From Pigmentiphaga sp. NML080357 (GTDB lineage Bacteria; Pseudomonadota; Gammaproteobacteria; Burkholderiales; Burkholderiaceae_B), in contig NZ_NINW01000038.1 in the NCBI RefSeq assembly GCF_002188465.1, forward strand, positions 62,001 to 126,000: a stretch of 64,000 bases of DNA. Reading direction: 5' to 3'. Of this stretch, positions 1 through 64,000 are shown piece by piece. A program made the position numbers and the translations under genes. The notes under the pieces are model-generated. The model did not search any database. It had not been told where the DNA came from and saw only the letters and a program-made list of their open reading frames with translations. Within the stretch, counting starts at the first letter, position 1. Each line of letters opens with the position of its first letter.

Positions 1-1055
1 ATCTGCTTGAGCAGCGCCATGGCGTTGCGCGTGGCGGGCGCGGCGGGATCGAAATAGGCGGGCAAGGCCTGGGCGACGGCGTCGAGGTCGGCGCGCCATG
101 CCTGCTCCTGGCGCGACAACAGGGCCAGGCGGGCATTGAGCAGGCGCAGCTTGAGATTCTCGCGCACCATGCTGCCTTGCTCGGGCGATACCAGCAAGGC
201 CTCGGGCTTGTCGATGCGGCGGATACGGATCAGGTCACGCATGTCGTCCATGAAGCCGTCGCGCAGCGGCCCCCACCAGGCGAAGGCGCGCTTCCACCAG
301 GACGCGTCCTCGCCGGCCGGCGGCTCGGCGGCCGGCGCATCCGGCGTCGCAACGCCGTCGGCTTCGTGGGCCGGCTGCACGCTGGCCAGGAGCGGAAGCC
401 GGTCGAGCAGCGCGATCAACTGGTCGATCTTCACCACCAGGCCGGAGACGTCGATGGACGGCAATCCCCGCAGGCGTTCGAGGTCCTGGGCGATGGCGCG
501 GCGCACCGCGGTGAATTGCGGGCGGTCGGCGCGCGCCAGGCGGGCATCGGCCACCTGCAGCGCGGCGATCGAATTCTGCACGTTGCCCGCCAGTTGCAGT
601 TGCTGCGCGGCGATGGACAAGGCCTGCTCGACCTCGATCAGCGTCCATTCGTCCTCGCCGCGCGACAGTTCCTGGTAGAGCTGCTCGAGCGCGGCCTGCT
701 GGCTCTGCGACTCCAGGACCTTGGATTCGAGCACGGCGAGCTTGTCGGTATTGCCCTGGGCGACCGACAGCGCCTGGCGCGCCCTGGCCTGCGCATCCCG
801 CGCGAAGGAATCGATCTCGTTGAAACGGCGGGCCGATTCGCGGCCGATGGCATCGACCAGCTGCTGCTGGCGCCACAGGGCTGCCGCCAGCACCACGATC
901 ACGATCAGCGCGAAGGCGAGCACGGTGCCCAGCCAGGGGAAGGAGCGATTGGCCCTGCCCTTGGAAGCGCGGCTGAGGCGCTCGGTTGCGGAACGGGAAT
1001 CGTTGGGCGCAGGCCCCTGAGCGGAAGCGGGAGATGCGTTCTCGGATGCAGTCAT
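1..1055 (-). CDS. hemX: HemX-type uroporphyrin-III C-methyltransferase-like membrane protein (3' end outside window)
   Basis: Inner-membrane protein of the HemX family, encoded after hemC and hemD in many proteobacteria; its role in heme synthesis is unproven. The frame reads continuously off the left edge, so the C-terminus is missing and about 351 residues are visible. A polar N-terminus of about 38 residues is followed by one transmembrane segment (LGTVLAFALIVIVVLAAAL) and a coiled-coil-like stretch rich in Gln, Ala and Glu, the usual HemX layout. The ATG overlaps the hemD stop as ATGA, so translation is probably coupled. It is the third gene of a hemC-hemD-hemX operon. Confidence 0.85.
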   Translation of the reverse strand, partial: MTASENASPASAQGPAPNDSRSATERLSRASKGRANRSFPWLGTVLAFALIVIVVLAAALWRQQQLVDAIGRESARRFNEIDSFARDAQARARQALSVAQGNTDKLAVLESKVLESQSQQAALEQLYQELSRGEDEWTLIEVEQALSIAAQQLQLAGNVQNSIAALQVADARLARADRPQFTAVRRAIAQDLERLRGLPSIDVSGLVVKIDQLIALLDRLPLLASVQPAHEADGVATPDAPAAEPPAGEDASWWKRAFAWWGPLRDGFMDDMRDLIRIRRIDKPEALLVSPEQGSMVRENLKLRLLNARLALLSRQEQAWRADLDAVAQALPAYFDPAAPATRNAMALLKQ

Positions 1056-1879
1056 GACACCGATTCTATCGCGGCCAGGATTTCCTCATCCCTGGGCGCG
1101 CAAGTTTGTAACATTGGCGGGCCGCCGCGGCCGTGCGCCGCCTGGGCGACCACCGATATTAAATGCCGGGCGATCCGCGGATGGGTTGCAATGAGGCGAC
1201 AATCCGCCCACCAGGCGAGCAGGCCGTGAGGCGCGAGTTGCGCCCGGATGGCGTCCACTCCTTCGGCGCTGGTCAGCAGCCAGGTTGCCGGCTGCCCTTG
1301 CCGGGCCAGCGTGCGCAGCGATTCGATCTGTGCCGGCGTCCATGCCTGCGGCCGGCGGCGATAGGCGGCGTACACCGTCAAGGCGGTGCCCGATTCGCGC
1401 AGGCGCGCCGCCAGCCAGTTGCGGCCGCTGCCCTGGTCGCCGTGGCCGCCGCGGACGATCAGCGCCCTGGCGGGGGGCGCCTGGGCCGAGAGGACCGCCC
1501 ACAGCGCTTCGGAATCGAATTGCGGGCTGTCGGCCGGCGGCTGCAGCAATCGCGGCGCGGCGCCGAACGCCGGATGCTCGCGCAAGGCCCGGGCGCTGGC
1601 AGGGCCGACCACCGCCGCGGCGCAATGCGCCGGCCAGGACCAGCCCGGGCCGCCCGTCGCCCGCCATTTGTCGAGGAACACGCGGACGGCGTTGCCGCTC
1701 ACGAACACGACGAGGTCGAAGTCCGCCGGATCCGGCGCGGCGCCTTCCTGCGGCGTCAGGCACAGCGCGGGCAGGTCCAGCACCCGCCATCCGCGCGCCG
1801 CCAGCGCCTGTCCCAGGACGCCGTTCTGCCCCTGCGGGCGGGTCAGGATGACGGTCGGCACGGGTGACGGAGCCGGCAT
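1052..1879 (-). CDS. hemD: uroporphyrinogen-III synthase
   Basis: Converts hydroxymethylbilane to uroporphyrinogen III with inversion of ring D, in the cytoplasm. The 275-residue protein has the normal length for HemD and starts with the typical N-terminal strand (PTVILTRPQGQN). It carries the central VVFVSGNAVRVF segment and a C-terminal WLLTSAEGVDAIRAQL segment matching the second lobe. HemD sequences are very divergent, so position between hemC and hemX is strong support. The start lies 6 bases after the hemC stop, and the stop overlaps the hemX ATG by 4 bases. Confidence 0.9.
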   Translation of the reverse strand: MPAPSPVPTVILTRPQGQNGVLGQALAARGWRVLDLPALCLTPQEGAAPDPADFDLVVFVSGNAVRVFLDKWRATGGPGWSWPAHCAAAVVGPASARALREHPAFGAAPRLLQPPADSPQFDSEALWAVLSAQAPPARALIVRGGHGDQGSGRNWLAARLRESGTALTVYAAYRRRPQAWTPAQIESLRTLARQGQPATWLLTSAEGVDAIRAQLAPHGLLAWWADCRLIATHPRIARHLISVVAQAAHGRGGPPMLQTCAPRDEEILAAIESVS

Positions 1880-1885
1880 GGCGGC

Positions 1886-2809
1886 TCAGCCCAGGGTAGC
1901 GAGTAGATCCGCCGCGCCGGCCTGCAGGAGTTCTTCGGCGACCGCCAGGCCGAGCGCCTCGGCCTGCGCGGCGGGTCCGACGCGTTCGGCGCGTATGATG
2001 CGGCTGCCGTCGGGCATGGCGACCAGCGCGCGCAGCCGCAGGGAATCCCCTTGCGTCTGCGCATAGGCGGCCAGCGGCACCTGGCACGATCCACCCAGCC
2101 GGCGCGACACCGCGCGCTCGGCCAGCGCCTGGGCCATGGTGGGCGCATGGGTGAGCGGCGCCAGCACCGCGCGCAGGTCATTGCGGTCGGCTCGTATTTC
2201 TATGCCCAGCGCGCCCTGCCCGGCCGCCGGCAGGCTGTCCTCCGGCGCCAGCAGCATGCGGATCCGGTCGGTCAGGCCGAGGCGCCGCAACCCGGCCGCC
2301 GCCAGCACGATGGCGTCGTACTCCCCGCGATCGAGCTTGCCGAGGCGGGTCTGCAGATTGCCGCGCAGCGGCTTGACCTGCAGCTGGGGATGGCGCTCAC
2401 GAACCTGGGCCTCGCGGCGCAGGCTGGACGTGCCGACCACCGCTCCGGGCGGCATCTCGGCCAGACTGCCGTAGCGCTGCGATACCAGCGCATCGCGCGG
2501 GTCGTCGCGCTCGGTGACCGCGCACAGCGCGAACTCCGGCGCCAGGTCGACCGGCACGTCCTTGAGCGAGTGCACGGCGAGGTCGGCGCGGCCGTCGTGC
2601 AGCGCCGCTTCCAGTTCCTTGACGAACAAGCCCTTGCCGCCGACCTTGGACAGCGTGCGGTCGAGGATGCGGTCGCCGCGCGTGGTCATGCCGAGCACTT
2701 CGACGGTGCAGTGGGGGTACAACGCACGCAGCCTCGCCTGGACGTGCTCGGCCTGCCACATGGCCAACTGGCTTTCGCGCGTGGCGATGATCAAACGGTC
2801 GGTATTCAA
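1886..2809 (-). CDS. hemC: porphobilinogen deaminase (hydroxymethylbilane synthase)
   Basis: Polymerises four porphobilinogens into hydroxymethylbilane. At 307 residues it has the family length. Visible family motifs are the N-terminal [13 protein letters not shown], the substrate-binding [22 protein letters not shown] and [14 protein letters not shown]. The cysteine of [13 protein letters not shown] holds the dipyrromethane cofactor. First gene of hemCDX; a perfect TATAAT lies about 60 bases upstream on the same strand. It is divergent from ppc. Confidence 0.97.
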
Positions 2810-2868
2810 CGAGGGAGTCTCTGATTGGATGCGGACGGGCTTCCGCGCATGCGGCGCCCCCCTTCGGA

Positions 2869-2874
2869 ATTATA
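2869..2874 (-). promoter_or_regulatory. -10 box upstream of hemC
   Basis: The minus strand reads TATAAT here, 60-65 bases upstream of the hemC ATG, in a locally AT-rich stretch. No good -35 hexamer is seen 16-18 bases further up, so an activator or a weak -35 is implied. Predicted from sequence only. Confidence 0.45.
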
Positions 2875-2918
2875 GAAGTATTCGATACGCGGCAGCTTTT
2901 CATCGCCGGGCCGCCTCA

Positions 2919-2985
2919 AGATGAAAAGCGTCCCCTCGGGGGGCAGCGCAGCCGCGACGAGGCAAGCGTGGGGGCATTTTTCATG
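2919..2985. repeat. short palindromic intergenic repeat with AAAA...TTTT-type ends
   Basis: About 67 bases bounded by inverted ends: GATGAAAAGCGTCCCC on the left and GGGGGCATTTTTCATG on the right pair with few mismatches. The interior is GC-rich (CTCGGGGGGCAGCGCAG). It sits between the hemC promoter and ppc. The pattern resembles a family of dispersed intergenic repeats I recall from Bordetella and relatives; a genome-wide copy count cannot be made from this window. It may also act as a transcript-end or mRNA-stability hairpin. Confidence 0.5.
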
Positions 2986-3057
2986 GCATGCTTGTCCTGG
3001 CGCCGCACGGCGCCTTTTTGCAGCAGCCGACTCCAACGACAACACGCGCGACGCTCC

Positions 3058-5901
3058 ATGACCTCCTCGCTTCACGATCCCGACCTACCCCTCCGCAACG
3101 ACATCCGACTGCTGGGCCGCCTCCTGGGCGACGTGATCCGCGCCAGCGAAGGCGCTGGCGTTTTCGACACCATAGAAACCGTACGCCGCACGGCCGTGCG
3201 TTTTCGCCGCGACGGCAACGCCACCGACGGACGCGCCCTGGAAAAACGTCTCAAGCAACTGGCGCCCGACGAAACCAACTCGGTGGTGCGCGCCTTCACT
3301 TATTACCTGCACCTGGCCAATATCGCCGAGGACCGCGACCAGAACCGGCGCCGCCGCGCCAGCCTGCTGCAGCAGGACGCGCCCGCGCGCGGCAGCCTGC
3401 AGGACGCCGTGGCCCGGATGCGGGCGGCCGGCATCGGCCAGGCGCGGATGCGGCAACTGCTGGATGACGCGCTGATCTCGCCCGTGCTGACCGCGCACCC
3501 GACCGAGGTCCAGCGCAAGAGCACGTTGGACGTGCACAAGGAAATCGCCCACCTGCTGCAAGGCCGGGATGTTCCGCACACCACGGAGGAGGCCTTCGAG
3601 CAGACGCTGGCGCTGCTGGGCCGGATCACGACACTGTGGCAGACGCGCATGCTGCGCAATTCCCGCCTGACCGTGGCCGACGAAATCGAGAATGCGCTGT
3701 CTTATTACCGCAGTACGTTCCTGGCCGTGATCCCGCAGCTCTATGGCCATCTTTCGCGCCTGCTGGGCCGCGAGCCCGGCGATCCGTTCGGTCCCCAGCC
3801 CGGTCCGCTCAAGGCCTTCCTGCGCATGGGCAGCTGGATAGGGGGAGACCGCGATGGCAATCCCAATGTCGACGCGAATACGCTGAACCTGGCCTTGCTG
3901 CGACAGAGCACCACGGCCTTCGAATACTACCTGGACGAGACGCACGCGCTGGGCGCCGAGCTTTCCATGAGTTCGCTGCTGACTCCGGCGTCGCAGGCGT
4001 TGAGCGCGCTGGCCGAGCAAGGCGGCGACGTTTCCGAGCATCGCCGCGACGAACCCTATCGGCGCGCCCTGATCGGCATCTACGCCCGCCTGGCCGCCTC
4101 CGCCCGGGCCCTGACCGGCCGCGAACTCGCCCGCCGCGAGGCGCCGCCCGCGCAGCCCTACGCCGAGCCCGGCGAATTCGCCGCCGACCTCGCCGTGATC
4201 GCCGCCTCGCTGGACGGCCACCATGCCTCGCCTGTGGCGCGCCTGCGCCTGTCGGCCCTGCGGCAGGCGGTGGACGTGTTCGGTTTCCACCTCGCCACCA
4301 TCGACCTGCGCCAGAGTTCGGACGTGCACGAGCGCACCCTGGCCGAACTGTTCGCGCGCGCCGGGGTGGAAGCCGACTACGCCGCGCTGGACGAACCCGC
4401 GCGCATCGCGCTGCTGCGCCGGGAATTGGCCGAGGCCCGTCCGCTGGTCTCGCCATGGATACGCTACAGCGAGGAAACCACCCGCGAACTGGACATCTTC
4501 CGCGCCGCGGCCCTGGCCCGCCAGCGATTCGGCGCGCAGGCGGTGCATCATGCCATCGTTTCCCATACGGAAACCGTGAGCGACCTGCTGGAGGTGCTGG
4601 TGCTGCAGCAGGAGACCGGCCTCATCGCGCCGGGCAGCGGCGCCGGCGCCAAGCATCCGCCCGCCGACGGCGAGGGGCTGATGGTGGTGCCTTTGTTCGA
4701 GACCATCCCGGATCTCGCCAACGGCCCCGGAATCATGGCGCAGTTCCTCGACCTGCCCGAGGTCAAGGCCCGCGTCAGGCATGCCCAGCGCGGCGTGCAG
4801 GAAGTCATGCTGGGCTACTCCGACAGCAACAAGGACGGCGGCTTCCTGACGTCGAACTGGTCGCTCTACCAGGCCGAACGCGCGCTGGTCGAAGTCTTCA
4901 AGGCGCGCAAGGTGCGGCTGCGGCTGTTCCACGGACGGGGCGGCACGGTCGGGCGCGGGGGCGGCTCCAGCTTCGACGCCATCCTGGCCCAGCCGCCGGG
5001 CACGGTGGCCGGACAGATCCGGCTCACCGAGCAGGGCGAAGTCATCCAGAGCAAGTACAAGGACGCCGACATCGGGCGCTGGCACCTGGAATTGCTCACC
5101 GCCGCCACGCTGGAGGCCAGCCTGGCCGACAGCACCGAGAGCGCCTCGGCCGAGGACGCGCTGTTCGCCAGCTACGGCCCCACCATGGACAGGCTGTCGG
5201 AAACGGCGATGCGCGCCTATCGGGCCCTTGTGTACGAGACGCCCGGCTTTGCCGAGTACTTCTTCGCTTCAACGCCGATTTCGGAAATCGCCGAGCTCAA
5301 CATCGGTTCGCGGCCGGCATCGCGCAAATCCACGGGCCGCATCGAGGACCTGCGCGCCATTCCGTGGGGCTTCTCGTGGGGGCAGTGCCGTCTGCTCCTG
5401 CCGGGATGGTACGGCATGGGCTCGGCGATCGACGACTACCTGCGCAACGGCGAAGGCAACCGGCGCGACCGCATCCAGCACCTGCAGGCCATGGCGCGCG
5501 ACTGGCCCTTCTTCCGCACGCTGCTGTCCAACATGGAAATGGTGCTGGCCAAGACGGACCTGGTCATCGCGTCGCGCTACGCCCAGCTCGTCCCGGACAC
5601 CGCGTTGCGCAAGCGCATATTCGGCGCAATCAGCGACGAATGGAAACGGACCATGAGCGCGCTCAAGCTGGTGACCGGCCAGCGGCAATTGCTCGCCGAC
5701 AACCCGTCGCTGGCGCGGTCCATCCGCGATCGCATCGCCTACATCGATCCGCTCAACCACCTGCAGATCGAACTGATCCGCCGCTACCGCGCGGGCCGGG
5801 GCAAGAGCGGACGCGCCAGGACCGATCCGGCCGGGCGGACCCAGAACGGCATCCACCTGACCATCAACGGCATCGCCGCCGGCTTGCGCAACAGCGGCTG
5901 A
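3058..5901 (+). CDS. ppc: phosphoenolpyruvate carboxylase
   Basis: Anaplerotic carboxylation of phosphoenolpyruvate to oxaloacetate. The protein is 947 residues from the ATG at 3058, a little longer than E. coli Ppc (883). An in-frame GTG at 2968 would add 30 residues lying partly in the intergenic repeat, so 3058 is preferred. Catalytic motifs are all present: [12 protein letters not shown] with the essential His, [23 protein letters not shown], and the mobile loop [14 protein letters not shown]. The protein ends in ...[12 protein letters not shown], near the expected C-terminal Asn-X-Gly. Monocistronic as far as can be seen. Confidence 0.98.
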
Positions 5902-5911
5902 CGTGGAGAAC

Positions 5912-5939
5912 GGACGGGCCGCCGCCTGCGCGGCCGTCC
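5912..5939 (+). terminator. hairpin after ppc
   Basis: GGACGGGCCGC pairs with GCGGCCGTCC (one bulged G) about 10 bases past the ppc stop and is followed by TTCC rather than a true T-run. Plausible but imperfect terminator. Confidence 0.4.
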
Positions 5940-6002
5940 TTCCGCCCCGGGACTCGGTGCCGGCCATCTCGGGACATCGAGCTGCCGGCGCTTGCATTTA
6001 GC

Positions 6003-6014
6003 GACCGAACGGTC
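6003..6014. promoter_or_regulatory. TetR-family operator, upstream copy
   Basis: GACCGAACGGTC is a GACCG-N2-CGGTC dyad 14 bases before the regulator ATG at 6028. The same core (ACCG-N2-CGGTC) recurs at 6688-6699 in front of the next gene. This pairing suggests the regulator represses itself and the downstream catabolic genes. Confidence 0.6.
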
Positions 6015-6027
6015 CATATTCTGGCGG

Positions 6028-6642
6028 ATGACCGCAACCGCCGTTCCACGCCAGCCCCGAGGCCGCCCCCGCGAGTTCGACCCGGACCTCGCCGTCCGGC
6101 GAGCCATGCATGCGTTCTGGTCCGGTGGCTACCATGGCACGTCGCTGCCCGACCTGCTTCGCGCCACCCGGCTGTCCCGGGGAAGCCTGTACACCGCCTT
6201 CGGAGACAAGCGCGGCCTGTTTCTGCATGCGCTTGACCGCTATATCGACGAGTCGCTGGCCCGGGTCGATACGGAACTCGACCCCGCCCGGGGCGCCGTC
6301 GCGGGCCTGAAAGTGTTCCTCGCCGGTTATGTGGACCGTGCCAGCGGCACCAGGGGGAAACGGGGATGCCTGGTCGTGGCCACGGCCATGGAGCTTGCCG
6401 GGCAGGACACCGAGGTGGAAAGACGCATCCGCCGCTTCTTCCGCGCCCTGGAAAACCGGCTCGCCGACGCATTCGCGCGAGCCAGGGCGGAAGGACATCT
6501 GGCCGACGGCGTCGATCCCGCCGACGCCGCAAGAGCCCTACTCGGCCTGGTCGAAGGCTTGCGCGTCATCGCCAAGACGGGCGTGGACAGAGCCGTCTGG
6601 CAGGCCACCGCCGACGCACTGCTCGGCCGCTTCACGACGTAG
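6028..6642 (+). CDS. TetR/AcrR-family transcriptional regulator
   Basis: A 204-residue DNA-binding repressor. The N-terminal helix-turn-helix is typical: GRPREFDPDLAVRRAMHAFW, then TSLPDLLRATRLSRGSLYTAFGDK. The C-terminal ligand domain is unassigned. ATG 6028 is chosen over an upstream in-frame TTG at 5992 because translation from there would read across the operator. An operator dyad lies directly before the start and a second one after the gene, upstream of the solute-binding protein. It probably controls the cluster up to about 11.1 kb; the inducer may be an aromatic compound or its product. Confidence 0.88.
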   Translation: MTATAVPRQPRGRPREFDPDLAVRRAMHAFWSGGYHGTSLPDLLRATRLSRGSLYTAFGDKRGLFLHALDRYIDESLARVDTELDPARGAVAGLKVFLAGYVDRASGTRGKRGCLVVATAMELAGQDTEVERRIRRFFRALENRLADAFARARAEGHLADGVDPADAARALLGLVEGLRVIAKTGVDRAVWQATADALLGRFTT

Positions 6643-6687
6643 CGCTTCCGCATCACGGCTCTTTCGCTTCTTTCGCGCCGATTTTTG

Positions 6688-6699
6688 AACCGATCGGTC
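6688..6699. promoter_or_regulatory. TetR-family operator, downstream copy
   Basis: AACCGATCGGTC contains the perfect 10-base palindrome ACCGATCGGT and shares ACCG-N2-CGGTC with the dyad at 6003-6014. It lies between a -35-like TTGAAC (6685-6690) and an AT-rich TTAATTAATT (6701-6710) that could hold the -10, a position suited to repression of the gene at 6755. Confidence 0.6.
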
Positions 6700-6754
6700 T
6701 TTAATTAATTCACCACGCACCGTGGCCATTCGCCGTACCGTCAGGAGCACACGC

Positions 6755-7993
6755 ATGAACGCCAGTACACGCCAGGCAACTACCGCGGACGACCCGGTCA
6801 AGATCGCCGTGGTGACTTACGTCTCGGGAGGCGCCGCCGGCCCTTTCGGCTTTCCCGCGCGCAATGCCGCGGAGCTGATGGTCGAAGCCCTCAACATGGG
6901 GGACGAGCTGCCGGCTCCCTACGAGGCACCGGGTTTCGGCGGCCGCAAGCTGCGTCTGAACGTCTACGACGAGGCCGGCTCTCCCGCCGAGCAGGTGGAC
7001 CTGTTCCGTCGCATCCATGCGCAGGGCGCGGACGTGGTGGTCGGCTATGCCGGCAGTGCGGTCGCCTCGGCGATCGCTCCGGTTGCCGAAGAACTGGGTC
7101 TGCTCACCGTCATCTCCGGCGCCGGCACCAGCCAGCTGTACGCCGGGCAAGCCTGGAACTGGGTGTTCCGCACCCAGACCACGACCGTCACGGACTCCAT
7201 CGGTGCCGCGCGATACGTGGCGGCCCAGCCCTGGATGGCCGGCGCGGCGTTCGGCGGAATCAACCAGGACTACCTGTGGGGTACGGACAGCTGGACCGAA
7301 TTCCGGGCCGCGCTGCTGCGGCTGCGTCCGGATGCCCAGGACCTGGGCGGCCACTTCGCCCCGCTCTATTCCGCCGCCGTGGAAACGCCGCTCGTCCGGT
7401 TGCGGGAAGCGGGCGCCAGGCTCATCCACTCGGGCAACTGGGGTATCGATCTCTTCCGGCTGGCGGAGATGGCCCCGCAATTGGCTCCCGGGGCGCGCCT
7501 GCTGCTGGTGGCCGCGGAAAGCGGGCTTTCCCGGCTGGCCGCGTCCATCCCGGAAGGCGCCATCATCGGCGGCCGGGGTTCGCACGGCTGGCTCGCTCGC
7601 GACACGGCGCTGAACCGCTGGTTCGCCGCCAGCTACCGCGATCGCTACGAAATCTCTCCCATTTATCCCAGCTACGGAGTCGCGAACGCCCTGCTCGGGC
7701 TGAAGGCCGCCTGGGACAAGGCGGGCGCGGACGCCTCGACGGCGGAAGTCGCGGCCGCGCTGGCCGGCTCCACCTTCGAAGGGATCGGCTCGACGATCGC
7801 GATGGCGCGCGCCAATGGTCGCCAGGCCATCGCCGAGGCCGCCTACGGAACGGTGAAACGGCATGCGGGCAGCGGACGAATCGAACTCGCCGACGTGCTT
7901 CGTTTTCCTGCCGACAGCGTCAATCCGCCGGACGGCGTGCCGGGCCTGGCATGGATCGAGAACGGTTTTCGCGAGGTATCCCGCCCTCAGTGA
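6755..7993 (+). CDS. ABC-type solute-binding protein (Leu/Ile/Val type, Peripla_BP_6-like) lacking a signal peptide
   Basis: A 412-residue protein of the branched-chain amino-acid/amide receptor family. Recognisable parts are VKIAVVTYVSGG near the N-terminus, VVVGYAGSAVASAIAPVAEEL, GLLTVISGAGTS and the C-lobe YEISPIYPSYGVANALLGLKAA. The start is fixed by AGGAG at 6743-6747, 7 bases before ATG 6755. From there the N-terminus is MNASTRQATTADDP, with no hydrophobic core. An upstream GTG (6722) does not create a signal peptide either. No permease or ATPase gene is near. It may therefore act in the cytoplasm as a ligand sensor in the manner of AmiC, or have lost its leader. First structural gene after the TetR operator. 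Confidence 0.8.
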   Translation: MNASTRQATTADDPVKIAVVTYVSGGAAGPFGFPARNAAELMVEALNMGDELPAPYEAPGFGGRKLRLNVYDEAGSPAEQVDLFRRIHAQGADVVVGYAGSAVASAIAPVAEELGLLTVISGAGTSQLYAGQAWNWVFRTQTTTVTDSIGAARYVAAQPWMAGAAFGGINQDYLWGTDSWTEFRAALLRLRPDAQDLGGHFAPLYSAAVETPLVRLREAGARLIHSGNWGIDLFRLAEMAPQLAPGARLLLVAAESGLSRLAASIPEGAIIGGRGSHGWLARDTALNRWFAASYRDRYEISPIYPSYGVANALLGLKAAWDKAGADASTAEVAAALAGSTFEGIGSTIAMARANGRQAIAEAAYGTVKRHAGSGRIELADVLRFPADSVNPPDGVPGLAWIENGFREVSRPQ

Positions 7994-8006
7994 CTTCCCC
8001 ATGTTG

Positions 8007-8070
8007 ATCCAGCCTGGATTTAAGTTTTATATTCAAAAAAAGTTTTCTAATACAAAACAAAAGGCTGGAT
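8007..8070. promoter_or_regulatory. nested inverted repeats in an AT-rich leader before the monooxygenase gene
   Basis: Two dyads share nearly the same centre. The outer arms are ATCCAGCC (8007-8014) and GGCTGGAT (8063-8070). The inner arms are GTTTTATATT (8024-8033) and AATACAAAAC (8049-8058), matching at 9 of 10. The region is far more AT-rich than its surroundings, and the right outer arm ends directly at the ATG, covering the ribosome-binding region. Candidate operator (for example for the IclR protein at 10255) or RNA structure controlling translation. Confidence 0.45.
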
Positions 8071-9210
8071 ATGAAAGACGTGGACATCGCGATCGTCGGC
8101 GCCGGCATAGGCGGCATGGCCGCCGCCATTGCGCTGCATCGCGCCGGATTCGAGGTCGGCATCTACGAACAGGCGCCCAGGTTCGGGCGCGTGGGTGCCG
8201 GCATCAATCTGACGCCCAATGCCGTCAAGGCGCTGGACGGGCTGGGTGTCGGCGCCGCCCTGCGGGAGACGGCGTACGAGCCTCTGTGCCGCGTCAGCCG
8301 CCTCTGGGACACGGGCGAGGAAACCTCGCGGCTGGAACTGCATGCCCAAGGCCAGCGCCGATACGGCGCGCCGCAACTGACCATCCATCGCGCCGACCTG
8401 CTCTCGGCGCTGGAATCGGCACTTCCCGCCGGTTCGGTGCACCTGGGCAGCAAGACCGTGAGCGTGGGACAGGACGAGACCGGCGCCTGGGTGGAACTGG
8501 CTGGAGGCGCCCGCGTCGCCGCCCGGGCGGTGATCGGATGCGACGGCATTCATTCGGTCGTGCGCGAAGCCCTGGCCGGTCCCGAGGCGCCCCGCTTCAC
8601 CGGCAAGGTGGCTTTCCGCTCGATCGTCCCCACCGCCCCGCTCTCCCGCTACGACCTGACGCCCACCACCAAGTGGTGGGGGCCCGACGCTTCCAGCCAG
8701 ATATTCACCTTCCTCATCAACCGCGGACGCGAGCTTTTCGTGTTCGCCACCGTGCCCGAAACCGAATGGACGCATGAGTCCTGGTCCATACAAGGTCACA
8801 AGGAAGAACTGCTGCGCGCCTACGCCGGCTTCCACGAGGAAGCCCGGGCCATCCTCGATCAATGCGACGTGGTGCTGAAGACAGCCCTCTACGCGCGCGA
8901 CCCGATGCCGCGCTGGACACACGGCCGCATCACCCTGCTCGGCGACGCCTGCCACGCCATGCTGCCTTTCATGGCGCAGGGCGCGGCCATGGGCCTGGAG
9001 GACGCGGTGGTCCTGAGCCGTTGCCTGCGGGAGGCCCCCGGCGATGCGCCCGGCGCGCTGCTGCGCTACGAACAGGCCCGCCTGGAGCGGGCAAGCCGCA
9101 TCCAGCGGGGTTCGCTGCAGAACGATTGGCTGCGGTCGGACACGAACGCGGACTGGGTCTATGGCTACGACGCCTGGGCCGAAGCACTGCCGCCACGGCC
9201 GGCGCATTGA
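8071..9210 (+). CDS. FAD-dependent aromatic monooxygenase, 6-hydroxynicotinate 3-monooxygenase (NicC)-like
   Basis: Group A flavoprotein hydroxylase of 379 residues. It has the N-terminal GxGxxG FAD motif (IAIVGAGIGGMAAAIAL), the central VIGCDGIHS (DG motif), and the GDACHAML motif that closes the FAD site. The C-terminus contains NADWVYGYDAW, close to the tail I recall for NicC of nicotinate degradation, and overall length fits. The substrate is probably a hydroxylated pyridine or benzoate and is not proven. It is followed 30 bases later by a Bug receptor gene and preceded by an AT-rich dyad. Confidence 0.85.
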   Translation: MKDVDIAIVGAGIGGMAAAIALHRAGFEVGIYEQAPRFGRVGAGINLTPNAVKALDGLGVGAALRETAYEPLCRVSRLWDTGEETSRLELHAQGQRRYGAPQLTIHRADLLSALESALPAGSVHLGSKTVSVGQDETGAWVELAGGARVAARAVIGCDGIHSVVREALAGPEAPRFTGKVAFRSIVPTAPLSRYDLTPTTKWWGPDASSQIFTFLINRGRELFVFATVPETEWTHESWSIQGHKEELLRAYAGFHEEARAILDQCDVVLKTALYARDPMPRWTHGRITLLGDACHAMLPFMAQGAAMGLEDAVVLSRCLREAPGDAPGALLRYEQARLERASRIQRGSLQNDWLRSDTNADWVYGYDAWAEALPPRPAH

Positions 9211-9240
9211 TCATCCCCCTTCCCATTGCGGAGCCTTGCC

Positions 9241-10206
9241 ATGCAAAGACGACATTTCCTCGGCACGCTGATCGCCGGCGCGGGAGCCGGTACGGTCCCG
9301 GCCGTTCGCGCGCAGCCGCCCTTCCCCTCCCGGCCGATCCGGATGCTGGTCGGATTCGCCCCCGGCGGCGCCACCGACGTGGCCTTTCGCGTGCTCGCGC
9401 AGAACGCGGCCGGCATCCTGAAACAACCGGTCATCGTCGAAAACAAGCCGGGCGCGGGCATGGTGATTCCTGCCCAGATCATGCAGACCACCGCGCCCGA
9501 CGGCTACACCATCGCGCAGATCGCGGTGTCGGTATTCCGCACGCCCTACCTGGTCAAGACCGCCTGGGATCCGCTCAAGGACCTCAAGTACATCATCGGC
9601 CTGGCCGCCTATCCCTTCGGGCTCGTGGTGCCGGCGGCCTCGCCCATCCGGACGCTGGCGGACTACATCGCCTACGCCAAGGCCAATCCGGGAACGATGA
9701 CCTACGGCACGCCCGGCACGTTGTCCTCGCCGCACCTGACCATGGAAGACCTCGCATTCCAGGCCGGCGTGAAGTTCAACCACGTTCCCTACAAGGGCGG
9801 CGCCGAGGCGCTGGCCGCGCTGCTGGGCGGCCACATCATGTCGCTGGCGGATGGACCGAGCTGGGCCCAGTATGTCGAAGCGGGACAATTGCGCCTGCTC
9901 GCCACGGGCGGCGAATCGCGCAGCGCGCGTTTTTCCGCCGCGCCCACGCTCAAGGAATCCGGCTACGACATCGTGCAGAACGCCCCGTTCGGCCTGGCCG
10001 CGCCGCGCGATACCGATCCGGCCGTGGTCCGCATCCTGCACGACGGGTTCAAGCAAGCGATGGAAATGGACAATTACCGGGCGGCGCTCAAGCAGTACGA
10101 CCTGGAACCGGCCTACCTCAGCAGCGAACAGTTCACGCGATTCGCCTCCGACACCATGCAGAAGGAAAAACTCCTGATCGACCGGATCGGCCTGCGCAAG
10201 CTATAG
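9241..10206 (+). CDS. Bug-family (TctC-like) solute receptor
   Basis: Periplasmic receptor of the tripartite tricarboxylate/Bug family, 321 residues. The leader MQRRHFLGTLIAGAGAG has a twin-arginine-like RRHFLG motif and ends at AVRAQPP. The hallmark FAPGGATDVAFRVLAQ, VIVENKPGAGM, DGYTI and HVPYKGGAEALAALLGG segments are present. ATG 9241 is preferred to the in-frame TTG at 9226 because it gives a clean leader. No membrane partners (TctAB) lie nearby, as is usual for Bordetella bug genes. It probably binds a substrate or product of the adjacent monooxygenase pathway. Confidence 0.92.
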   Translation: MQRRHFLGTLIAGAGAGTVPAVRAQPPFPSRPIRMLVGFAPGGATDVAFRVLAQNAAGILKQPVIVENKPGAGMVIPAQIMQTTAPDGYTIAQIAVSVFRTPYLVKTAWDPLKDLKYIIGLAAYPFGLVVPAASPIRTLADYIAYAKANPGTMTYGTPGTLSSPHLTMEDLAFQAGVKFNHVPYKGGAEALAALLGGHIMSLADGPSWAQYVEAGQLRLLATGGESRSARFSAAPTLKESGYDIVQNAPFGLAAPRDTDPAVVRILHDGFKQAMEMDNYRAALKQYDLEPAYLSSEQFTRFASDTMQKEKLLIDRIGLRKL

Positions 10207-10254
10207 AATGGCGAGGCGGCGGCGCCCGCCGCCTCTTCGTTGCGTGCCCTTTCC

Positions 10255-11124
10255 ATGACAGACAAGAAGAAGCCAGCTACCGACGACAGCGACGGCTCGC
10301 CCGAGCACCCTTCCACGCCCCGCAAGGATCCATACTGGGTCGACGCGCTCGCCCAGGGCCTGGCCGTGCTCGAGGCCTTCGATTGCGACCAGCCTTCGCT
10401 CACGCTGACCGAACTGGCGCAGCGGCTGGGATGGAGCCGCAGCAAGCCCTACCGCTTCGTGCATACGCTGGAAAAGCTCGGTTTTCTGGAACGCGAGGAA
10501 GTCGGCCGCCGCTACCGGCTCACCGCGCATGCGATGAAGCTGGGGTTCGCCTACCTGAGCCGGCTGCCCCTGGTCGAACTGGCCCAGCCGGTACTGAACC
10601 GGTTGCGTACCGAAGTCGGCGCCTCGGTGCACATGGCCATCCTCGACCGCGGCGAACTGGTCTACGTGGCGCAGGCCCGCATCCCCCTGCCCACGTCCAT
10701 CGACATCCACGTGGGCTCGCGCATGCCCCCCCATTCCTCGTCCATAGGACGCATCCTGCTCGCCTTCCAGCCGGCCGAGGAAATCGACCGGCTCCTGGGC
10801 GACGCGCCGATCCCGGCCTTGACCGAGAAATCCACCGTCGACCCCGCCGCCTTTCGCGCGCTGCTGGCCAACGCCCGCCAACGCGGCTACGTCTACAACG
10901 ACGAAGAATTCCACCGCGGCGTACGTTCGATCGCCGCCCCGATCTTCGATGCCTCGGGCGCCGTGGTGGCCGGCCTGAATGCGACCGCCATGGTCTATAC
11001 CTTCACCGACGAGCTCGTCACGCAAACGGTGATACCGGCGGTGGTGCGCGCAGCGCGCGAATTGTCGCAAGGACTGGGCTATCGCGAACGATCGATGCCG
11101 CTCGCTGCGGATCAGCGCAGGTAA
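10255..11124 (+). CDS. IclR-family transcriptional regulator (PcaR/PobR-like)
   Basis: A 289-residue regulator. The winged helix (ALAQGLAVLEAFDCDQPSL, LTELAQRLGWSRSKPYRFVHTL) is followed by the IclR effector domain (SVHMAILDRGELVYVAQ, GRILLAFQP, YVYNDEEFHRGVRSIAAPIF). The PcaR/PobR subgroup regulates aromatic catabolism, which agrees with the neighbouring monooxygenase. It is the last gene of the plus-strand cluster beginning at 6028. Its last 13 bases overlap the antisense 3' end of a tiny membrane-peptide gene. Confidence 0.92.
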   Translation: MTDKKKPATDDSDGSPEHPSTPRKDPYWVDALAQGLAVLEAFDCDQPSLTLTELAQRLGWSRSKPYRFVHTLEKLGFLEREEVGRRYRLTAHAMKLGFAYLSRLPLVELAQPVLNRLRTEVGASVHMAILDRGELVYVAQARIPLPTSIDIHVGSRMPPHSSSIGRILLAFQPAEEIDRLLGDAPIPALTEKSTVDPAAFRALLANARQRGYVYNDEEFHRGVRSIAAPIFDASGAVVAGLNATAMVYTFTDELVTQTVIPAVVRAARELSQGLGYRERSMPLAADQRR

Positions 11125-11210
11125 CTCACCGCAATCGCCACCGCCACGCCTATCGCGCCGATCAGCACCAGCATCTGCATCAGCGTCATGCCCTTCTGAA
11201 ACTTCTTCAT
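11112..11210 (-). CDS. 32-residue prepilin-like membrane peptide
   Basis: The sequence begins MKKFQKG|MTLMQMLVLIGA, a close copy of a type IV prepilin leader and N-terminal helix: basic leader, Gly at -1, hydrophobic start, Thr2, Leu3, Gly14. The helix runs about 20 residues and the frame stops directly after it (SYLR). Glu5, needed for assembly in true pilins, is Gln. AGAGGA precedes the ATG by 5 bases, so translation is likely. It lies downstream of the TerC gene at 11336 and overlaps the iclR 3' end on the opposite strand. Function unknown; it could be a small membrane regulator, a PilD substrate or a pilin remnant. Confidence 0.6.
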   Translation of the reverse strand: MKKFQKGMTLMQMLVLIGAIGVAVAIAVSYLR

Positions 11211-11270
11211 ATCATCCTCTGGCGCCCCGCAAACCGGTGGCGCGCTTTCTGAAAATTCCGCAGAAACGAC

Positions 11271-11293
11271 GACGCCCTGCCAGGCAGGGCGTC
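11271..11293 (-). terminator. hairpin between terC1 and the small peptide gene
   Basis: A 23-base palindrome, GACGCCCTGCC and GGCAGGGCGTC around one base, 43 bases past the stop of the TerC gene. On the minus strand it is followed by GTCGTTTCTG, a weak T-rich tail. Confidence 0.45.
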
Positions 11294-11335
11294 TCGCACC
11301 GGTGCGCCGGAGCCCGTCCCCGGGCCCCGCCGGCA

Positions 11336-12064
11336 TCAAGCTTGCTCGGGGGCTTCCGCCTTCTTGCGGCGGGCCAGCAAGGTTCCCACGATCACGACGA
11401 TCAACGCGCCCACGATTTCCGCACCGTAGGTGATCTGCGTATTGTAGGGCGCGAGCGAGCTCGGCTGAATCACGTTGCTTTGTACCGCCACGTCGGTCGC
11501 CAGCATGCCGCCGGCAATCCAGCCCAGCAGCGCGCCGCCCAGCGTCACGACGATGGGGAAACGGTCGATGAGCTTGAGCACCAGCGTGCTGCCCCAGATG
11601 ATGATGGGCACGCTGACCAGCAGGCCGAACACGACCAGGCCGATCTGGTGGGCTTCGTCGGCTTGCTGGGCCGCGCCGGCGATGGCGATGACGTTGTCCA
11701 GGCTCATGACGAAGTCGGCGACGATGATGGTCTTGATGGCGCTCATCAGGGTAGCGCCGCCTTGGATGTTCTCGTGCGACTCATGCTCGGGAATCAGGAG
11801 CTTGATGCCGATCCAGAACAGCAGCAGGCCGCCCACGACCTTCAGGAACGGAATCTGCAGCATCGTGACCGCGAAGGAAATCAGCACCACGCGCAGGATG
11901 ATGGCGCCCGCGGTTCCCCACAGGATGCCCTGCATGCGCCGCTTGGCCGGAAGATTGCGGCAGGCCAGCGCGATCACCACCGCGTTGTCCCCGCCCAGCA
12001 GAATGTCGATCAGAATGATCTGGAATACGGCCGCCCAACTGAGCGTCTGAAGAAACTCGAGCAC
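11336..12064 (-). CDS. TerC-family integral membrane protein (first copy)
   Basis: A 242-residue TerC/YkoY-type membrane protein with about seven hydrophobic segments. The family's acidic motifs are present: ILIDILLGGDNAVVIALA and IVADFVMSLDNVIAIAGAA. TerC-like proteins have been linked to manganese efflux and to tellurite resistance; the ion here is not shown. The C-terminus ends in a short Lys/Glu-rich tail (ARRKKAEAPEQA). A paralog lies 198 bases upstream in the same orientation. Confidence 0.9.
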   Translation of the reverse strand: MLEFLQTLSWAAVFQIILIDILLGGDNAVVIALACRNLPAKRRMQGILWGTAGAIILRVVLISFAVTMLQIPFLKVVGGLLLFWIGIKLLIPEHESHENIQGGATLMSAIKTIIVADFVMSLDNVIAIAGAAQQADEAHQIGLVVFGLLVSVPIIIWGSTLVLKLIDRFPIVVTLGGALLGWIAGGMLATDVAVQSNVIQPSSLAPYNTQITYGAEIVGALIVVIVGTLLARRKKAEAPEQA

Positions 12065-12206
12065 GTGTAACTCCCTGAGAGATTCGTCGGATCGGCGAAC
12101 CTTCCTGCCGGAATATCCGCCCTTCCTTTTTCTTTGAATTCAACCGACTCCCCCGATCAGCCTGCAGACGCCCGCATGCCGCCAACGCCGCCTCGGGGGG
12201 AGAAGG

Positions 12207-12232
12207 CCGGCCCGGCATCGATGCCAGGCCGG
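12207..12232 (-). terminator. hairpin between the two terC genes
   Basis: CCGGCCCGGCAT and ATGCCAGGCCGG form a 12-base stem with one mismatch and a CG loop, about 30 bases past the stop of the upstream TerC gene. There is no T-run. The rest of the 198-base gap contains no recognisable gene or riboswitch. Confidence 0.4.
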
Positions 12233-12262
12233 TGCACTACGACAATTGCGACCCCCGGCGCC

Positions 12263-12967
12263 TCAGGCGGGCTGGTCGCCGGAACCACGCCGCGACATCA
12301 GCACCTTGCCGATCGCCAGCACGATGATCGCGCCCACCACGCCCGCGGCGATCTCCGCGCCATGGTGCGTCAAGCCCATGGACGCTTCGAGCGCTTCGGC
12401 ATGCAGGGCCGGGTCGTTGACGAACAGCTCGCCGGCGATGAAGCCCAGCAATGCCGCGCCCGCCCAGACGATGAGCGGGAAACGCTCGATCACCTTGAGC
12501 AGCAGCGCGCTGCCGAAGATCACGAGCGGGATGCTGATGGCCAGACCCAGCACCAGGAGCACGGTATTGCCCATGGCGGCGGCCGCCACGGCGATCACGT
12601 TGTCCAGGCTCATGACCAGGTCGGCGATCAGGATGGTGCGGATGGCGGCCATGAGGCCGTTCTTGGCCAGCTTGCCTTCGTCCTCTTCGCCTTCCGGCAT
12701 CAACAGCGAAACACCGATATACAGCAACAGCAGCGAGCCGATCAGTTTCAACCAGGGCAGTTGCAGCAGTTGGGCCGCAACCAGCGTCAGGATGATACGC
12801 ATCACGATGGCGGCCGCAGAGCCGATCACGATTGCTTTCTTTTGTTGATGGGCGGGCAGCGAACGCGCTGCCAGCGCGATGACCACCGCGTTGTCCCCCG
12901 ACAACAGGATGTTCACCCAGATGATTTGAATGAGGGCCAATATGAAGGCCGCTGAACCGAATTCCAC
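12263..12967 (-). CDS. TerC-family integral membrane protein (second copy)
   Basis: A 234-residue paralog of the protein at 11336-12064 (YjbE-like). The duplicated acidic motifs VNILLSGDNAVVIALAARSLP and IADLVMSLDNVIAVAAAA are conserved. The start is a GTG preceded by AGGAG 8 bases away; no ATG gives a better N-terminus. It lies 64 bases after sucD in the same direction, behind a strong hairpin, so it may be read as a partial extension of the sucCD transcript. Confidence 0.9.
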   Translation of the reverse strand: MEFGSAAFILALIQIIWVNILLSGDNAVVIALAARSLPAHQQKKAIVIGSAAAIVMRIILTLVAAQLLQLPWLKLIGSLLLLYIGVSLLMPEGEEDEGKLAKNGLMAAIRTILIADLVMSLDNVIAVAAAAMGNTVLLVLGLAISIPLVIFGSALLLKVIERFPLIVWAGAALLGFIAGELFVNDPALHAEALEASMGLTHHGAEIAAGVVGAIIVLAIGKVLMSRRGSGDQPA

Positions 12968-12988
12968 GCCTATCTCCTGAAAATGCCA

Positions 12989-13017
12989 ACGGGCGCGGCG
13001 AAGTCCGCCGCGCCCGT
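12989..13017 (-). terminator. strong hairpin after sucD
   Basis: A perfect 12-base stem (ACGGGCGCGGCG with CGCCGCGCCCGT, loop of 5) lies 14 bases after the sucD stop. On the minus strand TTGGCATTTTC follows. Likely terminator or attenuator separating sucCD from terC2. Confidence 0.55.
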
Positions 13018-13031
13018 CATGCTCGTTTTTC

Positions 13032-13913
13032 TTACAGCACGGACTTGAGCAGCTTGCCCATCTCGGACGGGTTCTTGGTCGTCTTGATGCCGCAAGCTTC
13101 CATGATCTCGAGCTTGGCCTGCGCCGTGTCGGCGCCGCCGGAGATCAGCGCCCCGGCGTGACCCATGCGCTTGCCGGCAGGAGCCGTGACACCCGCGATG
13201 AAGCCCACGACCGGCTTCTTCATGTTGTCCTTGGCCCACTCGGCGGCATTGACCTCGTCCGGACCGCCGATTTCGCCGATCATGATGACGGCGTCGGTGT
13301 CGGGATCGTCATTGAACATCTTCAGCACGTCGATGTGCTTCAGGCCGTTGATGGGGTCGCCGCCGATGCCGACCGCGCTCGACTGGCCCAGGCCCAGTTC
13401 CGTGACCTGCGCCACGGCTTCGTACGTGAGCGTGCCCGAACGGCTGACGATGCCCACGCGGCCCTTGCGGTGGATGTGGCCGGGCATGATGCCGATCTTG
13501 ATTTCGTCGGGGGTGATGAGGCCCGGGCAGTTGGGTCCGAGCAGCAGCGTACGCTTGTTCTGGGCGCGCATGCGATTGCGCACTTCCAGCATGTCGCGCA
13601 CCGGGATGCCTTCGGTGATGCAGATCACCAGGTCCAGGTCGGCCTCGACGGCCTCCCAGATCGCGGCGGCGGCGCCCGCGGGCGGGACGTAGATGACCGA
13701 CACGGTGGCGCCGGTGGCAGCCTTGGCGTCGGCGACGTTGGCGTAGATGGGCACGCCTTCGAAGTCCTCGCCGGCCTTCTTGGGGTTCACGCCCGCCACG
13801 AAGCAGTTCTTGCCGTTGGCGTACTCGCGGCACATGCGGGTGTGGAATTGACCGGTCTTGCCGGTGATCCCCTGCGTGATGACCTTGGTATCTTTGTTGA
13901 TCAGAATCGACAT
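13032..13913 (-). CDS. sucD: succinate-CoA ligase, alpha subunit
   Basis: Catalytic subunit of succinyl-CoA synthetase in the TCA cycle. The 293-residue length is standard. It has the CoA-binding fold at the N-terminus (VITQGITGKTGQFH), the CoA-ligase segment with LLGPNCPGLITP, and the phosphorylated active-site His in KRMGHAGALISGG. It follows sucC by 35 bases on the same strand. Codon use matches highly expressed neighbours. Confidence 0.98.
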   Translation of the reverse strand: MSILINKDTKVITQGITGKTGQFHTRMCREYANGKNCFVAGVNPKKAGEDFEGVPIYANVADAKAATGATVSVIYVPPAGAAAAIWEAVEADLDLVICITEGIPVRDMLEVRNRMRAQNKRTLLLGPNCPGLITPDEIKIGIMPGHIHRKGRVGIVSRSGTLTYEAVAQVTELGLGQSSAVGIGGDPINGLKHIDVLKMFNDDPDTDAVIMIGEIGGPDEVNAAEWAKDNMKKPVVGFIAGVTAPAGKRMGHAGALISGGADTAQAKLEIMEACGIKTTKNPSEMGKLLKSVL

Positions 13914-13948
13914 TTCGAGTCCTTAATATCCTTTGCTGAGCGCAACGA

Positions 13949-15112
<1,164 letters not shown>

Positions 15113-15525
15113 GCGGAGCCTTCGCTGTCGGGGAGACGTTGAATGTTCGGTTGAAGAAGACCAGCGCCATGAGGGGTCATGCGCATGGCTGCGGATGGGG
15201 ATAGCGCCTTCGTGGCCGCGGCCGGATAAACAAATGCCCACGCACCCGCGCTCAGGACGAGCGAGGTCGCGGGCGTTCGCATAGCGAGGCAGTTGGCGAT
15301 TACGGACATGCGCTAAAGGATGCCCGGTTGCATCAGGCGCTGGCAGACAGGGACGCAGCGGGGAAGCAATGGGCGGGCGATAAAACCCGATGAGTATAAC
15401 CCAGCCTGCCAGGGCAACCCCGTCCGGGGTTGCCCCCAATCCGGGGGCCGGGTTTGTATCGCCTTATGACAGGACGGGGAGGCGGCGCCCCGGCGCGGCC
15501 GTCCGCCGCGCCGGATCCCGCCCCG
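15113..15525. other. 413-base intergenic region between sucC and metE
   Basis: No convincing gene is seen; the open frames here are short and lack ribosome-binding sites or family features. A perfect hairpin lies at 15412-15435. A minus-strand TATACT (about 15394-15399) could be a -10 for a long sucCD leader, but it has no good -35. Confidence 0.5.
15412..15435 (-). terminator. perfect hairpin downstream of metE
   Basis: GGGCAACCCC and GGGGTTGCCC form a perfect 10-base stem with loop GTCC, about 90 bases past the metE stop. No T-run follows, so termination may be rho-assisted. Confidence 0.45.
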
Positions 15526-17844
15526 TCATGCCGGTTGCGCGGCCTCTTCGCGCAAGATGCGCGCCGCCGCCACCATTTTCACCAGGGCCGCCTCCGTTTC
15601 GGGCCAGGCGCGGGTCTTGAGCCCGCAATCGGGGTTGACCCAGAGCCGCTCCCTGGGCAGGCGCGCCGCCGCCTTCTGCATGAGCTCGACCATCCACCCC
15701 ACCTCCGGGACGTTCGGCGAATGGATGTCGTACACGCCAGGGCCGATGTCGTTGGGGTAGCGGAAATCCTCGAAGGCCTTGAGCAACTCCATGTTGGAGC
15801 GCGAGGTCTCGATCGTGATGACGTCCGCGTCCATCGCCGCGATGGCCTCGATGATGTCGTTGAATTCCGAATAGCACATGTGGGTATGGATCTGGGTATC
15901 GTCCTGGATGCCCGCCGTGCTGAGCCTGAAGCAGTCCACCGCCCAGTCCAGGTACCCGGCCCACTGCGCCCGGCGCAGCGGCAGCCCTTCCCGGAAGGCC
16001 GGCTCGTCGATCTGGATGACCCGTATGCCGGCCGCCTCCAGGTCCAGCACTTCTTCGCGCAAGGCCAGGGCCAATTGCTCGCAGGTCTTGCTGCGCGGCT
16101 GGTCGTCGCGCACGAAGGACCATTGCAGGATGGTGACCGGGCCGGTCAGCATGCCCTTGACGGGCTTGTCGGTAAGCGACTGCGCGTAGGCGGCCCAGCC
16201 GACGGTCATCGGCGCGGGACGCGAGACGTCGCCGAAGATGATCGGCGGCTTGACGCAGCGCGAGCCATAGCTCTGCACCCAGCCGTTCTGGGTGAAAGCA
16301 AAGCCGGCCAGCAGCTCGCCGAAATATTCGACCATGTCGTTGCGCTCGGACTCGCCGTGCACCAGTACGTCCAGGCCGACCCGCTCCTGGAAGGCGATGC
16401 TGTCGGCGATCTCCTTGCGGATGGCCTTTTCGTAGGCCGCGTCGCCCAGCGAACCGGCGCGCCAGTCGCGGCGCAGGGCGCGGATCTCCGGCGTCTGCGG
16501 AAACGAGCCGATGGTGGTGGTGGGAAAGGCCGGCAGCCGCAGCCGCGCCTGCTGCGCGGCAATGCGCCGGGCAAAGGGCGCGCGCTGGCGCGGGAGGTCA
16601 CCGGCCGCCTGCTGGCTGGCCCGGACCCGCGGATTGTGGATGCGGCTCGATTCGGCGCGCGTCCGGCAGGCGCGGCGCTGCACCGCGAGCGCATCGGCGA
16701 CGGACGCGACCGCGTCGGCCGAATCGCCCAGCGCCACCGCCTTGGCCAGCAGCGCCAGCTCGTCCAGCTTCTGGTGGGCGAAGCTGAGCCAGCTCTTCAA
16801 TTCATCGTCGAGCAGCGTTTCCGCGGACACGTCCACCGGCACGTGCAGCAGCGAGCAGGACGGCGCCAGCCACAGGCGGTCTCCCAGCGCCGCCGCGAGC
16901 GGGGCCAGCCGGGTGCGCCACGCGTCCAGGTCGGCCCGCCAGACGTTGCGGCCGTCGATGACCCCGGCCGATAGCACCTGGTCCGGCCTCAGGCCGGCAG
17001 CCACGCGGGTCAGTTGCTCGGGGGCGCGCACGAGGTCCACGTGCAGCCCGGCCACCGGCAGGGCTAGCACGGTCGGCAGATTGTCGTCCAGGCCGCCGAA
17101 GTACGTGGCCAGCAGGATGGACACGGGCGTCCGCGCCAGGCGCTCATACACCGGCGCAAACGCATCGCGCCAGGCGGCGGGAAGATCCAGGACCAGGACG
17201 GGCTCGTCGATCTGCACCCACTGCACGCCGGCCTCCGCCAGGCGAGCCAGCACCTGCTCGTACGCCGGCAGCAGCGCTTCCAGTAAGGCCAGCTTGGCGG
17301 CATCCCCCGCGCCCCGGTAGGCGTCGCCCTTGCCCAGCCACAGCCAGGTCAGCGGACCGGGGATGACCGGCTTGGCGGCATGGCCCAGGGCCTGCGCTTC
17401 GCGCACCTGGTCGAACAAGGCCGAGCGGGCGACGCGGAATTGCTGCTCCGGATGCAGTTCGGGGACCAGGTAGTGGTAATTGGTATCGAACCACTTGGTC
17501 ATCTCGCAAGCGGCCGCGGGCGGGCCGCTCGGGGCGCGTCCGCGTGCCATGCGGAAGACCGTGTCCAGCGCCACCGGCTCGTCCTCGGGCTGGGCGAAGC
17601 GGGCCGGCACGGCCCCCAGCGTGGCCGACCATTCGAGCATGTGGTCGTACCAGGCGAAATCGCCTACCGGGACGAGATCGATGCCCGCCTGCGCCTGGAC
17701 CGCCCAGTGGCGGGCACGCAGCTCTCGTCCGGTGGCCTCCAGTTCCTGCGCCGAGGATAGTCCGGCCCAATAACTTTCCAGCGCGCGCTTGAGCTCGCGC
17801 TGCACGCCCACGCGCGGAAAACCCAGGTTATGCAAGGTAGCCAT
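15526..17844 (-). CDS. metE: cobalamin-independent methionine synthase
   Basis: Transfers the methyl group of 5-methyltetrahydropteroyltri-glutamate to homocysteine. At 772 residues it has the family length, with the N-terminal repeat ([20 protein letters not shown]) and the C-terminal catalytic barrel. Zinc ligands are visible in [12 protein letters not shown] (His and Cys) and [10 protein letters not shown] (Cys), with the Glu of [11 protein letters not shown]. It is divergent from metR across a 116-base gap with two near-consensus MetR boxes, so it is probably activated by MetR with homocysteine. Confidence 0.98.
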
Positions 17845-17901
17845 GATGTATCGAATGTCCCGATGCTCTTAGAAGCAGCACATTGTGCAAGGACTGGTTC
17901 G

Positions 17902-17914
17902 TGAATCAAAATCA
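17902..17914. promoter_or_regulatory. candidate MetR box 1
   Basis: TGAATCAAAATCA fits the MetR pattern TGAA-N5-TTCA with one mismatch. It lies in the metE-metR divergent region, 31 bases (three helical turns) from box 2. Confidence 0.45.
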
Positions 17915-17932
17915 AGTTCTGCATATTTAATA

Positions 17933-17945
17933 TGAGAAAAATTCA
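17933..17945. promoter_or_regulatory. candidate MetR box 2
   Basis: TGAGAAAAATTCA fits TGAA-N5-TTCA with one mismatch. It is 16 bases before the metR ATG, well placed for autoregulation. Confidence 0.45.
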
Positions 17946-17960
17946 AGTTAATATCGGCCC

Positions 17961-18887
17961 ATGCTGGAAATCCGCCATCTCGAGACCCTTGTGGCCATCC
18001 GCGAGGGAAGCAGCCTGGTCGAAGCTTCCGAGCGCCTGCACGTCACCCAGTCGGCCCTGTCGCATCAACTGCGCGAACTGGAGGAGCGCCTGGGTACGCA
18101 GTTGCTCAACCGCCGGACGCGGCCGCTGCGCTTTACCACCGCGGGCTTGCGCGTACTGGCGCTGGCCGACGACGTCCTGCCCCGGATGCGGGCGGCCGAG
18201 CGCGAACTCACGCGGCTCGCCGCCGGGCGCACCGGGCGGCTGCACCTGGCCATCGAATGCCACTCCTGCTTCCAGTGGCTGATGCCTGCACTAGACGTCT
18301 TCCGGGAGCAATGGCCCGAGGTGGTGCTGGACCTGTCGGCGGCCTTTTCCTTTGCGCCGCTGCCGGCGCTGGTGCGAGGCGACCTGGACCTGGTCATCAC
18401 CTCGGACCCCATCAAGCTCGACGCGGTGCGCTACGTCCCGCTATTCCGCTACGAACTGGTGCTGGCCGTGGCGCGCAACAGCCCGCTGGCCGCACTCAAG
18501 AGCATCGAGCCCGCCCAACTGCAGGACCAGACGCTGATTACCTACCCGGTCGATCGGGACAGGCTCGACATCTTCACGGCCTTCCTGGATCCGGCGGACG
18601 TGGAACCGGCGGAAATACGCACCACGGAATTGACGCCCATGATCATCCAGCTCGTGGCGAGCGGACGCGGCGTGACGGCCATCCCGAACTGGGCGTTGAC
18701 CGAATACCTGGACCAGGGCTTGCTGCACGCCTGCCGGCTCGGCGCGGAAGGCGTATGGCGCACGCTGTATGCAGGCGTGCGGGTGGAGGATCAGGACGCG
18801 CCCTACATCCAGAATTTCCTGGACATCGCGCGCGAACTCACGTTCCGGAACCTGACCGGCATCCGGGCGCCGCGGCCCGAGCGCTGA
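17961..18887 (+). CDS. metR: LysR-type regulator MetR
   Basis: A 308-residue LysR-family activator of methionine synthesis. The N-terminal winged helix MLEIRHLETLVAIREGSSLV and ERLHVTQSALSHQLRELEERLG closely follows E. coli MetR. The effector domain starts with RTGRLHLAIECHSCFQWLMPAL, also MetR-like, and includes SGRGVTAIPNWAL. Divergent from metE, the classical arrangement. A shared hairpin ends this gene and the convergent peptidase gene. Confidence 0.95.
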   Translation: MLEIRHLETLVAIREGSSLVEASERLHVTQSALSHQLRELEERLGTQLLNRRTRPLRFTTAGLRVLALADDVLPRMRAAERELTRLAAGRTGRLHLAIECHSCFQWLMPALDVFREQWPEVVLDLSAAFSFAPLPALVRGDLDLVITSDPIKLDAVRYVPLFRYELVLAVARNSPLAALKSIEPAQLQDQTLITYPVDRDRLDIFTAFLDPADVEPAEIRTTELTPMIIQLVASGRGVTAIPNWALTEYLDQGLLHACRLGAEGVWRTLYAGVRVEDQDAPYIQNFLDIARELTFRNLTGIRAPRPER

Positions 18888-18904
18888 AGGAGCGCCGCGC
18901 CAAC

Positions 18905-18930
18905 GCCGCCCCTGGCACCGCCGGGGCGGC
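18905..18930. terminator. bidirectional terminator between metR and the convergent peptidase gene
   Basis: GCCGCCCCTGGC pairs with GCCGGGGCGGC-type arm (12 pairs including one T-G) around an ACC loop. It fills the 50-base gap between convergent stops. Confidence 0.55.
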
Positions 18931-18937
18931 ATTGCCG

Positions 18938-20557
18938 CTACTGGACGACCACCGTCAAGGCCGAACCGGCCGGCACGGCGACGGTTTCGGTATAGGTGGC
19001 CCCGGCGGGCCGGCGCACCACGGGGAAATGGCCCGAGGCCTTGAGCGAAGAAGGCGCGCTGGAGGGCAGATTGCGCAGCGAGGCATAGTCGGGGCCATGG
19101 ATGGCCGGCAAGTCGTAGCCGTCCTGCGCGCGGCGCGGATAGCCGAAGCCGGCCGGCGGCGTGGCCGGCAGCAGGGCGAGCGCCGCGCCCCAGTCGCGCA
19201 AGGCGGTGCGCGCGCCGGAGCCGCCCGCCTGCTTGATGGCCTGGTCGAGCAAGGCGAACGAGTCGGTGGAAGACGTGCCCCGCACTAGGCTGCGATAGAA
19301 CCCGATGCCGTACTGCCGCAGCAGGTAGCCGCCGAAATTGGCCGCGATGGGATACGAGAAGCAGCTCGAGTTGACATCGGCGTCCCACTGCCGGATGTAG
19401 TCGCAGTTCTGGCTTTGATGGATCCAGTTTCCGAAATCGGCATCCCGCAACGGATTGAAGCCGGGGACCACCCGGCCCGACGCCACGTCTTCCATCATCA
19501 TCGCCGTGGTCTCTTCCAGCCAGACGGCGAATCGGTTGTCCGGATTCACGCCCGTACGCGCCGCGCGCTGATAGAAATTGACCATGTGGGTCATTTCGTG
19601 GGCCAGCGTCGTATACCCGGTGTTCCGGCCCTGCTCGCCGCCCAGGTACATGGTCTCGGTATCCAGGAACAAGGCCACGGCTTCGTTGCTGAGCTGCTCA
19701 TAGCTCTTGAGGAAGGCGTTGGCGCTGAAGAAATAACCGATGAGGCCCCAGGGCTGGCCGTCGGGCGTCAGGTTGGACATCACGATGTGCAGGTCCTGCT
19801 CGGGACCGATGTAGCCGCTGCCCACGGTCGCGCCCCAGGGAGCGCCGACGAGATCGGTCACGATGGGGTAGACGGAATTCTGGTTCGAGGAGAACCTGGC
19901 CTTTACATTATCGAGCAGGGCTTCGCTCACCTTCGCGTCGCCGCGCTCGCCGTTCTCCACCCAGATGTTCAGCATGCGCCCGTCGGTCGCCGCCCAGCGC
20001 CGGGCCAGCGTGGCCTGGAAGGCCTTGCCGCTGCTGTCCTGCCATTCGCGCGTATCGCCTTCGGCGGCGGCGCGGACCGCGGCCGCCACGCGGTCCTGGC
20101 GCGCCGTGGCCTGGCTGGCGCGCTCGATCGGCGGCTGGTAGTCGCGGATGTGCGGAGGAATCTGGTTGATGCCGGGCACATGGGCCGGGTCGGGCCGCGC
20201 CTGCTTCGAGGCCATGGCCGGGGGTGCCGCCACCGATGCGCTGATGGACGGCATGCTGGCATCGCGGTCGGAAACGTTGGTGAAGACCAGGGTGACCGTA
20301 CGGCCGCCAACCCCATTGAGGGTGATGGGCACCGAGGTGCCGGAACCCGAGTCGCTGTTGTCGTAGCGCCAGATGCCCACACCGCTGCCGCGGTAGGTCT
20401 GGGCGTCGGAGGCGCCGCATTGCGCGCCGCTGCAGGCAACGGAAAGCGTGCCCGATCCCGACACTTCGCCACCGCCACCGCCTCCGCAGGACGCCAGCAA
20501 TGCGGCCAATGAGAACCCGGCCAGAGCCCGGGAGGTAACCACGGTATAGCGATTCAT
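18938..20557 (-). CDS. exported lipoprotein metallopeptidase (M30/hyicolysin-like)
   Basis: A predicted lipoprotein of 539 residues. The leader MNRYTVVTSRALAGFSLAALLASC ends in a lipobox (LLASC) followed by a glycine run. A zinc-protease HExxH motif, HEMTH, lies at about residues 320-324 in YTTLAHEMTHMVNF, with WLEETTAMMMED downstream as a likely third-ligand helix; this arrangement matches peptidase family M30. ATG 20557 is chosen because it gives the lipoprotein leader; the frame stays open upstream to 20695. Convergent with metR. Substrate unknown. Confidence 0.8.
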   Translation of the reverse strand: MNRYTVVTSRALAGFSLAALLASCGGGGGGEVSGSGTLSVACSGAQCGASDAQTYRGSGVGIWRYDNSDSGSGTSVPITLNGVGGRTVTLVFTNVSDRDASMPSISASVAAPPAMASKQARPDPAHVPGINQIPPHIRDYQPPIERASQATARQDRVAAAVRAAAEGDTREWQDSSGKAFQATLARRWAATDGRMLNIWVENGERGDAKVSEALLDNVKARFSSNQNSVYPIVTDLVGAPWGATVGSGYIGPEQDLHIVMSNLTPDGQPWGLIGYFFSANAFLKSYEQLSNEAVALFLDTETMYLGGEQGRNTGYTTLAHEMTHMVNFYQRAARTGVNPDNRFAVWLEETTAMMMEDVASGRVVPGFNPLRDADFGNWIHQSQNCDYIRQWDADVNSSCFSYPIAANFGGYLLRQYGIGFYRSLVRGTSSTDSFALLDQAIKQAGGSGARTALRDWGAALALLPATPPAGFGYPRRAQDGYDLPAIHGPDYASLRNLPSSAPSSLKASGHFPVVRRPAGATYTETVAVPAGSALTVVVQ

Positions 20558-20630
20558 CTTGCCCCCGCCGAAGAAGCTTTTGACGCAACATACCATGACC
20601 GCCCGTTCGTTGCCGGACGGCGTACGGGCC

Positions 20631-20924
20631 TCAGCGTATGGCTTGCACGTCCAGTTGGGCGGGCGGCCCTTCGCCGGGGGGACGGGCCACGACACCGGTG
20701 ACGGTGACCGTGCGGGATTGCAGGTCGAGCATCTGTTGCCGGGTCAGGCCCCGCAGATCCCATTGCCTGTCGCCTGCATCCAGCACGGCGACGATGAAAG
20801 GTTCGTTGCCCTTGAGAACGACGCGCCCCTCCACGGTGATCACATCGCCCGCCTTGGGAGGCGTCTGGGCACAGGCCCACAGGCTGGACACACCCAGGCA
20901 CAGGGCCAGCAGCAATGCGCGCAT
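20631..20924 (-). CDS. small exported OB-fold-like protein
   Basis: A 97-residue protein with signal peptide MRALLLALCLGVSSLWACAQ and an all-beta core (ITVEGRVVLKGNEPFIVAVL, VTVTGVVARPP). The pattern resembles periplasmic OB-fold proteins of the YgiW/BOF type or other single-domain OB folds. GAGG precedes the ATG by 6 bases. It lies between recX and the peptidase gene, all on the minus strand. No function can be assigned. Confidence 0.7.
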   Translation of the reverse strand: MRALLLALCLGVSSLWACAQTPPKAGDVITVEGRVVLKGNEPFIVAVLDAGDRQWDLRGLTRQQMLDLQSRTVTVTGVVARPPGEGPPAQLDVQAIR

Positions 20925-21034
20925 GGCAGCCTCGCGGCAAAAACGGATAAGGGAAGTGTACGGGCTTTCCTCGGTGGCGGCGAATGCCGGCCAACCGACG
21001 TCTGAGACGCTGGCCCTCGGCCTGGCCTGAGGGC

Positions 21035-21532
21035 TTAGTCGAAGTCATCGAGGTCGTCGATGTCCACGCCGCGCAACACCTGCCGGATGGTGTCCTGGCC
21101 GAAGCCCCGGGACATCAGGAAACGCACCTGCTTGGCACGCTGGCCGGCATCGGCGGGCAGTTGGCCGAAACGCTTGCGCCAGACCTCGCGCGCACGAGCC
21201 AGTTCAGTGGCCTGGAGGTTGCTGCGCAATTCGGAGATCTGGGCGTCGGCCACGCCATGCTGGCGCAACTCGCGCAGGATGCGCAGCGTGCCCTGCTTGG
21301 CGGCCAGCCTGTGCACTACGCTCTGCGCATAGCGCTGAGTGGACAGCCAGCCTTCCTTCTCCAGGCTGTCCAGCACCGCGCGGACCTCGTCTTCCTCGCC
21401 GAAACGGGAGAGCTTGCGCCCCAGCTCCACACGGCTGTGTTCGCGCCGGGACAAATAACCTACCGCTCGGGCCTTCAGCGACGGCCCGGAGGCAGGCTTG
21501 CCATCGTCATTCGTCTTCAAGCTCTTCGGCAA
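21035..21532 (-). CDS. recX: regulatory protein RecX
   Basis: Inhibitor/modulator of RecA filaments, 165 residues. RecX repeats are visible: [39 protein letters not shown] and [18 protein letters not shown]. The best start is a TTG at 21532 inside the end of recA (26-base overlap). The two ATGs at the recA stop are out of frame, so expression should be low and coupled to recA. Confidence 0.92.
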
Positions 21533-22577
21533 CGCTGCCGCCGACCCGTGCCGTGACGCCCAGGCTGTCGCGCACGCGGTTTTCGATCTCGATGGCCATT
21601 TCGGGATGTTCCTTCAGGAACTCGCGCGCGTTGTCCTTGCCCTGGCCGATGCGCTCGCCGCCATAGCTGAACCAGGAACCGGACTTCTCGACGATGCCGG
21701 CCTGCACGCCCAGGTCGAGGATCTCGCCCTCGCGCGAAATACCCGCGCCGTACATGATGTCGAACTCGGCGCTCTTGAACGGCGGCGACACCTTGTTCTT
21801 GACGACCTTGACGCGCGTTTCGTTGCCGACGACCTCGTCGCCCTTCTTGATGGAGCCGGTACGACGGATGTCCAGCCGGACGGAGGCATAGAACTTCAGC
21901 GCGTTGCCGCCGGTGGTGGTTTCGGGGTTGCCGAACATGACGCCGATCTTCATCCGGATCTGGTTGATGAAGATGACCATGCAGTTGGTGCGCTTGATCG
22001 AGGCGGTGAGCTTGCGCAGTGCCTGGCTCATCAGGCGGGCCTGCAGACCCGGCAGGGAGTCGCCCATCTCGCCTTCGATTTCGGCCTTGGGCACCAGGGC
22101 CGCGACCGAGTCGATGACGATGAGGTCGACCGCGCCGGAGCGCACCAGGGCATCGGTGATTTCGAGGGCCTGCTCGCCGGTGTCAGGCTGCGAGATCAGG
22201 AGGTCGGTGAGGTTGACGCCGAGCTTGGCGGCGTACTGGACGTCGAGCGCGTGTTCGGCGTCGATGAAGGCGCAGGCGCCGCCCAGCTTCTGCATTTCGG
22301 CGATGACCTGCAGCGTGAGCGTGGTCTTGCCGGACGACTCCGGGCCGTAGATCTCGATGACGCGGCCACGGGGCAGGCCGCCCACGCCCAGCGCGATGTC
22401 CAGGCCCAGCGAACCGGTGGAGACGACCTGGATGTCGTGCTCGACTTCGTTGTCGCCATAACGCATGACCGAGCCCTTGCCGAACTGCTTTTCGATCTGG
22501 GACAGCGCGGCGGCCAGGGCCTTGGTCTTTTCGGTCTGGGCGGCGGCGGCGGCCTTGGAAACTTTGGTGTCGTCCAT
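21507..22577 (-). CDS. recA: recombinase RecA
   Basis: Strand-exchange ATPase and SOS co-protease, 356 residues. It has the Walker [11 protein letters not shown], the L2 region [21 protein letters not shown], and the acidic C-terminus ending VAEELEDE. A LexA box lies 46-61 bases upstream. recX follows with overlap. Intact. Confidence 0.99.
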
Positions 22578-22622
22578 TCTGGGATCCTTGGGTTGATGGG
22601 CGAATTATGGCACTGGTCGATA

Positions 22623-22638
22623 CTGTATAAAAAAACAG
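22623..22638 (-). promoter_or_regulatory. LexA (SOS) box of recA
   Basis: On the minus strand CTGTTTTTTTATACAG matches CTG-N10-CAG with an AT-rich core. It is 46-61 bases upstream of the recA ATG, and a CATAAT about 17-22 bases further down could be the -10, so LexA would occlude the -35 region. Confidence 0.85.
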
Positions 22639-22695
22639 TATAGGACTGCAAGCTCCAAGGCCAAATTAACAACGCATGCGCCCGCCCCGTGCGCG

Positions 22696-23682
22696 CTAAT
22701 ACCCTGCCCGCGCGTAAGGATTGGTCCCCCGCCGGTACACCATCAGCGCGCGCCGGTAGCGGTTGACCATCTCGCCGCGCTGGTTCCGCGCCTCGGTCAG
22801 CACCGTCACCACGCCCTGATCGGGCCGCGAACCGGACAGGCGCGTCCCCTCCACGGTAGACCTCGCCTCCAGCGTGTCGCCCGGCATCAGGTCGGCGCCG
22901 AATTCCACGTCGGTCCAGCCGAGGTTGACCGTGACCCGGCCGAAGGTCCGGGTGGACAGCGCCACCGCCACCGCGATCCCCCAGGTCTGGGGCACGGCGG
23001 GCGCGGGCAGCCCCAGCGCCTGCGCGAACGCATGGTCGTGGCTCTGGGGCTGCCACTCCATCGCCCGCAGGGCATGCAGCGTGGCTTCCTCGGCCAGCAG
23101 GGTCTTGCGCGGGCTGTGGACGAAGGTCTCGCCTTGCCGCAGGTCTTCGAAGAACAGCCCCGTCTGTTCGACCCAGGCGCCGTCGTCCCTGCGCGCGTGC
23201 GAAAGAAACCGCTCCTCGGTGGCGGCCGACGCGCCGGCGACGGCGTCGGGCCCCGCGGCGCCGTGCCACAGCTCGACCACGTAGCGCAGTTCGGCCACCT
23301 GCTCGCCGCGCTGGTTGAAGCCTCGCGTGAGCAGGCTCGCGCGGCCCAGGTGCGCGTCCACGGGCCCGGTCCCCAGCACTTCGGTCTCGGCGTACAGAGT
23401 ATCGCCGCCGAACATGGGCCGGGTCAGCGCGATGCTGGACATGGACACGATGCGCCGGCGGCGGCCGAAGGTCTTGGCCGTCATGCCGACCAGCCGCTGC
23501 AGGGTCAGCGTGCTGACCATCAGCGGCCGCTTCCAGTCCGTCAGCCCGGCGTAGCAGTCGTCGTAGTGCACCATGGCCGAATTGACGGAATCCAGGGCTT
23601 CCTGCACGTTGTCCTGCTGCGAGAAGGTGAGGCCGGGACGGTGGACGAAGCGCTGTCCCGCGGCCACGCTGCCCGAGGTCAT
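22696..23682 (-). CDS. double-hotdog MaoC-type enoyl-CoA hydratase (possibly 5'-damaged)
   Basis: A 328-residue protein with two hotdog domains. The first half has AGQRFVHRPGLTFSQQDNVQ and MVHYDDCYA, the second FFEDLRQGETFVHSPRKTL and a C-terminal GWTDVEFGADLMPGDTLEA. This resembles mesaconyl/itaconyl-CoA hydratase-like MaoC proteins. The start is uncertain. The ATG at 23682 has no purine-rich ribosome site upstream, because the sequence before it is the interior of a truncated Bug gene on the other strand. The gene probably lost its promoter and perhaps its first codons in a deletion, so it may be silent. Confidence 0.75.
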   Translation of the reverse strand: MTSGSVAAGQRFVHRPGLTFSQQDNVQEALDSVNSAMVHYDDCYAGLTDWKRPLMVSTLTLQRLVGMTAKTFGRRRRIVSMSSIALTRPMFGGDTLYAETEVLGTGPVDAHLGRASLLTRGFNQRGEQVAELRYVVELWHGAAGPDAVAGASAATEERFLSHARRDDGAWVEQTGLFFEDLRQGETFVHSPRKTLLAEEATLHALRAMEWQPQSHDHAFAQALGLPAPAVPQTWGIAVAVALSTRTFGRVTVNLGWTDVEFGADLMPGDTLEARSTVEGTRLSGSRPDQGVVTVLTEARNQRGEMVNRYRRALMVYRRGTNPYARAGY

Positions 23683-24235
23683 CGCCCAGTTGAAGTCGCA
23701 TCCGGGCAAATTCAGCTACGGCTCGCCGGGGACGGGATCCACCAGCCACCTGAGCATGGAAGTGTTCAAGCAGCTGGCCGGCGTGGACCTGGTACACGTT
23801 CCCTACAAGGGCAGCGCACCGGCGCTCACCGACCTGATCGGCGGTTCGATCAAGCTCATGATCGACGCGCTGCCCAGCGCCTTGCCGCAGGTCAAGTCCG
23901 GCCGGGTCCGCGCGATTGCGATCACCAGCAGCAGCGAACCTTCCACCATCGTTCCGGAGATTCCCCTGGCCAGCGCTGCCGGCCTTTCGGGCTTGCCGGG
24001 CCGCGCCTGGTACGGGATGTTCGCGCCCAAGTCCACGCCGCCCGCCGTGGTGGCCAAGATCGTGGCCGACGTGGGAAGCGTGCTGCAGTTGCCGGAGATC
24101 GCCGCCAAGCTGCCCCAGCTGGGTCTGGAAGCGGTCAAGCCGATGACGCCGGAAGAATTCGGCCGTTTCCTCGACAAGGAAACGGCGTACTGGGTCGACG
24201 CCACGCGCCGCACGGGCATGTACCAGATCGAATAG
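23665..24235 (+). pseudogene. Bug receptor gene lacking its 5' part
   Basis: The readable homology starts abruptly at LPEVIAQLKSHPGKFSYG, roughly residue 140 of a normal Bug protein, and continues to a normal C-terminus (about 188 residues). HVPYKGSAPALTDLIGGSIK and the usual C-lobe are intact. The signal peptide, the N-lobe and any promoter are missing. Open frame extends left to 23573 but that part is antisense to the MaoC gene and has no Bug similarity. The break coincides with the start of the divergent MaoC gene, as expected from one deletion that joined the two genes. Confidence 0.8.
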
Positions 24236-24313
24236 CGGTAGTGACGAGGCCATCCGCCTGAGGGAAAATGCCGGGGAAACCGGGATGCGTTACCCCGACG
24301 CTACAATTCCTCC

Positions 24314-25003
24314 ATGCGTATCCTCATCGCCGAAGACGACAACATCCTTGCCGACGGCCTGTCCCGCTCGCTGCGCCAGAGCGGCTATGCGGTCGATGCC
24401 GTGCATGACGGACTCGAGGCGGACTCCGCGCTGGCGGCACAGCCCTTCGACCTGCTGATCCTGGACATCGGCCTGCCGCGCCTGTCCGGCACCGAAGTGC
24501 TGCGGCGCCTGCGGGCCCGCAACTCGCACATGCCGGTGCTCATACTGACGGCGGCCGACAGCGTGGAACAGCGCGTCAAGGGCCTGGACCTGGGCGCCGA
24601 CGACTACATGGCCAAGCCCTTCGCCCTCTCCGAGCTGGAGGCGCGCGTACGCGCGCTGACCCGGCGCGGCGCCGGCGGCGGGCCGGCCGTGCTGCGCCAT
24701 GGCCGGCTGACCTTCGACCAGGTGGGCCGGGTCGTCACCATCGACGACCAGGTCGTGGAACTGTCGGCGCGCGAAGTCAGCCTGCTCGAAGTCCTGCTGT
24801 CGCGCAGCGGCCGCATGGTCAGCAAGAAACAACTGGTGGACCATCTGTGCGAATGGGGCGAGGAAGTCAGCACCAACGCCATCGAGGTCTACGTACACCG
24901 CCTGCGCAAGAAACTGGAGCCGGGCGACGTCAAGATCGCCACCGTGCGCGGCCTCGGATACTGCCTGGAGCGCGAACCCGGCGCCCACAGCGGCGCGGGC
25001 TGA
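24314..25003 (+). CDS. OmpR/TctD-type response regulator
   Basis: A 229-residue two-component regulator. Its receiver domain has the acidic pocket EDD at 7-9, phospho-acceptor Asp51 in LLILDIGLPRL, and the Lys of DDYMAKPFAL. The C-terminal winged helix includes ELSAREVSLLEVLL and VYVHRLRKKL. It lies 16 bases before a TctE-like kinase, directly after the remnant Bug gene, which fits a TctCDE/BctCDE-like arrangement in which a Bug receptor signals to the kinase. Confidence 0.93.
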   Translation: MRILIAEDDNILADGLSRSLRQSGYAVDAVHDGLEADSALAAQPFDLLILDIGLPRLSGTEVLRRLRARNSHMPVLILTAADSVEQRVKGLDLGADDYMAKPFALSELEARVRALTRRGAGGGPAVLRHGRLTFDQVGRVVTIDDQVVELSAREVSLLEVLLSRSGRMVSKKQLVDHLCEWGEEVSTNAIEVYVHRLRKKLEPGDVKIATVRGLGYCLEREPGAHSGAG

Positions 25004-25019
25004 GCCGGCAAGACGGCGC

Positions 25020-26471
25020 ATGGACGACGACCGCAAAGGGCTGCCGCCCGTCCCGGCCATCGAGCGGCCGGCCCGGTCGCTGTTCGGCGAGATCCTGGAC
25101 TGGATGCTGGTCCCGCTGTTCTTGCTCTGGCCGATCAGCGTCGCCATCACCTACGTCGTGGCCCAGTCGATCGCGGTCGCTCCCTATGACCGGGGCCTGG
25201 CCAACAACGTGCTGGCCCTGGCCCAGCAGATCAAGGACGTCAACGGGCGCGCGCGCCTGCAGTTGCCGGTTTCCGCGCGCGAGATGCTGCGCGCCGACGA
25301 GACCGACAGCGTGTTCTACCTGGTGCTCGGCAACCGCGGCGAATACCTGGGTGGAGACCGCGAGCTGCCCCTGCCCTCGCTGGAGCGTCCGCTCCCCGGC
25401 ATCGTGCAGTATCGCGACGACGTGATGCGCGGCTTTGCCGTGCGCGTGGCCTATACCTGGGTGGCGCTGCCGACCTCGCCCGGCGCGCAGCCGGCGCTGG
25501 TGCAGGTGGCCGAGACGCTGGAGAAGCGCTCCCAACTGGCCAACGAAATCATCAAGGGCGTGATCCTGCCCCAGTTCGTGGTGCTCCCCCTCGCCGTGGT
25601 GCTGGTGTGGTTCGGCCTGTCGCGCGGGATCGCGCCGCTGGGCAAGCTGCAGGAGCGGCTGCGCGCCCGCCGTCCCGATGACCTGTCGGCCATCGACGAA
25701 CGGGAAGTGCCGCAGGAGATCGCCCCGCTGGTGCGCGCCATGAACGAGCTGCTGCAACGCCTGTCGGCCAACGTCGCGGCGCAGAAGCGCTTCGTGGCCG
25801 ACGCCGCCCACCAGATGAAGACGCCGCTGGCCGGCATCCGCACGCAGGCCGAACTGGCGCTGCGCAATGCCAGCCCGGAAGACATGGAAGCCAGCCTGCG
25901 GCACCTGATCTCCGGCGCCGAGCGCGCTACCCGACTGGTCAACCAATTGCTGGCGCTGGCGCGGGCAGAAGACACCGGCAGCCAGGTCGACACCTCGGTC
26001 CGCGTCGATCTGCAGGCAATTGCCAGCGAGCAGACGCAGAACTGGGTGCACGAGGCGATGGAACGCCGGATCGACCTCGGCCTGGAGGGCCCGGAGGCGC
26101 CGGTCGAGGTCGTAGGCAACGCCCTGCTGCTGGCCGAGCTGATCAACAACCTCATCGACAACGCGCTGCGCTACACGCCCGGCGGCGGCACCGTCACCGT
26201 GCGCGTGACGCAAGACGACCATGGCGCCACGCTGGACGTCGAAGACTCCGGCCCGGGCATCCCGGCCGAGGAACGCGAACTGGTGTTCGACCGCTTCTAC
26301 CGCATCCTCGGCTCGAATGCCGAGGGCAGCGGGCTCGGACTGGCCATCGTTCGCGAGATTGCGCAGCGCCACGGCGCCACGCTGTCGGTCTCGGACAACC
26401 CGCAGAGCGCAACGCCGGGCATGCCGGGCACGCGCATCAGCGTGCGTTTCCCGCCGGCGGCGGCAAGCTAG
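25020..26471 (+). CDS. TctE-like sensor histidine kinase
   Basis: A 483-residue inner-membrane kinase. Two transmembrane segments (around residues 22-45 and 180-202) flank a periplasmic 2CSK_N-type domain. The H-box FVADAAHQMKTPLAGI carries phospho-His264, followed by the N-box INNLIDNALRYTPGG and the G1/G2 boxes DSGPGIPAEERELVF and GSGLGLAIV. It partners the response regulator 16 bases upstream. In the TctE/BctE family the periplasmic domain is triggered by a Bug receptor; the adjacent Bug gene is broken, so the input may be lost or supplied elsewhere. Confidence 0.93.
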   Translation: MDDDRKGLPPVPAIERPARSLFGEILDWMLVPLFLLWPISVAITYVVAQSIAVAPYDRGLANNVLALAQQIKDVNGRARLQLPVSAREMLRADETDSVFYLVLGNRGEYLGGDRELPLPSLERPLPGIVQYRDDVMRGFAVRVAYTWVALPTSPGAQPALVQVAETLEKRSQLANEIIKGVILPQFVVLPLAVVLVWFGLSRGIAPLGKLQERLRARRPDDLSAIDEREVPQEIAPLVRAMNELLQRLSANVAAQKRFVADAAHQMKTPLAGIRTQAELALRNASPEDMEASLRHLISGAERATRLVNQLLALARAEDTGSQVDTSVRVDLQAIASEQTQNWVHEAMERRIDLGLEGPEAPVEVVGNALLLAELINNLIDNALRYTPGGGTVTVRVTQDDHGATLDVEDSGPGIPAEERELVFDRFYRILGSNAEGSGLGLAIVREIAQRHGATLSVSDNPQSATPGMPGTRISVRFPPAAAS

Positions 26472-26483
26472 GGCGCACGCGCC

Positions 26484-27587
26484 TCAGAACCGCACGCCGG
26501 CCTCCCGCGCCGCCATGTCGTAGAGCGCGCGGCGCATGAGCAACCCCGGCTTGTCGGGCGCGAAGTTCAGGTCGAACTGCGGCTCGGCGTCGTGCGTCAC
26601 CACGTCCAGTATCCATTCCAGCGCATCGACGTCCTCCAGGTAGGCCTTGGCCGAGGCCTCGTACAGGTAGGCGTCGGCGGCGGGATCCTGGAGGTTGGAA
26701 TCGCGGCTGTTGAACCACCAGTAGTGGATGCTGCCGTTGGTTTCCGGGGTGAAGGCATGGGTGATGTTGAAGCGATAGGTGCGCGGCTTGCCGGCGGGGT
26801 CGTGGTTGTCGACGATGCGGGCGAAGGCCACGTGCAGGCCCGGCGACGCGAAACGCGCCTCCGAATAGCGGTCCACAGGCTTGCCGGTCAGGCCCGTGGG
26901 CACGCCGTACACGTCGGGCGGCGGCGAATTCTTCAACGCCCGGTCGATGATGACCACGTCGCCTTCCTGGCGCACGTCCAGCTTGCTGCGCGCGTACTCC
27001 GGCGTGCCGATCGCGCCGGGATGCAGGAAGGGAAAGTGCGTCTGGTCCAGCAGGTTCTCGTGCATGGACACATAGTCGGCCTTCATGTGGAACGTCCCTC
27101 CCACGCTCTTCCAGTCCGGGCTGGCGAGCCAGCTCGTATCGGGGATCAGCGCCTGGTCGGCGTGGTCGGGGTCGCCCATCCATATCCAGACCAGCGGCGC
27201 ACGTTCGACGATGGGATAGCTGCGCACCTGGGCGTTGGTCGGCACGAGCGGCATGGACGGCATCTTCACGCAGCGGCCCGATGGATCGAATTGCATGCCG
27301 TGGTAGCCGCACATCAGCACGTCGCCGTCCAGGCGCCCCTTGGCGAGCGGAAAGGAACGATGCGGGCACCGGTTGCGGACCGCCACCGGCTCGCCGGCCT
27401 GGGTGCGGTACAGGGCCACGTCCACGCCCAGGAAGCGGCGGCTCCTCAGCTCCCGCGTGATTTCGCTGGAGAGGCCGGCGACGTACCAGCAGTTGCGCAC
27501 CAGCGGCGTGGCATGGTCGGCGAACCCGCCCGGCTCGAAATGGAAGTCGGTCCGTAGTTCGGGGATGGGATCGGCTATGCGGTTCAT
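26484..27587 (-). CDS. Rieske non-heme iron oxygenase, VanA-like alpha subunit
   Basis: A 367-residue terminal oxygenase. The Rieske centre is visible as Cys-X-His (CPHRSFPL) and Cys-X2-His (MCGYHGMQF). The mononuclear-iron site is in the ENLLDQTHFPFLHPG helix. ATG 27587 is chosen; an upstream start would run into the reductase gene. It is the last gene of a Bug receptor, reductase, oxygenase operon. Likely reaction: O-demethylation or hydroxylation of an aromatic acid, as in vanillate demethylase; the substrate is unknown. Confidence 0.9.
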   Translation of the reverse strand: MNRIADPIPELRTDFHFEPGGFADHATPLVRNCWYVAGLSSEITRELRSRRFLGVDVALYRTQAGEPVAVRNRCPHRSFPLAKGRLDGDVLMCGYHGMQFDPSGRCVKMPSMPLVPTNAQVRSYPIVERAPLVWIWMGDPDHADQALIPDTSWLASPDWKSVGGTFHMKADYVSMHENLLDQTHFPFLHPGAIGTPEYARSKLDVRQEGDVVIIDRALKNSPPPDVYGVPTGLTGKPVDRYSEARFASPGLHVAFARIVDNHDPAGKPRTYRFNITHAFTPETNGSIHYWWFNSRDSNLQDPAADAYLYEASAKAYLEDVDALEWILDVVTHDAEPQFDLNFAPDKPGLLMRRALYDMAAREAGVRF

Positions 27588-27618
27588 ATGCGACACGCTC
27601 CTGAAAAGGTTCGGATGG

Positions 27619-28596
27619 TCAGGCATCGAGCACCAGGCGCGTTCCGCGGAGCCTGGACACGCAAATGCAAAGGGTGTGGCCGGCGGCGCGCTCTTCTTCG
27701 CTCAGATAGCGATCGCGGTGATCGATGGGACCGTCGGCGGAGACGACCGGCAGCGGGCACAAACCGCACTCGCCCCGCGCGCAGTCCCACAGCACGGGCA
27801 CGTCGGCCAGCCGCAAGGCGTCAAGGATGCTGGCGTCGGGACCTACCTGGACGAGCTTGCCGGAACGGCGCAACTCGACCTCGAAGGCGGTTTCGTCGCT
27901 GGCGGGCCCGGCGGCGAACAATTCGCTGCGCACCCGGTCGGGTTCCCATCCGAGGTCGGCCCCCGCCTGGCGCGCCGCCGCGATCATGGGCGCGGGGCCG
28001 CACACGTATGCGCGGGTGTCCTCAGGCTGGGAAGCGAGCAGGCCTCGAAGGTCCAGCACGCCTTCCTCGTCGCTATGGTGAAAGCGGACACGGTCGCCGG
28101 CCAACCGCGCGAGGGTGTCGCGATAGGCCATGAACGCCGCGTTGCGGCCGGCGTACACCACGCTGTAGCGGCAGCCGCGGCGGGCCAGGCTGCGCGTCAT
28201 GGACACGATGGGCGTCACGCCTATGCCGCCGGCGATCAGCAGCGTGGAGGCGTCTCGCCGGTCCAGCGGGAAGTCGTTTACCGGCGGCGAGATCCGCAGC
28301 CGGGTGCCGGGCTCGAAGGTATCGTGGATGAAAGCCGACCCGCGTGCGCGGTCTTCGCGCTGCACGGCGATGCGATAGACGTGGCGCGGGTCATCCTCGC
28401 CGGCCAGTCCCCCGATCAGCGAATAGTGCCGCACGATGGGCCCGCGCGTGTCCGACACCATGTGCAGCGCCACGTGCGCTCCCGGCTCGTAGCGCGGCAG
28501 GGGCCGGCCGTCCGCGGCTGCAAGGAGGTATTCCCTGATGCGCGGCGTCAGCGTCCGGATGCCGGCGACCACTACGTCGATGTACTTGCTTGCCAC
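27619..28596 (-). CDS. VanB-like flavin/[2Fe-2S] oxygenase reductase
   Basis: A 325-residue phthalate-dioxygenase-reductase-type electron carrier. It has the N-terminal flavin domain (RHYSLIG), the NAD domain (LLIAGGIGVTPIVSM and VCGPAPMI), and a C-terminal plant-type ferredoxin (CARGECGLC plus a later CIC). It delivers electrons from NAD(P)H to the Rieske oxygenase encoded 31 bases downstream. It lies 21 bases after the Bug gene in the same operon. Confidence 0.93.
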   Translation of the reverse strand: MASKYIDVVVAGIRTLTPRIREYLLAAADGRPLPRYEPGAHVALHMVSDTRGPIVRHYSLIGGLAGEDDPRHVYRIAVQREDRARGSAFIHDTFEPGTRLRISPPVNDFPLDRRDASTLLIAGGIGVTPIVSMTRSLARRGCRYSVVYAGRNAAFMAYRDTLARLAGDRVRFHHSDEEGVLDLRGLLASQPEDTRAYVCGPAPMIAAARQAGADLGWEPDRVRSELFAAGPASDETAFEVELRRSGKLVQVGPDASILDALRLADVPVLWDCARGECGLCPLPVVSADGPIDHRDRYLSEEERAAGHTLCICVSRLRGTRLVLDA

Positions 28597-28617
28597 AAAG
28601 CCACTCCTGTGCGGGCA

Positions 28618-29601
28618 TCAGTCCAGGCGGATGTCCGCGCCTTTGATGATCGGCCCCCACTTGGCGATTTCCTCGTCCACCAGGCGCGCCATGTCGCGCG
28701 GCGGCATCGTGTAGGGCTCGTAAGTGAAAGTCGCGAGTTTCTCGAGCACGTCGGGAGCCTTGAGCGCAGCGGCGATGCCCTGGTTCAGGCGCTGCACGAT
28801 GTCCACCGGCGTGCCCTTGGGGACGAACAGGCCGTTCCAGCCGCCCACTTCATAACCCGCCGGGCCGCCGGCCTGCGCCACGGTCGGCACCTGCGGATAG
28901 CCGGGCAGGCGCTGCGGCGCCGCCACGGCGAGGAAACGCACCTTGCCCGCCTGGTAGACCGGGCCGGCCGACACGGGCGTGCCCAGCGTCCAGTCCACGT
29001 CGCCCACCGCCACCGATTGGTACAGCTGGGCCGATTCCTTGTAGGGAACGTGCATCATGCTGGTGCCGGTGGCCGACTCCAGCAGCAGCCCGCCTAGATG
29101 CGCGGGGCTGGCGATGCCCCAGGAGCCGTACGACACCTGGCCGGGCCTGGCCTTGCCGGCCGCGACCAGGTCGGCGAACGTGCGCCACTTGGACCCGGCC
29201 GGCACCACCACGAAAAAGTAGTTCTTGACCAGCGGCGTGACGGGGTCGAAATCCTTGCGCACGTCGTAGGGCAGCTTGGCGAACAGATGCGGCTGCGTGC
29301 CCACGTGGTAACTGTCCATGTGGACCAGGGTGTAGCCATCCGGCGCGGCGCGCTTGCCGGCCTCGAACGCGAGGAAGCCGCTGGCGCCGGGGCGATTCTC
29401 CACGATCACCTGCTGGCCCAGCGAGGCGGTGAGCTTTTCAGCCACGATGCGCAGCAGCACGTCCGGCCCCTGCCCCACCGCAAAGGGTGTGACGATCTTC
29501 ACCGGCCGGCCGGGATAGGCGGGCGCGGCGGCGGTGGCGGAACCCGCCGCCGCGACCAGGACGGTCGCGGCGAGCAGGCGCGCGATCAGCGATGTCGGCA
29601 T
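28618..29601 (-). CDS. Bug-family solute receptor
   Basis: A 327-residue periplasmic receptor. The leader MPTSLIARLLAATVLVAAAG ends at ATAAAP. Family motifs include TPFAVGQGPDVLLRIVAEKL, VIVENRPGASGF, DGYTLV and HVPYKESAQLYQSVAVG. The start has AGGAGA 7 bases upstream. First gene of the operon that continues with the reductase and oxygenase, and divergent from a LysR gene. Confidence 0.92.
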   Translation of the reverse strand: MPTSLIARLLAATVLVAAAGSATAAAPAYPGRPVKIVTPFAVGQGPDVLLRIVAEKLTASLGQQVIVENRPGASGFLAFEAGKRAAPDGYTLVHMDSYHVGTQPHLFAKLPYDVRKDFDPVTPLVKNYFFVVVPAGSKWRTFADLVAAGKARPGQVSYGSWGIASPAHLGGLLLESATGTSMMHVPYKESAQLYQSVAVGDVDWTLGTPVSAGPVYQAGKVRFLAVAAPQRLPGYPQVPTVAQAGGPAGYEVGGWNGLFVPKGTPVDIVQRLNQGIAAALKAPDVLEKLATFTYEPYTMPPRDMARLVDEEIAKWGPIIKGADIRLD

Positions 29602-29665
29602 GTTCTGTCTCCTCTTGCCCCTGGGGTCTTGCCGCGGGCCGATGGCCCGCTTGTGGGAGAGGATT

Positions 29666-29679
29666 TTATTGAGGAATAA
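29666..29679. promoter_or_regulatory. LysR-type dyad in the bug-lysR gap
   Basis: TTATT-GAGG-AATAA is a perfect dyad in an AT-rich stretch of the 130-base divergent region. It lies 66 bases before the lysR start and 65 before the bug start, and fits the T-N11-A pattern. Confidence 0.4.
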
Positions 29680-29731
29680 TGGAGAATATTTGTTCAAAAA
29701 ATAGCAATCAGTAAGCTCGATCTGGAATAAA

Positions 29732-30628
29732 TTGGACGCCATCACCCAGCTACGAACCTTCACCACCGTCGTCGCCTGCGGCGGGTTCTCGGAAGCCGCC
29801 CGGCAGATGAATGTCGTGCCGTCCGTGGTGGCCAAGCGCATCCGGCAACTGGAGGCCACCGTGGGGGCGCGGCTGTTCGAGCGGACCACGCGCACGGTGC
29901 GCCTGACCGAGGCCGGCGAGAAGCTCCATGCCCGCGCGGGCGTGCTGGTCGCCAGTTTCGAGGACCTCGTGCAGAGCGTGGAGCGGGACGCCAGCCAGCT
30001 GGTCGGGCATCTGCGGGTCGCTACCCCCACCACCCTGACCACGGTCCGCCTGGGGCCGATCTTCAACGCCTTCCTGCGCCGGCACGATCGCATCACCATG
30101 GAGATCTCGCTGGTCGACCACTCCACCAACCCGGCCGAACGGGACTACGACGTGGCCATCAGCGGCCGGCCCGCCAGCTACGAAGGCGTGGTGGAAATCC
30201 CGCTGTGCCCGGTCGACGCCCTGCTTTGCGCCGCTCCCGCCTACCTGCGGCGGCACGGGCGGCCGCGCCACCCCCAGTCCCTGACCGAGCACGCCTGCCT
30301 GGTTTTCAAGCCGTCCGGCACGGCCTGGCATTTCCGCAGCGCCAAGGGCGGCATCAGCGTGGACATTCCGCCGCGCCTGGTGGCCGACGACAACCTCACG
30401 CTGCGCGACGCGGCCGTGTCGGGCCTGGGCATCGCCGCCCTGCCCGCCTATGTCGCCCACGAGGCGCTGGCAGCCGGTACGCTGGAGGCCGTGCTCGACG
30501 ATTTCCCGTTGCAGGAGACCTGGTTCAAGGCCTACGTGCCGCGCCGCAAGCAGCACGTCGCCCGGGTCGCCGCGCTGGTCGAATGGCTGGCGCAGCACCT
30601 GCGGCCCGACGCGCCGGCCGAAAGCTAG
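29732..30628 (+). CDS. LysR-family regulator of the Bug/Rieske operon
   Basis: A 298-residue regulator. The DNA-binding domain (QLRTFTTVVACGGFSEAARQ, PSVVAKRIRQLEATVGARLFER) and co-inducer domain (RVATPTTLTTVRLGPI, GIAALPAYV) are standard. It starts with TTG; no ATG fits the expected N-terminus. Divergent from the bug-reductase-oxygenase operon, which it probably activates. Confidence 0.9.
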   Translation: MDAITQLRTFTTVVACGGFSEAARQMNVVPSVVAKRIRQLEATVGARLFERTTRTVRLTEAGEKLHARAGVLVASFEDLVQSVERDASQLVGHLRVATPTTLTTVRLGPIFNAFLRRHDRITMEISLVDHSTNPAERDYDVAISGRPASYEGVVEIPLCPVDALLCAAPAYLRRHGRPRHPQSLTEHACLVFKPSGTAWHFRSAKGGISVDIPPRLVADDNLTLRDAAVSGLGIAALPAYVAHEALAAGTLEAVLDDFPLQETWFKAYVPRRKQHVARVAALVEWLAQHLRPDAPAES

Positions 30629-30808
30629 CGCCGGCGGCACGACTATCTCACCGCACCGTGAAAATTCAGCTTTTAGTAAGAAAATCGTCAGCACCGCGTC
30701 AGTAACTGTTTCTACTCTGGTTTCAAGCCCGAGGCTCCCGTGGCACGGGCCAGTCTGCAATCACTTCACCCTCAAAAAAGCAGGCCCTACCCGAGGAGAC
30801 ATCCTTTC

Positions 30809-32485
30809 ATGAGCACCACCGTCAGCAGTACCGGGGCGCCGACACCGGCCGCGCGCCCCATGACCAAGGAAGAGCGACGCGTGATCTTTGCCTCGTCGCT
30901 CGGCACGGTATTCGAGTGGTACGACTTCTATCTATACGGATCGCTGGCCGCCATCATCGCGCGGCAATTCTTCTCTGGGGTCAATGAAACCGCAGCCTTC
31001 ATCTTCGCACTGCTCGCATTCGCGGCCGGTTTCGCGGTCCGGCCGTTCGGCGCGCTGGTGTTCGGGCGCCTGGGCGACCTGGTCGGCCGCAAGTACACCT
31101 TCCTGATCACCATCCTGATCATGGGCGTGTCCACCTTCATCGTCGGGATCCTGCCCTCCTACGCCTCCATCGGCATCGCCGCGCCGGTCATCCTGATCAT
31201 CCTGCGGCTGGCCCAAGGCCTGGCGCTGGGCGGCGAATACGGCGGCGCCGCGACCTACGTTGCCGAGCATGCCCCGCACGGCAAGCGAGGCGCCTATACC
31301 AGCTGGATCCAGACCACCGCAACGCTGGGCCTGTTCCTGTCGCTGCTGGTGATCCTGGGCGTGCGCACGGCCACCGGGGAAGAAGCCTTCGCCGCCTGGG
31401 CCTGGCGCATCCCCTTCCTGGTCTCCATCATCCTGCTGGGCATCTCGGTCTGGATCCGGCTCAGGCTGAACGAGTCGCCCGCCTTCCAGCGCATGAAGGC
31501 TGAAGGCAAGCAGTCCAAGGCGCCGTTGACCGAATCCTTCGGCCGCTGGGGCAACCTGAAGATCGTCCTGCTGGCGCTGCTGGGCCTGACCGCCGGCCAG
31601 GCCGTGGTGTGGTACACGGGGCAGTTCTACTCGCTGTTCTTCCTGACCCAGACCTTGAAGGTGGACCCCACCACGGCCAACATCCTGATCGCGCTCGCGC
31701 TGCTCATCGGCACGCCCTTCTTCGTGATCTTCGGCGCGCTGTCCGACCGCATCGGCCGCAAGCCCATCGTCATGGCGGGCTGCCTGATCGCCGCACTCGC
31801 CTACTTCCCGCTGTTCAAGGCGATCACCCACTATGCCAACCCGGCGCTGGAGGCGGCGCAGACCAAGGCGCCCGTGGTGGTCGTGGCCGATCCCAAGACC
31901 TGCTCGTTCCAGTTCAACCCCGTGGGTACGGCCAAGTTCGTCAGCTCGTGCGACCAGGTGAAGTCCTTCCTCGCCTCGAACTCGGTCAACTACAGCAACG
32001 AGGCCGCGCCGCCGGGAACGGTGGCGCAGGTGAAGATCGGCGACACGGTGGTCCAGTCCTTCGAAGGCGCCGGCCTGCCCGCCGCCGAACTGAAGAGCCG
32101 TGGCGACGAGCTCAAGGCGCGCCTGACCAGCGAGATCCGCAACCACGGCTATCCGGCCAAGGCCGATCCGGCCCAGGTCAACAAGCCCATGCTGGTGCTG
32201 CTGCTCACGCTGCTGGTGATCCTGGTCACCATGGTGTATGGCCCCATCGCCGCGATGCTCGTGGAGATGTTCCCCACTCGCATCCGCTATACATCGATGA
32301 GCCTGCCCTATCACATCGGCAACGGCTGGTTCGGCGGCTTCCTGCCCACCACCGCCTTCGCCATCGTGGCCGCCACCGGCAACATCTACAACGGCCTGTG
32401 GTACCCCATCATCGTCGCGGTGATGAGCCTGGTCATAGGAACGCTCTTCATCCGGGAAACCAAGGACAACCCCCTCGAAGACTGA
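30809..32485 (+). CDS. MHS-family MFS transporter with a large internal insertion
   Basis: A 558-residue metabolite:H+ symporter of the ShiA/ProP/KgtP subfamily. It opens with FASSLGTVFEWYDFYLYGSL and carries the signature GRLGDLVGRKYTF and RLAQGLALGGEYGGAATY. The family is normally about 430-450 residues. Here roughly 110 polar residues, including two Cys (CSFQF and SSCDQ), are inserted between helices in the C-terminal half, probably facing the periplasm. GAGGAG precedes the ATG by 11 bases. Substrate unknown; dicarboxylates or aromatic acids are typical. Confidence 0.9.
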   Translation: MSTTVSSTGAPTPAARPMTKEERRVIFASSLGTVFEWYDFYLYGSLAAIIARQFFSGVNETAAFIFALLAFAAGFAVRPFGALVFGRLGDLVGRKYTFLITILIMGVSTFIVGILPSYASIGIAAPVILIILRLAQGLALGGEYGGAATYVAEHAPHGKRGAYTSWIQTTATLGLFLSLLVILGVRTATGEEAFAAWAWRIPFLVSIILLGISVWIRLRLNESPAFQRMKAEGKQSKAPLTESFGRWGNLKIVLLALLGLTAGQAVVWYTGQFYSLFFLTQTLKVDPTTANILIALALLIGTPFFVIFGALSDRIGRKPIVMAGCLIAALAYFPLFKAITHYANPALEAAQTKAPVVVVADPKTCSFQFNPVGTAKFVSSCDQVKSFLASNSVNYSNEAAPPGTVAQVKIGDTVVQSFEGAGLPAAELKSRGDELKARLTSEIRNHGYPAKADPAQVNKPMLVLLLTLLVILVTMVYGPIAAMLVEMFPTRIRYTSMSLPYHIGNGWFGGFLPTTAFAIVAATGNIYNGLWYPIIVAVMSLVIGTLFIRETKDNPLED

Positions 32486-32493
32486 CCCCTGGC

Positions 32494-32513
32494 GGCGGGC
32501 GGCCACGCCCGCC
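32494..32513 (+). terminator. hairpin after the MFS gene
   Basis: GGCGGGC-GGCCAC-GCCCGCC, a perfect 7-base stem 8 bases past the stop, followed by CTTCCCG. Confidence 0.4.
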
Positions 32514-32608
32514 CTTCCCGCATCGCGGCGCACGCACAACACCCGAAGGGCGGCGCCGCATGTGCCTTCCCGTATGCCCATCAGTTGGGTTATCGTACGG
32601 AAAGTTAC

Positions 32609-32637
32609 AACCCCGGTAGCGGGGTTTTGTTTTTTTG
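32609..32637 (+). terminator. strong intrinsic terminator in the leader of the exporter operon
   Basis: AACCCCG-GTAG-CGGGGTT is followed by TTGTTTTTTT, a textbook rho-independent terminator. It ends 6 bases before the GGGAG ribosome site of the ABC ATPase gene (start 32657). It may simply end the MFS transcript. Alternatively it is an attenuator: GGGTT at 32587-32591 region could pair with the AACCC arm as an antiterminator. Confidence 0.8.
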
Positions 32638-32656
32638 GCACGTGGGAGACTTCGCC

Positions 32657-33406
32657 ATGCGGGCTAACGAGTCCCGGACCCCTTATCGCCCACAGGGGAA
32701 TGCACCGAGCCTCGTTGCTGAGTCTCTCAGCAAATCCTTTCTATCCGGTAATGTTCGCGAGCGTATTTTGCGCGATTTGTCGGTTAGCATCATGCCCGGC
32801 GAACTTACGCTGATTTCGGGGCCCTCGGGCTGCGGCAAGAGTACCCTGCTGGCCATACTTAGCGGCATGCTTCGTCCCGATGCCGGCATGGTGCGGGCGC
32901 TGGGCCAGGATCTTGGCCTGTTGCAACTTCAAGAGCTTGAACGCTTCCGGCTCATGCACACCGGCTTTGTTTTCCAGGGCTTCAATCTTTTCCCGGCACT
33001 GACTGCCCTCGAGCAGGTCGTGCTGCCCCTGCGCTATGTGGGCCTGCCCCTGCGCCAGGCCGAGGAACAGGCCTGGTCGGCGCTCGAGGAAGTGGGCATG
33101 GGAGGACGCGCGCGGCTTCGTCCTTCCGGCCTGTCGGGAGGCGAACAGCAGCGCGTCGCCATCGCCCGGGCGCTCGCCAAAGAGCCCGAACTGCTTTTCG
33201 CCGACGAACCTACCAGCGCGCTGGACGCCGGCAACGGCATGAAGGTCATCGACATCCTGCACCGGATCGCCAAGCGCCATGGCGCCACGGTGCTGTGCGT
33301 CAGTCACGACCCGCGCCTGATCAGCCATGCCGATCGCGTCCTGACCATGGAGGACGGACGCATCCTGGACGATCGCCGCACCGACGCCGCGATCGCCGCA
33401 ACTTAG
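32657..33406 (+). CDS. ABC exporter ATPase, DevA/LolD/MacB-like
   Basis: A 249-residue nucleotide-binding subunit. It has Walker A SGPSGCGKSTLLA, the Q-loop FVFQGFNLFPALTALEQV, signature LSGGEQQRVAIARAL and Walker B LLFADEPTSALD. ATG 32657 has GGGAG 8 bases upstream. The next gene encodes a matching membrane-fusion lipoprotein, but no FtsX-type permease follows. A DevC-like permease with an outer-membrane factor lies 18 kb away at 49612-52285. First gene of a seven-gene operon ending at 37947. Confidence 0.93.
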   Translation: MRANESRTPYRPQGNAPSLVAESLSKSFLSGNVRERILRDLSVSIMPGELTLISGPSGCGKSTLLAILSGMLRPDAGMVRALGQDLGLLQLQELERFRLMHTGFVFQGFNLFPALTALEQVVLPLRYVGLPLRQAEEQAWSALEEVGMGGRARLRPSGLSGGEQQRVAIARALAKEPELLFADEPTSALDAGNGMKVIDILHRIAKRHGATVLCVSHDPRLISHADRVLTMEDGRILDDRRTDAAIAAT

Positions 33407-33420
33407 GAAGTCTTGACCAC

Positions 33421-34323
33421 GTGGCTAAGCTTTTCTCATCCTTCCGCCTGGGACTCCTGGCCACGCTCGCCAGCAGCCTGCTGATGTCGGCCTGCTCGCG
33501 CGAGCCCGAGGCCGACGAGCGCGCGGCGGACCAGCCTCCCTATGCCGCGGTCGCGCGCGGCCGGGTCGATGTCGAGGGGGGACTGGTGCGGGTGGGCGCT
33601 GCGGTGGACGGCACCGTCATGCGCGTGAGCGTGCGAGACGGCGACCAGGTCAAGAAGGGCCAGCCCCTGATCGAGCTGAATCCGGCCGCGGCGCAATTGG
33701 CGGTGGACGCGGCCGAGGCGGAACTGCGGCAGGCGCAGGCGCAGGAGCGCGTGCTGCGCAGCCGCCTGCCCGGCCTCAAGCAGCGGGCGCAGCGCCTGGC
33801 CGAAGCGGCCGCGGGCGGCGCGGTGGATGGCCAGGCGGCCGACGATGCGCGCAACGCCGTGGCCCAGTCCGAGGCCGAGGCGGCCGCGTCGCAGGCGGCG
33901 GTAGACGTCGCGCGCCAGAAACTGCGCGCTGCGCAGTGGACGCTGGAACGCCAGCAGGTGCGCGCCCCCATCGATGGCGAAGTCGTCGGGCTGGAGGTGC
34001 AGGTCGGCAACGCCGTGGCCGCCCAGACCGAATTGCTGCGCCTGCTGCCCAAGCGCCGGCTCATCGTCCGCGCCGAGGTGAACGAGGCCTATGTCGCGGC
34101 GCTCAAGCAAGGAATGCAAGCCGAGATCGTGATGGAAGCCACGCCCGGCAGCGCGCCCATTCCCGCCCGCCTGGAGCGCATAGGCAGCGTATTCCAGCTC
34201 ATGGCGCCGAGCGACGATCCTCAGGAGCGGATCAGCCGCCGCGGCGTCGAATGCCTGCTGTCGCTCGACAATCCCGATAAGCTGCGCGTCGGCCAACGGG
34301 TACTGGTACGTTTTCTTCCCTAA
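33421..34323 (+). CDS. HlyD/DevB-like periplasmic adaptor lipoprotein
   Basis: A 300-residue membrane-fusion protein. The leader from GTG 33421 (MAKLFSSFRLGLLATLASSL) ends in lipobox LMSAC. It then has a split lipoyl domain (VGAAVDGTVMRVSVRDGDQV ... RAPIDGEVVGLEVQVG) around a long Ala/Glu/Arg coiled coil, and a beta-barrel. AGGAAG precedes the GTG. Expected to bridge an ABC permease and a TolC-like channel. It lies 14 bases after the ATPase gene. Confidence 0.9.
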   Translation: MAKLFSSFRLGLLATLASSLLMSACSREPEADERAADQPPYAAVARGRVDVEGGLVRVGAAVDGTVMRVSVRDGDQVKKGQPLIELNPAAAQLAVDAAEAELRQAQAQERVLRSRLPGLKQRAQRLAEAAAGGAVDGQAADDARNAVAQSEAEAAASQAAVDVARQKLRAAQWTLERQQVRAPIDGEVVGLEVQVGNAVAAQTELLRLLPKRRLIVRAEVNEAYVAALKQGMQAEIVMEATPGSAPIPARLERIGSVFQLMAPSDDPQERISRRGVECLLSLDNPDKLRVGQRVLVRFLP

Positions 34324-34332
34324 AGGCTTGTC

Positions 34333-35088
34333 ATGTTGCTCAGTCAGTACGTCGCCGATGGACAACCCGGATCCGAATGGATCGTGTTGTGCGATTTCGA
34401 CGGCACCATCTCGAAGCAGGACGTCACCGATACCCTGCTGGAACATTTCGGCAAGCCGGGCTGGCAGGAACTGGAAGCCGCATGGGAGCGGGGCGAGATC
34501 GGCTCGCGCGAATGCATGGCCAAGCAGATCGCGCTCCTGGACGCCAGCCGCGAAGAGCTGGACGACCTGGTGACCGGCATAGAAATCGATCCCGCCTTTC
34601 CTGACTTCGTCGCGCGGGCGCGCCAGCTCGGCACCCCGGTACACGTGGTCAGCGACGGACTGGCGTCAGTCATCACCGCCATCCTGGACCGCCACGGACT
34701 GGCCGACCTGCCCGTGGTCGCCAACCGGTTCGAACAGGCCGGCCCGCGCAGCTGGCGCCTGGCGTTCCCGTATGCCGACGCGGCCTGCCGCAAGGCGAGC
34801 GGCACGTGCAAGTGCTCGTACGGCTCGGGCGTGCGCAACGCCCATGGCAAGATCCTGTACGTGGGCGATGGCGCTTCGGATTTCTGCGTATCGGGCACGG
34901 TCGACTTCGTGCTGGCCAAGCACCGCCTGATCGACCATTGCCGCGAACACGGCCTGGTGCACATTCCCATCGCGGGTTTCGACCAGGCCCGCAATGCGCT
35001 CGACTTCATCCTGAACGGCCAGTTGCACGCCATCGCGCAACCCCCGCGCGAATTCACGACCCCACCCGCGGCGGCCAGCACCGCCTGA
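34333..35088 (+). CDS. HAD-superfamily phosphatase, MtnX-like
   Basis: A 251-residue cytoplasmic hydrolase. HAD motif I is DFDGTI with both aspartates, motif II is VVSDGL, motif III lies near the KASGTCK region, and motif IV is ILYVGDGASDFCV. MtnX/PSP-like proteins dephosphorylate small metabolites such as phosphoserine or methylthio-phosphopentanes; the substrate here is unknown. It is 9 bases after the adaptor gene and inside an exporter/aminotransferase operon, so it probably acts on an intermediate of that pathway. Confidence 0.85.
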   Translation: MLLSQYVADGQPGSEWIVLCDFDGTISKQDVTDTLLEHFGKPGWQELEAAWERGEIGSRECMAKQIALLDASREELDDLVTGIEIDPAFPDFVARARQLGTPVHVVSDGLASVITAILDRHGLADLPVVANRFEQAGPRSWRLAFPYADAACRKASGTCKCSYGSGVRNAHGKILYVGDGASDFCVSGTVDFVLAKHRLIDHCREHGLVHIPIAGFDQARNALDFILNGQLHAIAQPPREFTTPPAAASTA

Positions 35089-35113
35089 GCCGCATGCGGC
35101 GACGAAGCACCTC

Positions 35114-35974
35114 ATGATCAAAGCTGCGGACTATTATTTCGAGGGCGGCCGGGCCGGCGTGCTGCTCATTCATGGATTGACCGGCACCCCAAACGAAATG
35201 CGCACCGTTGGCAAGGGCTTGCACCGGGCCGGCTTCACCGTCTATGGCATGCAGCTCGCGGGACACTGCGGCGATGTCGAGGATCTCGTCCGCACCGGCT
35301 GGAAGGACTGGTACGCCAGCGTGCTGGAAGGCGTGGACAGGCTGCGCCGTGACGTGGACCACTGCTTCGTTGCCGGCCTGTCGATGGGCGCCGTGCTGGC
35401 CCTCAAGGCGGCTGCCGAAAGGCCCCAGGACATCGCCGGCGTCGGCGTCTATGGCGCCACCTTCCGCTACGACGGCTGGAACATCCCCTGGTACTGGCGC
35501 CTGTCGTTCCTGCTGCCCTGGTTCAAGCGCTTCAACCTGTTCCAGGACAAGGTATTCGACGAAGAGCCGCCCTACGGACTGAAGGACGAGCGCCTGCGAG
35601 CCGCGGTCTCCTCCAGTATGCTGGGCGGCGACAGCGCCGATGCCGGACTGCCCGGCAATCCCTATCCTTCGCTGGCCGAGCTGATCGAGCTGTCGGCCTC
35701 GGTGCGCCGGCAGTTGCACGAGGTGCGCTGCCCCTGCCTGGTCATGCACGCCGCCGAGGATGACATGGCCAGCGTGGGCAACGCGCACCTGGTCATGAAC
35801 CGTGTCAGCGGCCCCGCCAAGCTGGTGTTGCTGCACGACAGCTACCACATGATCACGGTGGACCGCGAACGGCGCGAAGTCATCCGCGAATCGGTCGAAT
35901 TCTTCTCCAGCGTCGCCGCGCAGCGCGAGGGATCCGGCGCCGCCGCCAACGCCTCGCTGGCCGCCGCAGGATGA
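35114..35974 (+). CDS. alpha/beta-hydrolase (carboxylesterase/monoacylglycerol-lipase-like)
   Basis: A 286-residue hydrolase. The oxyanion segment VLLIHGLTGTPNEMR is followed by the nucleophile elbow GLSMG (catalytic Ser), an acid in HAAEDDMA and the C-terminal His in DSYHMITVD. Resembles EstA/Est30-type carboxylesterases. Its 3' end overlaps the next gene by ATGA. The neighbours (two SMR proteins, DegT aminotransferase) suggest removal of an acyl group from a lipid- or carrier-bound intermediate. Confidence 0.85.
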   Translation: MIKAADYYFEGGRAGVLLIHGLTGTPNEMRTVGKGLHRAGFTVYGMQLAGHCGDVEDLVRTGWKDWYASVLEGVDRLRRDVDHCFVAGLSMGAVLALKAAAERPQDIAGVGVYGATFRYDGWNIPWYWRLSFLLPWFKRFNLFQDKVFDEEPPYGLKDERLRAAVSSSMLGGDSADAGLPGNPYPSLAELIELSASVRRQLHEVRCPCLVMHAAEDDMASVGNAHLVMNRVSGPAKLVLLHDSYHMITVDRERREVIRESVEFFSSVAAQREGSGAAANASLAAAG

Positions 35975-36327
35975 CTCCCCTCGTCGCCCTGCTTTGGACG
36001 CTGAACGTGCTTGTGGACACCGGCGGCCAGCTCGCATTCAAGGCCGCGGCCACCAGCCCGGCCAGCGGTACCGGCCTGCAGTACTGGCGCCAGCTGGCGC
36101 GGCGGCCCTGGATATGGATAGGGATAGGCTGCTATGTGCTGGAATTCGTCGTCTGGCTGGCCTTCCTGTCGCTGGTCCCGCTGTCCGAAGGCGTGTTGCT
36201 CGGATCGATCAACATCGTCGCCATCATGATCGCCGGCCGCTTCCTCTTCAACGAACGCCTGACGCCGCTGCGGGTGGCCGGCATCGCGCTGATCGCGGCG
36301 GGCGTCGCCGTGGTGGGACTGCCCTGA
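35971..36327 (+). CDS. small SMR/EamA-type membrane protein, first of a pair
   Basis: A 118-residue protein with four predicted transmembrane helices and the end motif VLLGSINIVAIMIAGRFLFNERL, typical of SMR/EamA half-transporters. It overlaps the hydrolase stop (ATGA) and the next SMR gene (one base). Paired half-size DMT proteins such as ArnE/ArnF form heterodimeric flippases for lipid-linked sugars, and this pair may do the same. Confidence 0.85.
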   Translation: MTPLVALLWTLNVLVDTGGQLAFKAAATSPASGTGLQYWRQLARRPWIWIGIGCYVLEFVVWLAFLSLVPLSEGVLLGSINIVAIMIAGRFLFNERLTPLRVAGIALIAAGVAVVGLP

Positions 36328-36737
36328 TGCGCCGCTTCTATCTCATCGGCTTCGGCTTGCTGATGGCCTTCGACACGCTGGCGCAGATCAGCTTCAAGTA
36401 CGCGGCCAACCACGCCATGCCGCTCGCGGCAGACCTGGACTGGCTGCTGCGCGTGTTCGGGCAACCATGGATCTACGGCGCGTTCGTCGGCTACATCGGC
36501 GCCTTCTTCACCTGGATGTCGCTGCTCAAGCGCGCCCCCATCGGGCCGGCTTTCGCGGCGTCGCACCTGGAAGTGGTGACGGTGATGCTGGTGTCGGTAT
36601 GGCTGTTCGACGAACGCATCAGCGCCAGCCAGGCGCTCGGCGCGCTGCTGATCATCGGCGGCATCGTGTGCCTGGCCTTCGGCGAAGCGCGGGAGTCCCG
36701 GCACCCGGCCCCGGAGCCCGGCGGTGCGGACGCCTAG
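36327..36737 (+). CDS. small SMR/EamA-type membrane protein, second of a pair
   Basis: A 136-residue protein with four predicted helices (FYLIGFGLLMAFDTLAQISF; WIYGAFVGYIGAFFTWMSLL; ASHLEVVTVMLVSVWLFDE; ALGALLIIGGIVCLAFGEA). The ATG shares one base with the preceding stop (TGATG). It probably pairs with the first SMR protein. Its end overlaps the DegT gene by 14 bases. Confidence 0.87.
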   Translation: MRRFYLIGFGLLMAFDTLAQISFKYAANHAMPLAADLDWLLRVFGQPWIYGAFVGYIGAFFTWMSLLKRAPIGPAFAASHLEVVTVMLVSVWLFDERISASQALGALLIIGGIVCLAFGEARESRHPAPEPGGADA

Positions 36738-37947
36738 CTCCGGGGCCGCCGGCATCGAAGTCCCGCCTACCGCGGGCCTGCCGCTGCAATGGCGGGACCT
36801 CCTGCCTGGCGGACCCGCTGACCTCGAGGCCCGGATCGCCGCCTGGCTGGACGTGCCTGCCCTGCAGCTGGAATGTTCCGGCACGGCCAGCCTGGTCGTC
36901 GCGCTGCGCACCCTGGCCGGCCGCAGTTCCCGCAGGACGGTGATCCTGCCCGGCTACACCTGCCCGCTGGTGGCCCTTGCGGTGCACCATTGCGGACTGC
37001 GGCTCAAGCTGTGCGACCAGGCGCCCGGCCATTTCGATTTCGATCCGCAAGCCCTGGAAGAGGCCTGCGACGACGACACGCTGGCCATTGTCGTCACCCA
37101 CCTGGCCGGCCGCGTGGCCGACACCGCCTTCGCACGGCGCTGCGCCGAACGTTGCGGCGCGGCGCTCATCGAAGACGCGGCCCAGGCCCTGGGCGCGCGC
37201 CGGCAGGGGCGCAGCGTCGGGCTCGACGGCGACATCGGTTTTTTCAGCCTGGCCGCGGGCAAGGGGCTGAGCATCTACGAAGGCGGGCTGCTGCTGGCGC
37301 GCGAGGCCGGCCTGCGCCGCGCTTTGCGGGAAACCAGCGACCGCACCGTCGGCCGCCACCTGGGATGGGAATGGCGGCGCAGCCTGGAGCTGCTGGGCTA
37401 CGCGGCGCTCTACGGACCGCGCGGCATGCGGCTGGCCTACGGCAATCCGCAGCGCGCCGCCTTGCGCGCCGGCGATCCGGTGCGCGCCGCGGGAGACGAC
37501 TTCTCGCTCGACATCCCGGTACACCGCGTCGGGCGCTGGCGCCGCGGCGTCGGCGCCAAGGCTGCGCAGCGCCTGCCGGCCTTCCTCGACCGGGCCGCGG
37601 CGCGCGCCGCGCGGCGGTTGCCACGGCTGCAAGGCCTGCCCGGGGTGGAGGTGCTCAAGGATGGTCCCGGCGAGCAGGGCGTCTGGCCGTTCTTCATGCT
37701 GGTGCTGCCGGATACCGCGGCGCGCGAGCGGGCGCTGGCCCGGCTCTGGGGCGCCGGGCTCGGCGTGGGGCCGCTGTTCGTGCATACCCTGCCCGACTAC
37801 GATTACCTTCGCCCCATCGTCGAGGACGCCGACATTCCAGGGGCCCGCGATTTCGCCGCGCGCACGCTGAGCGTCACCAACAGCCATTGGCTGGACGACG
37901 AAGGCTTCGAGACCGTCTGCGCCACGATCGAGCAAGCGCTGCGATAG
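36724..37947 (+). CDS. DegT/DnrJ/EryC1-family PLP aminotransferase
   Basis: A 407-residue aminotransferase of the sugar/polyketide-sugar class. PLP contacts include LECSGTASLVVALRTL, AALIEDAAQALGA and the lysine in FFSLAAGKGLSIYEGG. The family usually aminates nucleotide-linked ketosugars. GTG start inside the SMR gene. The C-terminal third is unusually Arg-rich (QRLPAFLDRAAARAARRLPR). Last gene of the operon starting at 32657, convergent with the DUF1854 gene 24 bases away. Confidence 0.85.
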   Translation: MRTPSSGAAGIEVPPTAGLPLQWRDLLPGGPADLEARIAAWLDVPALQLECSGTASLVVALRTLAGRSSRRTVILPGYTCPLVALAVHHCGLRLKLCDQAPGHFDFDPQALEEACDDDTLAIVVTHLAGRVADTAFARRCAERCGAALIEDAAQALGARRQGRSVGLDGDIGFFSLAAGKGLSIYEGGLLLAREAGLRRALRETSDRTVGRHLGWEWRRSLELLGYAALYGPRGMRLAYGNPQRAALRAGDPVRAAGDDFSLDIPVHRVGRWRRGVGAKAAQRLPAFLDRAAARAARRLPRLQGLPGVEVLKDGPGEQGVWPFFMLVLPDTAARERALARLWGAGLGVGPLFVHTLPDYDYLRPIVEDADIPGARDFAARTLSVTNSHWLDDEGFETVCATIEQALR

Positions 37948-37971
37948 CAGCCAGCCGCGCGTGACGGTCGT

Positions 37972-38445
37972 TCAGAGGAAGCGATCCAGTATCCGCCGGC
38001 TCGTGCGGTCCAGGCGCTCGAGGTCGCGTATCAGGAAATGGACGCCGTGGCCGTCGGAAATCAGCAGCTTGGACATCGAGATGCGCCGGATGTCCTGTTC
38101 GCTCTTGAGCCACAGCCTGGCCTCGCCGCGATTGGTCTTGACCGTCCAGGTGGTGGGCGTGACATAGCCGGACACGCCAACGATGCGTTGGATCTCCGGC
38201 ATGAATTCGCGGTGGTTCAGCTCTTCCCGCACGAGATCGCGCGCCTCGTCCGGCAGGTCGGCCAGATTGGATATCCAGGCCACCTCGTGCCCGCCCGGCC
38301 CCACCAGGGAGATGTCCTCCGACTCTGCATGGATGGGGAACGCGCGCACCGGTACGACCTCTTCAGGAGGGCTGCCGTCGGCCGGGGTATAGATGAGCTT
38401 GCCGAAGGCATTGCGGCTGAGCGTGTAAGGGAAACCGGTCGTCAT
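37972..38445 (-). CDS. DUF1854 protein of the cyanophycin locus
   Basis: A 157-residue soluble protein of domain family DUF1854 (PADGSPPEEVVPVRAFPI, HEVAWISNLADLP, FMPEIQRIVGVSGYVTP). It overlaps the ABC-transporter gene by ATGA and so is probably made in step with it. I recall that public family curation places such proteins with cyanophycin-metabolism ABC transporters; the biochemical role is unknown. Confidence 0.85.
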   Translation of the reverse strand: MTTGFPYTLSRNAFGKLIYTPADGSPPEEVVPVRAFPIHAESEDISLVGPGGHEVAWISNLADLPDEARDLVREELNHREFMPEIQRIVGVSGYVTPTTWTVKTNRGEARLWLKSEQDIRRISMSKLLISDGHGVHFLIRDLERLDRTSRRILDRFL

Positions 38446-40712
38446 GCCTGCTCCTCGTCGTCGCCGTCCCAGTTGCTGTCGCTGCCGGGCGGATCGAGCT
38501 GCCGGGTCTGCGCCAGGTGCAGGCGGTAATACGCACCACCCTTGGCGATGAGTTCTTCATGGCGGCCCTGCTCCACGATACGGCCGCGATCCAGCACCAC
38601 CAGCCGGTCGGCGCGGCGCAGCGTGCTGAGCCTGTGCGCGACGGCGATGGTAGTGCGGCCTTGCACCAGGTTGTCGAGCGCCTTCTGGATTTCCTGTTCG
38701 GTGGAGGTATCGACGGACGACGTCGCCTCGTCCAGGATCAGGATGCGCGGATCGATGAGCAGCGCACGGGCGATCGAGATCCGCTGGCGCTCGCCGCCCG
38801 ACAACGCCTGCCCCCGCTCGCCCACCAGCGAATCGTAGCCGTGGGGCAGCCGCAGGATGAACTCGTGCGCATGAGCCGCGCGCGCGGCGGCGACGATCTC
38901 TTCGCGGCTGGCGTCTGGCTTGCCATAGGCGATGTTCTCGGCCACCGTGCCGAAGAACAGGAACGGTTCCTGCAGCACCACGCCGATGTTGTGCCGGTAC
39001 TCGGGAATCGATAGCGAGCGGATGTCGACCCCGTCCACCATGATCGACCCCTGCGATACGTCGTAGAAACGGCAGATGAGGTTGACCAGCGTGCTCTTGC
39101 CCGAACCGCTGTGCCCCACCAGCCCGATCATTTCGCCGGGCTGGATGTCCAGGTCGATGCCGCGCAGCACGGCGCGGGTACCGTAGCGGAACGCGGCATC
39201 GCGGATCTGGATGCGGCCCTCCACGTGCGCGAGCGGAACCGGATTGGCAGGCTCGGGCACGCTCGAGACGCGGTCCAGGATGTCGAAGATGCGCTTGGCG
39301 CCGGCCGCCGCCTTCTGCGTGACCGACACGATGCGGCTCATGGAATCCAGCCGCAGGTAGAAGCGGCTGATGTACGCCAGAAAGGCCGCCAGCACGCCGA
39401 CCGAGATGTGGTGGTTGGCGATCTGCCAGATGCCGAAGATCCAGACCACCAGCAGGCCGATTTCCGTCAGCAGGATCACCGTGGGCGAGAACATCGACCA
39501 GACGGTATTGACCTTGTCGTTGACCGCGAGGTTGTGGTTGTTGGCTTCGCGAAAACGCGCCACCTCCCGCTTTTCCTGCGCGAAGGCCTTGACCACGCGT
39601 ATGCCGGGGATGGTGTCGGCCAGCACGTTGGTGATCTCCGCCCAGTTGCGGTCCACTTTCTCGAACCCGTGGCGCAGCTTGTCGCGCACAAGATGGATAA
39701 GCCAGGCGATGAAGGGCAGCGGCAGCAGCGTGACCAGCGCCAGCCACGGATCGATGGAGACCAGGATGCCCGCCGTCATCAGGATCATCAGCACGTCGGT
39801 GGCGAAGTCCAGCAGGTGCAGGGACAGGAAGACGCAGATGCGATCGGTCTCGTTGCCGATGCGGGCCATCAGGTCGCCGGTGCGCTTGCCGCCGAAGTAC
39901 TCCAGCGACAACTGCTGCAAATGCTCGTAGGCGGTGGTGCGCAGGTCGGCCCCGATGCGCTCGCTGACCCAGGCCAGGATATAGGTGCGCGACCATCCCA
40001 GCACCCAGGCCACCAGCGCCGCGCCCAGCAAGCCCGACAGATACAGCGTCGCCAATCCGTAGTCGATGGGCTTGCCGTTCTGGAACGGGATCAGCACATC
40101 GTCCATCAACGGCATGGTGAGATAAGGCGGCACCAGCGTCGCGGCGGTGGACAGGATGGTCAGGATGAAGCCCGCCAGCAGCCGGCCCCGGTACGGCCGC
40201 GCGAAGCGTCGCAGCCGCAGCAATGCCCATTCCTTGTCGGCCACGGGCGCATCCGCCTCGCAGGCCGGGCAATGCTTCTCGCCCGGGGGCAGGGGCGCAT
40301 GGCAGCGCGGGCACGCGGGCGCAAGGCGCGCGGCGGTCCCGCCTTCGGTCAGCGCCTCCCGCTGGCGATCGAACTGTTCGGCCAGGCGCACGGCGCCCGC
40401 GTGCTGGGCCATGGTGGTGCGCCACAGCGCCTGGCGTTCATGGGACGTGACCAGTTCCAGCGTGACGACCCCCGCATGATCCGAAAGCGCCAGCCGCAGC
40501 CCCTCGCGCAGCGGCCAGCCGGTCCAGCCGGCAGGACTGCCGGCCAGCAGCCGGGTTTCGGTCAGCACCAGGATGCCCTGGGCATAGTGCAAGTCGGTGT
40601 CGAGATCCAGCTCGACCCAGGCGCAGACGGTTTCACCGTCCGCCAGCGGCGGCGCAGCCTGGCCCCGCCAGGTGTCGGGCAGGGAGGAAAGCGGGTGAGA
40701 CGGAAAAGTCAT
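38442..40712 (-). CDS. ABC exporter (permease-ATPase fusion) with zinc ribbon, cyanophycin-associated
   Basis: A 756-residue fused transporter. An N-terminal domain of about 130 residues precedes a zinc ribbon (C134-X2-C137 ... C148-X2-C151). Six transmembrane helices follow, then an ABC domain with Walker A GLVGHSGSGKSTLVN, signature LSGGERQRIS and Walker B ILILDEATSSVDTS. The N-terminal domain and ribbon are not found in ordinary MsbA-like exporters. ATG 40712 is chosen over TTG 40730. It has its own promoter and is divergent from two cyanophycin synthetases, so it may export, or regulate, the polymer or its dipeptide. Confidence 0.9.
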   Translation of the reverse strand: MTFPSHPLSSLPDTWRGQAAPPLADGETVCAWVELDLDTDLHYAQGILVLTETRLLAGSPAGWTGWPLREGLRLALSDHAGVVTLELVTSHERQALWRTTMAQHAGAVRLAEQFDRQREALTEGGTAARLAPACPRCHAPLPPGEKHCPACEADAPVADKEWALLRLRRFARPYRGRLLAGFILTILSTAATLVPPYLTMPLMDDVLIPFQNGKPIDYGLATLYLSGLLGAALVAWVLGWSRTYILAWVSERIGADLRTTAYEHLQQLSLEYFGGKRTGDLMARIGNETDRICVFLSLHLLDFATDVLMILMTAGILVSIDPWLALVTLLPLPFIAWLIHLVRDKLRHGFEKVDRNWAEITNVLADTIPGIRVVKAFAQEKREVARFREANNHNLAVNDKVNTVWSMFSPTVILLTEIGLLVVWIFGIWQIANHHISVGVLAAFLAYISRFYLRLDSMSRIVSVTQKAAAGAKRIFDILDRVSSVPEPANPVPLAHVEGRIQIRDAAFRYGTRAVLRGIDLDIQPGEMIGLVGHSGSGKSTLVNLICRFYDVSQGSIMVDGVDIRSLSIPEYRHNIGVVLQEPFLFFGTVAENIAYGKPDASREEIVAAARAAHAHEFILRLPHGYDSLVGERGQALSGGERQRISIARALLIDPRILILDEATSSVDTSTEQEIQKALDNLVQGRTTIAVAHRLSTLRRADRLVVLDRGRIVEQGRHEELIAKGGAYYRLHLAQTRQLDPPGSDSNWDGDDEEQA

Positions 40713-40792
40713 TGACGGGCAGCGCCCCAAATAAGCAACACAGTATTTGTAACTATTTCTGATTCATGGAAATATGTCAGCCTCGCGTAAGT

Positions 40793-40821
40793 ATTATAGT
40801 TGCCACTATTTTCGTTGTCCG
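40793..40821 (-). promoter_or_regulatory. promoter of the ABC/DUF1854 operon
   Basis: On the minus strand CGGACA (40816-40821) and TATAAT (40793-40798) are separated by exactly 17 bases. The -10 is perfect and the -35 matches 4 of 6. The start codon is about 80 bases downstream. Confidence 0.6.
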
Positions 40822-40828
40822 AGAAACC

Positions 40829-40849
40829 GATGCGTTGTAGCGTCGCATC
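40829..40849. promoter_or_regulatory. dyad 1 in the cyanophycin divergent region
   Basis: GATGCG-N9-CGCATC, a perfect dyad 7 bases upstream of the -35 of the ABC operon and about 225 bases before cphA'. Candidate regulator site. Confidence 0.35.
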
Positions 40850-40941
40850 TAGGGGATTCCCTAAACACCCTGTCCGACCTTGCCTGGCGTGCGAGGGGGC
40901 AATACATTTCCGCTCATCAGCCTGTCATCGGACCGATTCGA

Positions 40942-40960
40942 GTACGCCCCGAGAGCGTAC
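40942..40960. promoter_or_regulatory. dyad 2 in the cyanophycin divergent region
   Basis: GTACGC-N7-GCGTAC, a perfect dyad 114 bases before the cphA' ATG. The 343-base gap (40731-41073 with the ABC leader) holds no convincing gene. Confidence 0.35.
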
Positions 40961-41073
40961 ACCCTGCTCCCGTCCCACCCGGACCCCCGTCCCAACTCAC
41001 TGCACATACGCACCGCCTGCCCGCCCCGCTTCCCGCTTGCGCACCGGGCGCCCGCCCCTGACCGATTTTCATC

Positions 41074-43248
41074 ATGAACCGCAAACACATTGAATTCCGC
41101 GATGTGCTGTCCCTGCGCGGGCCCAGCATGTGGACGTATCCGCCCGTACTCGAGGCCTGGATCGACATCGGAGATCTCGAGGACTATCCCTCCAACCTGA
41201 TCCCCGGTTTTTACGAGCGCCTGGAAGCCTGGCTGCCCACGCTCATCGAGCACCGCTGCAGCTACGGCGAGCGCGGTGGCTTCCTGCGCCGCGTGCGGGA
41301 GGGAACCTGGCCTGGCCACATCCTCGAACACGTCACGCTGGAGCTGCAGAATCTGGCCGGCCTGCCCGGCGGCTTCGGCAAGGCCCGCGAAACCTCGACG
41401 CGCGGCGTCTACCGGGTGATCGTCAGCGCCTACCAGGAAGAAGTCACTCGGGCCGCGCTCCATGCCGCGCGAGACCTCGTCATGGCCGCCATCGAGGACC
41501 GGCCGTTCGACGTCGCCGGCGCCATCGACGCCCTGCGCGACCTGGTCAACGAATACTGGCTCGGCCCCAGCACGGCCAGCATCGTACAGGCGGCCGAGGA
41601 ACGCCGCATTCCCTATATCCGCCTGAACCAGGGCAACCTGGTCCAGCTCGGCTACGGCGCCGCCCAGCACCGGATCTGGACCGCCGAGACCGACCGCACC
41701 AGCGCCGTGGCCGAGGGCATCGCCTGCGACAAGGACCTGACCAAGAGCCTGCTCCAGGCGTGCGGCGTGCCGGTGCCCCAGGGCCGCATGGTGGAAAACA
41801 AGCAAGATGCCTGGGACGCGGCGCAGGAGATCGGCCTGCCGGTGGCCGTCAAGCCGTGCGACGGCAACCACGGCCGCGGCGTCTTCCTCGACCTGCATAC
41901 GCGCGAAGCGATCGAAACGGCCTTCGACGTGGCCAGTGGCGAAGGCAGCGGCGTCATCGTCGAGCGCTTCGTGCCGGGCAACGAACACCGGCTGCTGGTG
42001 GTGGGCGACCGCATGGTGGCCGCGGCCCGCGGCAAGACGGCCTCGGTAGTCGGCGACGGCCGATCGACCATCCTGGAATTGATCGCCAGCCAGCTCAACT
42101 CCGACCCGCGCCGCGGCAACACCGAGGAACACCCGCTCAACCTCGTCACGCTCGACTCCGCCGCCCGGATCGAACTGGAGCGCCAGGGCTATCACGGCGA
42201 CTCCGTCCCGCCCGCGGGCGAGGAAGTGCTGATCCAGCGCAACGGCAACGTCGCCTTCGACGTGACCGACGAGGTGCATCCTTCCATCGCGTCCCATGTG
42301 CGGCTGGCGGCACGCATCGTCGGCCTGGACATCGCCGGGGTGGACCTGGTGGCCGAAGACATCTCGCGCCCGCTGGAAGAACAAGGCGGCGCCATCGTCG
42401 AGGTCAACGCCGGCCCGGGACTCCTGATGCATCTCAAGCCCGCCGACGGCCAGCCCCGGCCCGTCGGGCGCGCGATCGTGGACCATCTGTTCCCCAATGG
42501 CGACGAAGGCCGGATTCCGCTCGTGGGCATCGCCGGCAGCCACGGCAAGACCATGGTGGCCCATCTGGTAGGGCAATTCCTGCGGCTGGCCGGCCGCCGC
42601 ATGGCCGTCGCCTCCAGCCTGGGCCTGTTCTTCGACCAGCGTCGCGTCGACGCCGCGCCGGCGGACTGGAACGCCGCCCGCCGCGCGCTGATGAACCCGA
42701 TGATGGAAGCGGCGGTCATCGAGAACGGCGCACGCGCCATTCTCACCGAGGGTCTGGCCTACGACCGCTGCCAGGTCGGTGTCGTGACCGACCTGGACCC
42801 CGCGCACACCCACCCCGATCTCTGCATCGTCGAACCGGAGCAGATCTACAACGTGCTGCGCACGCAGGTCGACGTGGTGCTGCCCAGCGGCTGTGCCGTC
42901 CTCAACGCCGCCGACGACCGGGTGGCCGAGATGGCCGCGCTGTGCGATGGCGACGTGATGTTCTTCGCGGTCGACGGCCGCCTGGCGCGCATCGCCGAGC
43001 ACCTGGCGCAGGGCAAGCGGGCTGTGTTCGTGCGTGCCGGCGCCATCGTGCTGGCGCACGGCAAGGAAGAAACCACGCTTACGCGCCTGGCGTCGGTGAC
43101 GTGCCTGGCCGGGCAGCACGGCGGCCGGGAAGCCGCGAATGTCCTGGCCGGCGTGGCCGCCGGCTGGGCATTGGACTTGCCGCTGGATTGCATCCGGGCC
43201 GGTGTCGAAACTTTCGGCATGCCGGCGCCGGTGGCCGCCACGGCCTGA
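41074..43248 (+). CDS. cyanophycin synthetase-like protein, short form (CphA'/CphA2-like)
   Basis: A 724-residue relative of cyanophycin synthetase. The N-terminal domain is followed by an ATP-grasp core (LGPSTASIVQAAEERRIPY, CDKDLTKSLLQACGVPVPQG, AIVEVNAGPGLLMHL). The Mur-ligase-like P-loop is G488-SHGKT. The protein ends about 150 residues short of CphA and lacks the C-terminal Mur-ligase domain present in the next gene. Such short forms include CphA', described in betaproteobacteria, and CphA2, which joins beta-Asp-Arg dipeptides. It may prime, extend or specialise the polymer. 52 bases before cphA. Confidence 0.88.
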   Translation: MNRKHIEFRDVLSLRGPSMWTYPPVLEAWIDIGDLEDYPSNLIPGFYERLEAWLPTLIEHRCSYGERGGFLRRVREGTWPGHILEHVTLELQNLAGLPGGFGKARETSTRGVYRVIVSAYQEEVTRAALHAARDLVMAAIEDRPFDVAGAIDALRDLVNEYWLGPSTASIVQAAEERRIPYIRLNQGNLVQLGYGAAQHRIWTAETDRTSAVAEGIACDKDLTKSLLQACGVPVPQGRMVENKQDAWDAAQEIGLPVAVKPCDGNHGRGVFLDLHTREAIETAFDVASGEGSGVIVERFVPGNEHRLLVVGDRMVAAARGKTASVVGDGRSTILELIASQLNSDPRRGNTEEHPLNLVTLDSAARIELERQGYHGDSVPPAGEEVLIQRNGNVAFDVTDEVHPSIASHVRLAARIVGLDIAGVDLVAEDISRPLEEQGGAIVEVNAGPGLLMHLKPADGQPRPVGRAIVDHLFPNGDEGRIPLVGIAGSHGKTMVAHLVGQFLRLAGRRMAVASSLGLFFDQRRVDAAPADWNAARRALMNPMMEAAVIENGARAILTEGLAYDRCQVGVVTDLDPAHTHPDLCIVEPEQIYNVLRTQVDVVLPSGCAVLNAADDRVAEMAALCDGDVMFFAVDGRLARIAEHLAQGKRAVFVRAGAIVLAHGKEETTLTRLASVTCLAGQHGGREAANVLAGVAAGWALDLPLDCIRAGVETFGMPAPVAATA

Positions 43249-43300
43249 ACCCAGAGGAAACGAGCACGGCGCCGGGCGCCAGCGTTACAGGAAAACATCC

Positions 43301-45922
43301 ATGGAAGTCTCACGTATCCGCGCATTGCGCGGCCCCAACCTCTGGAGCCGCCGTACCGCGCTCGAGGCCATCGTCTCGTGCACCGAGCCCGAGTGCGCCA
43401 TCGCCAATATCCCCGGCTTCGAAGCCCGCCTGCGCGCCCGCTTCCCCGCCATCGGGCTGCTGCAGCCGGTCGGACAGGAACGCTCCGTATCCATGGCGCG
43501 CGCGCTGGGACTGGCCACGCTCGCCCTGCAATCCCAGGCCGGCTGCCCCGTCACTTTCGTGCGTACCGTGCCCACGCTGGAGACGGGCATCTATCAGGTG
43601 GTCGTCGAATACACCGAAGAAGAAGTCGGCCGGCTGGCTCTCGAGTTCGCGCTGCAATTGTGCGCGGCGGCCGAGCACGACACGCCCTTCGACCTGGAGT
43701 CGGCGCTGGCAAGGCTGCGCGACCTGGACGAAGACGTGCGCATCGGCCCGAGCACCGGCGCGATCGTGCAGGCGGCGGTCCAGCGCGGCATTCCCTATCG
43801 CCGCCTGACCGACGGCAGCCTGATCCAGTTCGGCTGGGGCAAGCGCCAGCGCCGCATCCAGGCCGCCGAGATGGACCGCAGCAGCGCCATCGCGGAATCG
43901 ATCGCCCAGGACAAGGAGCTGACCAAGACACTGCTGCACGCGGCGGGCGTACCCGTGCCGCAAGGCCGGCCCGTCGAGGACGCCGAGGATGCCTGGGCGG
44001 CGGCGCAGGAAATCGGCGCGCCGGTAGTGATCAAGCCGCGCGACGGCAACCAGGGCAAAGGCGTGGCGGTCAACGTGACGTCCCGCGAGCAAGTGCTGGC
44101 CGCCTACGCGGTGGCCGAGAAATACGGCTCGGAAGTGCTCGTCGAGCGCTACATTCCCGGCCACGACTTTCGCCTGCTGGTCGTGGGCAACACGCTGGTC
44201 GCGGCGGCCCGGCGCGATCCGCCCCAGGTTTTCGGCGACGGCGTGCACACCATCCGGGAACTGGTGGAAGCCGTCAACAAGGACCCGCGCCGCGGCGAAG
44301 GCCATGCCACCAGCCTGACCAAGATCCGGCTGGACGACATCGCGGTGGCCACGCTGGCCAAGGCCGGCTATACGCCCGACTCGGTGCCGCCCAAGGGGGC
44401 GCTGGTCATCCTGCGCAACAACGCGAACCTCAGCACCGGCGGCACCGCCACCGACGTCACGGACGAGGTCCACCCCGAGTTCGCCGCCCACGCCATCGCC
44501 GCGGCGCGGACGGTGGGGCTGGACATCTGCGGCGTGGACGTGGTGGCCAATACGGTCATCAAGCCGCTGGAAAGCCAAGGCGGCGCCATCGTCGAGGTCA
44601 ACGCCGCGCCCGGACTGCGCATGCACCTGGCGCCCTCCTACGGCAAGCCCCGCCCGGTGGGCGAGGCGGTGATCGCCGAGATGTTCGCGCCGGAGGACAA
44701 TGGCCGCATCCCGCTGGTCGCGGTGGCCGGCACCAACGGCAAGACGACCACCGTGCGGCTGATCGCCCATCTGCTGGGCGTCAAGGGCCATCTGGTCGGC
44801 ATGACCAACTCCGATGGCGTCTACATCGGCCAGCAGCGCATCGACGTGGGCGATTGCAGCGGTCCGCGCAGCGCGCGCAACGTGCTGCTGCACCCCGACG
44901 TCGACGCCGCGGTGTTCGAGACGGCGCGCGGCGGCATCCTGCGCGAAGGCCTGGGTTTCGACCGCTGCGACGTCGCGGTCGTGACCAACATCGGCATGGG
45001 CGACCACCTGGGGTTGAATTTCATCAGCACGGTCGAGGATCTCGCGGTGGTCAAGCGGGTGATCGTGGAGAATGTGGCGCCCACCGGCACGGCGGTACTC
45101 AACGCCAGCGATCCCAACGTCGCCAACATGGCGGGAAGCTGCCCCGGTTCGGTCATTTTCTTCTCCAGCGATCGCCAGCACACGCTGATCACCACCCATC
45201 GCGCCAAGAACCAGCGCGTGGTCTATCGCGACGGCGACGCCATCGTGGCCGCGCTCGGCGGCGACGAATACCGCATCCAGCTCGCCGACATCCCGCTGAC
45301 CTATGACGGCACCATCGACTTCCAGGTCGAGAACGCGATGGCGGCCATCGCCGCCGCATGGGCGCTCGGCCTGGACTGGCAGGTCGTCCGGCGGGGCCTG
45401 GCCAGCTTCGTGAGCGACGCGCAGACCGCGCCCGGGCGCTTCAACCGTTTCGAATTCCGCGGCGCCACCATCTTCGCCGACTACGGCCACAACCCTGACG
45501 CCATCCAGGCACTGGTGCGCGCGATCGAACGCATGCCGGCCAAGAAGCGGTCGGTGGTCATCAGCGGCGCAGGGGATCGCCGCGACATCGACATCCGGAA
45601 ACAGACGGAGATCCTGGGTTCCGCGTTCGACCAGGTCGTACTGTACGAGGATCAATGCCAGCGCGGCCGCGAGGACGGCGAGGTGCTGGCGTTGCTGCGG
45701 CAAGGATTGGCCGGCGCCGTCCGGACCCACGACGTGCGCGAGATCCGCGGCGAGTTCCTGGCCATCGACACGGCCATGGACGAACTGGAAGCGGGCGACC
45801 TCTGCCTGATCCTGGTGGACCAGGTGGAAGAAGCGCTGGCGCATATCGAGCGGCGCGTGGCCGCCGATTGCGCGATCAGCGCGGCGATGCGGCAGACAAC
45901 CGGTCGATCAGTCGCGCATTGA
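43301..45922 (+). CDS. cphA: cyanophycin synthetase
   Basis: Makes multi-L-arginyl-poly-L-aspartate by alternating ATP-dependent addition of Asp and Arg. The 873-residue length is standard. It shows the N-terminal domain (MEVSRIRALRGPNLWS), the ATP-grasp site (AQDKELTKTLLHAAGVPVPQ, VIKPRDGNQGKGVAVNV, AIVEVNAAPGLRMHL) and the Mur-ligase site (G477-TNGKTTT, then ARGGILREGLGFDRCDVAVV). The C-terminal domain includes ADYGHNPDAIQAL. It is cotranscribed with the short form upstream. Its last 47 bases overlap, tail to tail, the ureohydrolase gene. Confidence 0.96.
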   Translation: MEVSRIRALRGPNLWSRRTALEAIVSCTEPECAIANIPGFEARLRARFPAIGLLQPVGQERSVSMARALGLATLALQSQAGCPVTFVRTVPTLETGIYQVVVEYTEEEVGRLALEFALQLCAAAEHDTPFDLESALARLRDLDEDVRIGPSTGAIVQAAVQRGIPYRRLTDGSLIQFGWGKRQRRIQAAEMDRSSAIAESIAQDKELTKTLLHAAGVPVPQGRPVEDAEDAWAAAQEIGAPVVIKPRDGNQGKGVAVNVTSREQVLAAYAVAEKYGSEVLVERYIPGHDFRLLVVGNTLVAAARRDPPQVFGDGVHTIRELVEAVNKDPRRGEGHATSLTKIRLDDIAVATLAKAGYTPDSVPPKGALVILRNNANLSTGGTATDVTDEVHPEFAAHAIAAARTVGLDICGVDVVANTVIKPLESQGGAIVEVNAAPGLRMHLAPSYGKPRPVGEAVIAEMFAPEDNGRIPLVAVAGTNGKTTTVRLIAHLLGVKGHLVGMTNSDGVYIGQQRIDVGDCSGPRSARNVLLHPDVDAAVFETARGGILREGLGFDRCDVAVVTNIGMGDHLGLNFISTVEDLAVVKRVIVENVAPTGTAVLNASDPNVANMAGSCPGSVIFFSSDRQHTLITTHRAKNQRVVYRDGDAIVAALGGDEYRIQLADIPLTYDGTIDFQVENAMAAIAAAWALGLDWQVVRRGLASFVSDAQTAPGRFNRFEFRGATIFADYGHNPDAIQALVRAIERMPAKKRSVVISGAGDRRDIDIRKQTEILGSAFDQVVLYEDQCQRGREDGEVLALLRQGLAGAVRTHDVREIRGEFLAIDTAMDELEAGDLCLILVDQVEEALAHIERRVAADCAISAAMRQTTGRSVAH

Positions 45923-46754
45923 GCGCGTGCTGCTGCGCCTGCCATTGCGCCAGGCGCCCGGCCGACGGCGCCTCCTGCCCGTCGGCCGCACTCAGCCAGC
46001 GCTTCCACCAGCTGCGGTACTGGTAAAGCGAGACCTCGCCGGTGATGTCGCTGCCTATCACGCGGCCCGCGAGCGCGTCCAGCGCCTGCGCCAGATGCGC
46101 CTCCGCCAGCACGCCCTGGTCCCAGTTGGTGCGCGCCACCTCGGGACTGAACACGTCCTTGTCGATAGATACGTAAGTCGGCTCGGACGAAGCCTCCAGC
46201 ATGGGCAGCACGGCCCGCATCAGCGCGTCGGGCCCGTCGAAACTGCGCACCGCTCCCGCCAGCCCGAGCAGCCTGGCCCAGCCCACGTCGACATTCATGC
46301 ACCAGTAGCTCAGCTTGCCGCCGGCCAGCGGACGCAGGTAGTTCTCCCAGCTGTGCCCCCAGCCCACGTCGCCCGACGTGATGCCGATCACGTGCACGTG
46401 GGACACGAACGGCAGCGCGGCGACGCGGCGCACCCACGAGCCGCAATGGATGCCGAACAGATAGCGCATGTTGTCGGGATGATTGTCGAACACCACCACC
46501 CGGAACGGCCCACGCAGCCGCTGGCGTTCGATGAGCGGCCAGCTCAGGTGGTGGAAATCGCCGCTGCCCATCAGCACCGGGCCGTGCCGCTCCGGCATGG
46601 CGGCGTCGAGTTCGCGCCGCAGCGTGCGGAAGGTGGACAGCGGGCAGCCGAAGCGCACCGCCTCCTGCCACGCCTGCAGCGGCAGGACCGTGGCACCCTC
46701 GACCAGGCCGCAGGCGTCATCGAAATTGAGGACCAGCGGCGCGCCGTCTTTCAT
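45876..46754 (-). CDS. ureohydrolase (arginase/agmatinase)-like enzyme
   Basis: A 292-residue arginase-fold protein. Metal ligands are placed as in the family: GDFHH (65-69, in place of GGDHS), D90-NHPD, and S-I-D198-K-D200. The surroundings differ from true arginases, including FDNHPDNMRYLFGIHCGSW and WDQGVL after the last motif, so it is a divergent branch. It overlaps the acyltransferase gene by ATGA and the end of cphA by 47 bases in antisense. A role in hydrolysing arginine or a guanidino compound linked to cyanophycin is likely but unproven. Confidence 0.82.
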   Translation of the reverse strand: MKDGAPLVLNFDDACGLVEGATVLPLQAWQEAVRFGCPLSTFRTLRRELDAAMPERHGPVLMGSGDFHHLSWPLIERQRLRGPFRVVVFDNHPDNMRYLFGIHCGSWVRRVAALPFVSHVHVIGITSGDVGWGHSWENYLRPLAGGKLSYWCMNVDVGWARLLGLAGAVRSFDGPDALMRAVLPMLEASSEPTYVSIDKDVFSPEVARTNWDQGVLAEAHLAQALDALAGRVIGSDITGEVSLYQYRSWWKRWLSAADGQEAPSAGRLAQWQAQQHALNARLIDRLSAASPR

Positions 46755-47863
46755 GAATGGTCCTCGCTCCAGGCGCGGTCGCCCTCGAAGCGGCCGGCAA
46801 AGCGCCTGAGCACCGCCCGCAGCAGCGGGTTGCGTATGTAGACGGCATGCCGGGTGAAAGTGAACGATGCGCCCAGGTAGGACTTGATCTCGGGATCTGT
46901 CCAGCCGGCGATGTAGTGGCGCAGTCCACGCTCCAGCGCGTATTCGAGATTGACCATCCAGCTGACGAAATACAGGTTGCAGTCCCGGGCCTCGGGATAG
47001 CGGAAACCGATGTACTTGTCCACCAGGTTGCCGTCGCACTCGAAGCAGAGGTTGTAGCCTATCATCCTGCCGCCATGCCGGTAGACGAAGACGATGCCCC
47101 CGCTCTCGCCGTCCTGCAGCACGCGCTCGAAGAAGGCCTCGGTCAACAGGTCGAAGTGCATCTCGCTCTGCGCGTACACGTTCATGTAGAGCGCATAGAA
47201 CTCCCGCAGCACCTCGGGATCGCGGAACCGCGGGTCGCCCGTCCTCACTCGTTCGATGTCCAGCTCGGCGCGCTTGCGCAGCTTGCGGCGGATATTCTTG
47301 CGCCGCGAATATGACAGCCGTTCGAGATAGCCGTCCTGGCTGGCGAAATCGATCGGGACATAGGCCAGCGCCTGCCCCTCGACCAGGACGAAGCCTTCGC
47401 GCTCGCAAGCCTGGGCCAGCGCGGCGGCGTGGTCGTTTTCCCGCCGGCTCAACAGGGGCGACGCCTGGGGCAGGTCCTTGACGATCAGGAACGGCTGCTG
47501 GCCGCCGTACTCCTCTTTCAACTGCGCCGCCAGGCGTGCCGGATCGCTGCCGCTGGCAAGCAGCGCATATTCCGATACGGTCGTGCCGACGAAAGCGGTG
47601 CGCGGCTGCAGCAGGCGCTGCCACAGCCGGAATCCCGGCAGGCGCCGCACCAGGCGCTTGGTGCCATCGTCGGCGGTAGTGAGCAGATCGAAGCGCGCGC
47701 GGAACATCGGACCGCCGGAGGCGGTCACCCACGCGGAAAACCCCTGGGGCGGGCAGGCCAGGAAATGGCCCACCAGCCCCTCGGGTTCAAGCCGGTTCAG
47801 GTACGGCCGTAGGAAATCCGGGGATGCCCCCGGACCGGCGCCATCAACCGCCGTTCTTTGCAC
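46751..47863 (-). CDS. FemAB/GNAT-like acyltransferase of the cyanophycin locus
   Basis: A 370-residue protein. The C-terminal half has the GNAT/FemAB-like core (LSYSRRKNIRRKLRKRAELD, GGIVFVYRHGGRMIGYNLCF, NLVDKYIGFRYPEARDCNL, YIAGWTDPEIKSYLGASF). Relatives act on peptidoglycan precursors or aminoacyl donors. Starts at a GTG 20 bases inside the aminotransferase gene and ends on the ureohydrolase ATG, so the three genes form one coupled operon. It may acylate an amino group of a cyanophycin-derived dipeptide or diamine. Confidence 0.8.
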   Translation of the reverse strand: MQRTAVDGAGPGASPDFLRPYLNRLEPEGLVGHFLACPPQGFSAWVTASGGPMFRARFDLLTTADDGTKRLVRRLPGFRLWQRLLQPRTAFVGTTVSEYALLASGSDPARLAAQLKEEYGGQQPFLIVKDLPQASPLLSRRENDHAAALAQACEREGFVLVEGQALAYVPIDFASQDGYLERLSYSRRKNIRRKLRKRAELDIERVRTGDPRFRDPEVLREFYALYMNVYAQSEMHFDLLTEAFFERVLQDGESGGIVFVYRHGGRMIGYNLCFECDGNLVDKYIGFRYPEARDCNLYFVSWMVNLEYALERGLRHYIAGWTDPEIKSYLGASFTFTRHAVYIRNPLLRAVLRRFAGRFEGDRAWSEDHS

Positions 47864-49220
47864 GAGTCAGCAACTGGTCGAGCAGGGCCAGGCCCTGGTC
47901 GATCTCTTCCGGCGTAATGTGCAGCGACGGCGCGAACGTGATGACGTTCTTGTAGTAGCCGCCCACGTCCAGGACCAACCCCATCTTCTTGCCCTTGTAG
48001 TCGAGATCGCCGGACAAGCCGATGTCCACCATGCGATCGAGCAGCGGCTTGTTGGGCGTGAACCCGTCCTCGGTGCAGATCTCGGCCCGCAGCGCGAGGC
48101 CCAGGCCGTCGACATCGCCGATCTCGCGGTGGCGCTTCTGCAGGTCCTTCAGGCCTTCCAGGAAATGCGCGCCGCGCGCCATCACCATGGATTCGTAGTC
48201 GGTCTCGGCCAGCATCTTCATGGTCTCCAGGCCGACGGCGGTGCCGAGCGGGTTGGAGGCGAAGGTGGAATGGGTCGAGCCCGGCGGGAACACCGTGGGG
48301 TTGATCAGCTCTTCGCGCGCCCACAGGCCGGCAAGCGGATTCAGCCCGTTGGTGAGCGCCTTGCCGAATACCAGCACGTCGGGCTTGACGCCGAAATGCT
48401 CGATGGCCCAGAGCTTGCCGGTGCGATAGAACCCCATCTGGATCTCGTCGACGACCAGCAGGATGCCGTACTGGTCCAGCACCTTCTTCAGGCCCTTGAA
48501 GAAGCCGGGCGGCGGCACGACATAGCCGCCCGTGCCCTGGATGGCCTCGACATAGAAGGCGGCATACTCGGCCTGCCCCACCTTCGGATCCCAGACACCG
48601 TTGTACTCGGTCTCGAACAGGCGGGCGAAACCGGCCACGCAATGCTCGCTGTATTCCTCGGGGGTCATCCCGCGCGGGCGGCGGAACGGATACGGGAACG
48701 GCACGAAATGGGCACGTTCGCCGAAGTGGCCATAGCGGCGGCGGTAGCGGTAGCTGGAAGTGATGGCCGAGGCGCCCAGGGTACGGCCATGGTAGCCGCC
48801 CTCGAAGGCGAACATCAGGCTCTTGCCCTCGGTAGCGTTGCGCACCAGCTTGAGGGAGTCCTCGACGGATTGCGATCCGCCGACGTTGAAATGCACGCGG
48901 CCCTTGTAGCCGAACTTGCGCTCGGCGTCCTGGGCGATGATCTTGGCCAGCTCGATCTTGGTCGGATGCAGGTACTGGCTGGCGACCTGCGGCAATACGT
49001 CGAGCTGCCGCTTGAGCACGTTGTTCAGGCGTTCGTTGCCATAGCCGAAATTGACGGCCGAATACCACATCTGCAGGTCGAGATACGGCGTGCCTTGGGC
49101 ATCGAACATGTAGCTGCCTTCGCAGCGGTCGAAAATCTTGGGGGGATTGACGTAATGGACGGTATCGCCGAACGAGCAGTATTGCGCTTCGTCGGCAAGC
49201 AGTTGGGATTCGGTGCTCAT
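47844..49220 (-). CDS. class III PLP aminotransferase (ornithine/diamine-type)
   Basis: A 458-residue aminotransferase. Family motifs are FNVGGSQSVEDSLKL, FAFEGGYHGRTLGA, LLVVDEIQMGFYRTGKLWA and the PLP lysine in VFGKALTNGLNPLAGLW, then HSTFASNPLGTA. Members use omega-amino groups of ornithine, lysine, diaminobutyrate or polyamines. First gene of the aminotransferase, acyltransferase, ureohydrolase operon converging on cphA. Function likely in nitrogen flow between arginine or ornithine and the polymer. Confidence 0.88.
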   Translation of the reverse strand: MSTESQLLADEAQYCSFGDTVHYVNPPKIFDRCEGSYMFDAQGTPYLDLQMWYSAVNFGYGNERLNNVLKRQLDVLPQVASQYLHPTKIELAKIIAQDAERKFGYKGRVHFNVGGSQSVEDSLKLVRNATEGKSLMFAFEGGYHGRTLGASAITSSYRYRRRYGHFGERAHFVPFPYPFRRPRGMTPEEYSEHCVAGFARLFETEYNGVWDPKVGQAEYAAFYVEAIQGTGGYVVPPPGFFKGLKKVLDQYGILLVVDEIQMGFYRTGKLWAIEHFGVKPDVLVFGKALTNGLNPLAGLWAREELINPTVFPPGSTHSTFASNPLGTAVGLETMKMLAETDYESMVMARGAHFLEGLKDLQKRHREIGDVDGLGLALRAEICTEDGFTPNKPLLDRMVDIGLSGDLDYKGKKMGLVLDVGGYYKNVITFAPSLHITPEEIDQGLALLDQLLTRAKNGG

Positions 49221-49611
49221 TAAGGGAAACCTCGGGGAGATCAGTTACAGCCGCAGTTATGGTGGGCCGAGCGCCCAACGCTTATCTTTATGATTGAGTT
49301 CTATCGGAAAGTCCCCACGACCTTCGCGACCCGCATCGCGAAGTATCGCAGAAATGCCGCGGGCTGTAGGCGCCCACAGGGCCTGAAGACCGCCCCTGTT
49401 GTAAGAGGCGCATAGGGTACGCGGCGGCATGGAACATTTCCATTACCATTCGGTTAGCCTGCATCGAAAGCCGCGCCTCCCGGCCCGCATGGCGGCTCCT
49501 TCGGCTCCCGCGCGGCCGCAACTGACAGTAAGATCACGTCTGGCCGCAACGCGCCGCCCCAAGGCGGACGTCCGCGCAGAGTCGACCCGCCAAACAGCCA
49601 CGCCCTACGTC
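49221..49611. other. 391-base divergent gap between the aminotransferase operon and the outer-membrane factor
   Basis: No gene is seen. A perfect dyad CTTCGCGA-N6-TCGCGAAG lies at 49322-49343. A weaker ACAGGG/CCCTGT pair lies at 49376-49399. Promoters for both directions must be here, but no clear -10/-35 pair was found. An in-frame extension of the next gene to 49429 is ignored because ATG 49612 gives a lipoprotein leader. Confidence 0.4.
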
Positions 49612-51159
49612 ATGCCGCTTTCCCGTTCCGCGCCGCCCAAGTCCGCCGGCCTGGCTCGTTCAGCACTCCGATCCGCGCTGGTTCTCGCCGCGTCGGTCCT
49701 CGCAGGATGCGCCAGCATTCCCGAGCCCACGCTGCAGGCCGACGTGCCGGCGCAGTGGCATAACACCCGCGCCGGCGCCCCGGCGCCCGACCCGGCCTCG
49801 TGGTGGAAAGCCTACGGCGATCCGCTGCTCGACGGCCTCGTCGAGCAGGCCCTGGCGGAAAACCTCACCGTCGCCGAGGCGCACGCGCGCCTGCAGGCAG
49901 CGCGCAAGCTGCACGGCGTGGCCGACACCCCCTACCGTCCCGAGCTCGCGTTCCGCACCCGCGACGCGGTCGCGGCCGATGCCCGCAGCTCTTACTTCCA
50001 GGCCGGCTTCGACGCGACCTGGGAATTGGGCCTCTTCGGCCGCTCGGAAGCCGCCGAGCGGCTCGCGCGCGCCGACCTCGACGCCGCCGCCGCGACCCTG
50101 CAGGGCGCACGGGTCAGCGTCGTGGCCGAAGTGGTCCGCACATACCGGGAATTGCGCCACGCCCAGGCGCGCGAACAGTTGCTGAACGAAGCGGTGGCAT
50201 TGCAGGAACGCCAGGTGGAACTGGTATCGCTGCGGCAACGCACGAGCCTGGCGTCCCGGATCGACACCGAGCGGGCGCAGGCGGCGCTGGAACAGGCACG
50301 CGCCGCGCTCGCCGATCCCGGCGTGGCAATACGCCAGAGCGCACTGCGGCTGGCAACGCTGCTGGGCCGCAACGAGCCTGATCCGGCCTGGACCCGCGCG
50401 CCGGCCGCGACCACGGTCGCGCCGATGCGCGCCGCCATCCGCAGCGCGCCGGCCGACATACTGCGCACGCGCCCCGACATCCAGATGGCCCAGGCGCGCG
50501 TGCTCGACGCCGCCGGTGCGCTGGGCATCGCCCGCGCCGATCTTTATCCGCGCCTGGGCCTGGGCGGTTCGCTGACCATCGCGAGCAACTTCGCCAACAA
50601 CTTCAATCGCCGGGGCGACGCCGCCACGAGTACGCAGGCGATCTTCTCACTCGGCCCCCTGATCGACATCCCCTTGTTCGACTGGGGACGGCGGCAGGCC
50701 ACCGAACGCGCTCGCGGCGACGAACTCGAGGCCGCGCTGCTGGCCTATCGGCAGGCCGTCCTGAATGGCGTGGCCGAGGCCGAGTCGGCGCTGATCGAAC
50801 TGGACGAGTACCGCCAGCGCCGCGAAGCCGAGGAACGGGCGCTCCAGGCCCTCGAGCGCGCGTCCGACCACGCCCGCCGGCTCACGGCTTCGAAGCTGTC
50901 GAGCGAATTCGACAACGCCGACCTGGCCTCGCGCCGCATCCAGGCCGGGCTGGCGCTATCGGCCACGACGCTGGCCCAGGACCTGGCCTTCATCTCGCTG
51001 CACAAGGCGGTGGGAGGAGGGGGGGTGCCCACTTCCTACGCGCTTCGCACGCCCCCTCAAGGGGGCGGCACTGGCGGACCGGCGGAGCCGGATCCGCGGT
51101 GCCCTGGGTGTGCCGGGGGGACGGCGGAAGTGGCTGCGGGCGTTGCCTGGCGGGACTGA
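49612..51159 (+). CDS. NodT-family outer-membrane efflux lipoprotein
   Basis: A 515-residue TolC-like channel. The leader from ATG 49612 (LRSALVLAASVLAGCAS) ends in lipobox VLAGC. Then come SWWKAYGDPLLDGLVEQAL and two OEP repeats with coiled coils (ILRTRPDIQMAQARVLDAAG, QAIFSLGPLIDIPLFDWGRR). The last 45 residues, from about VGGGGVP, are Gly/Pro-rich and come from a palindromic DNA repeat. One base separates it from the DevC-like permease. Together they match the ATPase and adaptor at 32657-34323. Confidence 0.9.
   Translation: MPLSRSAPPKSAGLARSALRSALVLAASVLAGCASIPEPTLQADVPAQWHNTRAGAPAPDPASWWKAYGDPLLDGLVEQALAENLTVAEAHARLQAARKLHGVADTPYRPELAFRTRDAVAADARSSYFQAGFDATWELGLFGRSEAAERLARADLDAAAATLQGARVSVVAEVVRTYRELRHAQAREQLLNEAVALQERQVELVSLRQRTSLASRIDTERAQAALEQARAALADPGVAIRQSALRLATLLGRNEPDPAWTRAPAATTVAPMRAAIRSAPADILRTRPDIQMAQARVLDAAGALGIARADLYPRLGLGGSLTIASNFANNFNRRGDAATSTQAIFSLGPLIDIPLFDWGRRQATERARGDELEAALLAYRQAVLNGVAEAESALIELDEYRQRREAEERALQALERASDHARRLTASKLSSEFDNADLASRRIQAGLALSATTLAQDLAFISLHKAVGGGGVPTSYALRTPPQGGGTGGPAEPDPRCPGCAGGTAEVAAGVAWRD
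51029..51133. repeat. palindromic repeat element inside the 3' end of the efflux gene
   Basis: The element is bounded by CCACTTCC (51029-51036) and GGAAGTGG (51126-51133). It contains the hairpin GCCCCCT-CA-AGGGGGC (51051-51066) and a GC-rich tail (GGCGGACCGGCGGAGCCGG). It resembles a short dispersed repeat I recall from Bordetella intergenic DNA. Here it is translated as the tail of the outer-membrane factor. Confidence 0.55.
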
Positions 51160-51160
51160 C

Positions 51161-52285
51161 ATGCTGGCGCGCAAGACTCTCATACACGAATGGCCCCGGT
51201 TCCTGCCGGCGGTGGTGGCGGTGGCTTTCTCGGGGCTGCTGCTCTTGGCGCAGGCCGGGCTGGTGCTCGGCATCTTCGGCAATGCCGCGGTCTACATCAA
51301 CGGCTCCAGCGGGGACCTGTGGGTGGGTTCGCCGGGCACGCAGAGCATCGACCAGGGGCTCGCGCTGAATCCGGACATCGAAATGCCCCTGCGCATGGAC
51401 CCGGGCATCTCCGCCGTAGAGCCCTTCTACCTGCGCTATGCCGAATGGCGCAGCCCCGAGGTGCGCGGCGGCATGAGCGTGGCGGTGTCGGGCATCAACA
51501 TCCGGCCGGACGGCATGCTGTTTTCCAGGGTGCTGCCGCTGGACCTGCGCGAGCGGCTGGCCGAGATCGGCACCATCATCGTGGACCGCGCGGATCTGCA
51601 CAAACTGGGCACGCGGCTGGGCGGCCAGGCCACGCTCAATGGCCATCCCGTTCGCGTGGTCGGCGTCGTCAGCGGCCTGCGCGCGCTCGACGGCGCCAAC
51701 GTGCTGGCCTCGTCCGATACCGCGCGCCTGATCAGTTCGCCCGAGGAAGGCGACCTCCCCACCTATTTCGTCGCCAAGGTGCGCGACCCGGCGCAGGCCC
51801 TGGCCGTGCGCGACCGCATCTCGCACCACCGCAGCTTCGGCGCCTACGAGGTCTGGACCAGCAAGGCGTTTTCCAAGAAAACCCAGTTGTACTGGCTGCT
51901 GCAGACCGGCGCCGGCGCGGGCGTGCTGTTCCTGGCCGCCGTGGTGTTCGTGGCGGGGGCGGCCATCACCAGCCAGACGCTGATCGCCGCCATCGCGGGA
52001 TCCATGCGGGCCTACGCCACGCTCAAGGCCATGGGCGTGGGAGTGGCCTCGCTGCGTACCGTGGTGCTGCAGCAAGCCTTCGGCGTGGGCCTGACCGGCA
52101 CGGCGCTGGCGGCCGTCCTGTGCGCCATACTGCTCTCCGTGGCGCACAGCCAGAATGTGCCGGTGCGCATGAGTCCGGTGGTGGCGCTGGTTTGCGCGGT
52201 CCTCGTGATGGGCATCGCGCTGATCTCCGGCCTGTTCGCCGTCCGCCGGCTGCACCGGGAAGACCCCGCTTCCCTGCTGCGTTGA
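51161..52285 (+). CDS. ABC exporter permease, DevC/FtsX-type
   Basis: A 374-residue permease. One N-terminal helix (FLPAVVAVAFSGLLLLAQAG) precedes a periplasmic MacB-like domain of about 230 residues. Three C-terminal helices follow (VLFLAAVVFVAGAAI, FGVGLTGTALAAVLCAILL, VVALVCAVLVMGIALISGLF), ending RLHREDPASLLR. No ATPase gene is adjacent; the gene ends against the convergent spermidine-synthase-like gene. The best partner is the DevA-like ATPase at 32657. Confidence 0.9.
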   Translation: MLARKTLIHEWPRFLPAVVAVAFSGLLLLAQAGLVLGIFGNAAVYINGSSGDLWVGSPGTQSIDQGLALNPDIEMPLRMDPGISAVEPFYLRYAEWRSPEVRGGMSVAVSGINIRPDGMLFSRVLPLDLRERLAEIGTIIVDRADLHKLGTRLGGQATLNGHPVRVVGVVSGLRALDGANVLASSDTARLISSPEEGDLPTYFVAKVRDPAQALAVRDRISHHRSFGAYEVWTSKAFSKKTQLYWLLQTGAGAGVLFLAAVVFVAGAAITSQTLIAAIAGSMRAYATLKAMGVGVASLRTVVLQQAFGVGLTGTALAAVLCAILLSVAHSQNVPVRMSPVVALVCAVLVMGIALISGLFAVRRLHREDPASLLR

Positions 52286-52286
52286 T

Positions 52287-53150
52287 TCAGTCGTGCAGCG
52301 GCCTGGCGTCGCGCGGCCAATCGCGCCGGGTGGTGAACATGGACAGCAGCCGCTCATCGTCGATTCCCATCGGGGCGAGCCGCGGCTGCCAGGCGCGGGC
52401 GCGGGCGGCCACGGCGCTGCGGTCGGGCAGGCGCCCGGCCACCGCGAGAATCACGCGGTTGGCGCTGCGCAGGTTGTAGAAATCGCCGAACACCTCGGCA
52501 TAGGTCGCCGATTCGCTCGCATACGAGCCGCTGGACGAAAAGGTATTGGCCGCGAGCACGCCTTCGGGCTCCAGGATGGCTCGCACCTCGCGCATGAATT
52601 CCACCGTCGACAGATGCCGCGGGATGTAGGTCTCGTCGAAGGCGTCGAGCATGATGAGATCGTAGCGTTCGCCGCCTCGCGCCGCCGCCTGCACGAACTC
52701 GCGCCCGTCGGCCACGTGCACCCGCATCGCCGGCCCTTCCTTGAAGCCGAAGAAGCGCCGCGCCACCCGCGCCACTGCAGGATCGATCTCGACCACGTCG
52801 ATGTGCGCGGCGGGCACCGCGGCGGCCAGCGCCATGGGGAGGCTGCCGCCTCCCAGTCCGATGACGAGAATCCGCCGGGGATCCGGGCGCAGATAAAGCG
52901 AAGCCATCATCATGCGGGTGTAGTCGAACAGCAGCGCCTGGGGCCGCTCGGGCGACTGGCAGGTCTGGCGGCCAGGCGCGGACACGCTGCCGAACTTCAT
53001 GCAGCGCTCGCCCGCGGACTCGTAGACCACGATGTCCTCGAAGGCCGATTTCTCGTTATGGAGTATGGTCTGCGCCGACAGCGGCATCGCCGCCGCCAGC
53101 GCCAGGCAACCCGCCGCGCACGCCCTCAGGCGCGAGTACCGCATGAACAT
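52287..53150 (-). CDS. exported spermidine-synthase-like protein
   Basis: A 287-residue methyltransferase-fold protein of the spermidine synthase family. It has VIGLGGGSLPMALA, VVEIDPAVARVARRFF and YDLIMLDAFDETYIPRHL. An apparent signal peptide precedes it (RLRACAAGCLALAAAMPLSAQ). Decarboxylated SAM is not expected in the periplasm, so either the leader is a membrane anchor with an inward catalytic domain, or the protein binds something else. Convergent with the permease gene. Confidence 0.75.
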   Translation of the reverse strand: MFMRYSRLRACAAGCLALAAAMPLSAQTILHNEKSAFEDIVVYESAGERCMKFGSVSAPGRQTCQSPERPQALLFDYTRMMMASLYLRPDPRRILVIGLGGGSLPMALAAAVPAAHIDVVEIDPAVARVARRFFGFKEGPAMRVHVADGREFVQAAARGGERYDLIMLDAFDETYIPRHLSTVEFMREVRAILEPEGVLAANTFSSSGSYASESATYAEVFGDFYNLRSANRVILAVAGRLPDRSAVAARARAWQPRLAPMGIDDERLLSMFTTRRDWPRDARPLHD

Positions 53151-53186
53151 GGGATCCCGCTCCGATGTCCTGGCGGACGACGAGGG

Positions 53187-53612
53187 CTATTGGTTGAGGA
53201 TGATGCTGGTGATGATGCCGGAGGCGATCGCGACCAGCAGGTACTCGGAACCGACCTGCACCCATTGATACCCCGGACGAGGCCGGTACAACCGGTGCGC
53301 GTGCCAGTCATGGACCACATAATAACCGCCGCGATGGTAATTGGGCAGGCGGTCGCCGCGCACCCAGCGGCGCGGGGGCGGCGGCGCCCAGCCACGGTGG
53401 ATGACGCGCGGGGCGTCGCGATAGCCATCGCGATATCCCTTGCGATAGTCGCGGTCGCGCCAGTGGTCGCGATCCCAGCGGCCATGCTTCTCGTAGTGGC
53501 CATGACCATGGCCATGGCCGCGGCCCCAGTCCCGATCTCCCTTGGCCTGGGCCGCAGCGCCCAGGGCGATGCCGGCACACGCCATCGCAACGACCAACGT
53601 CTTCTTGATCAT
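53187..53612 (-). CDS. RcnB-like small periplasmic protein
   Basis: A 141-residue protein with signal peptide MIKKTLVVAMACAGIALGAA. A His/Asp/Arg/Gly-rich segment (HGHGHGHYEKHGRWDRDHW) is followed by the RcnB-family core (RGDRLPNYHRGGYYVVHDW, GYQWVQVGSEYLLVAIASG). RcnB helps nickel/cobalt homeostasis in E. coli; the His-rich region supports metal binding. Single gene. Confidence 0.85.
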   Translation of the reverse strand: MIKKTLVVAMACAGIALGAAAQAKGDRDWGRGHGHGHGHYEKHGRWDRDHWRDRDYRKGYRDGYRDAPRVIHRGWAPPPPRRWVRGDRLPNYHRGGYYVVHDWHAHRLYRPRPGYQWVQVGSEYLLVAIASGIITSIILNQ

Positions 53613-53789
53613 GATGTCATTCCCGATAGAACCCGAAGCCGCGAGGCCGCGCCCACAAGGCGCAAGCAGCAAGCACACTTGGCTTTCGGTAGGCTGACTG
53701 TACACCGCGCTTGTGTATGCCTATTGCTACATACGTAATCAAACGTGATGCGACCCCGCCCGAAAGGCCGCCGCGCCCTGGCGCGACGC

Positions 53790-53822
53790 GGCCGGCGAGG
53801 TGTTGCAATGACGTCGCCGGCC
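53790..53822 (-). terminator. hairpin after the second Rieske gene
   Basis: GGCCGGCGA and TCGCCGGCC form a perfect 9-base stem with a 15-base loop, about 50 bases past the stop at 53872. No T-run. The rest of the 259-base gap up to the RcnB start holds no gene. Confidence 0.4.
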
Positions 53823-53871
53823 CGGCCTTCCCGCCTTGCCGGACGTCGCCGCTGCGAGACACCGCAGCCTG

Positions 53872-54900
53872 CTACGCGGCGGGCGCGGCCTCCCGCGCGA
53901 GCAGTTGCCTCATGATGCGCCGGATGCGGATCGAACCGGTGTCGGTAGCCAGGAGCACGGGCTGGGTGTCGAACAGGTCGGCCCCGCCCAGCAGCCGCTG
54001 CTGCGCCTCGATGATGGGCTTGTCCTCCTCGACGAAGACCCGCGTCATCAGGGCGTGCCGCAATTGCGTCATGTCGGCGTCTTCCTGCCGATACTCGCGA
54101 GTGAGCCAGTACCAGTAATGCGACGAGGACCGCGTCTCGGGCGTGACGATGTGGGCATTGAAGGTGCGCAGCCCGGTCTCGGGCGGCGCGTCCAGCGGCG
54201 CGACGCTGATGTCGAGCTTGAGCAGCCCCGCGGGGCTCCAGGTGACCCGGTTGACGAAATCCACCGGGACTCCCGGCTGGGGCAGGAAGCGGTCGTAGAC
54301 CGGCGGCGCGGCCTGCCCCCGGCTGCGCAGTTCGATGACTACGTCGGTGCCCTGCTCGGATACGACCGGGCGGTTCTCGACGAAGGCACCGCCGCCCAGC
54401 GTGGTGGCATGCAGGTACTCCACATGGCTGAGATCGGCGACGTTGTCCACGATCAATTGATAGTGGCAGGCCGACGGCATGGACCCGCGCGACTGCGCCG
54501 TGGCGGGCACGCGCGCCATGTGCGCCAGGTCGGGCGCGCGGGCCCGGTCGGCCGCGGCCGGTTCGCCCATCCAGATCCAGATGATGCCGTCGCGTTCGGC
54601 CAGCGGAAATCCGGGTACGCAGGCCTTGGCCGGAATGGCGCCATGCGGGTTCTCGACGCAGCGGCCCGAGGCGTCGAAGCGCAGCCCATGGTAGACGCAC
54701 CGCAATGTATCGCCCACCAGCGTGCCGCGGCTCAAGGGCGCCACGCGATGCGGGCAGCGATCCAGCAGCGCGACCGGCGTCCCGTTCCCCTGGCGGAACA
54801 GCACCACGGGCTGCTCCAGGAAAGTGCGGGCCAGCAGCGTGCCGGCGGGAAGCTCGTCGCTCCAGCCGGCCATGTACCAGCAGTTCTTCAGAAACTCCAT
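53872..54900 (-). CDS. Rieske non-heme iron oxygenase, second VanA-like alpha subunit
   Basis: A 342-residue terminal oxygenase. The Rieske ligands are in CPHRVAPLSRG and CVYHGLRF, and the iron site in DNVADLSHVEYLHATTLGG. It follows a Liv-type receptor gene by 7 bases. Unlike the oxygenase at 26484, it has no reductase gene beside it, so it would need electrons from elsewhere, perhaps the reductase at 27619. Confidence 0.9.
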   Translation of the reverse strand: MEFLKNCWYMAGWSDELPAGTLLARTFLEQPVVLFRQGNGTPVALLDRCPHRVAPLSRGTLVGDTLRCVYHGLRFDASGRCVENPHGAIPAKACVPGFPLAERDGIIWIWMGEPAAADRARAPDLAHMARVPATAQSRGSMPSACHYQLIVDNVADLSHVEYLHATTLGGGAFVENRPVVSEQGTDVVIELRSRGQAAPPVYDRFLPQPGVPVDFVNRVTWSPAGLLKLDISVAPLDAPPETGLRTFNAHIVTPETRSSSHYWYWLTREYRQEDADMTQLRHALMTRVFVEEDKPIIEAQQRLLGGADLFDTQPVLLATDTGSIRIRRIMRQLLAREAAPAA

Positions 54901-54907
54901 GCCCGCC

Positions 54908-56083
54908 TCACGACATGCGGCATTGCGCGTGGAAGCTGTCCTTGGCGTCGGGCAGCGGTTTGGAGACGGTCTTCAGGCTGACCCGTCCCCGGGCATCCTT
55001 GGCGGCGACGAACATGTAGAAATCCTGGATGGGATAGTTGTTGGTGTTGAACCGGAAATTGCCCCGCACCGACTTGAAATCGGCGGCACGCAAGGCCTTG
55101 CCCAGGGCCGCCTTGTCGTCCACCTTGCCGCCGGTGGCCTTGAGCGCCGAGCCGATCAGGCGCGCGGCGTCATAAGACTGCGCGGCGTATTCCGAGGGGA
55201 TGCGCTGGTACTTGGCCTCGAAGGCTTCGACGAACTGCCGGTTCTCGGCATTGGGCAGGTCCGGCCCCCAGTTGCTGCTGTTGAACACCCCCAGGGCGGC
55301 CTCCTTGAGGGCGGGCAGGTTGGTGCCGTCGGCCGCCGCGTTGGTCAGCAGCGGGATCTTTCCCAACAGCCCCGCCTGCCCGTAGGCGCGCACGAAAGCC
55401 ACCCCGTTGGCGCCCGGGTAGAAGGCGTAGACGGCATCGGGCTTGGCCGCGGCGATGCGGGTGATCTCGGCCGAGAAGTCGAGCTGGGCAAGCGGGGTAT
55501 AGATCTCGTCGGCCAAGGGCTGGCCGTAGTTGCGCTTGAAGCCGGCGACGAAATCCTTGCCCGCCTGGTAGTTGGGCGCGAGCGCGATCACGCGCGCATA
55601 GCCCTGCTGCTTGGCGTAGGTGCCGCTGGCTTCGGCGAATTGGTCGTTCTGCTTGGCGGCCGAAAAGAAATAGGGGGTACAGGCGGAGCCGGCGGTGGGC
55701 GAAGGTCCGGCATTACCCGACACCACGTACACCTGCGCCGCGGCGAACTTGCGGGTCACGGCCATGGCCACGTTCGAGAACGTCAGCCCCGCCACCAGCG
55801 GCACCTTCTCCCGCTCGATCAACTCGTCGGCGATCTGCGTGGCGACCTCGGGCTTGAGCTGGCTGTCGCGGCGCACGATGGTAACCGGCACGCCGCCGAG
55901 CTTGCCGCCCTCCTGCTCGACGGCCAGCATGAAGCCGTCGTACATGTCCTGGCCCAGCATGGCCTGCGGGCCCGAGAGCTCGGCCATGAAGCCTATCTTC
56001 ACCTGGGCCTGCGCCGTGCCGGCGGCGATGCCGCCCAGGCAGGCCAGGACGAGGGCGGCTATACGTGAGTCATTCATCTGCAT
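54908..56083 (-). CDS. Liv-type ABC solute-binding protein
   Basis: A 391-residue periplasmic receptor (Peripla_BP_6). The leader MQMNDSRIAALVLACLGGIA ends at AQAQV, then KIGFMAELSGPQAMLGQDMY. It has the middle AAADGTNLPAL and C-lobe YAAQSYDAARLIGSAL. AGGAG is 8-9 bases before ATG 56083. No permease or ATPase is nearby. It is in an operon with the Rieske oxygenase, divergent from LysR. Confidence 0.92.
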   Translation of the reverse strand: MQMNDSRIAALVLACLGGIAAGTAQAQVKIGFMAELSGPQAMLGQDMYDGFMLAVEQEGGKLGGVPVTIVRRDSQLKPEVATQIADELIEREKVPLVAGLTFSNVAMAVTRKFAAAQVYVVSGNAGPSPTAGSACTPYFFSAAKQNDQFAEASGTYAKQQGYARVIALAPNYQAGKDFVAGFKRNYGQPLADEIYTPLAQLDFSAEITRIAAAKPDAVYAFYPGANGVAFVRAYGQAGLLGKIPLLTNAAADGTNLPALKEAALGVFNSSNWGPDLPNAENRQFVEAFEAKYQRIPSEYAAQSYDAARLIGSALKATGGKVDDKAALGKALRAADFKSVRGNFRFNTNNYPIQDFYMFVAAKDARGRVSLKTVSKPLPDAKDSFHAQCRMS

Positions 56084-56215
56084 GGAATACGTCTCCTGTC
56101 GGCGACTCGCGCCTTGTCCTTGTGGGTGGGCTTCGTTGCGATGGGGCGGCCATCGCCGTGCTCACGGCCGAAATGTACCGACAGCCGAAGAATTCCAATA
56201 GCAAATATTTTCAAT

Positions 56216-56229
56216 ATCAAGTATTTGAT
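56216..56229. promoter_or_regulatory. LysR-type operator dyad
   Basis: ATCAA-GTAT-TTGAT is a perfect dyad with the T-N11-A feature in a strikingly AT-rich gap. It lies 17-44 bases before the lysR starts. Confidence 0.5.
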
Positions 56230-56245
56230 TATCGAATAATATGCC

Positions 56246-57187
56246 GTGGCGTTCCCGCTCGAGAGACATGCCGTGAAGACCGATCTCAACCTGCTGCGGG
56301 TGCTGGTGGCCATCTACGACACGGGCAGCGTCAGCGCCGCCGCGAACCGCCTGTCCATGAGCCAGCCCGCGGCCAGCGCCGCCCTGTCGCGCTTGCGCGC
56401 CTCGCTGGGCGACCAGTTGTTCGTGCGGCGCGGCGCCCGCATGGAAGCCACGCCGCGCGCGCAGCGCATCATCGCCCGCACCCGCGAGGTCATCCAGGTC
56501 ATCGATCACGAAATCCTGCCGAACCCGGAATTCTCGCCTGCCCGCTTCACGGGCGAACTCACGCTGTGCATGAGCGAGATCGGCGAGGCGGTCTTCCTGC
56601 CGGCGCTGTACCGGCGCATCCGCGCGGAAGCGCCCGGCGCGCGCCTGCGGACCATCGGCCTGCTGCCGGCCGAGCTCGAAGGCGCCCTGTACGACGGCAG
56701 GGTCGATTCGGTGCTGGGCTACTTTCCCGACCTGCAGTCCAATTTCATCTTCCAGCAGCGGCTTTATTCGCACGACCTGACCTGCCTGGTGCGGCAAGAG
56801 CATCCACTGGCCGGCCCCTCCATGACGCTCGCCGAATTCCTCGACATGGAACACGTGCTGGTGCGCGACGACGGCCGCAGCCAGGAGATGTTCGAACAGG
56901 AACTCGCGGCGCGCGGCATAGAGCGCAAGATCGCCTTGCGCACCTCTCACTACATGAGCCTGGGCACGCTCATCAACGACAGCGACCTGATCGTCGTGCT
57001 CCCCCGGGCGGTCGCCGAACTCCATGTGCGAAGCGCCAACGCACGCATCATCGAGCCTCCCTTCCCCATCCGCCGCTACGACCTCAAGCAATATTGGCAT
57101 CGCCGCTTCCACGACGATCCCAAGAGCATCTGGCTGCGCACTCTCATCCAGGAAGTGCTGGGACAGCACGCGCCCGCGGCGCCGTAG
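56246..57187 (+). CDS. LysR-family regulator, NodD/NahR-like
   Basis: A regulator of up to 313 residues. The N-terminal KTDLNLLRVLVAIYDTGSVS and MSQPAASAALSRLRASLGDQ are typical of the NahR/NodD branch, which senses aromatic compounds. The start is ambiguous: GTG 56246, or GTG 56273, which has GAGAGA 6 bases upstream and gives the standard N-terminus VKTDLNLL. Divergent from the receptor-oxygenase operon. Confidence 0.9.
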   Translation: MAFPLERHAVKTDLNLLRVLVAIYDTGSVSAAANRLSMSQPAASAALSRLRASLGDQLFVRRGARMEATPRAQRIIARTREVIQVIDHEILPNPEFSPARFTGELTLCMSEIGEAVFLPALYRRIRAEAPGARLRTIGLLPAELEGALYDGRVDSVLGYFPDLQSNFIFQQRLYSHDLTCLVRQEHPLAGPSMTLAEFLDMEHVLVRDDGRSQEMFEQELAARGIERKIALRTSHYMSLGTLINDSDLIVVLPRAVAELHVRSANARIIEPPFPIRRYDLKQYWHRRFHDDPKSIWLRTLIQEVLGQHAPAAP

Positions 57188-57261
57188 GCACGCCCATTCA
57201 CTTCGTTGTCACCCGCGGCGGGTAGCCTGCCCGGCGTTTCCCCCACGCGATTACGACGAAC

Positions 57262-59064
57262 ATGACCGATACCACTTCGCGCCGGCGCTTCCTGCGCGGC
57301 GTCGCCCTGGGAGGCGCAAGCGCCGCCTCGACCCTGGCCCTGGCCGCCTGCGGCGGCGACGGCAGCGACTCCGTCGATGTCAGCTTCACCCATGGCGTGG
57401 CCAGCGGCGATCCGCTGGCCGACCGCGTCGTAATCTGGACCCGCGCCGTTCCGGCCACCGGCGACGAGGCCGAAATCAAATGGGAGATGGCCACGGACGA
57501 GGCCTTCAAGAACATCGCCAAGAGCGGCTCGGCAACCGCCCATGCGGACCAGGACTACACCGTCAAGATCGACGTGGCGGGCCTGGCGGCCGGCACCCGA
57601 TACTGGTACCGCTTCACGCATGAAGACAAAGTCTCGGCCATCGGCCGGACGCGCACCCTGCCCACCGGTTCGGTCAAGCAGGTCAGGCTGGCGGTCTTCT
57701 CCTGTTCCAACTATCCCGCCGGCTATTTCCACGTGTACGCCGAAGCCGCCAAGCGCGACGACCTCGATGCCGCCGTCCACCTGGGCGACTACATCTATGA
57801 GTACGGACGCAGCGGGTATGCCTCGGAACAGGCGCAGGCGATGAACCGGCAATCCGAGCCGGCGAACGAGATCGTCTCGCTGGCCGACTACAGGCGCCGC
57901 TATGCCCAGTACCGCAGCGACCCGGACCTGCAGGCCGTCCATGCGGCGCTGCCCTTCATTGCCGTCTGGGACGACCACGAGATCACCAACGACACGTGGC
58001 AGGACGGCGCGGAAAACCATCAGCCCGACACCGAAGGCGACTTCGCGCTGCGCAAGGCCGCCGCGGTGCGGGCCTATCACGAGTGGTTGCCCACGCGCCC
58101 GCAGTCCCCGCTGAACGTCATCTACCGCAGCTTCGACTTCGGCAACCTGCTGTCCCTGCACATGCTCGATACGCGCGTGCTCGCGCGCGCCAAGCAGCTG
58201 TCCTACGCCGACTACTTCGGCGCGCTGCTGGGCAATCCCGATCCGGCGGCAGGCCTGGCGCAATTCGTCGCCGACTTCACGGCCGACGTCGCCGCCCCCG
58301 GCCGCCAACTGATGGGGCAGGCCCAGACCGCATGGCTGAAAGAACGCATGAGCGCCTCCGGGGCGACCTGGCAGGTGCTGGGCCAACAGGTGCTCATGGG
58401 CCCCGTGCACCTGCCCATGCCGGTGCTGCTGGGCCTCCTGTCCTCCGCCGGCCAGCTCGGCGACGTGGCCATTCCCCCGCAATACGCCGTCGATCCGGCC
58501 ACTTACGCGCAATTGGTGGCCCGGCAGCAGGCCAACGACCCGACGCTCACGGCGCAGGAGCGCGCCCTCCTCGCCCTGCCGTGCATCCCCTACAACCTCG
58601 ATTCGTGGGACGGCTATTGGGCAGCTCGCGACACGGTCCTGGGCATGGCGCGGCAACTCGACAAAAACCTCGTCGTACTGGCTGGCGACACCCACAACGC
58701 CTGGGCCAGTGAACTGCGCGACAAGGATGGAACCGCGGTGGGCGTGGAATTCGCCACCTCCTCGGTCACCTCGCCCGGGTTCGAGGAATACCTCGGCGAC
58801 GGCGTGCCGCCGGCCCAGCTGGCCGCGCTGGTCACCGGCCTGGCGAACCTGTCCACGCTGCCCGCCGGCGGCAAGTGGGCCGGCAGCCTGAAGTACGCCG
58901 ACACCAGCCTGCGCGGCTACATGGTGCTGACCGCCACCGCCGAGCGCATCCGCGCCGACTGGCACTATGTCGACACGGTGCACGAACGAGGATACCGGGC
59001 GTCGATGAACAAGAGTCTTGCCACGCTTCCCGGCTCGGGCCACCGCAAGCTGCTCGAAGTCTGA
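57262..59064 (+). CDS. PhoD-type alkaline phosphatase/phosphodiesterase, Tat-exported
   Basis: A 600-residue metallophosphatase. The leader begins MTDTTSRRRFLRGVALGG, a clear twin-arginine signal, and ends near LAACGGDG, a possible lipobox. An N-terminal fibronectin-like PhoD_N domain (FTHGVASGDPLADRVVIWTR) is followed by the catalytic part: HLGDYIYEYG, IAVWDDHEITND, MLDTR and LAGDTHNAW. Single gene, probably phosphate-regulated, though no Pho box was recognised. Confidence 0.93.
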   Translation: MTDTTSRRRFLRGVALGGASAASTLALAACGGDGSDSVDVSFTHGVASGDPLADRVVIWTRAVPATGDEAEIKWEMATDEAFKNIAKSGSATAHADQDYTVKIDVAGLAAGTRYWYRFTHEDKVSAIGRTRTLPTGSVKQVRLAVFSCSNYPAGYFHVYAEAAKRDDLDAAVHLGDYIYEYGRSGYASEQAQAMNRQSEPANEIVSLADYRRRYAQYRSDPDLQAVHAALPFIAVWDDHEITNDTWQDGAENHQPDTEGDFALRKAAAVRAYHEWLPTRPQSPLNVIYRSFDFGNLLSLHMLDTRVLARAKQLSYADYFGALLGNPDPAAGLAQFVADFTADVAAPGRQLMGQAQTAWLKERMSASGATWQVLGQQVLMGPVHLPMPVLLGLLSSAGQLGDVAIPPQYAVDPATYAQLVARQQANDPTLTAQERALLALPCIPYNLDSWDGYWAARDTVLGMARQLDKNLVVLAGDTHNAWASELRDKDGTAVGVEFATSSVTSPGFEEYLGDGVPPAQLAALVTGLANLSTLPAGGKWAGSLKYADTSLRGYMVLTATAERIRADWHYVDTVHERGYRASMNKSLATLPGSGHRKLLEV

Positions 59065-59213
59065 GGGCGTCCGGAGGCACGGCACCAAAGCGAGCCGCGG
59101 CGCGCCAGTCCGGTGCGTCGCGTACTGCTATTGTGCATTGCAACATTTTTCTGGCGATCCCACGTTTCCGGCGCTACCATCGTAGGGACTCTCAGGATTT
59201 TGACGAACGTGCA

Positions 59214-59615
59214 ATGCACAACGAAACTCGCTGCAATCTCTTGTCGGCTGCCATTGCGCTGAGGTCGGAACTGCAGTTCCACTACAACGGCGCAACCCGC
59301 ATCGCGCATCTCCATTCGATCGGGTCGACGACCGACGGCACCCTCATCGTGATCGCCTGGCAGCTCGACGGCCGCGCGGGCGATCCCCCCGGCTGGCGCC
59401 TGTATAACGCCGAAAAAATGAATCGGCTGGCGCGTACCGGCCGGCGCTTCGATCCCTTGCCCGCGCCGCCTTACAAGCTGAGCGGCCTCATCAAGGCGCC
59501 CGTTGACGCGCCCGCCCTGCGGGACCATGCCTTCGATCTGCCGCCGCTGGTCACCCAACAGCGCAAGAGCCGCGGACGCTGGCTCCGATCGTTCGATTTC
59601 GCGCGCGAACACTAA
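59214..59615 (+). CDS. solo WYL-domain-like protein
   Basis: A 133-residue protein resembling an isolated WYL domain: AIALRSELQFHYNGATRIAH, DGTLIVIAWQLDGRAGDPPG, WRLYNAEKMNRLARTGRRF. It has no helix-turn-helix. WYL domains sense ligands or nucleic acids and usually sit behind a DNA-binding domain. The ATG at 59214 has only a weak ribosome site. No operon partner. Confidence 0.65.
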   Translation: MHNETRCNLLSAAIALRSELQFHYNGATRIAHLHSIGSTTDGTLIVIAWQLDGRAGDPPGWRLYNAEKMNRLARTGRRFDPLPAPPYKLSGLIKAPVDAPALRDHAFDLPPLVTQQRKSRGRWLRSFDFAREH

Positions 59616-59645
59616 GCGCGGGATCTCCCCGCGCGGCCCGGGCAA

Positions 59646-59729
59646 TCACCAGGGCGCCATGGAAATAACTACGGCGATCAAGGCCACGATCGCCGCCAAT
59701 GTCAGGAAACGGGTCGTTTTTGGACTCAC
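59646..59729 (-). CDS. 27-residue single-span membrane peptide
   Basis: The GTG at 59729 is preceded by GGAGG with 6 bases spacing. The peptide is VSPKTTRF followed by a 17-residue hydrophobic helix (LTLAAIVALIAVVISMA) and PW. Good ribosome site and clean single-span topology support a real small protein. It lies about 95 bases downstream of a minus-strand terminator and may have its own promoter. Confidence 0.5.
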   Translation of the reverse strand: MSPKTTRFLTLAAIVALIAVVISMAPW

Positions 59730-59823
59730 GGGTGAACCTCCACAAGACACGATTGGCTCAGCCATTTCCGTGCCCATTCTTTCCCGGAAAGCCCCACGCC
59801 CGTCCGGCCACCGGCGCTGCGCG

Positions 59824-59849
59824 AAAAAAAACGCCAGCCGGAGCTGGCG
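59824..59849 (-). terminator. orphan intrinsic terminator
   Basis: On the minus strand CGCCAGC-TCCG-GCTGGCG is followed by eight Ts. The nearest minus-strand gene upstream stops at 60303, 450 bases away, so the terminator probably ends an unannotated small transcript that starts between about 59850 and 60080. Confidence 0.7.
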
Positions 59850-60084
59850 CAAGTTCGGGTTACTTCACGTCAGTCGCGTTGACTCCCGACCGACTTGCTC
59901 AGATTACGCGTTACGCCTGTCAACGACATGTCAAATTCAATTCACCGGCCGGGGAGTTGTAATAATGCAACATTCAATAGGAGAAGCGTCGTCGAATTCT
60001 CACCATTGCAATGGATTGTAAATGTAGTGGCAAGTGCATCGCCGAGGAGCAAAATTTACAAACCTGCCATCTCCCTCTTTTCCC

Positions 60085-60294
60085 ATGGCTAGCTCTCCTC
60101 CTCCGTTTCTCGAATTCCTGGACCATGATGGGGAATCGCACCGTGTCACGCTCAAGTGGCCGGGCGCCGAGATCGACAGCCCCGTGTACCAGCATCGCGA
60201 TGGCCGCCTCTTGCTGCTCGAAACGGACGGCTATCTGGTCGACAACAAGGGAAACCGCTTCCTTCCTCGCCCGCCCGCGGACAAGCCGCATTGA
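60085..60294 (+). CDS. small conserved-looking protein of unknown function
   Basis: A 69-residue soluble protein: FLEFLDHDGESHRVTLKWPG then VYQHRDGRLLLLETDGYLVD. It has a balanced composition and regular strand pattern, unlike random GC-rich frames. No family recognised. The start could also be a GTG at 60034; neither has a strong ribosome site. Confidence 0.5.
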   Translation: MASSPPPFLEFLDHDGESHRVTLKWPGAEIDSPVYQHRDGRLLLLETDGYLVDNKGNRFLPRPPADKPH

Positions 60295-60302
60295 ACTGAG
60301 GG

Positions 60303-60611
60303 TCAGTACTCCGCCTCCAGCGCGGCGCTGCGATAGCGCGCCACGGCGATAACCCCGCGGATAGTGCCGAGCGCCGAACATGCCATGTGCAGGCTCAGCT
60401 TCCACTCGCGCTGCGCGCCCTCGCTCAGGAAGAACTCGTGCGCGCCCAGGTCTCCGCGAATGAGTTGAATGTAGAGCCATGTGCGGATTTTCGCCGCGAC
60501 GCCCGGGTCCAGTTCCGGTGCTACCAGGTCGATCCTGACTTCCTCGTACGATTTCAAATTCTTCACTGTCCGGCTGTAGCGGACCGACGCTTCGTCCTTG
60601 CCGTTCTGCAT
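60303..60611 (-). CDS. hypothetical protein, 102 residues
   Basis: A soluble alpha/beta-looking protein (NLKSYEEVRIDLVAPELDPG, AKIRTWLYIQLIRGDLGAH, WKLSLHMACSALGTIRGVIA). ATG 60611 has AAGGGA upstream. Convergent with the 69-residue gene, 8 bases apart. No family recognised. Confidence 0.5.
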   Translation of the reverse strand: MQNGKDEASVRYSRTVKNLKSYEEVRIDLVAPELDPGVAAKIRTWLYIQLIRGDLGAHEFFLSEGAQREWKLSLHMACSALGTIRGVIAVARYRSAALEAEY

Positions 60612-60711
60612 CCATGTCCCTTTTTCGAGGCTGTGCCAGCGGCCTCTTCCGGGGATGCGGGGTAGCAATTCAAAGACCTGCCCAAGCCTTGTTTCGGCCT
60701 GCTTCAAATGA

Positions 60712-60740
60712 AAAAGCCCCCGCAAACTGCGGGGGCTTTT
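60712..60740 (-). terminator. terminator of the tRNA gene
   Basis: AAAAGCCCCCGCA and TGCGGGGGCTTTT form a perfect 13-base stem with loop AAC, 11 bases past the tRNA 3' end. T-runs on both strands make it bidirectional. Confidence 0.9.
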
Positions 60741-60750
60741 CCGGAAGCTC

Positions 60751-60827
60751 TGGTGGCGCATCCCTGATTCGAACAGGGGACCTGCGGATTATGATTCCGT
60801 CGCTCTAACCGGCTGAGCTAATGCGCC
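60751..60827 (-). tRNA. tRNA with CAT anticodon, probably tRNA-Met (elongator)
   Basis: A 77-base cloverleaf on the minus strand with encoded CCA. The acceptor is GGCGCAT/ATGCGCC, the D-arm AGCTCAGCCGGTTAGAGC, and the T-arm CCCTGTTCGAATCAGGG. The anticodon loop is A-T-C-A-T-A-A with U33 and anticodon CAT. The anticodon stem has an A-C mismatch at its top pair. A tRNA-Ile(CAU) to be modified to lysidine cannot be fully excluded. Confidence 0.9.
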
Positions 60828-60959
60828 AAAAAACGTAAGACCAAGATTATATACAGCCTCCTGGAGAACGCGCAAATCGCCGCCGCCCTCCGTCAGACGC
60901 CGGGGCCGCCGGTCCGTTCGCCGACGGCAGGCAGAGCTCGTGCGACTCTGCAAAAAAAA

Positions 60960-60985
60960 TGGCCCGACAGTAAACTGTCGGGCCA
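60960..60985 (-). terminator. orphan intrinsic terminator upstream of the tRNA
   Basis: TGGCCCGACAG-TAAA-CTGTCGGGCCA is a perfect 11-base stem, followed on the minus strand by TTTTTTTT. No minus-strand gene lies between it and miaB (61401, plus strand). Confidence 0.85.
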
Positions 60986-61200
60986 ATAGGGAGCACACAA
61001 TGCCGCGCCTCAATATGCTCGCGGGGGAAGCGCGGTATCGGTGTCGGATGATCGACTCTGCCAGGCGCCGGGGATCTGCGGATTCCACCGGCACCCGCGG
61101 TGGCAAAGCAATCATCTGAGCTTGCAGTCTAGCCCTGGTGTACTGACAGAGTCCTGAACAATGCGCAACGTCCGCCACGCGACGCCCGGGACCGGTCCGG
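60986..61200 (-). ncRNA. candidate small RNA ending at the 60960-60985 terminator
   Basis: The 415-base gap before miaB holds no gene, yet has a strong minus-strand terminator at one end. A GC-rich fold is possible (CCACCGCGGGTGCCGGTGG). A TAGACT at about 61118-61123 could be a -10, but no convincing -35 was found, so the 5' end is a guess. A TAAAAT at 61236-61241 on the plus strand may be the miaB -10. Confidence 0.35.
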
Positions 61201-61400
61201 CGGGCGGCGAAAGCCGGAAAAGCGCCCCGCTCTGTTAAAATGCGAGGTCCACCCTCGCCTTGCCGGCCTACTACGAGACCAGGCAGGTTTTCCGCTTTTC
61301 GTGCCCCCGGGCTATAACCCCGCTACGGCAACCACCATGAAAACGATATTCGCCTCCTCTCCATCCGCCGTCCTCTCCGGACCGCAGGGGTGTTGCTGAC

Positions 61401-62770
61401 ATGAGCACCGCCACTCCCCGCAAGCTGTACATCCGCACCTTCGGCTGCCAGATGAACGAGTACGACTCGGACAAGATGGTGGACGTGCTCAATGCCGACC
61501 AGCCGCTGGAGGTCACCGACCGCCCGGAAGACGCGGACATCATCCTCTTCAATACCTGTTCCGTGCGTGAGAAGGCGCAGGAAAAGGTGTTCTCCGACCT
61601 CGGGCGGGCCAGGATGCTCAAGCGCGAGAAACCCGATCTCGTCATCGGCGTGGGCGGCTGCGTCGCCAGCCAGGAAGGCGAGGCCATCGTCGCCCGGGCG
61701 CCCTACGTGGACGTGGTGTTCGGGCCGCAGACCCTGCACCGGCTGCCCGAGCTGATCGCCAGGCGGCGGGCCTCCGGCGTCTCGCAAGTGGACATCAGCT
61801 TCCCGGAAATCGAAAAGTTCGACCACCTGCCGCCGGCGCGGGTCGAAGGCCCCACGGCCTTCGTCTCGATCATGGAAGGCTGCAGCAAGTATTGCAGCTT
61901 CTGCGTGGTCCCCTATACGCGCGGGGAAGAAGTCTCGCGCCCCTTCGAGGACGTGCTGACCGAGATCGCCGACCTGGCCGACCAGGGCGTCAAGGAAGTC
62001 ACCTTGCTGGGGCAGAACGTCAATGCCTACCGGGGCAGGATGGGCGACAGCGCCGAGATCGCCGATTTCGCGCTGCTGCTCGAATACGTGCACGACATCC
62101 CGGGCATCGAGCGCATCCGCTACACCACTTCGCACCCGAAGGAAATGACGCCGCGGCTGATCGAGGCCTATGGCCGCCTGCCCAAGCTGGTTTCTTTCCT
62201 GCACCTGCCGGTGCAGGCGGGCAGCGACCGCATCCTCATGGCGATGAAGCGCGGCTACACGGCGCTGGAGTTCAAGTCCATCGTCCGCAAGCTGCGCGCG
62301 GTGCGCCCCGACCTCGCGCTGTCGTCGGACTTCATCGTCGGCTTCCCCGGCGAGACCGAGGAAGATTTCGAGAAAACCATGCGGCTCATCGAGGACGTCG
62401 GCTTCGACGCCTCTTTCTCGTTCGTCTATTCTCGCCGCCCGGGCACGCCTGCCGCCGACCTGGCCGACGACACGCCGCAGGCGGTCAAGCTGGCGCGCCT
62501 GCAGCGCCTGCAGGCGCGGATCAACGAACAGGCCGCCGCCATCAGCCGCGGCATGATCGGCTCCATCCAGCGGGTGGTGGTCGAAGGACCGTCGCGCAAG
62601 GATGCGAGCGAACTGATGGGCCGTACGGAAAACAACCGTATCGTGAACTTCCCCGCGCCGGCGCGCCTGGTCGGCCAGCTGGCCGACATCCGCATCACGG
62701 CGGCGATGTCGCATACGCTGCGTGGCGAGGTCGTCACGCGCGACACCGCGGCCGCGCCGGGCACGCCCGC

Positions 62771-62774
<4 letters not shown>
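61401..62774 (+). CDS. miaB: tRNA-2-methylthio-N6-dimethylallyladenosine synthase
   Basis: Radical-SAM methylthiotransferase acting on A37 of tRNAs. The 457 residues have the three expected domains: an N-terminal MTTase domain ([28 protein letters not shown]), the radical-SAM core with CSKYCSFC (Cys-X3-Cys-X2-Cys), and a C-terminal TRAM domain. The stop overlaps the phoH ATG by 4 bases. Confidence 0.98.
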
Positions 62775-63790
<1,016 letters not shown>

Positions 63791-63800
63791 GGCGCCCGCC

Positions 63801-64000
63801 GTGCCGGCGCTCTCGCTCGCGGTGCAGTACGGCAAGGAAGAGCCGCGCCTGCCGCGCTGGCGCTTGCGGCGCTGGATCGCCCGGGCGCTGCGGGCGCCGG
63901 AGCTTGCCGGCGTGGCGGGCGTCGCGCTGACGCTGCGCCTGGTGGGCTCGGCCGAAGGGCGTCGCCTGAACCGCGAGTTCCGGCAGCGCGACTACGCCAC
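63801..64000 (+). CDS. ybeY: endoribonuclease YbeY (3' end outside window)
   Basis: The N-terminal 66 residues are visible (LSLAVQYGKEEPRLPRWRLR, RLNREFRQRDYAT), which match YbeY, the 16S rRNA 3'-end maturation factor; the zinc-His motif lies beyond the edge. GTG 63801 is taken; an in-frame ATG at 63765 inside phoH is an alternative. Confidence 0.9.
   Translation, partial: MPALSLAVQYGKEEPRLPRWRLRRWIARALRAPELAGVAGVALTLRLVGSAEGRRLNREFRQRDYA

Follow-up and report, generated by a model that had tools for sequence, protein, structure and literature searches.

The itaconate degradation clusters of P. aeruginosa and C. necator, in which the ict, ich and ccl genes are accompanied by mcd and by mmgE/PrpD, are among the closest described counterparts of the operon considered here, and in C. 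necator a gene for a TTT-type binding protein lies nearby (PMC12290011). A second point of comparison is the bctCBA-bctDE citrate system of Bordetella, whose Bug protein BctC signals through the neighbouring BctDE (PMC5812351). The operon that we describe in Pigmentiphaga resembles the former in uniting a CoA-transferase, a MaoC-type hydratase and a CitE-type lyase, and the latter in the position of a Bug gene beside a two-component pair of the TctD/TctE type. It differs from the P. aeruginosa and C. necator clusters in that it carries neither an acyl-CoA dehydrogenase nor an MmgE/PrpD gene, that it possesses a GntR/UTRA regulator, that its MaoC protein is a fused double hotdog, and that its enzymes score below the equivalog cut-offs; unlike the Bordetella system, moreover, it has no tctAB membrane genes seen adjoining it in Pigmentiphaga, and tctDE is tied to recA throughout the family. 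A further likeness is to the ripABC genes for itaconate degradation of Yersinia pestis, the lyase and the hydratase coming closest, among named families, to the RipC-like and RipB-like ones, whereas the CoA-transferase sets the two apart, that of Pigmentiphaga being of the CaiB/class III type. RipA belongs to another CoA-transferase family.

Pigmentiphaga sp. NML080357 is a human clinical isolate whose draft genome was assembled with SPAdes from short reads into 59 contigs (PMC5543643). The genome (G000) comprises 5,734,860 bases with an estimated completeness of 100%, and its genus, placed in the Alcaligenaceae, is a soil and environmental one occasionally found in patients; the organism is not the Bordetella that the sequence-only reading had taken it to be. 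The window, i.e. the whole stretch of 64,000 nucleotides analysed (Table 1), was compared on the basis of sequence with ten other Pigmentiphaga genomes, one per species (G001-G010, of which G005 is P. litoralis, 5.5 kb of it being identical to strain KCTC 22165, and G010 is fragmented, with 3.6 Mb in 340 contigs). We consider it highly probable that an operon, most likely of catabolic role, lay between recA and tctDE, and that one deletion of ~3.46 kb subsequently reduced it to two pseudogenes.

Table 1. Features of the NML080357 locus, in window positions except for the window itself
Feature	Position	Strand	Basis or remark
Window	G000:C59:62001-126000		231 kb contig
recA, ancestral neighbour of tctDE	21507..22577	-	recA-tctD gap 130-400 bp, 43 family genomes
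Double-hotdog MaoC hydratase remnant (RipB/Ich-like)	22696..23682	-	NF038241 188 bits; half-vs-half alignment, upstream sequence
Deletion junction	23663..23667	.	Ungapped comparison, both flanks vs G002, G004, G007, G008, G009
Bug/TctC solute-binding protein remnant	23664..24235	+	PF03401 profile positions 88-263 only
TACAAT box, putative tctDE promoter element	24302..24307	+	Pigmentiphaga alignment
tctD-like response regulator, intact, outside deletion	24314..25003	+	PF00072, PF00486; dN/dS ~0.05
tctE-like sensor kinase, intact, outside deletion	25020..26471	+	PF08521, PF00512, PF02518

The proposal, made from the letters of the window alone, that a deletion scar joins a MaoC gene to a Bug gene, with loss of both 5' ends and of the promoter region, is borne out by the alignment to relatives that had been recommended as a check. 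In seven of the ten other genomes (G002, G003, G004, G006, G007, G008 and G009) the two flanks of the window lie 3.4-3.6 kb apart in an intact syntenic version, and the segment between them includes the promoter region together with the 5' parts that MaoC and Bug lack in the window; such a spacing, with the missing genes in between in seven genomes, is far beyond chance. Against the five closest congeners (G002, G004, G007, G008 and G009) the window lacks 3,455-3,462 bp. The intact loci (L028-L034) carry MaoC, CitE, GntR and CaiB genes in this order on one strand, after which come a divergent promoter region and the 5' end of Bug, and what has been deleted between MaoC and Bug amounts to three whole genes, those for the HpcH/CitE lyase, the GntR/UTRA regulator and the CaiB (class III) CoA-transferase. 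The head-to-head arrangement first described accordingly holds for the remnants in the window but not as an ancestral adjacent pair, since three genes lay between the two. A search for the lost segment across the rest of the genome did not find it, the only matches being those of its Bug part to other Bug genes, and its translocation is thereby rejected.

In the ungapped alignment, bases of the left type run through 23663 and those of the right type start at 23664, with a CA at 23665-23666 common to both flanks and a weaker CC.GC match, likewise common to both, at 23657-23661; with respect to the congeners, homology on the MaoC side ends at about 23663-23676 and that on the Bug side begins at 23657-23664. 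Inspection of the breakpoints, also suggested beforehand, hence reveals microhomology of at most 2-5 bp and no trace of an insertion sequence. Deletion mediated by an insertion sequence is rejected because none is found at the junction and the flanks run straight into one another, as is recombination between long repeats, because only 2-5 bp at most are common to the flanks; illegitimate recombination appears to be the simplest reading of the junction. Given that a single genome of the species of NML080357 was compared, the deletion may be strain-specific.

The longest MaoC frame occupies 22696-23709 of the minus strand and its nearest ATG stands at 23682, where the start had been expected. 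The encoded protein lacks the first 24 native residues of a MaoC that in the intact G008 operon comprises ~345, and six chance residues, MTSGSV, stand in their place. The predicted want of a ribosome site is confirmed as well: upstream of the ATG at 23682 (AATTTGCCCGGATGCGACTTCAACTGGGCG) no Shine-Dalgarno sequence is present, while in the intact gene a TTGGAG stands a few bases 5' of the ATG, with nothing similar in the window. In the alignment to single-domain homologues the lost residues correspond to the first strand; they belong to the N-terminal half, the one in which the N-x4-H motif of such homologues is conserved and persists in the remnant. In the C-terminal half a serine replaces the histidine of this motif. 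The truncated MaoC could be translated at a low level. On the plus strand, Bug similarity indeed starts in mid-protein, near 23664 as compared with the 23665 first proposed, the match to the PF03401 profile beginning at position 88, whereas the intact Bug of G008 matches positions 2-266. The N-terminal loss of about 140 residues claimed for Bug is therefore real, but its extent, measured as the offset against intact relatives, is ~135 codons, equivalent to the signal peptide and ~110 mature residues. At least 40 other places in the genome match the stretch of the Bug remnant at the DNA level, which makes the lost receptor a member of a large family.

As regards the site itself, 43 of the 81 genomes sampled in the family show matches to recA and tctD separated by 130-400 bp, and in P. 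litoralis (L036, L153) and G001 (L152) the two genes adjoin directly, without an intervening operon. Of the ten Pigmentiphaga genomes aligned, nine, P. litoralis among them, have a TACAAT box ending 6 nt before the ATG of tctD (G003 has TAGAAT), and it is at this box that homology to the operon-less species begins. From the recA-tctDE adjacency and the TACAAT box, the operon seems to have been added in Pigmentiphaga, in the space separating recA from tctDE; tctDE appears to have its own upstream element, and its presence at the recA site would predate that of Bug. Loss of the tctDE promoter is not supported, as the TACAAT box is retained and is also present in the operon-less P. litoralis. The further claim that the deletion removed a likely receptor of the TctDE-like system stands in so far as Bug has been destroyed, but it does not stand as an ancestral pairing, because recA and tctDE adjoin without Bug in 43 genomes; a conserved linkage of Bug to tctDE was found neither in these family genomes nor in P. 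litoralis or G001. By analogy with the bct system, a functional link between Bug and tctDE may nevertheless exist in the species with the operon, though not as the ancestral role of tctDE. The placement of the TACAAT box relative to the tctD ATG (window 24302-24313 for box and spacer) suggests a transcription start at or very near the tctD start codon and thus a leaderless message. On the tctDE tree P. litoralis has G006 as its sister; since G006 possesses the operon, P. litoralis may have lost it cleanly.

The operon probably breaks down small branched acids. The intact lyase of G008 is nearest to NF038242 RipC_Ccl, with 204.5 bits, which is below the equivalog cut-off of 375 bits; the MaoC of the window is nearest to NF038241 RipB_Ich, with 187.8 bits, again below the cut-off of 340 bits; and CaiB falls among the succinyl-CoA:mesaconate and succinate:glutarate transferases, also below the curated equivalog cut-off. 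With all three enzymes below these cut-offs any substrate is a tentative assignment, although the genes for CoA-transferase, hydratase and lyase do occur together in the intact loci, as in operons of the ict/ich/ccl type. CaiB is, furthermore, 55-60% identical to CaiB proteins that other genera of the family encode next to GntR and CitE genes, and several of these clusters also hold acyl-CoA dehydrogenase and MmgE/PrpD genes, a layout which is that of the characterised itaconate/methylsuccinate cluster (PMC12290011). A C5 dicarboxylate such as itaconate would be our best guess for the substrate, a guess about equally likely to prove right or wrong. A literature search combining Pigmentiphaga and itaconate found no paper.

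In the course of events that we propose, the operon would have reached its place between recA and tctDE in the lineage of Pigmentiphaga and, while intact, would most likely have enabled the cell to take up and degrade a small branched dicarboxylate, for example itaconate: Bug would bind the dicarboxylate, the CoA-transferase would activate it, MaoC would hydrate it and the lyase would split the product into acetyl-CoA and pyruvate, with GntR controlling expression. A single deletion of ~3.46 kb by illegitimate recombination would then have taken away the genes for the lyase, GntR and CaiB, along with the promoter region and the 5' ends of the genes on either side, the outcome being two head-to-head pseudogenes, MaoC and Bug, with tctDE and recA untouched.

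NML080357 is not alone in having lost part of this operon. In G010 a different deletion, of ~3.58 kb, affects it (L035:880-980, on G010:C133, the scar lying 0.9 kb from the contig end): relative to the scar in the window, it reaches ~200 bp deeper into MaoC on the left, and on the right it ends ~90 bp (~30 codons) further upstream in Bug. The two genomes are sisters on the tctDE tree with moderate support (83/83), and the deleted state consequently forms one group, as would be expected if the operon had been inactivated once in their common ancestor and the dead DNA later trimmed differently in each lineage. We regard this as unlikely, because the ends of the scars differ and additional deletion by itself could turn neither scar into the other, NML080357 keeping MaoC sequence that is lost in G010 and G010 keeping Bug sequence that is lost in NML080357. 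Over the codons retained in both genomes, moreover, dN/dS is 0.12 (0.07-0.18) for MaoC and 0.18 (0.11-0.28) for Bug, values that are not near 1, and the shared retained frames contain no stop; selection would therefore have acted on both genes during most of the period that followed the split of the two lineages. On this sequence comparison, two separate losses are most likely the better reading. That these independent losses in sister lineages were favoured in some setting, as repeated adaptive loss and not mere drift, is a doubtful and quite improbable extension of that reading; if true, possible settings would be life in association with a host, or the presence of other C5-acid operons that make this one redundant.

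The remnants in the window, which we infer to be dead, carry no further stops or frameshifts, and their pairwise dN/dS values of 0.08-0.18 are near those between intact copies, from which it follows that the loss is recent on the scale of species divergence; old pseudogenes are rejected on the same grounds. With purifying selection still evident, the loss in G010 looks recent too. Since the selection signal fits a recent loss, the designation as pseudogenes rests on truncation and not on decay. The same open frames and purifying selection, together with the N-x4-H motif retained in the N-terminal half of MaoC, might be taken to mean that the remnants are kept for a function, be it as a truncated hydratase expressed from a new promoter or as a cytoplasmic Bug fragment. 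This is very improbable, however, with the ribosome site, the signal peptide, the first strand of MaoC and the partner enzymes all gone, and a recent deletion accounts equally well for the open frames. An assembly or sequencing artefact, conceivable in one short-read SPAdes draft of 59 contigs (PMC5543643), is an extremely remote prospect given that the junction is interior to a 231 kb contig with both flanks syntenic with relatives, that none of the other contigs of a genome estimated to be 100% complete contains the missing segment, and that the flanks have no long repeat in common that could collapse.

The deletion in NML080357, which we thus read as a genuine and separate event, is an ordinary recent gene loss, unusual only in that a second, different deletion is found in a sister lineage, and because gene deletions of this kind are common its general interest is limited. 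It does offer a resolved case of gene loss, with breakpoints placed within ~5 bp, the exact lost gene content and two separate scars in sister lineages, and it identifies the recA-tctDE neighbourhood as a family-wide arrangement into which a catabolic operon came to lie in Pigmentiphaga.

NML080357 retains other CaiB-CitE operons. One of them (L132) includes homologues of the acyl-CoA dehydrogenase and MmgE/PrpD genes, and another (L130:5900-13700, on G000:C1) encodes an IclR-like regulator, a MaoC hydratase, a CitE lyase and a CaiB CoA-transferase, along with two Bug proteins, a flavin-reductase-like protein and two class I fumarase-type subunits, the gene names in the latter case deriving partly from reading the translations; to judge from its layout, its substrate may be mesaconate or an acid related to it. 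Some catabolic capacity may remain by way of these two operons, and since both are kept, the substrate of the lost operon may have been a different acid. The next-best CaiB in the genome is only ~33-37% identical to the lost one. Within the window, beyond tctE, tandem frames for a Rieske-type oxygenase and a reductase (26484-29900), named from their translations, resemble a vanillate demethylase pair, and another Bug gene lies upstream of them on the same strand.
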